A stretch of DNA of 35,532 nt from Myxococcaceae bacterium. Its GTDB lineage: Bacteria > Myxococcota > Myxococcia > Myxococcales > Myxococcaceae. The position numbers and the translations under genes are program-made. The stretch covers positions 1 through 35,532 of the forward strand of contig JAKEEX010000251.1 in NCBI GenBank assembly GCA_022616315.1. Direction: 5' to 3'. The notes beneath the pieces were generated by a model that saw only the letters and a program-made list of their open reading frames with translations, was not told the origin of the DNA and did not search any database. This document shows, piece after piece, positions 1 through 35,532 of this stretch (the first letter of the stretch is position 1; every line of letters starts with the position of its first letter).

Positions 1-1117
1 CGCCCTCGTAGGTGAGGTCCCACGCGCTCGCGTGGCAGACCACGTCACGGTCCCGCGGCTTGACGAACTGGCTCCGCTCCCAGAAGGTCGCCGGGAGCGG
101 CTCGAGGCCGAGCGAGGTGAAGAAGCTCTCCCCCATCCGCACCATGCGCTTTGCGTCCTCCGCTCCGAAGTTCGGACGGCGCAGCGCGGGTGACACGTCG
201 AGGCTCGCCTGCCCCGGGAACGGCTCCACCAGAGGGTAGATGTTCGCCCACTCCTGGGCCCACATGTTGCCGAGGAGGTGGGCGGGGATGGGCTCGCCGG
301 GCGGCACCTTTTCCGCGCCGTACTTCTTCGCGAGCCGCGCGCGCACGTAGCAGTGCAGCTCGTCGTAGAGGGGCTTGACCTGGGCCCAGAGGCGGTCGGT
401 CTCCTTCTCGAACTCGGCGGGCGTCATGTCGTAGCCGCTGCGCCACAGCTCGCCCAGGTCCTGGGAGCCGATCTCCCTCGCACCCTCGTTGCTGAGGGTC
501 ACCAGCCGCTCGTAGAGCGGACGCATGGGCCGTGCGATGGAGTGCCAGCCGTTCCACGCCTCGAGGAGCTGGTTGTAGTCCCGGCTCTGGGCGAGCACGT
601 CCTCGAGCTGCCCGAGGTCCCGACACGCGCCCTTGCCGTCCGTGCCGCAGTACTTGCCCTTGCCGTAGAGCCCTTCGAGCCGCGCCGCGATGGTGGCGAG
701 CTCCGAGCGCTTCTCCGGATCCGAGGGCGCGGGCAGCGCGGACGAGACCCGCAGCAGATGGAGCGTGCGCGCGGTGTCAGGGTCCAGCTCCAGCCCGTCG
801 AACTTCCGCGACTCCTTGATGGCGTTGGAGACGTACGCCAGCACCTCCTCGTTGACCGAAGCGGCGTTCCGCTCGGTGTCGTCCGTGATGTAGGTGGACT
901 TGATCCACTCCGCGGTGGCCTGCTTGGTCCACAGCCTCTTCAGGTCCGCGTTGACCTTCTGGGCGAAGGCCTTCGCCGCCTCGGGCGTGGGCTTCTCCGC
1001 GGCGACCTGGGAGGCCGTGGGCGCAGGCTGCTCCGGCACCACGGCGGAGGGGGACTTCGAGGGCTCGCAGGCACCCAGCCCGAGAGCGAGGGCGACGACC
1101 GGAAGGGCACGTTTCAT
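1..1117 (-). CDS. M2-family (ACE-like) peptidyl-dipeptidase lipoprotein, 3' end cut off by window
   Basis: The frame opens with ATG at 1117 and stays open to the window edge, giving 372 visible codons. The start MKRALPVVALALGLGAC is a lipoprotein signal peptide with lipobox LGAC (Cys17), so the protein is probably anchored in the envelope. The body reads as the alpha-helical N-terminal half of peptidase family M2 (angiotensin-converting-enzyme relatives), for example TKQATAEWIKSTYITDDTE near residue 65 and LLGNMWAQEWANIYPLV near residue 280. The zinc-binding HEXXH motif of the family lies in the C-terminal half, beyond the window, so catalytic competence cannot be judged. Known members cleave dipeptides from the C-termini of oligopeptides. 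It is divergent from the acyltransferase gene at 1238, and the 120 bp between them presumably holds both promoters. Confidence 0.85.
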   Translation of the reverse strand, partial: MKRALPVVALALGLGACEPSKSPSAVVPEQPAPTASQVAAEKPTPEAAKAFAQKVNADLKRLWTKQATAEWIKSTYITDDTERNAASVNEEVLAYVSNAIKESRKFDGLELDPDTARTLHLLRVSSALPAPSDPEKRSELATIAARLEGLYGKGKYCGTDGKGACRDLGQLEDVLAQSRDYNQLLEAWNGWHSIARPMRPLYERLVTLSNEGAREIGSQDLGELWRSGYDMTPAEFEKETDRLWAQVKPLYDELHCYVRARLAKKYGAEKVPPGEPIPAHLLGNMWAQEWANIYPLVEPFPGQASLDVSPALRRPNFGAEDAKRMVRMGESFFTSLGLEPLPATFWERSQFVKPRDRDVVCHASAWDLTYEG

Positions 1118-1237
1118 GGGCGCAGGAACCTAGGAGGGTCGACAGTCGGGCGTCACGCCCAATCCCTCGCAGGAGGGCCTGGCGGGCGACGGGGTGTTGG
1201 ATAGCGGAGGGTCCGTGGCATAGGGTTCGGCCCCCCG

Positions 1238-2335
1238 ATGACCCCTCCGAAGTCGGAGCGCGTACAGGCCGTGGACTGGTTCCGTGGACTGGCAGTGCTC
1301 GTCATGGTCCAGTGCCACGCCCTCGCCCTCCTCCGTCCGGAGCTCCGCCGGACCGAGGCCACGGCGTGGCTCCTCCGGGTGGACGGCCTCGTGGCCCCCG
1401 CCTTCCTCTTCACCGCCGGCTTCGCGCTCGCCCTGGTGCAGCTGCGCACCTCCGGGACGCCGCTCGGAGCGCGGATGCGGGCGTCGCTCGGGCGCATCGG
1501 CAAGGTGCTCGGCGCGGCGACCCTGGTCAACGGGATGTGGTTCCCGTTGCTCACCCAGCCGCGGTGGCTCTTCCGCATCGACATCCTCCACTGCATCGGG
1601 CTGTCGCTGCTGATGGCGCTCCCCCTCGTTGCTCCCCTCGCCACGAGGCCCCGGCTCCTCCGCTGGGCCTCGCTCGCGACGGGGCTCGCGCTCTTCCTCG
1701 TGGCCCCGTTCGGCGAGTCCGTCACGGGCCCCTTCGCGGGACTCTTCAACAAGGGCAACGACTCGGTGTTCCCCGTGCTGGTGTGGGTGGGCTACGTCTT
1801 CCTGGGTGCCAGCGCGGGCACGCTCGCGAGCCGGAGGGAGCTGGTGCGGTGGATGGGGCTCCTCGGCGCGCTCGGCGTCCTGCTGTGGGCGCTGACGCCG
1901 GTGAGCCTCGACCTCTACCCGCCCCACACGTTCTGGCTGAGCAATCCGAGCAACCACGCGCAGCGCTGGGTGTTCGTCTGCGGCGCGCTCGCCCTGCTCC
2001 TCGTCGGGGAGCGCGCGCTCCTCGCGGCGCCGTGGCGCGCTGCGGCGCTGAGGTGGGTGGCGGGGTTCGGCGCGGCCTCCCTCTCCGCGTACGTCTTCCA
2101 CGAGGCGCTCCTCTTCCGCAGCGTGGGGGGTGTGTCCTTCGAGGCCGTGTGGGGCAACCGCAGCGGGTGGGTTCAGTACGCGGTGCTCACCGTGACCCTC
2201 ATCGCCCTGACGGCCGTGCTCTGCAGGCTGTGGAAGCGCGCTTCGGGGATGGGTGGAAGGCTCGTGCGCGAGCAGCTCCCGGCATGGCGTGAGGCGCGCG
2301 CCGCGCGGCCCGTCCTGGGCCCGGAACAGACCTGA
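1238..2335 (+). CDS. Integral membrane acyltransferase, HGSNAT/DUF1624-like
   Basis: A 365-residue polytopic membrane protein with about ten hydrophobic segments. The N-terminal stretch RVQAVDWFRGLAVLVMVQCH has the D-x-x-R-G-x-x-x-x-x-M pattern followed by a His that is typical of the heparan-alpha-glucosaminide N-acetyltransferase-like (DUF1624, YeiB-related) membrane acyltransferases. A second conserved-looking segment, LFRIDILHCIGLSLL, lies near residue 110. Such proteins are thought to move acyl groups across the membrane onto sugars or other acceptors; the substrate here cannot be told. The ATG at 1238 is the first Met of the frame, and the membrane segments begin straight after it. It stands alone: the gene upstream is divergent and the next gene is convergent. 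Confidence 0.75.
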   Translation: MTPPKSERVQAVDWFRGLAVLVMVQCHALALLRPELRRTEATAWLLRVDGLVAPAFLFTAGFALALVQLRTSGTPLGARMRASLGRIGKVLGAATLVNGMWFPLLTQPRWLFRIDILHCIGLSLLMALPLVAPLATRPRLLRWASLATGLALFLVAPFGESVTGPFAGLFNKGNDSVFPVLVWVGYVFLGASAGTLASRRELVRWMGLLGALGVLLWALTPVSLDLYPPHTFWLSNPSNHAQRWVFVCGALALLLVGERALLAAPWRAAALRWVAGFGAASLSAYVFHEALLFRSVGGVSFEAVWGNRSGWVQYAVLTVTLIALTAVLCRLWKRASGMGGRLVREQLPAWREARAARPVLGPEQT

Positions 2336-2363
2336 GGCTCCGGAGGAGGAACGCCACGGGCGA

Positions 2364-2384
2364 GGGCCGCCTGGCTTCCGGCCC
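2364..2384. terminator. Small hairpin between convergent genes
   Basis: Inverted repeat GGGCCG (2364-2369) / CGGCCC (2379-2384) with a 9-nt loop, in the 53 bp between the stop of the acyltransferase gene and the stop of the SelW-like gene. Its placement suits a bidirectional terminator, but there is no T-tract on either side. Confidence 0.3.
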
Positions 2385-2388
2385 CCGC

Positions 2389-2613
2389 TCAGCGCCCCAG
2401 CGCCCGCGCGACCGCGTCCACGACTTCCTGCTCCGTGGGGAAGCCGGTGGGTCCGCGGCTGGCAATCACCCGGCCATCCACGGCCACCTCGAAGATGCCG
2501 GAGCTCCCGACCTTCAGCTCGGCGTCCACGCCCAGGTCCTCTCGCAGCGCGGCCGCCACACGGACGGCCCGGGGCTTGTAGCCTCAAGCGGTGCAGTAGG
2601 TGATGGTCACCAT
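2389..2613 (-). CDS. SelW/Rdx-family selenoprotein with in-frame UGA (selenocysteine)
   Basis: The gene is 75 codons from ATG at 2613 to TGA at 2391-2389, if the in-frame TGA at 2586-2584 (codon 10) is read as selenocysteine. The product begins MVTITYCTA-U-GYKPRA, so the TGA sits exactly at the second redox position of the C-x-x-C/U motif that defines the SelT/SelW/SelH (Rdx, thioredoxin-like) family. After the TGA the frame is intact and matches the family: GIFEVAVDGRVIASRGPTGF then PTEQEVVDAV. Length (74 aa) is typical for bacterial Rdx proteins. A GGAGG lies 11 nt before the ATG. A SECIS-like hairpin follows the TGA. Family members are small thiol/selenol redox proteins of unclear substrate. 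It lies 77 bp downstream of the PAP2 gene on the same strand. The alternative, a Cys gene broken by mutation, is less likely because codon position, frame and hairpin all agree. Confidence 0.88.
2551..2569 (-). promoter_or_regulatory. Bacterial SECIS-like hairpin after the selW UGA
   Basis: On the mRNA strand, 15 nt after the UGA, a stem GGCCG / CGGCC encloses a single unpaired U, then a 2-bp CC/GG upper stem, then the tetraloop GUGU. A bulged U below a 2-bp upper stem and a loop with G followed by U is the arrangement SelB recognises in the E. coli fdhF SECIS. The loop begins 23 nt after the UGA, in the usual range for bacterial SECIS elements. The hairpin lies inside the coding sequence, as bacterial SECIS elements do. 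SelB binding is inferred; no sel genes lie in this window. Confidence 0.72.
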
Positions 2614-2690
2614 GATGGCCCATGCCTCCGCGGGGACCCGCCCGTTGCGCTCCGGGCTCGCAGCAACGGTGCGCCCGCTTCACCCGCGTT

Positions 2691-3401
2691 TCAAGTCCGC
2701 CCGAGGGCCTGGAAGACACGCCACGCGGCGAGCGCCCACGCGCCCCCGAGCGCCCAGCCGCCGAGGACGTCCGAAGGATAGTGCACGCCGAGCACCACGC
2801 GGCTCACGCCCACGAGGAGAACCACGAGGAGCGCCACCACGAGGAAATAGCGGGCGAGTGCGCGCGAGCGTGAGCGTGACGCCAGCAGCACGGCGAGCGT
2901 CGGATAGACGCTCGCCGCGAGCATGGCATGGCCGCTGGGGAAGCTGTGGGTGACCGTTTCCGCGAGGTGCGGCACCACGTCCGGACGCGCCCGTTCGACC
3001 AGCAGCTTGAGCGCATTCACGAGGACCTGGGCGCCCGCCATCAGGAGCAGGACGAAGAGCGCGGCAGCGCGCGAGCGCTGGAGCCAGAGGGCGCCCGCGA
3101 GGACGACCGCGAGCCCCGTCGTGACGACACCCGAGCCCAGGGCCGTGAGGTCACGGACGGTGTCGACAACCCAAGAGGGGCCGAGGAGGCGGGCGGGATC
3201 CGCGGGGTCTCGCATCGCCCTGAGCAGTGCGGAGTCGAGGGACGGTGGAAGCGGTGCGCCGCTCCAGAGGAGCCACACGCAGAGGAGTGACAGACCGAGC
3301 ACCACGCTCACCGCGACGAGCGGGAAGCGCGGGGGTGGCCGGCGGCCGGGCGTCCGGTCGTCCACGGCTCCAGAGCGGGCTGGCGGCAGCGGCGTGCTCA
3401 C
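2691..3401 (-). CDS. PAP2-superfamily membrane phosphatase
   Basis: A 236-residue protein with a short cytoplasmic N-terminus and about six membrane segments. All three PAP2 (type 2 phosphatidic acid phosphatase) motifs are present: K132-x6-R139-P140 (KLLVERARP), P155-S-G-H158 (FPSGHAM) and S200-R-x5-H207-x3-D211 (SRVVLGVHYPSD). The catalytic histidines are H158 and H207. The family dephosphorylates lipid phosphates such as phosphatidate, phosphatidylglycerophosphate or undecaprenyl pyrophosphate at the outer face of the inner membrane; which one applies here cannot be decided. The ATG at 3401 is the only sensible start before the first hydrophobic segment. It may be co-transcribed with the selenoprotein gene downstream. 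Confidence 0.92.
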   Translation of the reverse strand: MSTPLPPARSGAVDDRTPGRRPPPRFPLVAVSVVLGLSLLCVWLLWSGAPLPPSLDSALLRAMRDPADPARLLGPSWVVDTVRDLTALGSGVVTTGLAVVLAGALWLQRSRAAALFVLLLMAGAQVLVNALKLLVERARPDVVPHLAETVTHSFPSGHAMLAASVYPTLAVLLASRSRSRALARYFLVVALLVVLLVGVSRVVLGVHYPSDVLGGWALGGAWALAAWRVFQALGRT

Positions 3402-3582
3402 GACCCCACGCTACCGCGCCCTCCACCCGCACGACCGGGCGGATGGGCCAGCTGGAGCGCGGGGAATCCACCAGGCACCAGGACGGCCCGAGCGGGGCCT
3501 CGGCCGTGTGCACGCGCCCACGTGGAGTCCTCCGTGCCATGGGGCGTCGCTATGTGAGGTGGAGAGCGGAGGTGAGCGCGTC

Positions 3583-4926
3583 ATGGCGGAGCAGACTCGC
3601 AAGGTCCTCGTGGACGCCATCTGCGCCTCGGCGCAGCCGTGGGCCGAGACGGCGGACGACCTCGAGCTCTTCATGGAGCGCGTTGGAAGCGCACGCCTGG
3701 TCCTGCTCGGCGAGGCCACCCACGGGACACACGAGTTCTACCGGACCCGCGCGCTCCTCACCCAGCGGCTCGTTGCCGAGAGGGGATTCCGCGCGGTCGT
3801 CGTCGAGGGTGACTGGCCGGACGCCGCGCGCGTCAACGCGTACATCCTCGGTCTGGGCGACGACCCCGACGCGTCCGAGGCGCTCGGCCACTTCCGTCGC
3901 TTCCCGCTCTGGATGTGGCGCAACGACGACGTCGTGGAGCTCGTGGAGTGGCTCCATGACCACAACATGACCCTCAAGGCGCGCGAGAGTCGGGCGGGGT
4001 TCTACGGGATGGACCTCTACAGCCTGCACCGCTCCATGGACGCCGTCGTCCGCTACCTCGAGGAGACGGACCCGGAGTCCGCGGCCGTGGCCCGGCTTCG
4101 CTACGCCTGCTTCGAGCGCTTTCCACAGGACGCGACCGCCTATGGGCGCTTCGCTGCCCGCTCGGAGTCGTGCAGGGAGCAGGTCATCCAGCAGCTGGTG
4201 GCCTTCCAGCGAAGGGCGCTCACGCTGGCCCGAAGACGCGCGGACGTGGACGCGGATGCCCACTTCGAGGCCGAGCAGAACGCACGCATCGCCGTGGCGG
4301 CCGAGGAGTACTACCGCACCCTCTGGGAGGGAGGCGCCTCCGGCTGGAACCTGCGCGACGCACACATGGTGGAGACGCTCGTGCACCTGGAACGACACCT
4401 GGCGTCGCGCGCCGACGGGCCCGTGAAGATGGTCGTCTGGGCGCACAACTCGCATCTGGGTGACGCGAGGGCAACGGAGCTCGCGGACGCGGGCGAGCAC
4501 AACGTGGGCCAGCTCGTGCGTCAGCGCTGGGGGACGGAGTGTCTCCTCGTCGGCTTCACCACGCACCACGGCACCGTCACCGCCACCTCCGAGTGGGACG
4601 GTGATGCCGAGCGCAAGCGGGTGCGGCCCGCCCTGAGGGACAGCTATGAAGCGCTGTTCCACCACACGGGGATGCGGAGCTTCCTGATGGACCTGAGGGA
4701 CCTCGGAGAGGCCGCTGCAGGACTGAGCGAGCCGCGGCTGGAGCGCGCCATCGGTGTCATCTACCGGCCCGAGTCCGAGCGGCGCAGCCACTACTTCCGC
4801 GCCACCCTGCCCCGCCAGTTCGACTGCGTCTTCCAGTTCGACGAGACGCACGCCCTGTCGCCCCTCGAACGCACGTCGCAGTGGGAGGCCGGCGAGACCC
4901 CCGAGACGTTCCCCTCGGGCTTCTGA
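3583..4926 (+). CDS. Erythromycin esterase family protein
   Basis: A 447-residue protein. The frame is open further upstream, but ATG 3583 (MAEQTRKVLV) is chosen because GGAGG lies 10 nt before it and family similarity starts here. Near the N-terminus LLGEATHGTHEFY carries the conserved G-E-x-x-H-G-x-x-E signature (E44, H47, E51) whose Glu and His are catalytic in EreA/EreB-type esterases. Further signature stretches are VVEGDWPDAARVN near residue 84 and VVWAHNSHLGDAR near residue 285. Founding members hydrolyse the macrolide lactone ring, but most chromosomal homologues, including those common in soil bacteria, have unknown substrates, so macrolide resistance should not be assumed. It is divergent from the PAP2 gene and upstream of a drug-efflux operon on the same strand. 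Confidence 0.9.
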   Translation: MAEQTRKVLVDAICASAQPWAETADDLELFMERVGSARLVLLGEATHGTHEFYRTRALLTQRLVAERGFRAVVVEGDWPDAARVNAYILGLGDDPDASEALGHFRRFPLWMWRNDDVVELVEWLHDHNMTLKARESRAGFYGMDLYSLHRSMDAVVRYLEETDPESAAVARLRYACFERFPQDATAYGRFAARSESCREQVIQQLVAFQRRALTLARRRADVDADAHFEAEQNARIAVAAEEYYRTLWEGGASGWNLRDAHMVETLVHLERHLASRADGPVKMVVWAHNSHLGDARATELADAGEHNVGQLVRQRWGTECLLVGFTTHHGTVTATSEWDGDAERKRVRPALRDSYEALFHHTGMRSFLMDLRDLGEAAAGLSEPRLERAIGVIYRPESERRSHYFRATLPRQFDCVFQFDETHALSPLERTSQWEAGETPETFPSGF

Positions 4927-5022
4927 GCGGCCCACGCGCGAACCCACGCAATTCCAGACAGAGTCCCGGGCTTCCGGGGAACACCCCACGTCCAGCTGAT
5001 GGTTGGGGTCTGCTCTCGTTCA

Positions 5023-5066
5023 TGACCCGGCGGTCATTGACCTGAGGTTCAGTGACCCATTGGTCA
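5023..5066. promoter_or_regulatory. Triple palindromic operator, probably for the adjacent TetR regulator
   Basis: Three copies of a 14-bp palindrome TGACC-N4-GGTCA begin at 5023, 5038 and 5053, a strict 15-bp period. Copies 1 (spacer CGGC) and 3 (spacer CATT) have perfect half-sites; copy 2 (spacer TGAG) ends GTTCA, one mismatch. A further TGAC half-site lies at 5071. The array ends 46 bp before the tetR start codon at 5113, where an autoregulatory operator of an efflux operon is expected. I could not place a convincing -35/-10 pair. Binding by the neighbouring TetR protein is inferred from position. Confidence 0.72.
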
Positions 5067-5112
5067 GCAATGACTGGACTGCCGCGCTTCAGGGGTTACT
5101 CATTCGCGCGCC

Positions 5113-5892
5113 ATGGCCCGTCCCGCAGATCCCCACGCCCGCTTCGCCCTCACCTCGGCCGCGCGTGCGGAGTTCGTGAAGCGCGGCATCCGGGGCGCAC
5201 GCATCGAGGACATCACCGCCGCATGCGGGCTCTCCAAGGGTGCCTTCTACCTGCACTTCGACTCCAAGGAGGCCCTCTTCCGCGACGTGGTGACGGCCCT
5301 CACCGGGGAGCTCGAGCGCCTCACGGAGGAGCGCATCCGCCTCGTCGAGGGTCTCTTCCGCGACCTCGCCCGGAGCCGCAGTCGCCTGAGCGCCGCCGAC
5401 CAGGCCGAGCGCGTGGAGCGCGTGTTCTGCCTCGAGGTCGAGGCGGACGAGCGGCTCCTCGAGCTCTTCTGGGACAACCGCGACGTCATCGAGGTGCTGA
5501 TCAGTGGCTGCCAGGGGACGGAGTTCGAGGGCCAGTTCTGGCGGATGGTGGACCGCGAGGTGCACCGGGTGGGCCACAACATGGAGTGTCTGCAGGGCCT
5601 CGGCGCCTGCCGCCCGGACGTGCCACCCGAGCTCTTCGGCTCCCTCCTGGTGGGGGCCTACGTCGTCGTCGCCAAGCAGCTGGGCAAGGCGAAGGCCAAG
5701 CCGGACCTCGCCGCGTGGGCACGCAGCCTCCACCGGCTCATCCACGAGGGCGCTTCTCCGGGGCACCTGACACACGCGGCACCCGCTGAGGGGCTGAAGG
5801 CCGCCGGCGGCGTCGCTGCACGCCCTCTCCGCCGGTCAGGTGGCGCGATTCGCCGCAATCCCGCCCGTTCGTCCCCGAGGAATCGTTCGTGA
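5113..5892 (+). CDS. TetR-family regulator of the efflux operon
   Basis: A 259-residue TetR/AcrR-type repressor. The N-terminal helix-turn-helix is clear: AREFVKRGIRGARIEDITAA-like residues 17-37 followed by CGLSKGAFYLHFDSKEALF (about 38-56), the canonical recognition helix of the family. The C-terminal half is the alpha-helical ligand pocket and dimer interface and is not predictive of ligand. The last about 40 residues are Arg/Pro/Ser-rich and end inside a 34-bp direct repeat, so the tail may have been altered by that duplication. It is first in a same-strand set with the fusion protein, RND pump and outer-membrane factor, so local, ligand-relieved repression is the likely role. ATG 5113 has no strong Shine-Dalgarno at normal spacing. 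Confidence 0.93.
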   Translation: MARPADPHARFALTSAARAEFVKRGIRGARIEDITAACGLSKGAFYLHFDSKEALFRDVVTALTGELERLTEERIRLVEGLFRDLARSRSRLSAADQAERVERVFCLEVEADERLLELFWDNRDVIEVLISGCQGTEFEGQFWRMVDREVHRVGHNMECLQGLGACRPDVPPELFGSLLVGAYVVVAKQLGKAKAKPDLAAWARSLHRLIHEGASPGHLTHAAPAEGLKAAGGVAARPLRRSGGAIRRNPARSSPRNRS

Positions 5893-5897
5893 ATCTT
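5864..5897 (+). repeat. 34-bp direct repeat, copy 1 (end of tetR)
   Basis: Starts CCCGTTCGTCC and ends GTTCGTGAATCTT; it matches 5973-6006 at 32 of 34 positions. It spans the tetR stop codon and contains a purine-rich GAGGAAT followed by GTG at 5889-5891, i.e. a copy of the ribosome-binding site and first codons of the downstream fusion-protein gene. The GTG here opens only a 39-codon frame, so it looks like a decoy or relic start. Confidence 0.95.
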
Positions 5898-5972
5898 CAC
5901 AACCCACACATGAGCGCGACGCTCGAAGGACGTGGGCTCATCCATCGCGCGGGCCGGTGCGCCGTGCCGCCA

Positions 5973-6006
5973 CCCGCTCGTCCCGGAGGAATCGTTCGTG
6001 AATCTT
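5973..6006 (+). repeat. 34-bp direct repeat, copy 2 (start of fusion-protein gene)
   Basis: Starts CCCGCTCGTCC and ends GTTCGTGAATCTT, offset by 109 bp from copy 1. It contains the GGAGG Shine-Dalgarno (copy 1 has CGAGG) and the GTG start codon at 5998-6000 of the membrane-fusion lipoprotein. Copy 2 is the functional initiation region. Confidence 0.95.
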
Positions 6007-7089
6007 GAAAGGCCCCTCATCGCCGCAACCCTTGCAACGTGTGGGCTCCTCCTCTCCGGTTGCGAGGCGCGCGCCACGCAGCAGGCAGCGACTGCCGCTG
6101 CCAACGCCCCGGCGTCGTCTCCGACGGTCCGCATCGCCACGCCAAAGCCGGTGCAGTCCGTCCGCTCCGAGGAGGCGACCGGCACGCTCTACCCCGCCAA
6201 GGCACTGCAGCTCGGCTTCGAGGTGGGTGGCCGGCTCGAGCGCGTGCGTGCCCAGAAGGGTGAGCGGGTGAAGCAGGGGCAGGTCATCGCGCAGCTGAAC
6301 GCGGAGATCGCGGACGCGCAGGTCAAGCAGGCCACCGCCACCGTCGCCGCCGCGGAGGCGGGCGCCGAGCTCGCCACGGACGTCGCGGGTCGCAATGCGA
6401 AGCTTCAGGAGCTCGGCAGCGTGAGCGACATGGCGAGCAGGTCCGCCGCCTCCACCTCGCAGCAGGCGAGGTCGCAGCTCCTGGCGGCAAGGGCAGGGCT
6501 CTCCCAGGCCCAGGCGGCACGACGCCGCCACGATCTGCGGGCGCCGTTCGATGGAACCATCATCGACGCGCCGGACCAGGTGGGCGCCACCGTGGGACCG
6601 GGCGTGACCCTCTTCAAGCTCGAGCAGCTGGACACCCTGATCCTCCGCACCTCCGTGTCCTCGTCCGCGCGCGCGCAGCTCGTGCCGGGGACCCGGGTCC
6701 GCGTGGAGGTGGTGGGAGACGGCGCCGCGACGGACGAGGCCACCGTGACGCTCGTCCTCCCGTCCGCGGACGCGCAGACGCGGCGTATCCCGGTGGAGAT
6801 CCGCGTTTCCAATGCCGATGGACGCTTCGTCGCCAACACGCTGGCTCGTGCGACCCTGAAGCTCGGGAGCGCAACGGCCGCCCAGGCGCTTCCCGCGAGC
6901 GCGCTCGCCTCCAGCGGTGGTGACCACGTGCTCGTGGTGGACGCCGCGGGCAAGGTGCGCCGGGTGGCCGTGGACGTGCTCGAGCGCAATGCCCGTGAGG
7001 TGGTGGTCCGCGCCCCTGCGCTGCTCGAGCGCGTCATCGACTCTCCGACGTCGGGACTCACCGAGGGCACCCGGGTCTCCATCCAGTAG
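5998..7089 (+). CDS. RND efflux membrane-fusion lipoprotein (HlyD/AcrA type)
   Basis: The periplasmic adaptor of the pump encoded next to it. I start it at GTG 5998, with GGAGG 8 nt upstream, giving 363 residues; this yields a clean lipoprotein signal, LIAATLATCGLLLSGC, with Cys22 as the lipidated residue. An in-frame upstream ATG at 5932 would bury that signal. After the signal comes the first lipoyl half (LGFEVGGRLERVRAQKGERV), a coiled-coil hairpin rich in Ala/Gln (about residues 100-175), the second lipoyl half (LRAPFDGTIIDAPDQVGATV), then beta-barrel and membrane-proximal domains. The adaptor links inner-membrane RND protein and TolC-like channel. The gap to the RND gene is 33 bp. Confidence 0.94.
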   Translation: MNLERPLIAATLATCGLLLSGCEARATQQAATAAANAPASSPTVRIATPKPVQSVRSEEATGTLYPAKALQLGFEVGGRLERVRAQKGERVKQGQVIAQLNAEIADAQVKQATATVAAAEAGAELATDVAGRNAKLQELGSVSDMASRSAASTSQQARSQLLAARAGLSQAQAARRRHDLRAPFDGTIIDAPDQVGATVGPGVTLFKLEQLDTLILRTSVSSSARAQLVPGTRVRVEVVGDGAATDEATVTLVLPSADAQTRRIPVEIRVSNADGRFVANTLARATLKLGSATAAQALPASALASSGGDHVLVVDAAGKVRRVAVDVLERNAREVVVRAPALLERVIDSPTSGLTEGTRVSIQ

Positions 7090-7122
7090 CCGCACTCCGC
7101 GCCCTGCCCCACCGAGGCCGAC

Positions 7123-10100
7123 ATGACGCTCAGCGACGTCTCCATCCGTAGGCCGGTGTTCACGGCCATGCTCTCCCTGCTCCTCATCGTCCTCGGCGTG
7201 ATGGGCTTCCAGCGCCTGGGCACGGACCTCTACCCGGACGTCTCCTTCCCGGTCGCGCGCGTCGGCGTCGTCTACAAGGGCGCGGGCCCCGGCGAGATCG
7301 AGACGCAGGTGGTCAAGCCCATCGAGGACGCGGTGGCCGGCATCAGCGGCGTGGAGAAGATCCACTCCTGGAGCCGTGAGAACGTGGCCTTCGTCATCGT
7401 CCAGTTCAAGCTCTCCACGGATCTGGACACGGCCGTCCAGGAGGTGCGCGACAAGGTGGCGGCCATCAGCGGACAGCTGCCGCAGGACGCCGACGCACCC
7501 GTCATCGGACGGGTGGACATCTCCGCGACGCCCGTCCTCACCTACGCGGCCTCGGCCCAGCTTCCGCCCCAGCAGCTGGGCAAGCTCATCGAGGACAAAC
7601 TGAAGCCCGCGCTCGCGCAGCTCGAGGGCGTGGCCGAGGTGCGCGTCGTGGGAGGCACGGACCGGGAGCTCCAGGTGGACGTGGACCTGGACAGAGCGCG
7701 TGCCGTCGGCGTCACACCCATGCAGGTGGCGCAGCTCATCGGGCAGGAGAACCTGGACCTCCCGGCGGGCCGGCTCGAGCTCGGTTCCACCGAGCTGACG
7801 GTGCGCTCCCTCGGGCAGTTCGAGAGCGTGGACGCGCTCCGGGCCCTGCCCGTGGCCCGGAGCCGGACCGGCGCCCAGGTGCGGCTGGACGAGATCGCCA
7901 CCGTGACGGACGGCGTCGCCGAGCGGCGCACCCTCGCGCGGCTCGACGGCAACGAGGCGGTCATCGTCGAGGTGGTGAAGGCGCCCGGGTCCAACACGGT
8001 GCGCGTGGCGGACGCGGTGAAGGAGCGCGTCGCTTCGCTGGGGCCCTCGCTCGGCGCGGGCTTCCAGGCGTCGCTCATCATCGACCAGTCCGTGAACATC
8101 CGGGAAAACGCCCGGGAGGTGTGGATCGCCCTCGTCTTCGGCGGGCTGATGGCGGTGCTCATCATCCTGATGTTCCTGTTGGACCCGCGCGGCACGTTCA
8201 TCTCGTCCCTGGCGCTTCCCACGTCCGTGGTGGGGACCTTCTTCGTGATGTACGTCCTGGGCTACTCGCTCAACCAGATGACGCTGCTGGCCCTCTCGCT
8301 GGCCATCGGTTTGCTCATCGATGACGCGGTGGTCGTGCGGGAGGCCATCACCCACCGGCTGGAGCAGGGGCAGGACCCCAGGACCGCTGCGTCCGAAGGG
8401 ACGAAGGACGTGGCCCTGGCGGTGCTCGCCACCACGCTCTCCCTTGTGGCGGTGTTCATCCCGGTGGCCTTCATGCCGGGCATCGTGGGCCAGTTCTTCA
8501 AGCAGTTCGGCATCACCATCTCGGTGGCCGTCCTCATCTCGCTCTTCATCTCCTTCACGCTGGACCCCATGCTGTCCGCGCGCCTGGCGCGGCAGCGCGT
8601 CCAGGGTGTGGAGCACCGGGAGCACGCCGTGGCGCGGGCGCTGCGCGGCTTCTTCGAGGCCACCGAGCGCCTCTACGAGCGGATGCTCCGGTGGGTGCTG
8701 GCGCACAAGTGGGCCACGGTGGGGCTGACGCTCCTGATGCTCGTCCTGTCCGCAGTGGGGGCGCGCGGCCTTGGAAACGAGTTCCTCGCGGCGGAGGACC
8801 GCTCGCAGTTCCTCGTGGACCTGCAGCTGCCGGACTCCGCCAGCCTGGAGGAGACCGGCCGGCGCATGGCCGAGGCGGAGACGCTGCTCCGGCGCATCCC
8901 CGAGGTCACCAGCGTCTACAGCATCGTCGGGAACAACGGCGAGATGAACAAGGGCCGCATGCGCGTGCTCACGCTGGACAAGCACGCGCGCTCCCGTGGC
9001 ATCTCGGAGCTCAAGGAGGAGGCACGCGGGCTGCTCACGCCGGCGCTCGTCTCCACCCAGGTCAACCTGTCCGATCCACCGGTCATCGAGGGCCTCGGTG
9101 ACTTCTACCCCATCATGGTGCGCATCACCGGACCGGACCTCGCCGAGGTCCGGCGCCACGCGGACCGCATCGCCGGGTTCCTCGACGCCATCCCCGGCAC
9201 GGCCGACGTGCGCGTGGACGCGAGCCCCGGCAAGCCCGAGCTCGCGGTGAAGATTGACCGGGCGCGCGCCGCAGACAGTGGCCTGAGCGCCGCGGCACTG
9301 GCGCTCCAGCTCCGTCTGGCGATCAGCGGTGACGTCGCGGCCAAGCTGCGCGAGGGCACGGACGAGACGGACATCCGCGTGCGCCTGAGCGAGCGGGACA
9401 GGAGCACGCCCGAGCGCATCCGGCAGCTCGAGGTCTTCACCCCCACCGGCCTGAGGCCCGTGGGTGACGTCGCGGACGTGATGCTCCAGGACGGCCCGTC
9501 CGTCGTGGAGCACGAGAACCGCGAGCGGCAGATCGCCGTCTACGCGCAGCTCAAGGGGGCTCCTCTCGGGCAGGTGGCCGAGGCGCTCAAGAAGGCGGTG
9601 GCGGAGAATCCGCTCCCCGCGGGCTACTCGGTCATCTACGACGGCCAGATGAAGAACCTGAAGGAGCAGGGCGAGGCGTTCTCCACGGCGTTCCTGCTGG
9701 CCTTCGTCTTCATCTTCATGGTGCTCGCATCGCAGTTCGAGTCGTTCAAGCACCCGTTCACCATCATGGTGTCCCTGCCGCTCGCGCTGGTGGGCGCACT
9801 CTTGAGCCTCGTCATGACGGGCCACAACCTCAGCATGGGCGCGATGATCGGCATCATCCTGCTCATGGGCCTGGTGACGAAGAACGCCATCCTCCTGGTG
9901 GATGGGGCCCTGCAGCACCTCCGAGAAGGTGCGACCGTGGACCGGGCGCTGATGAAGGCCGGTCCGCGCCGCCTGCGGCCCATCCTCATGACGAGCGCCG
10001 CGATGGCCATCGGCATGGTGCCCACGGCAGTGGGCACGGGCGTCGGGGCGGAGTTCCGCGCGCCCATGGCCATCACGGTCATCGGCGGCGTCATCACGTC

Positions 10101-10242
10101 CACGTTCCTCACGCTCCTGGTGGTCCCCGTGGTGTTCGCGGGATTCGAGAGCCTGCGGCTTCCTTCCTTCCTCCGTCGCAGGGCGGCCGCCGCGGCGCCT
10201 GCGGCGCAGCCGCCCCAGGTCGGGACCGGGAAGGCTGCCTGA
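7123..10242 (+). CDS. HAE1-type RND multidrug efflux transporter (AcrB-like)
   Basis: 1039 residues, the standard length for AcrB-type pumps, with the usual two-fold layout: TM1 at residues 10-30, a large periplasmic loop, TM2-TM7, a second loop and TM8-TM12. The proton-relay residues are in place: two aspartates in TM4 (D400, D401 within [14 protein letters not shown]) and the TM10 lysine (K920 within [10 protein letters not shown]). This marks a proton-driven exporter of hydrophobic drugs rather than a heavy-metal (HME) pump. Charged FtsX-like or SecDF motifs are absent. The C-terminal tail is Ala/Pro-rich. With the adaptor upstream and channel downstream it forms a complete tripartite system; substrates cannot be predicted. 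Confidence 0.97.
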
Positions 10243-10295
10243 ACCCATCACCGTGGGGCCCTGCGACTGGAGGGGCCCGCAGACGAGCACTCGCC

Positions 10296-11759
10296 ATGCA
10301 ACTCGCGCGCAACAAGATGCTCCGGCTCACGGTCGTTCCCCTCTGCCTGCAGGCCTTCGGGCTTGGTGGTGGCCTCCTGGCATTGCCCCGCTCCGCCAGC
10401 GCGGACCCACCGGCCCCCGCGCCGCTGCCCCGGGTGTCCACGGACGCGGCCGGTTCCACGGCACAGGGACCGCGTCGCACGCTGAGCCTGAAGGACGCCC
10501 TCGGCCTCGCGGCCTCGCAGGGCCCGGACGTGACCGCCGCGCGAGCGCAGGCCGCCATCGCCGCGGGCAACGTCCAGCGGGCGTGGGCAGCGTGGAAGCC
10601 CGAGCTCACGCTCACCGGCCAGTACGTCTACACGAACGCTCCCCAGCAGCTGGACGTGCGGAACTTCCTCCTCGGGGTGGGCCCGCTCTACGGCATCCAA
10701 CCAACGGCCGAGGGGATGTCCCAGCTCCCCGCGCCGGCCATCATCGTCGCCGAGCGCTCGCAGTACGGCGCGGTTCAGGTGAGCCAGCCCCTGCTCTCAC
10801 CGCAGGGTCTCTTCCTCATCGCGCCGGCGAACGCGGGCATGGAGGCGGCGAGCTTCGGTGCGCTGGAAGCACGCGAGCAGGTGCTCCTCAACGTGGCGCG
10901 GACGTACCTCGGCCTCCAGGGCGTGGGACAGCTCCTGGACGCTGCACGCGAGGCCGAGAAGGTCGCGCTGAGCCGTGAGCGCGATGCGCGGAACCAGCTG
11001 CAGGTGGGCACCGGTGTCGAGGTTGCGCTGCTGCGCGCACAGGCGGACACCGCGCAGGCACGCGCGCAGCTCGCCCAGCTGGAAGGGCAGCGGATGCAGC
11101 TGCTCGCGCTCCTCGAGGCCCTCGTGGGCGAGGCCGTGGAGCCCTCCCCTACCCTCGCCACGGAGGCGCTCTTCGGCGACGCGGCGCCCGAGGAGGCCGC
11201 GCCATGGGAGCAGACGTTCGTCGTGAAGAGCGCACTCAAGCAGGTGGAGGTGGCGGACGGCTTCAAGCGCTTCGACCAGTTCTCCTGGCTCCCCACGGTC
11301 GCTGCGGTCGCGAAGGGCAACTACAACAGCAACTCGGGCTTCTCCGGCAAGAACACGACGGCGGACATCGCGCTCGCGGTGACCCTGCCGCTCTACGACC
11401 GCGGCCAGAGGTACGCGTCGCAGCAGGAGAACGCGGCGCGGTTCGCCCAGGCCCAGGCGAGCCTGAAGGCCACGCGCGCGCGCGCTCGCGCTGCCTGGAT
11501 CGCCGCGAGGGCCAACGTCGAGGCCGCACGCGCAGCGCTCGCCCAGGCCGAGGCCCAGGCGGAGCTCGCGGCGCGCGCTCAGCGGGTGGTGGAGGCCTCC
11601 GCGCGCGCCGGGGTGTCCAGCAGCCTCGAGCTCCAGGACGCGGACAGCCGCCGCTTCCAGGCCGCGAGCGCTGCCGCCCAGGTCCGGTCCAGCCTCGAGG
11701 TCCGTCGGGCCGAGCTCGCCGCCGCGGAGGGACGCCTGTCCCACCTCGTCGAGCCCTGA
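10296..11759 (+). CDS. TolC-like outer-membrane efflux protein
   Basis: 487 residues. The N-terminus has a basic stretch, a hydrophobic core (VVPLCLQAFGLGGGLLALP) and a cleavage-like ASA site near residue 37, so it is exported by Sec. Then follows the internally duplicated outer-membrane-factor fold: helices starting LSLKDALGLAASQGPDVTAA, a central beta-strand segment, and a second repeat rich in Ala/Gln/Glu (QASLKATRARARAAWIAARA and on), predicted to form the periplasmic alpha-barrel tunnel. No lipobox is seen. It is the last gene of the tetR-adaptor-RND-channel set, 53 bp after the RND stop. A second in-frame ATG lies at 10317, but ATG 10296 gives the more basic signal n-region. Confidence 0.94.
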   Translation: MQLARNKMLRLTVVPLCLQAFGLGGGLLALPRSASADPPAPAPLPRVSTDAAGSTAQGPRRTLSLKDALGLAASQGPDVTAARAQAAIAAGNVQRAWAAWKPELTLTGQYVYTNAPQQLDVRNFLLGVGPLYGIQPTAEGMSQLPAPAIIVAERSQYGAVQVSQPLLSPQGLFLIAPANAGMEAASFGALEAREQVLLNVARTYLGLQGVGQLLDAAREAEKVALSRERDARNQLQVGTGVEVALLRAQADTAQARAQLAQLEGQRMQLLALLEALVGEAVEPSPTLATEALFGDAAPEEAAPWEQTFVVKSALKQVEVADGFKRFDQFSWLPTVAAVAKGNYNSNSGFSGKNTTADIALAVTLPLYDRGQRYASQQENAARFAQAQASLKATRARARAAWIAARANVEAARAALAQAEAQAELAARAQRVVEASARAGVSSSLELQDADSRRFQAASAAAQVRSSLEVRRAELAAAEGRLSHLVEP

Positions 11760-11780
11760 GTGGGGGCGGGCGCGGGCCTG

Positions 11781-11798
11781 GGAGAGACCTTCCTCTCC
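11781..11798. terminator. Hairpin between convergent efflux and htrA genes
   Basis: Perfect 6-bp inverted repeat GGAGAG / CTCTCC with a 6-nt loop in the 45 bp separating the outer-membrane-factor stop (11759) from the htrA stop (11805). Its position suggests a bidirectional terminator. No long T-run follows. Confidence 0.4.
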
Positions 11799-11804
11799 TC
11801 GCGG

Positions 11805-13343
11805 CTACGGAATGCGAAGCGCGCGGAGCAGCGTGGTGTCCTGCACCCTCACCCGAAGCAGCAGGGTGCTGCCGGACTCCGCCCTGGTGAGGATGGCTCC
11901 GAGCTCGCGCGCCGAGGAGACGCGCTTGTCCCCCACGCCGATGACGACCATGCCGGGCTGGAGGCCCGCGTGCTCCGCGGCGGAGCCAGGCGCCACGTCG
12001 GCGATGAGCGCGCCCCTGGCCTCGGCGACCTGCTGCCGCTCGCCCCACGCGGAGCGCGGATCGAAGCCACGGCGCGCGCCCGCGTCCTGAAGCGTCAGCC
12101 CGAGCGACGCGGCGAGGCTTGGAGACTCCTCCATCTCGGTCGGAGCCTGGAGTCCGACGCCCTCGAAGTCCGGCCGCTCGCCGAGCTCCACCTTCACCTC
12201 GCGCTCCTTGCCATCGCGCACGACGGTGAGCGCCACCTTCGTCCCGGGCTGCATGAGGCCGATGCGCTGCGTGAGGTCCTTCGCCGACCCGACCGGGGTC
12301 CCATCCACCGCGACGACCACGTCTTCACTCTTCAGGCCCGAGGAGGCCGCGGGCGCGTCCTCCGCAACGTCCGCAACGAGCGCACCCTCCGAGCGGGACA
12401 GGCCAAGCGCCTTGGCCATGTCCGGGCCGACATCCTGCGCGGACACGCCCAGCCAGCCCCGACGAACCGTGCCCTTCTCGAGCTGGGGCAGCAGCGCCTT
12501 CGCCATGGTGGAGGGAACGGCGAAGCCGATGCCCGTCCCCCCTCCGATGATGGCGGTGTTGATGCCAATCACCTCTCCGGCGAGGTTGAAGAGCGGCCCG
12601 CCGGAGTTGCCGGGGTTGATGGCGGCGTCCGTCTGGAGGAAGTCATCGTAGGGGCCGGAGTGGATGTCCCGGGCCCGGGCCGAGATGATGCCGGCGCTCA
12701 CGCTCGAGGCGAGCCCGAACGGGTTGCCGATGGCGAGCACCCAGTCCCCCACCTTCATGCCGTCCGAGTCGCCGAGCCGCACCGTGGGCAGCTCGTCCTT
12801 CACGTCCTGCAGGCGGAGCAAGGCAAGGTCGGTGAGAGGGTCCCGCCCCAGGATGCGCGCATCGAAGGAGCGCCCGTCGCCGAGCCGGACGCGGATGGCC
12901 ACGGCTCCCTCGACGACGTGGTTGTTCGTCAGCACCAGGCCCTTGGGGTCGATGATGAAGCCCGAGCCCGCGCCCTGCTGCACGGGGCCCTGGCGCGGCG
13001 TGCCGCGGGGGTTGAAGAAGCGCTCGAACGGGTCCATGCCGGAGCCGTCCTGCGCCACGGCGTTCCGCGCCCGCGACTTGACGTCCACGTTCACCACCGC
13101 AGCCTTCACCGATTCCACGAGCGGTGCGAAGGACTGGGGCGCTCCCGAGGGCGCGCTCGCGAGGGGCGGCGGGGGCGCCTTCACGTCTCGCGTGGAGACC
13201 TCGGCCGGTGGAGGTGCCTCCGCCACCTTCGCGGGTGCCTGCGAGCACGCGGTGCCGAGTGCGAGGGCGCACGCGATGCCCGCGCGCGAGAGCCGGCGAC
13301 CAATGGCGGAGGCCGGCAGCTTCTGAGTCGTGGTGTCGTCCAT
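11805..13343 (-). CDS. htrA: HtrA/Deg-family serine protease, lipoprotein, two PDZ domains
   Basis: Periplasmic quality-control protease. I start it at ATG 13343 (MDDTTTQKLP, 512 residues), because the upstream ATG at 13412 adds only a low-complexity Arg-rich extension. The signal CALALGTAC gives lipidated Cys33, then a Pro/Ala-rich linker (about 38-70). The trypsin-like domain carries the full triad: H142 (TNNHVVEG), D172 (LTDLALL) and S247 (GNSGGP). Two PDZ domains follow at about 300-385 and 415-500. Full-length Do/DegP proteins also have two PDZ domains, but classical DegP is soluble, so lipid anchoring is a variation. It probably degrades or chaperones misfolded envelope proteins. It is convergent with the efflux operon. 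Confidence 0.95.
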   Translation of the reverse strand: MDDTTTQKLPASAIGRRLSRAGIACALALGTACSQAPAKVAEAPPPAEVSTRDVKAPPPPLASAPSGAPQSFAPLVESVKAAVVNVDVKSRARNAVAQDGSGMDPFERFFNPRGTPRQGPVQQGAGSGFIIDPKGLVLTNNHVVEGAVAIRVRLGDGRSFDARILGRDPLTDLALLRLQDVKDELPTVRLGDSDGMKVGDWVLAIGNPFGLASSVSAGIISARARDIHSGPYDDFLQTDAAINPGNSGGPLFNLAGEVIGINTAIIGGGTGIGFAVPSTMAKALLPQLEKGTVRRGWLGVSAQDVGPDMAKALGLSRSEGALVADVAEDAPAASSGLKSEDVVVAVDGTPVGSAKDLTQRIGLMQPGTKVALTVVRDGKEREVKVELGERPDFEGVGLQAPTEMEESPSLAASLGLTLQDAGARRGFDPRSAWGERQQVAEARGALIADVAPGSAAEHAGLQPGMVVIGVGDKRVSSARELGAILTRAESGSTLLLRVRVQDTTLLRALRIP

Positions 13344-13437
13344 GGTCAGTCGAGCCCTTCTTCCGTGCCGGGCGGGGCGGAGGGGGCAATGGACGAATGG
13401 CCCGCCGCGCACGGCGTCCGGTCAAGACGTCCAGGGT

Positions 13438-13463
13438 GGCGAAGGTATTTCACACCTTTCGCC
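13438..13463. terminator. Hairpin downstream of the AI-2E permease gene
   Basis: Inverted repeat GGCGAAGGT (13438-13446) / ACCTTTCGCC (13454-13463), 9 bp with one bulged base and a 7-nt loop, 27 bp after the permease stop codon and about 95 bp upstream of the htrA start. It could be the permease terminator or an htrA control site; no T-tract is present. Confidence 0.4.
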
Positions 13464-13489
13464 TGGCCCCCCGTCCCCCGGGGAGGCGC

Positions 13490-14605
13490 TCAGCCGGGCC
13501 CGGGAGCGTCGAGCGCCGGGCGCCCGACGAGGTCCGGAGGTCCCGGCCCTCCGAAGTCACGCCGGTAGATGCGAAGCAGCGCGACGAAGAGTGCGACCGC
13601 GAGCGGGCCTACGAGCAGCCCGATGGCCCCGAAGGCCGCGAGACCGCCGAGGAGGGCGAAGAAGACCACGGCCCCGTGCATCTGGACGCCGCCCCGGATG
13701 AGGAGCGGCTTCACGACGTTGTCCACCAGCCCCACGACCAGGATGCCCCAGGCCGCGAGGAACGCCGCAGCGATCGGGTGTCCGGTCAAGAGCAGGAACA
13801 GCGCGGCCACGAGGCAGACGGCCGCGGCACCGATCGCGGGGATCATTGCCACGAAGAACGTGACCGCTGCGAAGAAGAAGGGCGCGGGAACCCGCGCGAT
13901 TACGTACCCGATGAGCGCCACCACTGCCTGGAGGAACGCAGTCAGCACCGTGGAGCGGAGCACCGCCGTGGTGACGCGCCTGAACTCCGCCATCAGCTCG
14001 TGCGTGTGCCCCTTGCCCAGCGGCGACGCCTCGTCGATCCACTGGACGACGTGGTAACGCTGGACGAGGAAGAAGAAGAGCGCGATGAGCATCATCGCGC
14101 CCTGGAAGAGGAGCGAGCCGGTCGCCGCCACCGCCGAGCCGACCGCCGCCGCCGCGGAGCCGCCCTGTGCCGTCACCTGCTCCTGGACGGTCTCCGTGAG
14201 GCTCCCGTCCTTCGCTGCGGGCACGTGCTCGAGCAGCTCGCGCACGGGGCGCTCGAACACGTCCGGAAGGTGGGCGATGAGGCCCTCCACGCCCTGGCTC
14301 CTGAGCGTGTTCGTCACGAACCCGTACGCCTCCGCCGCCTCCCTGACGACGAAGGCGGAGAGGCTGACGAGCGGCGCGAGGACCACGAGCAACACGCCGA
14401 GCACGAGGAGCCCCGCCGCGAGCCGCGACCGTCCCCAGAGGCGACTCGTGAGCTTCCGGTGGAGGGGCGCCAGCGCCATGGCCAGGACGCCAGCGAGGAA
14501 GAGCGCCATCGCCAGGGGCCGGAACACGAGCGCCACCACGACGAGGCTCGCGAGAAGGAGGATGAAGAGTGCCCGCTGGGCGGACCTTGGCGATGGAGCG
14601 TCCAC
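13490..14605 (-). CDS. AI-2E family transporter (PerM/TqsA-like permease)
   Basis: About 371 residues from GTG 14605 (VDAPSPRSAQRALF). It has the AI-2E/UPF0118 layout: two closely spaced N-terminal membrane segments (LFILLLASLVVVALVF and following), a third TM, an extended soluble amphipathic region (about 110-165), and a C-terminal block of TM segments with PAPFFFAAVTFFVAMIPAIG, the conserved proline/glycine signature. E. coli TqsA exports autoinducer-2, but other members are ion or Na+/H+ antiporters, so the substrate is open. The frame is open to an ATG at 14710, which falls inside the tRNA terminator hairpin and is rejected. GTG 14626 is another possible start. Confidence 0.9.
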   Translation of the reverse strand: MDAPSPRSAQRALFILLLASLVVVALVFRPLAMALFLAGVLAMALAPLHRKLTSRLWGRSRLAAGLLVLGVLLVVLAPLVSLSAFVVREAAEAYGFVTNTLRSQGVEGLIAHLPDVFERPVRELLEHVPAAKDGSLTETVQEQVTAQGGSAAAAVGSAVAATGSLLFQGAMMLIALFFFLVQRYHVVQWIDEASPLGKGHTHELMAEFRRVTTAVLRSTVLTAFLQAVVALIGYVIARVPAPFFFAAVTFFVAMIPAIGAAAVCLVAALFLLLTGHPIAAAFLAAWGILVVGLVDNVVKPLLIRGGVQMHGAVVFFALLGGLAAFGAIGLLVGPLAVALFVALLRIYRRDFGGPGPPDLVGRPALDAPGPG

Positions 14606-14692
14606 GTCAGTGAACGCTGCTCCCACCCTCAGCAAGTGGCACGAAGGCACGCACTGCTCGCACGGACTGCGACCGGCCAGGCGTGAAACACA

Positions 14693-14728
14693 GAAGCCCC
14701 GGCCACGCACGGGCGTGACCGGGGCTTC
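14693..14728 (-). terminator. Rho-independent-type terminator of tRNA-fMet
   Basis: Perfect 10-bp inverted repeat GAAGCCCCGG (14693-14702) / CCGGGGCTTC (14719-14728) begins 4 nt after the mature tRNA 3' end. On the reverse strand it is followed by TGTGTTTC, a short T-rich tail. Confidence 0.78.
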
Positions 14729-14730
14729 GA

Positions 14731-14805
<75 letters not shown>

Positions 14806-14828
14806 ACACGGCTGCGACAACGAGGAGA

Positions 14829-14857
14829 CTTGTACAAGCGCCCCCCTGACCCGTCAA
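14829..14857 (-). promoter_or_regulatory. Sigma-70-type promoter for tRNA-fMet
   Basis: On the reverse strand TTGACG (14857-14852) and TACAAG (14834-14829) are separated by exactly 17 bp, with the -10 box 23 bp before the tRNA 5' end. Five of six and four of six consensus bases match, strong for such GC-rich DNA. Confidence 0.75.
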
Positions 14858-14915
14858 CTCCTTTTCCTGCGCGCCGCTCGCGGGACCTTTGCCGCCCGCG
14901 AGCGTGCGCGGGTGC

Positions 14916-16874
14916 TCACTTCTGGTGCTTCTTCAGCAGGTCCGCGAAGGTGCCGAACCCCTTGCCACCGGCCTTCGGCTGGCTCTGGAGATACGCCTCC
15001 ATGTCCGCGCGCTCCGCCGCCCGCTGTGCGCCCGTGATGGAGAGCTTGATCTTCCCGCTCGCGTCCACGTCGATGACCTGTGCGCGCAGCTCCTGGCCGA
15101 GCTGGAACACGCGCTTGTAGTCCGTGCCGCGCTCGGTGCCCGTCTCCGCGCCGGGGACGAGCCCCTTGCCACCGGGGAACGCGAGGAAGATGCCGTAGGA
15201 CTCGATGCGGTCGACCTTGCCGGTGACCACGTCGCCCACCTTGGCTCGCGGCGCGGCGGCCTCGGCGGCCACGGGCTTCGCAGCGGCCGGAACGTAGGGC
15301 TGCTGCGCCTCATCCTCGGTGATCTTCCGCAGGCCGATGCGCTTCTCCGCCGGGTCCACCTTCTCCACCGCGACCCACACCTCGTCACCCACCTGCACGA
15401 CGTCTCGCGGGTGCGCGATGCGGCGCTCGGAGAGCGCGGAGATGTGGATGAGGCCGTCCACTCCTGGACGCAGCTCCACGAAGGCGCCGAAGGGCTGCAG
15501 GCGCACGACCTTGCCCTTGAGGCGGTCACCCTCCTTGAGCTCGGCAGTGGCCGCCTTCCACGGGTCCTCCTGGAGGGCGCGCAGCGACAGCGTGATGCGC
15601 TCCTTGTGCTTGGCCTTGTCCGGCGAGGAGGGCTGGGCCGGCTCGAGACGGAGGACCTCCACGTCGACCTCGTCCCCGACCTTCACGACCTCGCCCGGGT
15701 GGCCGACGCGCAGGTGGCTCAGCTCCGCCACCGGGATGAGTCCCTCCAGGCCGCCCAGGTCCACGAACGCACCGAAGTCGCGCACGTTGACGACCTTGCC
15801 GCGGATCACCTTGCCGACCTCGAGCGTCGCGCGCACGCGCTCGGCCTGGGCGCGCAGCTCCTCCTCCAGGAGCGCGCGGCGGCTGAGCACCACGTTGCGG
15901 TCCCGGACCTCCGTCACGCGGAACTTGAGCTTCTCGCCGACGAACTGGTCCGGCTTCTCCACGAAGCGGACGTCGATCTGGCTCACGGGGCAGAAGGCGC
16001 GCACGTCCCCGACCGCCACCTCGAGCCCGCCCTTGTTGACGGAGAGCACCAGCCCCTCCACGGGAATGCCGGTGCCCGCGGCCTCGGCCAGGAGCGCGAA
16101 GGACGCGTTGCCCCGCGTCAGCGCGCGGCTGAGGACGATGCCCCTCGCACCCACGTCCACGACGTGCGCCTCGAGCGTGTCGCCCACGCCGTACCGGAGG
16201 ATTCCCTCGTCGTCCTTGAGCTCGCGCAGGTCGATCTGGGCCTCGGCCTTGACCGTGCCCAGGTTGACGAACGCGGTGTCCGCGCCGAGCTGGAAGATGG
16301 TGCCGGTGACCTTCGCACCCACACGGGGACCGCGGCGCTGCGGCATGCCGCCCTGCTTCGAGGCCGAGGCCTCGAACATCTGCTCGAAGCTCTCCGACTC
16401 GGGGACCTCCTCGTAGAGCGCGCCGCTCGGCGCGGGCGTCACCTGCGGACGGCGGGGTGCTCGCTCGCGCGGAGCGGCCTCGGACGGGGCCGGGCCGGAG
16501 GTCGGCTCACTCGCGGCAGGTGCAGCGGCCTCCGCCGGCTGCTCGCCCTGGGCTCCCAGGGTCTCCACGGCACCCGACGCACGGCGGATCACCACCATGG
16601 GTCCCTGTGGCTTGCGCGGCTCCTGACGCCGACCGCCGCGCTCCTGCTCACCGCGTGGCGGCCGCTGCTCTGCGCCGCCCGCAGAACGGGGCTCCGGACG
16701 CCCCTCCCCGCGCTCGCGCTCCGGCTTGCGCCCGCGGTCACCGCCGCGGCCGCCGCCGCGCTCGTCGCTGCGCCCACCCGACGGGATGCCCAGCATGACG
16801 TCGCCAAAGGTCGCCCGAGGCTTCTTCGGGCCGAAACCGCCGCTACCGCCGGAACCACCTTGCTCGTTGCTCAC
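14916..16874 (-). CDS. S1-domain RNA-binding protein with Arg/Gly-rich N-terminus
   Basis: 652 residues from GTG 16874 (AAGG 9 nt upstream). Residues 1-180 are low complexity and disordered, with RGGGRGG-type runs at 36-48 and further Arg/Pro/Glu-rich stretches. Five S1 OB-fold repeats follow at about 183-250, 270-333, 352-432, 447-518 and 546-614; repeats 3 and 4 show the classic GAFVDL/GAFVEL and GLIPVAELSH/GLIHISALSE strands. Canonical ribosomal S1 has six repeats and no such N-terminus, so this is better called an S1-like protein, perhaps acting on translation or RNA turnover. The frame runs on far upstream through murJ in GC-rich DNA; that longer reading is not real. It lies after murJ on the same strand. 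Confidence 0.92.
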   Translation of the reverse strand: MSNEQGGSGGSGGFGPKKPRATFGDVMLGIPSGGRSDERGGGRGGDRGRKPERERGEGRPEPRSAGGAEQRPPRGEQERGGRRQEPRKPQGPMVVIRRASGAVETLGAQGEQPAEAAAPAASEPTSGPAPSEAAPRERAPRRPQVTPAPSGALYEEVPESESFEQMFEASASKQGGMPQRRGPRVGAKVTGTIFQLGADTAFVNLGTVKAEAQIDLRELKDDEGILRYGVGDTLEAHVVDVGARGIVLSRALTRGNASFALLAEAAGTGIPVEGLVLSVNKGGLEVAVGDVRAFCPVSQIDVRFVEKPDQFVGEKLKFRVTEVRDRNVVLSRRALLEEELRAQAERVRATLEVGKVIRGKVVNVRDFGAFVDLGGLEGLIPVAELSHLRVGHPGEVVKVGDEVDVEVLRLEPAQPSSPDKAKHKERITLSLRALQEDPWKAATAELKEGDRLKGKVVRLQPFGAFVELRPGVDGLIHISALSERRIAHPRDVVQVGDEVWVAVEKVDPAEKRIGLRKITEDEAQQPYVPAAAKPVAAEAAAPRAKVGDVVTGKVDRIESYGIFLAFPGGKGLVPGAETGTERGTDYKRVFQLGQELRAQVIDVDASGKIKLSITGAQRAAERADMEAYLQSQPKAGGKGFGTFADLLKKHQK

Positions 16875-17098
16875 CGCAGACAACCTTCCTGTCCGAATCA
16901 TGGCCCACGCCGCGCACTCCAGCCGGCGAAGGGCGGCGCAGATTAGGCACACGTCCCCTCCGCGCGGAAGGGAGTAGGTGCCGGGCGACACCCGTCCCCG
17001 ACGGCGGACGTGCCTCCCCTTCACTCCTGGCGACCTTTGGGGTGCGCAACTCCATCGACCTCTCGGACCGGCGGGGAGCCGAGCAGGCACCCGGTCGC
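16875..17098. other. Intergenic stretch between murJ and the S1-like gene
   Basis: 224 bp holding the S1-like leader with an AAGG ribosome-binding site near 16885. I find no open frame with coding character, no RNA gene and no convincing terminator; a promoter for the S1-like gene is probably here but I cannot place it. Confidence 0.5.
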
Positions 17099-18784
17099 TC
17101 AGCGCCGCCGCACCCGCTGGAGCACGCGCCGTCCCAGGGTGGACGCCTCGGTGATGCCGAGGAGGTGCGCAATTCCGAAGTAGACCAGCCCGAACGTGCC
17201 GAGGACGAGCGCCGCCGTGAGGACGGGGTTCAGCGCGGGGGCGGGCAGCACCGCGCCACCCCATGCCTCCAGGAGCCCTGGCGCCACACCCGTGGCATGC
17301 ACCAGCGCCGCCTTCACACCCAGAGCGCTGCATGCCGCTCCCAGCGCCGCGACCCACAGTCGAACCGAACGTCCAGACTCCTTCCCGGCCTCCCCCACCC
17401 GCCCGCGCACGGCCGCGCGAAGCAGGAGGAACTCGAGCCACGCCGCCAGCCCGCTCGCCGCCGGAAGGAACGCCGTCCGCACCGCGTCCGGCAGACCGGT
17501 GCGCAGCCCGAGGACGAGGGTGGCCGCAAGCGAGCCTCCGAGAGCCACGCGCGCCACGGCGAAGCGCAGCGGTGTCCGGGGGTCCCCCATGGCGTAGAGC
17601 GCCGAAGCGTAGAGGCGTCCGAGCGTGGACGCCACGAGCCCCACCGTGGCTCCCATCAGCAGGTACCAGACGAAGCGCGTGTCCGCGGGCCCGAAGGCAC
17701 CCGTCTGGAGGAGCGCCGCGGTCACCACGTCGCCGAGCAGGAGGAGGGCGGCCGCCGAGGGGATGACGAGGAACGTGATGCGCCGGCTCCCGACCCGCAG
17801 CCGCTCGCGGACGCGCTCCTTTGCTTGCGCCAGGTCCCCCGACGCACGTGCCATCTCGGGGAGCTCCGCCGCGCTCACGGACATGCCGAAGAGCGACACC
17901 GGGAGGAGATAGAGCGTCTGCGCGTACGTGAGCGCCGCCAGCGCGCGGGCGGACACGAGCGTGGCCAGTGCGGTGTCCACGTACGCGCTCAGCTGGACGA
18001 CGCCGCGCCCCACCACCACCGGCCCGAAGGCGCTCACCACGCGGCGCACGCCCGGGACGCCCAGGCCCAGCGAGGGCCTCAGACGCCCCAGGAGGCGGAG
18101 CACCTCCGGCAGCTGAACCAGGAACTGGAGGATGCTGCCCGCCACGGCACCCCATGCGAGCGCGACGACGAGGCCGTCCTGCTCCAGGCGTGTACCGAAC
18201 CCCACCAGCGTCGCGATGAGGGCCAGGTTCCAGAGCACCGGCGCCGCATAGCTGAGGAAGAAGCGACGGTGGCTGTTGAGGATGCCGAGGCACCAGGCCG
18301 ACATCACCAGGAGCCCCACACCGGGGAAGAGGATGCGCACCAGCCGGACGGTGAGCTCGCGCACCCCACCCTCGAGGCCCGGTGCGATGACGTCCACCAT
18401 GAGCGGAGTGGCGAGGAGTCCTGCGGCGGTGAGCACCCCCGTCAGGAGCGCGAGAAGCCCGAAGACGCCGCCGGCCACCCGCTCCGCCTCCTCCCGCTCC
18501 GCCTTGCCGAGCAGCCCCGCATAGACCGGGATGAAGGACGCGGAGAGCACGCCCTCGCCGAAGAGGTTCTGGAGGAAGTTGGGGATGCGCAGCGCGGCCT
18601 TGAAGGCACCGGCCGCGAGCGAATTGCCGAGGTAGTGCGCGAAGACGCGCTCGCGCACCAGGCCCATCACGCGCGAGAGCAGGATGCCCGCGGCCACGAG
18701 GAGCGCGCCGCGCCCTCCGGCCTCCGTGCTGCTGCGGGCCGGAGCGGGAGTGGCAGCTTGCTCTTGCATGGACGGAGCGGACAT
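17099..18784 (-). CDS. murJ: Lipid II flippase MurJ
   Basis: 561 residues from ATG 18784 (MSAPSMQEQA). It is a MATE/MOP-superfamily membrane protein with about 14 TM segments, flipping the peptidoglycan precursor lipid II across the inner membrane. Family signatures include LLSRVMGLVRERVFAHYLGN near the N-terminus, AFKAALRIPNFLQNLFGEGVLSASFIPVY (the strongly conserved MviN block, about residues 55-85) and SAYVDTALATLV in the middle. The frame is open for 54 more codons upstream to 18946, but that would overlap the divergent encB gene and has low-complexity composition. No good Shine-Dalgarno precedes 18784, and ATG 18769 is an alternative. The next gene on this strand is the S1-like gene, 224 bp away. 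Confidence 0.95.
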   Translation of the reverse strand: MSAPSMQEQAATPAPARSSTEAGGRGALLVAAGILLSRVMGLVRERVFAHYLGNSLAAGAFKAALRIPNFLQNLFGEGVLSASFIPVYAGLLGKAEREEAERVAGGVFGLLALLTGVLTAAGLLATPLMVDVIAPGLEGGVRELTVRLVRILFPGVGLLVMSAWCLGILNSHRRFFLSYAAPVLWNLALIATLVGFGTRLEQDGLVVALAWGAVAGSILQFLVQLPEVLRLLGRLRPSLGLGVPGVRRVVSAFGPVVVGRGVVQLSAYVDTALATLVSARALAALTYAQTLYLLPVSLFGMSVSAAELPEMARASGDLAQAKERVRERLRVGSRRITFLVIPSAAALLLLGDVVTAALLQTGAFGPADTRFVWYLLMGATVGLVASTLGRLYASALYAMGDPRTPLRFAVARVALGGSLAATLVLGLRTGLPDAVRTAFLPAASGLAAWLEFLLLRAAVRGRVGEAGKESGRSVRLWVAALGAACSALGVKAALVHATGVAPGLLEAWGGAVLPAPALNPVLTAALVLGTFGLVYFGIAHLLGITEASTLGRRVLQRVRRR

Positions 18785-18891
18785 GGGTTGGGACGACACG
18801 GAGCCTGCGGACTCTACGCCAGCGCTCGCGATGGACGGAGCGCGTCCTTCGTCCTTGACGGACGCTCGGCCCCCCCGCGACAGTCCCCCGG

Positions 18892-19344
18892 GTGAGGAAC
18901 GACCGTCCCGGCACAGACCTGGAGCGGGTCCGTCTGGTGCTCGCACGCGAGCTCGAGACCATCAACCAGTACGAGCGCCTCGCGCGTGAGGCGGAGAGCC
19001 CCGAGGTGCGTGCGTTCCTGCTCCACCTCGCCGAAGAGGAGAAGGAGCACGTCACAGAGGCCACACTCACGTTGCGCAGCCTGGATGCCCGGCAGGAGGA
19101 GCTCTTCGCGGCGGGCGTCGTCCCGGGCCATTTCGAGGCGGCCGAGGCGGCGCCTGCACGGGCCGTCGCGCCGGCCGCTGTGCCTGCGGCCGTCCAGAAG
19201 CCCTCTTCCCTGACCGTGGGCAGTCCCGAGGGCACCGGCCCTGTGCCCGTGGAGCCTCAGAAGGTGGTCTACGCCGTCCCCGCGCCCCCTGCTGCCGGCG
19301 CACGCCCCTTCACCGTGGGCTCGCTCCGCGGACGTCGCGCCTGA
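18892..19344 (+). CDS. encB: Encapsulated ferritin-like cargo protein, EncB-type
   Basis: 150 residues from GTG 18892. The N-terminal about 80 residues are a two-helix ferritin-like half-domain: helix 1 LARELETINQYERLAREAES with acidic iron-ligand candidates E20, E22 and E28, and helix 2 AFLLHLAEEEKEHVTEATLT with the E50-x-x-H53 motif. A flexible Ala/Pro-rich linker follows. Two encapsulin targeting peptides are visible: LTVGS at 107-111 and FTVGSLRG at 140-147, matching the LTVGSLRR consensus of Myxococcus xanthus cargo. The protein would be packed inside the EncA shell and oxidise/mineralise iron there. The shell gene starts 37 bp downstream. No Shine-Dalgarno is visible before the GTG. In M. 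xanthus encB is likewise next to encA. Confidence 0.92.
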   Translation: MRNDRPGTDLERVRLVLARELETINQYERLAREAESPEVRAFLLHLAEEEKEHVTEATLTLRSLDARQEELFAAGVVPGHFEAAEAAPARAVAPAAVPAAVQKPSSLTVGSPEGTGPVPVEPQKVVYAVPAPPAAGARPFTVGSLRGRRA

Positions 19345-19381
19345 TCCGCGCCCCCGCATTATCCTCTGGAGAGACGTCGCC

Positions 19382-20248
19382 ATGCCTGACTTCCTGGGAC
19401 ACGCCGAGAACCCGCTCCGCGAGGAGGAGTGGGCGCGCCTGAACGAGACCGTCATCCAGGTGGCCCGCCGCACGCTGGTGGCCCGCAGGATCCTGGACCT
19501 GTACGGACCCCTGGGCGCCGGCGTGCAGTCCGTGCCGGACGACGAGTACACCGGTGTCTCCGAGGGGGCCGTGGACATCGTGGGCGAGCGGGACACCGCC
19601 GCGGTCTTCACCGACGTCCGGCGGTTCAAGACCATCCCCATCGTCTACAAGGACTTCCTGCTGCACTGGCGCGACATCGAGACGGCGCGCATCCACAACA
19701 TGCCGCTGGACGTGTCCGCCGCCGCCGGTGCCGCTGCGCTCTGCGCGCAGATGGAGGACGAGCTCGTCTTCTACGGCGCTCCGAAGCTCGGACACGAGGG
19801 GCTGATGAACGCCACCGGCCGCAACACGGTGCCGCTCGGAGACTGGTCAGCGTCGGGGGGTGGCTACAACGCCATGGTGGAGGCCACGCGGAAGCTGAAC
19901 GAGGCGGGCCACTACGGTCCCTACGCCGTCATCCTCAGCCCCCGCCTGTACTCGCTCCTGCACCGCATCTTCGAGAAGACGGGGGTGCTGGAGATCGAGA
20001 CCATCCGCCAGCTCGCGAGCGACGGCGTCTACCAGTCCAACCGCCTGCGCGGCGACTCGGGTGTGGTGGTCTCCACGGGAAGGGAGAACATGGACCTCGC
20101 GGTGGGTGTGGACATGGTCACCGCCTACCTGGGCGCGACGAAGATGAACCATCCCTTCCGGGTGCTCGAGACGGTGATGCTGCGCATCAAGCACCCCGAC
20201 TCCATCTGCACGCTCGAGGGTGGTTCCGCCACCGCGGGGCGCAAGTAG
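19382..20248 (+). CDS. encA: Encapsulin shell protein EncA
   Basis: 288 residues from ATG 19382, with GGAG 10 nt upstream. The sequence is the family 1 encapsulin, a HK97-capsid-like fold: [20 protein letters not shown] and [20 protein letters not shown] at the N-terminus, [20 protein letters not shown] (E-loop region) around residue 60-85, and the C-terminal [20 protein letters not shown] and [11 protein letters not shown]. Length fits M. xanthus EncA, which builds a roughly 32-nm T=3 nanocompartment that stores iron using ferritin-like cargo and protects against oxidative stress. The cargo gene lies directly upstream. Encapsulins share ancestry with phage capsids, but no other phage genes are nearby. 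Confidence 0.97.
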
Positions 20249-20249
20249 C

Positions 20250-21677
20250 GTGCGCGCCCTCGCCTCGATCGCAAGGGTCCTCGTCGTGGATGACGAGGCC
20301 AACCTCCGCAAGGTACTGGCGACCATGCTCCGCCGCGACGGGTTCGACGTCACCGTCGCCCAGGACGGCGAGCAGGGCCTGGCCGAGTTCCACAAGAATG
20401 GAGCGGACATCGTCGTCACCGACCTGGTGATGCCGAAGGTCGGAGGCCTCGAGCTGCTCAAGGGTGTCCACGCGCAGGATCCGGGTGTGCCCGTGGTCAT
20501 CATCACTGCGCATGGCACCGTGGACTCCGCGGTGGAGGCCATCAAGGCCGGGGCGTTCGACTACATCACCAAGCCCTTCGACCAGACCGAGCTGTCGGCG
20601 GTCATCGCGAAGGCCGCCCGAACCCGTCAGAGCACGCTGCGCTCGGCACGCCCGGACGACCGCTCGCGCGCCATCATCGGCGAGTCCACCCAGATGCAGG
20701 AGGTCTTCCGCATCATCGACAAGGTCGCGGCCACGCCCTCCACCGTCCTCATCAGCGGGGAGAGCGGCACCGGCAAGGAGCTCGTGGCCACGGCCCTGCA
20801 CGAGGGCAGCCCGCGCCGCGAGAGGCCGTTCATCAAGATCAACTGCGCGGCCATCCCCAAGGACCTGATGGAGTCCGAGCTCTTCGGCTACGAGCGGGGC
20901 GCCTTCACCGGTGCGGTGACGTCCAAGCCGGGGCGCTTCGAGCTCGCGGACGGAGGCACGCTCTTCCTGGACGAGATCGGTGAGATTCCGGTGGAGATGC
21001 AGGTGAAGCTCCTCCGCTCGCTCCAGGAGAGCGAGTTCGAGCGCGTCGGGGGCATCAAGACGGTGCGCGTGGACGTGCGCCTCATCGCCGCCACCAACCG
21101 GGAGCTCCAGGCGGAGATCGACGCGGGGCGCTTCCGCAAGGACCTCTACTACCGCCTGGCCGTGGTGCCCATCCGGCTGCCCGCGCTGCGCGAGCGCACG
21201 AGTGACATTCCGATGCTCGCGCGCCACTTCCTGGACAAGTACAACCGTCGCCTCGGCAAGGCCCTGCAGGGGCTCAGCGACGAGTGCCTGGCGGCGCTCC
21301 AGGCCTACGCATGGCCCGGAAACATCCGCGAGCTGGAGAACCTGATGGAGCGCGTCGTCCTGTTCGCGGACGGACCGCTCGTCCAGGCCGAGGACCTGCC
21401 CGTCTCGGTGCGAGCAGGCGCCCCTGCCGCCCCGGGCGTCGGAGCCCCTCCAGCGCCCGAGGCCGTCCCGTCCGGCGAGGGGGGGCTCAAGGACATCGTC
21501 CGGATGAAGGCGGCGGAGCTCGAGCGGGACCTCATCCAGCGCGCGCTGGAGGAGACGGGGGGCAACGTCACGCGCGCCGCGAGGCTCCTGCAGATCAGCC
21601 GCAAGTCGCTCCAGACGAAGATGAAGGAGTTCGGCCTGCGCGAGTCCGCTTCGGACGGTCGCGAGGACGAGGAGTAG
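20250..21677 (+). CDS. NtrC-family sigma-54-dependent response regulator
   Basis: 475 residues from GTG 20250, one base after the encA stop codon; another in-frame GTG at 20220 would overlap encA. Residues 8-125 are a receiver domain with acidic D14/D15, phospho-acceptor D58 (VVTDLVMPK), T86 and K108. The AAA+ domain (about 143-375) has Walker A GESGTGKE (170-177), the sigma-54-contacting GAFTGA loop (217-222) and Walker [11 protein letters not shown] (236-245). A Fis-type helix-turn-helix closes the protein ([20 protein letters not shown], about 432-451). No partner histidine kinase lies in the window. The tight junction with encA implies translational coupling, so it may be produced with the nanocompartment, but its targets are unknown. 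Confidence 0.95.
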
Positions 21678-21680
21678 GGG

Positions 21681-21716
21681 CCGTCCTGCTCGCTCTCCCC
21701 ACGGGCGTGGGGACGG
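21681..21716 (+). terminator. Nested hairpin after the sigma-54 activator gene
   Basis: CCGTCC (21681-21686) can pair with GGACGG (21711-21716), enclosing CCCCAC / GTGGGG with loop GGGC (21697-21712). It starts 4 bp after the stop codon. A strong stem without a T-run, plausible as the end of the encapsulin operon. Confidence 0.5.
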
Positions 21717-21815
21717 GCGTTGATTGCAGGAGAAATAACCGCGACTTTGGGCCCGTTCGGGGCCCGCCGAGTTGCGGCACCCTTCCCTTCCTCCTGCCCC
21801 GCTTCCGAGGACTCC

Positions 21816-23006
21816 ATGGCGCGCAAGCCACCCCTGCCGACGCTCGGCCCCCATCGCCGCTCCAATCCGATGGGCAAGGTGCTCGTCACGTCCCTGCTGA
21901 TGGGGGGAATGAGCGGCGGGGTCTACTGGGTGTGGAAGGGGAAGACGCGACAGGAGGGCGCGGCGCCGGCTCCGGCGAGTGCGGCTTCCGTGGCGGTGGC
22001 CCCGACAGGCGCGGCGCTTGCGGTGGCGCCGACGGGGGCTGCGCTGACCGGGGAGCGGGCGGGACCGGGGGTGGGCTCGGTGATGGCGCAGATGCCGTCG
22101 CCGTCCACGTCTACGACCACGTCAACGTCAACGACCACGTCGTCGGTGACGGGATCGCAGACCATGGGCGCTGGTGCGCCTTCCGCCGCTGGGCAGCATG
22201 GCCATCTGCGGGCCTCGGTGCGCATCAACGGGCCCCTGGAGACGGCGCTCGCGGAGGCGGCCGGTGCCAGCGTGGCTCCGGCGCTCGCGCAGGTGGTGAA
22301 CCGTTCTCTCGTGTGGTGGGTGAGTGTCCCGGGTGACCTCATGAAGGGAGACGCCCTGGACGTCGTGTACGAGCTGCCTCCAGGTGAGGAGCCCCTCGTC
22401 CACGCCGTGCGCTTCACGAGCGGCAAGAAGGGCCAGACCTTCGCGGCCTACCGCTTCAAGGCGCCGGGCGAGGGCTTCGCGCGGTTCTACCAGCCAGGTG
22501 GTGAGGAGCTGGAGCTTCGCCTCGAGAACAGCCCCATGGACGACTATGAGCAGGTGACCTCCCTGCTCAAGGATGGCCGGCGCCACAAGGGCGTGGACTT
22601 CAAGGCCCCGGTCGGCACTCCGGTGAAGGCTCCCTTCGAAGGCGTCATCACCCGCCGCAACTGGAACTTCCGCAGCAACGGCAACTGCCTCGAGCTGACG
22701 GAGAACGGAGGCCGTGGTCGGAAGGTCCTCTTCCTGCACCTCGACGAGCTCCCCTCCGACGTCCGCGTCGGCAACCGCGTCTCGCCGGGCCAGGTGCTCG
22801 CGAAGAGCGGCAACAGCGGGCGTTCGTTTGCGCCCCACCTGCACTACCAGATGATGCTCGGCGAGACGAAGGTGCTGGACCCCTTCGACCACCACCGCAC
22901 CTACCGCCGCAGCCTCACTGCCGTCGCGCGTGACGCGTTCGCAGCGGAGCGGAGCCGTCTGGATGGACTGCTCGGTGCGGGTGGGACGTCCTCTGCCTCG
23001 CGCTGA
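21816..23006 (+). CDS. M23-family peptidoglycan endopeptidase-like membrane protein
   Basis: 396 residues from ATG 21816, with GAGG 6 nt upstream. A signal-anchor (VLVTSLLMGGMSGGVYWVW, residues 22-40) tethers it to the inner membrane. A low-complexity linker follows, including a duplicated AVAPTGAAL unit and a Thr/Ser run. Residues about 130-245 resemble an opioid growth factor receptor-free, OapA-like accessory domain that I cannot name firmly. The C-terminal M23 (LytM) domain has all zinc ligands: H257 and D261 (RHKGVDF) and H343 with H341 (PHLHYQ), plus H308. It should therefore be an active Gly/DAP-type endopeptidase cutting peptidoglycan cross-links. It is on the same strand as the encapsulin unit but separated by 138 bp and a hairpin. 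Confidence 0.92.
   Translation: MARKPPLPTLGPHRRSNPMGKVLVTSLLMGGMSGGVYWVWKGKTRQEGAAPAPASAASVAVAPTGAALAVAPTGAALTGERAGPGVGSVMAQMPSPSTSTTTSTSTTTSSVTGSQTMGAGAPSAAGQHGHLRASVRINGPLETALAEAAGASVAPALAQVVNRSLVWWVSVPGDLMKGDALDVVYELPPGEEPLVHAVRFTSGKKGQTFAAYRFKAPGEGFARFYQPGGEELELRLENSPMDDYEQVTSLLKDGRRHKGVDFKAPVGTPVKAPFEGVITRRNWNFRSNGNCLELTENGGRGRKVLFLHLDELPSDVRVGNRVSPGQVLAKSGNSGRSFAPHLHYQMMLGETKVLDPFDHHRTYRRSLTAVARDAFAAERSRLDGLLGAGGTSSASR
21993..22046 (+). repeat. Two-copy 27-bp tandem repeat inside the M23 gene
   Basis: Units 21993-22019 and 22020-22046 both encode AVAPTGAAL and differ only at scattered, mostly third-codon positions. The repeat extends the linker between the membrane anchor and the periplasmic domains. 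Further along (about 22106-22142) a CACGTCAACG-type simple repeat encodes the Thr/Ser run. Confidence 0.9.
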
Positions 23007-23048
23007 CACCGGACACGCGCTTCCGCTCCGTCGCACTCCACGCATTCC

Positions 23049-23078
23049 TTGACAGCCCTCACCACCGGCCCGTAGCGT
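23049..23078 (+). promoter_or_regulatory. Candidate promoter of the outer-membrane protein gene
   Basis: A perfect TTGACA (23049-23054) is followed after 18 bp by TAGCGT (23073-23078), 35 bp before the start codon at 23113. The -35 box is consensus, the -10 box weak (three of six). Confidence 0.5.
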
Positions 23079-23112
23079 CCAGCCCGATTCCCAAGAAGTT
23101 CCGAGGGTTTGG

Positions 23113-24447
23113 ATGCGTCGACTGCGTGCCGTGCTGGTGGGTTCCGCCGTGGTGTGCTCGGTGTCGGCGAGCGCTGCTGAAGTCACCCGGGTCGTCACCT
23201 CGTTCGAGGAGAAGGATCCGCTGGGGCTCGTGATGAGTGTGGGGTTCGAGCGCACGCTGACGCGCTCCGCGATCTTCCGCGAGGCCCCGCCAGTGGCCCC
23301 CGGCGAGGTCCCGCCCAACGTCCTGAAGCCCGGGTACACCACGCCGCTGCCCGGCTACGTGCCCGAGCTCTTCTACTCGGGCATCGATGCACGCATGAAC
23401 ATGGACCTGCGTCTGGGCATCTCGCCGGACGTCGAGCTTCGCTTCGGCTTGCCACTGGTCTTCGCGAAGGACGAGTCCTGGCGGCTCTCCGGCGCGCTCG
23501 AGAACCCCGAGCAGTCTTCAACGGTCCTCAACAACTGCGTCGGGGCGGATGGCGGACTGAGCGACCCCAGCTGCCCGACGACGGGTGCGCAGGCTGCGCC
23601 CCTGTTCGGGACGCCGGACAGCTGGGCCGCGTACCGCGGCGGTCTGGGGAACCTGCGCTTCGGCATCACCTACGGGGTCCTCAACCAGCAGCGCGACTGG
23701 ACGAAGCCCAACTGGGTGCTGTCCTTCGACTACGAGGCGCCCACGGCCCAGATGCTGGATCCGACCATCGCCACCGCGGCGACGGAGCGTGGAACGTTCG
23801 GTGACCGCAACCACCGCTATACCTTCTCGACCGCCCTCTCCCGGCGGTTCGGCGTTGCGGACCCCTACTTCAAGGCCTCCTACACGCTGCCGTACCGTGG
23901 GCCGGGCTGGTACTCCAACTGCGACCACGCGGACTCCAGCTCCATGGCGCGCCCGCAGAACTGCGGCTCGGACGCATGGTCTCGCTCCGAGACCGGTATC
24001 CAGGCACCCCAGACCGGCAGCATCATGTTCGGCACCGAGCTCAACCTCGGAGAGGACACGGCGAAGCAGAGCCGCTTCGCGCTCGACCTGAGCGGTCACC
24101 TGAACTACGTCGGTCCGGGCCGCTACTACAACCCGCTCAGCGGGCTCCTGCACAAGCTGCTGCGCACGGAGGACTACGTGCAGATGGGCGGCAGCCTCGG
24201 CCTCGTCGCCATCCCTGCGGACTTCTTCCGGCTCACCGCGAGTGCGCGCGTCTCCTATGTCACCGACCACGGCTTGACCGCCGAGGACGTGGGCAGGGAC
24301 CTGAATGGCAACGGAACGGTGGATCTGGACTCGGCGATTGAGGCGAACCCGAACTTCGACTACCGCGTGGACGCTCCCACGCGGCGCTTCCGCGCGGTGG
24401 ACATGACCACCTTCGAGCTGCGCGCGGCGGTGGAGTTCAACTTCTGA
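23113..24447 (+). CDS. Probable outer-membrane beta-barrel protein, function unknown
   Basis: 444 residues. A Sec signal peptide MRRLRAVLVGSAVVCSVSASA ends with an ASA cleavage site at about residue 21. The rest has alternating hydrophobic/polar strands (MNMDLRLGISPDVELRFGLP; LRFGITYGVLN; FALDLSGHLNYVG) and ends with an aromatic beta-signal, LRAAVEFNF, ideal for the BAM insertion machinery. The interior has paired cysteines (NNCVGADGGLSDPSC; NCDHADSS...NCGS) that may form loop disulfides. Near the C-terminus DLNGNGTVDLD resembles a calcium-binding loop of the EF-hand/dockerin kind. I cannot assign a function; a porin-like or transport role is possible. ATG 23113 is preceded by a candidate promoter. 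Confidence 0.75.
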   Translation: MRRLRAVLVGSAVVCSVSASAAEVTRVVTSFEEKDPLGLVMSVGFERTLTRSAIFREAPPVAPGEVPPNVLKPGYTTPLPGYVPELFYSGIDARMNMDLRLGISPDVELRFGLPLVFAKDESWRLSGALENPEQSSTVLNNCVGADGGLSDPSCPTTGAQAAPLFGTPDSWAAYRGGLGNLRFGITYGVLNQQRDWTKPNWVLSFDYEAPTAQMLDPTIATAATERGTFGDRNHRYTFSTALSRRFGVADPYFKASYTLPYRGPGWYSNCDHADSSSMARPQNCGSDAWSRSETGIQAPQTGSIMFGTELNLGEDTAKQSRFALDLSGHLNYVGPGRYYNPLSGLLHKLLRTEDYVQMGGSLGLVAIPADFFRLTASARVSYVTDHGLTAEDVGRDLNGNGTVDLDSAIEANPNFDYRVDAPTRRFRAVDMTTFELRAAVEFNF

Positions 24448-24458
24448 GGGCCTGAGGG

Positions 24459-25292
24459 CTAGCGCCCCTTGAGCTGGACGCCGAGCTTGTAGACCTCGGC
24501 GCTGGGCCAGCCGGCGGCCCTGGCCACCTCGTTCGAGAGGAGTTTCAGGCGCTCGCCGCGCGCGAGCCCCGCCTCGAGCGCGCTCCGGACCTCCCCCTCC
24601 GTCCAGCGGGCCTCGCCTCGCCGGCCCTCGACCACCACCACGACCTCGCCGAGCACCTCCGCGTTCGCATAGCGCGTCGCGAGGCCGACGAGGGTGTCGC
24701 GCACGAACTCCTCGTACCGCTTGGTGAGCTCCCGCGCCACCGCAGCGCGCCGCTGCCCACCGAGCACCTGAGCGAGCTCGGACAGCGTGTCGGCAAGTCT
24801 GCGTGGGGACTCGTAGAAGACCAGCGTGGCGCTCAAGGGCGCCACCTCCTCCAGCATGGCACGCCGCTCCGGCCCCCCCCGCGGCAGGAAGCCCAGGAAG
24901 TGGAAGCGCCCGGTCGGGAGCCCCGACGCCGAGAGCGCCGCGACGAGCGCCGCCGGCCCGGGCACCGGCACCACGGGCACTCCGCGTGCGACCGCCTCGG
25001 CCACGAGCGTCTCACCTGGATCGCTGATGGCCGGGCTGCCCGCATCCGTCACGAGCGCACAGGACTCTCCGGCCACGAGCCGCTCGAGGATGCGCCCCGC
25101 CCTCTGACCCTCTGCGAACGCCGGAAGGCTCACGGTCTCCGCCGAGATTCCGAGGTGCTCGAACAGCACGCGCGAGTGACGTGTGTCCTCGCAGACGATG
25201 AAGGACACGCTCCTGAGCGTGTCCACGGCGCGTGCGGTAATGTCCTGCAGGTTTCCGATGGGCGTGGCCACCAGGAAGAGCGTTCCGGGCAT
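24459..25292 (-). CDS. rsmI: 16S rRNA (cytidine-1402 2'-O) methyltransferase RsmI
   Basis: 277 residues from ATG 25292 (MPGTLFLVATPIGNLQDIT). It methylates the ribose of C1402 in the decoding centre, using SAM. It is a tetrapyrrole-methylase fold protein: the N-terminal glycine-rich VATPIGNLQDI, the conserved VCEDTRHSRVLFEHLGI, ALVTDAGSPAISDPG, and PVVPVPGPAALVAALSASGLP are all diagnostic of RsmI/YraL. The small C-terminal domain is present (ERLKLLSNEVARAAGWPSAEVYKL). GTG 25301 is an alternative start. The gene follows yraN by 13 bp, as in many bacteria where these two are neighbours, and it converges on the outer-membrane protein gene with only 11 bp between stops. Confidence 0.96.
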   Translation of the reverse strand: MPGTLFLVATPIGNLQDITARAVDTLRSVSFIVCEDTRHSRVLFEHLGISAETVSLPAFAEGQRAGRILERLVAGESCALVTDAGSPAISDPGETLVAEAVARGVPVVPVPGPAALVAALSASGLPTGRFHFLGFLPRGGPERRAMLEEVAPLSATLVFYESPRRLADTLSELAQVLGGQRRAAVARELTKRYEEFVRDTLVGLATRYANAEVLGEVVVVVEGRRGEARWTEGEVRSALEAGLARGERLKLLSNEVARAAGWPSAEVYKLGVQLKGR

Positions 25293-25305
25293 GGAGCGCA
25301 CGAGC

Positions 25306-25674
25306 TTACTGCCCGGCGTCGAATGCGTCCGGGATGTGCTCGAGCTCCGCCCCCTCCCCTCGCCCCACGATGGAGATGACGTCGAAGCGGATAGCGCGTG
25401 GAGGCAGCCGCCGGGCGTGGAGGAAATGGAGCGCGGTGCGCACCACCCGGCGCTGCTTGGCGTGGGACACCGTGAGGGCCGGGTCTCCCCAGATGGAGGT
25501 GGAGCGCATGCGCACCTCCACGAACGCGAGGACCTCTCCGCGCTCGACCACCACGTCCAGCTCCCCGTGGCGGCAGCGGAAGTTGCGTGCCAGCACACGG
25601 TAGCCTTCGCCCTGGAGGAAGCTGACTGCTGCCTCCTCCGCTTCTGTTCCGACTTGCGCTCGAGTTGGTTCCAC
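25306..25674 (-). CDS. yraN: YraN family (UPF0102) nuclease-like protein
   Basis: 122 residues, the usual family length. The restriction-endonuclease-like core is visible: GTEAEEAAVSFLQGEGYRVLARNFRC near the N-terminus, GELDVVVERGEVLAFVEVR (about 37-55) with the acidic D-x(n)-E-x-K-type catalytic motif written here as E-V-R, i.e. Arg where Lys is frequent, then AKQRRVVRTALHFL and RFDVISI. The family is predicted to bind or cut branched DNA, but its role is not settled. It lies 3 bp after the stop of the SMC-like gene and 13 bp before rsmI, so the three are likely one transcript. Confidence 0.94.
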   Translation of the reverse strand: MEPTRAQVGTEAEEAAVSFLQGEGYRVLARNFRCRHGELDVVVERGEVLAFVEVRMRSTSIWGDPALTVSHAKQRRVVRTALHFLHARRLPPRAIRFDVISIVGRGEGAELEHIPDAFDAGQ

Positions 25675-25677
25675 GGG

Positions 25678-27546
25678 TCAGAGCGTAGCCGTGGAGTCCG
25701 ACACGAAGGCGGGGTGGCGGGTGACCTGCACCACCTGCGTGAGCGTGCCCAGGTGCTTCAGCATGCGGGAGACGAGTCCGAACTTGGCCTCGTCCAGGCT
25801 CCCGAGGGGATCCTCCACCACGAGGGGGAGCTTCACCTTCGCCGCAAGCTTCTCGACCAGGGTCAGCCGGAGCGCGAGGTAGAGGAGGTCCAGGTCCTTC
25901 GGCGGCAGGGAGGTGGCCGGCACACGCTGGGCACCCGCCTGGACGGTCGCCTTTCCCGTCGGCGCGAGCTCCACCGGTCCATACCGCTTGTCCGTCAGCG
26001 CGGCGAAGTACTGCTGCAGGCGGTCACGCACGAGTCCCGCAGTCGCCGCGAGGTCGGTCTGGAGCAGCTCCGCGGCGGAGCCGAGGAGGCCAGGGCAGGG
26101 ATCCTCGAGGGGGCCGCTGGGCGCACCCGGGGCGTCGCCCGTCCCCGCAGCGCCCGACTGCGCGAGCGCGATGGACTCACGCACGCGCGCGACGTCCCGC
26201 TCCACCTCGCGCACGTCACGCACATAGCTGCCCTTCTGCTCCAGCTCCGCGTTGAGTCGTGCGAGCTGTGCGCGCAGCGCGTCCTGCCGCGCCTTGCCGG
26301 CCTGCTGCGTCGGATCCCTCTCGGCGAGCGCGAGCGCCTCACGCTGACGCTGGACCTCCGCGCGAAGGGCCGGGTGCTCCGAGAGCGCCGCGACCAGCTC
26401 CGAGGGCGTCTCGACCCGAAGCAGCGCCATGGCCTTCACCACCGGGGCCGCCTCGGCCTCGAACTCGTCGAGAATCTTCCGCTCCCGCGCCGCCGTCATG
26501 CCGCCCTTGCGGACCCCCTGCTGGCTCTGCTGGAGGGCCTCGACGAACCGGAGCGCCCGGATGGCCGCGACTCCGAACACCGGGATCCCGAGGAGGGCCA
26601 GATACCGGAGCCCGCCGTCGAGCACCGCACCCAGGACCGGGAGCAGCAGGCCGCCCACCACGGACGCCAGGAAGGCCCGGTCTCGTGTCAGCGGCTCCAC
26701 GTCTGCGGACGTGTCAGGCGCCTCCTCCACCCTCTCCCGCTCCGCGGCGAGCCTCGCGAGCTGCTCGTCCCGTCGCCTCAGGAGGGCAGGAAACCGCTCG
26801 GCGCGCGCGACGATGTCCTCCGGGAGCCCCAGCGAGGTGGGCGTCGGAGCCTTCGCGAGCGCGGCTTCCGCCTGCGCCAGTGCCTGGCGAGGTCTCTCCG
26901 AGGCATCGGATTGCGTGGTCAGCTGGTACAGCTCGGACTCGACGCCATCCGCCTCGAACTGGACCTGGGCCACCTCGCGGGACAGCGCGAGCTCGCCTTC
27001 GAGCTCCGCCAGTCGGGCACGTGCCGCCCTCACGTCCGTGGCGGCCGTCACCAGGACAGCCGCCTGGAGCCCGGACGTGGTCGTCCCTCCAGGTGCGGGA
27101 CGCGCCTTCTGCTTCGCGCGGACCGAGGGCCAACGACTCCCTGACAGCACCCAGAGCGCCTCGAACGTGGCGCGGCCGGGAACCCCGGCGGCACCGCGGA
27201 GTCCCTCGAGGATTCCCTGTGGGTCCTGCGCCACCGTCTCCGGTGTCTGAGCGGTGCGGTTCATCCGCTGGAGGCTGGCCTTGCCCCCGAGCTCTCGCAT
27301 CAGGCGGTACAGGCTCCCGTCATTCCCCGCGAACGCCAGCGCCACCCGGCCGGGACGCTCGGCCTGGGCGCTGAGCCCCGCGTCCTCTCCCCGGCCGTCC
27401 GCGCACAGCACTGCCGCGACCAACGTGCCGAGCGGCGCTGACTCCGCAGCGGACGGGTGCAGCACCGTGTACCCGGTCTTGAGGGTGAATCGAAGCGAGG
27501 GCGAGAACCCCCGCACTCCCTGGATGGCGGCCTCGAGCAGGTGCAT
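25678..27546 (-). CDS. Membrane-spanning SMC/YhaN-like protein with degenerate ATPase motifs
   Basis: 622 residues from ATG 27546. The layout matches the SMC/Rad50/YhaN group: a globular N-terminal segment (1-165), coiled coil (about 168-275), a membrane hairpin (291-334, FLASVVGGLLLPVLGAVL then YLALLGIPVFGVAAI), a second coiled coil (355-465) and a C-terminal ATPase-like half. The C-terminal half has a YhaN-type helix DLDLLYLALRLTLVEKL (551-567), a Walker B-like LPLVVEDP (573-580), a D-loop SLDEAK (583-588) and a switch-like His (VTRHP, 608-612). The N-terminal P-loop GxxxxGK[ST] is not visible where expected (TLKTGYTVLHPS) and the LSGG signature is replaced by SLPPKD. ATP hydrolysis is thus doubtful. 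Function is unknown. It sits between rplS and yraN. Confidence 0.65.
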   Translation of the reverse strand: MHLLEAAIQGVRGFSPSLRFTLKTGYTVLHPSAAESAPLGTLVAAVLCADGRGEDAGLSAQAERPGRVALAFAGNDGSLYRLMRELGGKASLQRMNRTAQTPETVAQDPQGILEGLRGAAGVPGRATFEALWVLSGSRWPSVRAKQKARPAPGGTTTSGLQAAVLVTAATDVRAARARLAELEGELALSREVAQVQFEADGVESELYQLTTQSDASERPRQALAQAEAALAKAPTPTSLGLPEDIVARAERFPALLRRRDEQLARLAAERERVEEAPDTSADVEPLTRDRAFLASVVGGLLLPVLGAVLDGGLRYLALLGIPVFGVAAIRALRFVEALQQSQQGVRKGGMTAARERKILDEFEAEAAPVVKAMALLRVETPSELVAALSEHPALRAEVQRQREALALAERDPTQQAGKARQDALRAQLARLNAELEQKGSYVRDVREVERDVARVRESIALAQSGAAGTGDAPGAPSGPLEDPCPGLLGSAAELLQTDLAATAGLVRDRLQQYFAALTDKRYGPVELAPTGKATVQAGAQRVPATSLPPKDLDLLYLALRLTLVEKLAAKVKLPLVVEDPLGSLDEAKFGLVSRMLKHLGTLTQVVQVTRHPAFVSDSTATL

Positions 27547-27616
27547 GGACTTCCGGGGAGTCTACTGGAGAACGCCCCCCGGGCGCGCAGAGTAGTGCCG
27601 TGTGGGCCCGCAACGA

Positions 27617-27674
27617 CGAAGCGCGCCTTTGCGGGCTCTCCCCATGCCGGGAGCTGCCTGCACGGCGCGCTTCG
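27617..27674. repeat. 58-nt long hairpin between rplS and the SMC-like gene
   Basis: Three stacked stems: outer 11-bp perfect CGAAGCGCGCC (27617-27627) / GGCGCGCTTCG (27664-27674), middle 7-bp TGCGGGC (27630-27636) / GCCTGCA (27656-27662) with one G-T, inner 5-bp CTCCC (27638-27642) / GGGAG (27649-27653), loop 27643-27648. No T-tract follows on either strand. It could end or attenuate the ribosomal operon transcript before the SMC-like gene. Confidence 0.65.
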
Positions 27675-27683
27675 GGTCCACCC

Positions 27684-27713
27684 CGCGTGACGGTCCCTTC
27701 CGGGCGTCACGCG
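27684..27713 (-). terminator. Hairpin 8 bp after rplS
   Basis: Perfect 9-bp inverted repeat CGCGTGACG (27684-27692) / CGTCACGCG (27705-27713) with an inner CCC/GGG stem, close behind the rplS stop codon. A likely terminator or processing site of the rpsP-rplS operon; no T-run follows. Confidence 0.55.
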
Positions 27714-27720
27714 CGTGCTC

Positions 27721-28095
27721 TCAGGCCTTGGCGCCCTTCCCGCTGGCCTCCTCGGCCGTCTCGAGGCGGGCCGCCTTGCCCCTCAGGTTGCGGAGGTAGA
27801 AGAGGCGGTTGCGGTTGACACTGCCGCGCGTCAGCACCTCGATGCGCTCGTAGCGGGGGCTGTGCAGCGGGAAGATGCGCTCCACGCCCACGCCGTAGGA
27901 CACCTTGCGCACGGTGAACGTGGCCGCGTTGGCGCCGCGCGTCTTGCGGATGACCACGCCCTCGAACGGCTGGGTGCGCTCCTTTTCACCCTCCTTCACG
28001 CGCCAGTGGACGCGCACGGTGTCCCCGGTGCGGAAGTCCACCACGTCCTTCCGGAGCTGCTTGGAATTGATGTACTCGATAGCGCTGGGGCGCAT
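27721..28095 (-). CDS. rplS: 50S ribosomal protein L19
   Basis: 124 residues from ATG 28095, preceded by GGAG at 8 nt or so. L19 lies at the 30S-50S interface of the ribosome. Family hallmarks: [23 protein letters not shown]-type opening, [21 protein letters not shown], and [21 protein letters not shown] followed by the Arg-rich [17 protein letters not shown] short Glu/Ala/Lys tail extends the usual 115-residue core. The frame is open to 28188 but the extra N-terminus is not L19-like. It is last in the rpsP-khpA-rimM-trmD-rplS order, about 100 bp after trmD, with hairpins downstream. Confidence 0.98.
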
Positions 28096-28195
28096 GGCGA
28101 TACTCCGTGAAGCTGTTTCCCCGTCACGGGAACAAAAGCGAGCGCGCGGACCTACCACAGCGCCCCCGGCCCGACAAGACAAAGTCATGCCGGGC

Positions 28196-28939
28196 TCAGA
28201 GCTCCTCCTCCCGTCGGCCGAGGAGCTCGATGTCCTGCTTGCTCAGCATCAGTTGGGCGAACAAGTCCGGCCTTCGCTGGCGCGTCAGCTGGAGGGCATG
28301 CCAGCGCCTCCAGCGGGCGATCCGTGCGTGGTCCCCGCCCTGGAGGACCTCCGGGACCTCCCTCCCTTCGAACACCGGAGGGCGGGTGTAGTGCGGATAC
28401 TCGAGCAGGCCTTCCTCGAAGCTCTCACTTCCGATCGAGCCCTCGTTCCCCAGGACGCCCGGCACCAGGCGAGCGACGGAGTCCACCACCGCGAGGGCAG
28501 CCAGCTCGCCTCCGGTGAGAACGAAGTCGCCCATGGAGACCTCGCCGTCCACCTCCGCCATCACCCGCTCGTCCACGCCCTCGTAGCGCCCACAGACGAG
28601 CACCAGGGGGACGCCCCCCGCTGCGAGCTCGCGCGCCACCGCCTGTGTCAGCGGGCGGCCCCTCGGGCTCATCACGAGCACCCGCGCGTCCGGCAGGCGC
28701 GCGCGAGCGGCGCGGAGGGCGGCCGTGAGGGGCTCGACCTTCATCACCATCCCGGCGCCGCCACCGTAGGGTGTGTCGTCCGTCACCCGGTGCTTTCCGG
28801 TCGCGAAGTCGCGGACGTTCGTCACCTGGACGTCGAGGAGGCCACGTGCGCGCGCCTTGCCCAGGATGCTCGCGGACAGGTAGCCCTCCACCATCTCGGG
28901 GAAGAGGGTCAGCAGCTCCACGCGCAGGGGGGACGTCAA
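28196..28939 (-). CDS. trmD: tRNA (guanine-37 N1) methyltransferase TrmD
   Basis: 247 residues, starting at TTG 28939 with AGGAG about 8 nt upstream; no ATG fits. It makes m1G37 next to the anticodon, preventing +1 frameshifts. The SPOUT knot signatures are present: [64 protein letters not shown] and [10 protein letters not shown], then [10 protein letters not shown]. In E. coli TrmD the catalytic Asp169 sits in the segment before S-F in DSF; here the same place reads S-E172-S-F, so the base appears to be Glu. Gene order with rimM upstream and rplS downstream is the classical operon. Confidence 0.97.
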
Positions 28940-28963
28940 AGGCCTGCTCCTCGGGCTCTCGCG

Positions 28964-29479
28964 CTACTCGGCGTACTCGGGCGGCCGCACCACCACGAGC
29001 CCTCGCTCGAGGTCCACCTCGGGCACGAACTCGTCCGCGAAGGGCACCAGGAGCTCTCCCCTTGGCCCTCCGCGGATGACGAGGTTGGGCACCTCGCCCG
29101 AGCTCCAGAGCTCCTCCACGCGCCCGAGCTCCTCGCCCTGCTCGCTCCGCGCGGTGAGGCCGACCAGGTCTCCCTGGAAGAACTGGCCCTCGGCGGGCGC
29201 CTCCAGGTCCTCCCGGAATGCGAGCACCGCCGCGCCCACGAGCGCCTCGGACTCCTCGCGCCGCGCGAAGCCCTCGAAGAGAACGAGGAGCTCCTTCGGC
29301 GTGGGCCGCACCGACTCGAGCACGAGCACGCGCTCGGGCCCGCTCCGTGGCCTGACCAGGACGCGCTTCACCTCGAGGAGCGTGTCCGAGGCCGGATCGA
29401 AGGTGCGCACACCCACCTCGCCCTTGAGGCCGTGGGCGCGGGCGACGAAGCCCACCTCGAGGTATGCGCGGCGGCTCAC
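28964..29479 (-). CDS. rimM: Ribosome maturation factor RimM
   Basis: 171 residues from GTG 29479; the GTGA at the junction means start and khpA stop overlap by 4 bp, typical of translational coupling. RimM helps mature the 30S head by binding S19. The N-terminal domain opens EVGFVARAHGLKGEVGVRTF with the conserved AHGLKGEV, and the C-terminal PRC-barrel (about 98-170) includes QFFQGDLVGL and the ending LLVPFADEFVPEVDLERGLVVV. All expected parts are present. It lies 24 bp upstream of the trmD start on the transcript. Confidence 0.96.
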   Translation of the reverse strand: MSRRAYLEVGFVARAHGLKGEVGVRTFDPASDTLLEVKRVLVRPRSGPERVLVLESVRPTPKELLVLFEGFARREESEALVGAAVLAFREDLEAPAEGQFFQGDLVGLTARSEQGEELGRVEELWSSGEVPNLVIRGGPRGELLVPFADEFVPEVDLERGLVVVRPPEYAE

Positions 29480-29763
29480 GACTCCGTCGCCGGAGCAGCT
29501 GAGGGCGGGGTCGCGGCCGGTGGGTTGCGGCGGTCGTCCAGGAGCTCCAGGCGGGCCTTCACGCCCTGCTTCTGGGCCGCCGCGGACAGCAGCGTCCGGA
29601 GCGCGTTGACGGTGCGCCCGTCCCGTCCGATGACCTTCCCGACGTCCCCGGGGGCCACCTTGAGCTCGAACAGGCGGACACCCTCGGCGTCCGAGGCCTT
29701 CACCTCGACCTGCTCCGGCGCGTCCACCAGCCCTCGCGCGATGTAGAGGATGAGACCTTCCAC
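29476..29763 (-). CDS. khpA: KH-domain RNA-binding protein KhpA
   Basis: 95 residues from GTG 29763. A single type-II KH domain: EGLILYIARGLVDAPEQVEV at the N-terminus, then VAPGDVGKVIGRDGRTVNAL with the G-R-D-G (46-49) RNA-contacting loop. The last about 20 residues are Ala/Pro-rich. KhpA commonly sits between rpsP and rimM; elsewhere it partners KhpB/Jag and influences cell elongation and small-RNA control. Its stop overlaps the rimM start. Confidence 0.95.
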   Translation of the reverse strand: MEGLILYIARGLVDAPEQVEVKASDAEGVRLFELKVAPGDVGKVIGRDGRTVNALRTLLSAAAQKQGVKARLELLDDRRNPPAATPPSAAPATES

Positions 29764-29809
29764 GGTCTTCGAGCTTGGGTCCGGAGTCTCGGTCAGACTC
29801 GGCCCGGCA

Positions 29810-30064
29810 TCAGGCCTGCGGCTTGGCCTTGGCGTTCCGCTTGATGAGGTCCGCCACGGTGTCCGACGGCTTGGCGCCGGTCTTCAGCCAGTAGTCGAGC
29901 CGCTCCTGGTTGAACTCGACCTTCGGGGGCTCGAGGTTGGGGTCGTAAGCCCCCACTGCCTCGATGAACTTCCCATCACGGGGATTGCGCGAGTCGGTGG
30001 CCACCACGTGGTAATAGGGCCGCTTCTTCGCGCCAGCGCGCGCCAGCCGGAGGACAACTGCCAT
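29810..30064 (-). CDS. rpsP: 30S ribosomal protein S16
   Basis: 84 residues from ATG 30064 with GGAG-like sequence about 6-9 nt upstream. S16 is a primary-assembly protein of the 30S body. The signature VVLRLARAGAKKRPYYHVVA at the N-terminus, then DSRNPRDGKFIEAVGAYDPN and the region RLDYWLKTGAKPSDTVADLI are diagnostic. It opens the operon, with a good promoter 41-70 bp upstream. Confidence 0.98.
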   Translation of the reverse strand: MAVVLRLARAGAKKRPYYHVVATDSRNPRDGKFIEAVGAYDPNLEPPKVEFNQERLDYWLKTGAKPSDTVADLIKRNAKAKPQA

Positions 30065-30104
30065 CTTGGAGCTCCAGATTCCGAAAGGTTGAGGAAGGGG
30101 GGCG

Positions 30105-30134
30105 CTTCTAGCGGTAGGCCCCCGGAAGTGTCAA
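30105..30134 (-). promoter_or_regulatory. Promoter of the rpsP operon
   Basis: On the reverse strand a perfect TTGACA (30134-30129) is followed after 18 bp by TAGAAG (30110-30105; four of six), 40 bp before the rpsP start. It lies between the rlmN stop and rpsP, so the ribosomal operon has its own start of transcription. Confidence 0.7.
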
Positions 30135-30139
30135 GGATG

Positions 30140-31267
30140 TCAAGTCCCCGGTGCCGCTTGCTGGGCGTCCGGGCCCTCCCGGTTCGCCAGCTGGCCACAG
30201 GCTGCTGCAATGTCCCGGCCGCGGTTCCTGCGGACGAAGGCGGCCACGTGCCCCTCCGCCAGGATGTCCCGGAAGGCCTCCGCCCGCTCCTCCCCCACGC
30301 TCCTGAACCCGAGCCCCGGGTTCTCGTTGTAGGGGATGAGGTTGACCTTCGCCGGGATGTCCTTGAGCAGCTCCACCAGGCGGTGGGCGTCCTCGTCCGC
30401 GTCGTTCACGCCCTGGAGGAGGACGTACTCGAAGGTGATGCGGCGCCCCTGGCGCATGGGGAAGGTGCGGCAGGCGTCGAGGAGCGCCGCGATGTTCCAC
30501 TTCCGGTTGACGGGCATCATCCGGCTGCGCTGCTCGTCGGTGCTCGCGTTGAGCGAGATGGCGAGCTTGACGTCCGTCTCCCGGCCCAGCCTCTCGATCA
30601 TGGGCACGAGCCCCACGGTGGAGACGGTGATGTGCCGGTGCGAGAAGTTGGGCCCCTCCTCGCTCTGCAGGATGGCGAGCGACTTCTTGAGGTTCTCGAA
30701 GTTGTGCAGGGGCTCGCCCATTCCCATGAACACCAGGTTGGTGAGCGGGCGGAAGGTCTCGTGCCCCTCGTTCCGGCGCACCTCGCGGTTCACCGCGTGC
30801 ACCTGGGCGACGATCTCCCCGGGCGTCAGGTTGCGCTTGAGCCCCAGGGTGCCGGTCATGCAGAACGCGCAGGCCATGGCGCAGCCGACCTGGGTGGACA
30901 CGCAGAGCGTCTTGCGGTCCTCGGCGGGCATGTAGACGGACTCGATGAGCCGGCCGTCGTGCGTCCGCCAGCGGTACTTGATGGTTCCATCCACGGACCG
31001 CTGCTCGAGGTCCTTCGAGAGCGGCGCGATGCGGGCCTGCTCCGAGAGCTTCTGCCGCATCGCCTTGGACAGGTCCGTCATCTCGTCGAAGGACTCGGCG
31101 CCGCGCTGGTGGAGCCAGGTGTAGAGCTGCGCACCACGGAAGGGGCGCTCGCCCAGCTGCTCGGCCACCCACGCCTTGAGCTCCTCGATCGTCATGCTCA
31201 GCAGGTCTGCGGGCGGAGCAGGCGCCGTGGTCGTCGCAGAGGGGGTCTGTTGGGAGGTCTCGGACAT
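30140..31267 (-). CDS. rlmN: Dual-specificity 23S rRNA/tRNA adenine C2 methyltransferase RlmN
   Basis: 375 residues from ATG 31267 (MSETSQQTPS); a further upstream ATG at 31306 adds 13 non-conserved residues. RlmN is a radical-SAM enzyme methylating C2 of A2503 in 23S rRNA and A37 of some tRNAs. The [4Fe-4S] motif is C129-x3-C133-x2-C136 (GCAMACAFCMTG). The two further catalytic cysteines are also present: C122 (TLCVSTQ) and C357 (RDIAAACGQL), matching Cys118 and Cys355 of E. coli. Other conserved stretches are LVFMGMGEPLHNF and RHITVSTVGLVPMI. The first 20 residues are a Thr/Pro/Ala-rich extension. It is separated from ndk by 224 bp. Confidence 0.97.
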   Translation of the reverse strand: MSETSQQTPSATTTAPAPPADLLSMTIEELKAWVAEQLGERPFRGAQLYTWLHQRGAESFDEMTDLSKAMRQKLSEQARIAPLSKDLEQRSVDGTIKYRWRTHDGRLIESVYMPAEDRKTLCVSTQVGCAMACAFCMTGTLGLKRNLTPGEIVAQVHAVNREVRRNEGHETFRPLTNLVFMGMGEPLHNFENLKKSLAILQSEEGPNFSHRHITVSTVGLVPMIERLGRETDVKLAISLNASTDEQRSRMMPVNRKWNIAALLDACRTFPMRQGRRITFEYVLLQGVNDADEDAHRLVELLKDIPAKVNLIPYNENPGLGFRSVGEERAEAFRDILAEGHVAAFVRRNRGRDIAAACGQLANREGPDAQQAAPGT

Positions 31268-31460
31268 CAGAGGGAGAACCTTGCAGGCAGGCGCGTTGCT
31301 TCCCACAGTGCCCCATTGGGCGTCAAAGCGATGGCGCGTCGGTCGTAGGGGGCCGGGCGTCCGGACGACGACGGCCCGGCATGCCCCTGTGGACGGGGCG
31401 CACCGGGCCGGAACGATCGAGCGCAGGTGGGGCCGGTGTTGCCGCTTGCCCTTACCCCGA

Positions 31461-31481
31461 CCCTCTCCGAGGGGGAGAGGG
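31461..31481 (-). terminator. Hairpin just after ndk, REP-like
   Basis: Perfect 8-bp inverted repeat CCCTCTCC (31461-31468) / GGAGAGGG (31474-31481) with a 5-nt loop, 10 bp after the ndk stop. With the preceding CCTTACCCCGA it resembles a palindromic element found scattered between genes in many proteobacteria. Probably doubles as ndk terminator. The rest of the 224-bp gap to rlmN shows nothing clear. Confidence 0.5.
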
Positions 31482-31491
31482 GCTGGTTGCG

Positions 31492-31929
31492 CTACTTGCG
31501 GTACGTGTACGGCTGGACCTCGGTGTCCCGGAAGAAGTACGCGATCTCGGTCTTCGCGTTGTCCAGGCTGTCGGAGCCGTGCACCGTGTTCTGGTCGATG
31601 CTCGTGGCGAAGTCCTTGCGGATGGTGCCGGGAGCCGCCTTGGCCGGGTCCGTGGCGCCCATCAGCTCGCGGTTCTTCGCGATGGCGTTCTCACCCTCCA
31701 GCACCATGAGCACCACGGGGCCGGAGGCCATGAAGCCCACGAGGTCCTTGAAGAAGGGCCGCGCCTTGTGGACCGCGTAGAACCCCTCGGCGTCCCGGGT
31801 GGACAGCTGCTGGAGGCGGATGGCCACGGGCTTCAGGCCGCTCTCCTCGAAGCGGGAGATGATCTTCCCGATGACGCCCTTCTCCAGTCCGTCCGGCTTG
31901 ATGATGGACAGCGTGCGCTCGATGGCCAT
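31492..31929 (-). CDS. ndk: Nucleoside diphosphate kinase
   Basis: 145 residues from ATG 31929, with GGAAGGA 8 nt upstream. It moves the gamma-phosphate between nucleoside triphosphates and diphosphates through a phosphohistidine, H117, in [12 protein letters not shown]. The nucleotide-binding signature [20 protein letters not shown] starts the protein and [20 protein letters not shown] follows. Length and motifs are standard. It comes 74 bp after sucD on the same strand; in several bacteria ndk follows sucCD, feeding on succinyl-CoA ligase-derived GTP/ATP. Confidence 0.98.
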
Positions 31930-31947
31930 GTGCTGATTCCTTCCAGA

Positions 31948-31972
31948 GCGCCCGCCGGCAGCGGACGGGCGC
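31948..31972 (-). terminator. Hairpin between sucD and ndk
   Basis: Perfect 7-bp inverted repeat GCGCCCG (31948-31954) / CGGGCGC (31966-31972) with an 11-nt loop in the gap after the sucD stop. Could reduce read-through into ndk; no T-run. Confidence 0.35.
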
Positions 31973-32003
31973 GCGAGTGGGGTACGTCGTCAGGGGCGCT
32001 GCT

Positions 32004-32900
32004 CTACTTCTTCGCCGGGCCGCGCCGCAGGGCCTCCTGCAGTGTGGTGCCGAGCTCGGAGGGGGAGTCCGCCATCACGAAACCGGCGTCCCGCATCGCG
32101 GCGATCTTCTCTGCCGCCGTGCCCTTGCCACCGGAGATGATGGCGCCCGCGTGACCCATGCGCTTGCCCGGGGGCGCGGAGGCACCCGCGATGAACCCGG
32201 CGATGGGCTTGGTGAACTCCTTCTTCGCCCAGGCCGCCGCCTCCTCCTCCGCGGAGCCGCCAATCTCACCAATCATGATGACGGCGTCCGTCTCCGGGTC
32301 GGCCTGGAACATCTTCAGGACGTCCACGAAGTTGGTGCCGTTCACCGGATCCCCGCCGATGCCCACCGCCGTGGACTGGCCCAGGCCCAGCTGCGTGAGC
32401 TGGTGGACCGCCTCGTAGGTGAGCGTGCCGGAGCGGCTCACCACGCCGATCCGGCCCGGCTTGTGGATGTGCCCCGGCATGATGCCGATCTTGCACTTCG
32501 CGCCCGGGGTGATGACGCCGGGGCAGTTGGGGCCGATGAGCCGCACGCCCGGCTTGTCCTGCAGGTAGCGCTTGGCCTTCACCATGTCGAGCACCGGGAT
32601 GCCCTCGGTGATGGTGATGATGAGCGGCACGCCGGCGTCGGCAGCCTCCATGATGGAGTCCGCCGCGAAGGGGGGAGGCACGAAGATGATGCTGACGTTG
32701 GCGCCGGTCTCCTTCACCGCCTGGGAGACGGTGTTGAAGACGGGGACCTTGTCCTCGAACTTCGTCCCGCCCTTGCCCGGCGTCACGCCGGCCACGAGCT
32801 TGGTCCCGTACTCCAGCATCTGCTTGGAGTGGAAGGAGCCCGCAGAGCCGGTGATGCCCTGGCAGAGGACCCGCGTGTTGTTGTCGATGAGGATGCTCAT
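32004..32900 (-). CDS. sucD: Succinyl-CoA ligase alpha subunit
   Basis: 298 residues from ATG 32900. It forms the CoA- and phosphate-handling subunit that turns succinyl-CoA into succinate with NTP formation in the TCA cycle. The CoA-binding Rossmann part opens [19 protein letters not shown] and continues [20 protein letters not shown]. The phospho-acceptor histidine is H250 in [17 protein letters not shown]. The sequence is complete and standard in length. It is 58 bp downstream of sucC, on the same transcript. Confidence 0.98.
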
Positions 32901-32958
32901 CTGAGGCTTACCTCTCCTGCTCGGAAGTCGTCGTTGGAGTGGGAGTTCCCGCGGGGGC

Positions 32959-34125
<1,167 letters not shown>

Positions 34126-34192
34126 CTCGGCAGGCTCCGAAGCGGAAGGAAGGCCCGGGGAGCATCTCGACTCAGCCCGCGGGCGGGAGCGC

Positions 34193-34221
34193 CCTATGTC
34201 CCAAGCCGGCCCCCATGGCAA
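34193..34221 (-). promoter_or_regulatory. Candidate sucC promoter
   Basis: Reverse-strand TTGCCA (34221-34216) and CATAGG (34198-34193) are 17 bp apart, about 68 bp before the sucC start and after the sdhB terminator. The spacing is ideal but the boxes are only partly consensus. Confidence 0.35.
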
Positions 34222-34269
34222 GCGTTTCCGAGCAGACAGCCGAGCTCGTTGCACACGCTGTAAAGCAGA

Positions 34270-34305
34270 AGCCCCGCCTCCCCGTTCGAAGGGTGAAGCG
34301 GGGCT
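34270..34305 (-). terminator. Terminator after sdhB
   Basis: Perfect 8-bp inverted repeat AGCCCCGC (34270-34277) / GCGGGGCT (34298-34305), followed on the reverse strand by TCTGCTTTA. It lies 33 bp after the sdhB stop codon and closes the succinate dehydrogenase operon. Confidence 0.72.
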
Positions 34306-34338
34306 ACTTGGAGCCGCAGGGTGCCGGAAGGATGCCGG

Positions 34339-35139
34339 TCAGGCGGGGCCGCTCGACACGTGGGCCTCCCCTTCCTTCTGGAAGAGGTCCTTGACCGCCT
34401 GCTTGGTCACCTCGCGGTTCATGGCCGCGATGGACGTGGTGAGCGGGATCTCCTTGGGGCAGACCTCGACGCAGTTCTGCGCCTTGCCGCAGTCATGCAC
34501 GCCACCGTCCTCCATCAGGGCGTGGAGGCGGTCCTCGGCCTGGTGCGCGCCGGTCGGGTTCATGTTGAAGAGCCGCGCCTGGCTGATGGCCGCCGCGCCC
34601 ACGAAGTCGTTGTTCTGGGTCACCTGCGGGCAGGCCTCCACGCACGCCGCGCAGGTCATGCACGTGGAGAGCACGTACATGACGGACTGGTCCTTCGGGC
34701 TCTGGCGCGGCCCCGGGCCCAGGTTGTGCGTGCCGTCCAGGTCGATCCAGGCCTTCACGCGCTTGAGCGAGTCGAACATGCGCTCGCGGTCCACGACCAG
34801 GTCGCGATCCAGCGGGAACTTCTTCAGCGGCTCGAGGGTGATGGGCTGCTCCAGCCGGTCCACCAGCGCCGAGCAGGCCATCCGGACCCGGCCGTTGATG
34901 TTCATTGTGCAGCTGCCGCAGACCTCCTCGAGGCAGTTGGAGTCCCACACGACCGGGGTGGTCTTCCGCCCGTCGGCGGTGACGGGGTTGCGCTGGATCT
35001 CCATCAGGCAGCTGATGACGTTGAGGCCCTTGCGGTACGGGATGCGGAACTCCTCGAACCCCCCCGGCGCGTTCCGGCTCTCCTGCCGCCAGATGCGGAA
35101 GGTGACGAACCGCTGGGCGCCCGTGCTGGTCTCCTGCAT
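34339..35139 (-). CDS. sdhB: Succinate dehydrogenase iron-sulfur subunit
   Basis: 266 residues from ATG 35139, with AAGGA 9 nt upstream. It carries electrons from the flavin of SdhA to the membrane quinone in complex II. The [2Fe-2S] ligands are C69, C74, C77 and C89 (NCLEEVCGSCTMNINGRVRM). The C-terminal ferredoxin part has C160-x2-C163-x2-C166-x3-C170-P and C217, C223, C227 (CGKAQNCVEVCP) for the [4Fe-4S] and [3Fe-4S] clusters. The N-terminus (about 10-50) is the plant-type ferredoxin fold. It follows sdhA by 50 bp. The arrangement with long spacing in the first cluster resembles the sdhB/frdB type used with a single cytochrome b subunit in deltaproteobacteria. Confidence 0.97.
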   Translation of the reverse strand: MQETSTGAQRFVTFRIWRQESRNAPGGFEEFRIPYRKGLNVISCLMEIQRNPVTADGRKTTPVVWDSNCLEEVCGSCTMNINGRVRMACSALVDRLEQPITLEPLKKFPLDRDLVVDRERMFDSLKRVKAWIDLDGTHNLGPGPRQSPKDQSVMYVLSTCMTCAACVEACPQVTQNNDFVGAAAISQARLFNMNPTGAHQAEDRLHALMEDGGVHDCGKAQNCVEVCPKEIPLTTSIAAMNREVTKQAVKDLFQKEGEAHVSSGPA

Positions 35140-35189
35140 GTCGTGTGTCCTTTCAGAGTCTCTTTCGGATGGGAGCGCCCGGGCAGGCG

Positions 35190-35532
35190 TCAGGCGTACC
35201 AGCGCGGCTCGGGCTCCAGCACGTTGGTGGGGATGTCCGCGTAGGAGATGTCCACGCCGCCGGCGGAGTTCGCCCGGGCCATGGTGGTCTTCGCCCACTT
35301 CTCGTGGCGCTTCTTCCAGAGCTCCATCCAGGCCGGATCCTCGCGCGGGTCCTTCGTCTTCGGCTCGGGGAGGCTGAACTCCGGCTTGTAGTGCGCGCCG
35401 CGGGACTCGTCGCGCATGAGCGCGCCCTTGGCGATGATCTCCGCCAGGGCCAGCATGTTCCACAGCTGGTTGACGAAGGAGAGCGAGCGGTTGGCGTTGT
35501 TGCTCTGGTCGAGCACGTTGACGTTTGCCCAG
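35190..35532 (-). CDS. sdhA: Succinate dehydrogenase flavoprotein subunit, C-terminal part only
   Basis: The last 113 residues of a protein that runs off the right edge; the 5' part is outside the window. The visible piece, VLDQSNNANRSLSFVNQLWN then MLALAEIIAKGALMRDESRG and AHYKPEFSLPEP, is the capping/C-terminal region of SdhA/FrdA flavoproteins, where LMRDESRGAHYK-type sequence includes the conserved Arg of the substrate-closing region. SdhA holds covalent FAD and oxidises succinate. The active site and FAD-binding parts cannot be seen. Identity rests on this fragment plus the sdhB gene directly downstream. Confidence 0.9.
   Translation of the reverse strand, partial: WANVNVLDQSNNANRSLSFVNQLWNMLALAEIIAKGALMRDESRGAHYKPEFSLPEPKTKDPREDPAWMELWKKRHEKWAKTTMARANSAGGVDISYADIPTNVLEPEPRWYA

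Follow-up and report, generated by a model that had tools for sequence, protein, structure and literature searches.

Whether an in-frame TGA near the start of a short reading frame ends translation or specifies selenocysteine (Sec) is the question raised by one locus in the window analysed here, a stretch of 35,532 nucleotides of myxobacterial DNA. A preliminary description had placed a selenoprotein gene of the SelW/Rdx type at positions 2389-2613 and had left the strand unspecified; the coordinates hold, and the strand is minus: the gene runs from 2613 to 2389, opening with ATG and having TGA both at codon 10 and at codon 75 (Table 1). The plus-strand frame over the same interval is meaningless and unrelated to anything like SelW. 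Read on the minus strand, the codon-10 TGA occupies the final place of a C-T-A-U motif, that is, the second redox position, and the frame continues, as claimed, for 64 codons to a stop which is itself a TGA. With the first TGA rendered as U, the product has 74 residues (MVTITYCTAUGYKPRAVRVAAALREDLGVDAELKVGSSGIFEVAVDGRVIASRGPTGFPTEQEVVDAVARALGR). The ribosome-binding site said to precede the ATG is present as well, at a spacing of 11 nt that is a little long.

Table 1. Positions of the selW-like gene, its signals and its neighbours; all entries refer to the window except the last, which is taken from a related locus.
Feature	Position	Strand	Basis or remark
selW-like gene (Rdx family, 74 aa, CxxU)	2389..2613, TGA stop included	-	frame and Pfam/NCBIfam matches
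Codon 10, TGA in frame, predicted selenocysteine (CTAU motif)	2584..2586	-	frame, relatives
Bacterial SECIS hairpin GGCCGTC-CGTGT-GGCGGCC	2551..2569	-	fold, pairing and covariation in relatives
Terminal TGA, read as stop (predicted)	2389..2391	-	frame; homology stops there
Shine-Dalgarno-like GGAGG, 11 nt ahead of the selW ATG	2625..2629	-	sequence
PAP2-family phosphatase gene	2691..3401	-	Pfam; ends 77 nt upstream of the selW start
HGSNAT_cat-family membrane acyltransferase-like gene	1238..2335	+	Pfam; convergent with selW
Gene for a TauE/SafE (TSUP) transporter immediately preceding selW, example from L041	1710-2489	minus

The family assignment given in the preliminary description is borne out by two curated profiles. 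With the TGA read as a residue, SelW scores 53.3 bits against Pfam Rdx (PF10262; curated cut-off 22.6) and 49.0 bits against NCBIfam CXXU_selWTH (TIGR02174; cut-off 34.2), and in an Rdx profile search of the host genome the selW match reaches E = 6e-11 with one TGA inside it. Solved Rdx proteins that match it by sequence include C17orf37 (2ljk, E = 1.6e-10), SAV_2001 (3dex) and selenoprotein W (2npb), and its solved relatives include proteins with SelT/SelW/SelH domains.

Conservation continues past the TGA. Over codons 11-60, all of them downstream of it, dN was below dS in 12 of 12 pairwise comparisons with relatives (dN 0.20-0.40; dS 0.46-1.13, a value itself lowered by the hairpin described below), in agreement with the earlier claim of family-typical sequence beyond this codon. 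Given the profile match, the excess of dS over dN and the same TGA in 65 of 68 related genes, the frame beyond the TGA is, as judged from these comparisons, more than chance. The simplest alternative is that the TGA is a true stop, leaving either a decaying Rdx pseudogene or only a 9-residue peptide; TGA is, after all, a normal stop in this code, and selW itself ends in one. However, 86 genomes of the order share this TGA as a fixed feature, the sequence behind it evolves with dN below dS, homology reaches the end of the domain, a SECIS hairpin is conserved and the genome holds the full Sec machinery. A true stop is thus very unlikely, and on the sequence comparisons a pseudogene is in practice excluded.

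The distribution of the TGA among relatives bears on a second alternative, namely that it is an assembly or sequencing error for a cysteine codon (TGC or TGT), which a draft, metagenome-like assembly in 912 contigs might well contain. Rdx genes were found in 87 of the 145 genomes of the order, 88 genes in all, and 86 of these carry exactly one TGA, the other two none. Read codon by codon in an alignment of homologues, a check that had been proposed at the outset, 65 of 68 Rdx genes have TGA at the Sec site and 3 have TGC; some genomes are represented twice in this set, and some of its sequences come from outside the order. The genes with TGA at this site come from independent genomes, finished single-contig ones included. 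A codon that recurs in 86 of the order's 88 Rdx genes is no sequencing error, and we give that explanation next to no weight.

The remaining alternative accepts the long product and dispenses with selenium: UGA might be read through as an ordinary amino acid, by a near-cognate tRNA for Trp or Cys or by a suppressor tRNA. Bacteria do show low-level readthrough of UGA. The TGA form co-occurs, however, with the genes for Sec synthesis: selA is present in 84 of the 86 TGA-bearing genomes (the two in which it was not detected, G050 and G124, are 80% and 87% complete), tRNA-Sec is present in 81 of the 86 by comparison of the lists, and the only genome with a Cys copy alone lacks both. Decoding of the TGA as Sec would produce such a pattern, which together with the conserved hairpin makes readthrough without selenium very unlikely. 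A near-complete genome, G077, has no selA over cut-off, no tRNA-Sec and no Rdx gene, and other members of its genus have selA; a recent loss of the whole Sec trait is likely there. The preliminary description had called Sec decoding an uncommon trait, a view that does not fit this bacterial group, where it is the rule (selA scores over cut-off in 128 of the 145 genomes of the order).

The host genome is a draft of 5.54 Mb (93.5% complete, 3.8% contamination), and its fragmentation accounts for the sel genes lying on contigs other than that of selW. The named relatives nearest to it belong to Archangium, Corallococcus and other Myxococcaceae, which places the host among the myxobacteria. Searched one gene family at a time, the genome shows all four components that decoding was said to need elsewhere in it: selA (542 bits), selB (317 bits against a cut-off of 242), selD (379 bits) and a tRNA-Sec with a UCA anticodon (71.4 bits). 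The selD gene (L016, 1474-2526) itself carries an in-frame TGA at codon 20, in the context HCAGUAAKLP, with a hairpin downstream. Two further frames of the host are interrupted in a similar way, both at recognised Sec sites: a molybdopterin oxidoreductase gene resembling fdhA (L092, G000:C121, from 16108 onward) has its in-frame TGA where Sec usually stands (...ENQARIUHSSTVPG...), and a peroxiredoxin frame (L091, G000:C471, minus strand, about 910-1314) has one in a TxxU motif (...YPAAFTPVUTVQMP...), so that this peroxiredoxin, with its FTPVU, is a predicted selenoprotein. The host is therefore predicted to have four or more selenoprotein genes, and the SelW case would not be an isolated one. 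A search of plasmid records gave no match.

A candidate bacterial SECIS (bSECIS) hairpin lies within the coding sequence directly after codon 10. It has a 7-bp stem and a 5-nt loop with G in second place, the loop starts 21 nt past the UGA, and the fold energy is -11.5 kcal/mol. As set out in a 2026 review (PMC13188914), bSECIS elements have a loop of 3-9 nt, a stem of 4-16 bp, a spacing of 16-37 nt and an MFE of at most -7.5; one of the first two bases of the loop is a G, and the base after it is often G or U. The selW hairpin agrees with each of these. A strong hairpin also follows the terminal UGA, but with a loop that starts only 10 nt downstream, outside the range of 16-37 nt. Any single hairpin of this kind could owe something to GC-rich coding: when the window gene is recoded synonymously, about 10% of the variants reach 7 pairs, and 2% reach the energy of the hairpin. 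We judged the single-sequence energy test weak on these grounds and turned instead to covariation and codon choice across the family.

Across 37 distinct sequences, 96.1% of the stem cells are paired, and compensatory changes occur at three of the seven stem pairs (G-C to A-U, C-G to U-A and C-G to G-C). The covariation score of 0.281 compares with 0.173 after shuffling, and none of 500 shuffles scored as high; kinship of the sequences inflates this test, and more weight is due to the slid controls, in every one of which covariation was lower, and to the codon test. For the latter, the Arg codon in the loop was tabulated in 45 sequences, giving CGT in 34, CGG in 11 and CGC in none, against 32 CGC and 5 CGT among the other 142 Arg codons of these selW genes; the other genes of the window also favour CGC (104 of 210 Arg codons). 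CGT and CGG are exactly the codons that yield the G[G/U] motif of the loop. In a more distant relative (L074) the register is kept by a 7-bp stem whose sequence differs, and a 6-bp stem of yet another sequence folds in this region in L038-L040. SelW-like genes bearing a TGA also occur in Verrucomicrobiota (L032, L033, L035), where an additional codon follows the motif and a CCGTG-loop hairpin resembles the myxobacterial one; these would be distant SelW-like selenoproteins outside the Myxococcota.

The few genes with cysteine at the Sec site provide natural controls. The three TGC readings represent two distinct genes, one in G038 (counted twice) and the second copy in G087, and U10 of SelW aligns with the Cys of both (L037 and L066 copy 2). 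No genome other than G038, which is 98% complete, has a TGC copy and no TGA copy, and G038 has neither selA nor tRNA-Sec; in its copy the seven stem positions can still pair, with a fold no better than that of recoded controls. The G087 copy has lost the hairpin, with three of seven pairs left and a CGA codon in the loop. It belongs to a tandem duplication (L066, G087:C44; reverse complement, with sites at about 3265 and 3639, 374 nt apart), in which one gene has TGA and the SECIS hairpin and the other has TGC and no hairpin. In the protein tree, which has too few columns for resolving deep forks, the pair groups with the Sec gene of G089 (support 97/85), and it is probable that in this genome, which decodes Sec, one copy changed from Sec to Cys once the gene had been duplicated.

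We consider it almost certain, from the comparative sequence data, that the region encodes a SelW-like selenoprotein (Rdx family, thioredoxin fold) in which the UGA of codon 10 is read as Sec, as had been proposed; the machinery, the recurrent TGA, the conservation beyond it and the covarying hairpin all support this. Those grounds for refutation named in the preliminary description that sequence data can address (missing sel genes, a miscalled codon, homologues that diverge past the TGA) were checked, and the claim withstood each of them. Frame, homology, machinery, conserved UGA and covariation are direct observations, and from them we infer both the actual insertion of Sec at codon 10 and a redox function for the CxxU pair. 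During translation, SelB with Sec-tRNA(Sec) would read UGA at codon 10 as Sec, prompted by the bacterial SECIS hairpin that begins 14 nt downstream of this codon; the charged tRNA would be supplied by SelA and by SelD, the latter with its own in-frame UGA, and the terminal UGA, having no correctly placed hairpin, would be read as a stop. The Cys-x-x-Sec pair would most likely make the product a small thiol/selenol oxidoreductase.

That the catalogued family of SelW-like CxxU selenoproteins (PF10262) gains a new member in the window gene is well supported, and the family, its decoding mechanism and its preference for Sec are all known already. With the bacterial SelW-like (SELENOW-like) proteins (PF10262, TIGR02174) it shares an N-terminal CxxU, a single domain of about 75 residues, a UGA-encoded Sec (here predicted) and a bSECIS directly downstream; mechanistically there is no difference, the host in the present case being a myxobacterium. 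Mammalian selenoprotein W (2npb) and C17orf37 (2ljk) belong to the same fold family, with CxxU or CxxC at the same place, but the SECIS of eukaryotic SelW lies in the 3' UTR, whereas the hairpin here lies within the coding sequence, right after the UGA. Rdx proteins of the Cys form, such as SAV_2001 (3dex) and Atu0228 (2fa8), have the same domain by sequence; we take them to carry Cys at the Sec position and to have no need of UGA decoding.

Members of this family have been reported repeatedly. SelW-like proteins were the most abundant family of the Sargasso Sea selenoproteome in 2005, with 48 genes (PMC1088965); in 2006 they were recorded in Geobacter sulfurreducens and Desulfotalea among others, with Cys homologues scarce or absent in organisms that use Sec and no Sec-to-Cys events given for the family (PMC1794560); and the 2026 review lists them under PF10262, with CxxU, as "predicted with high confidence" (PMC13188914). 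The passages located in these three sources name no SelW-like gene from the Myxococcales, and the only myxobacterium met in them, Anaeromyxobacter, is entered without one. A literature search combining Myxococcota with selenoproteins returned nothing relevant.

The gene neighbourhood is variable. The PAP2 gene upstream might possibly be co-transcribed with selW; a conserved PAP2-selW operon was rejected, no PAP2 homologue being found near selW in the relatives examined. The HGSNAT_cat gene is convergent with selW in three relatives also (L021/L045, L047, L066). Further along the window, a gene of the erythromycin esterase family (3583-4926, plus strand; Pfam Erythro_esteras, 416 bits) adjoins that of a TetR-family regulator (5113-5892). 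A gene of the TauE/SafE family on the same strand ends just before the selW start or overlaps it at 22 of 67 loci, or for 15 of 54 SelW proteins when only distinct ones are counted; none lies beside selW in the window, and the four TauE genes of the host are on other contigs. This neighbour weakly suggests a link to sulfur or selenium in part of the group. It is conceivable, though we think it rather unlikely, that in many myxobacteria SelW shares a transcript with a TauE/SafE-family anion exporter and acts with it in handling sulfur or selenium oxyanions and not as a general thiol reductase, the window gene having lost this neighbour or never had it; a search of the literature on SelW and TauE found nothing relevant.

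Among the Rdx genes of this order of myxobacteria, the predicted use of Sec in SelW is thus the rule, and gene callers that stop at UGA would miss so short a gene. The conserved loop codon and the natural Sec/Cys controls (G038 and the G087 tandem pair) make dependence on the SECIS directly testable; the G087 pair is in addition a small contribution to the record of Sec-to-Cys changes for SelW-like proteins, and the frequent TauE/SafE neighbour offers a lead to the function of these proteins in bacteria.
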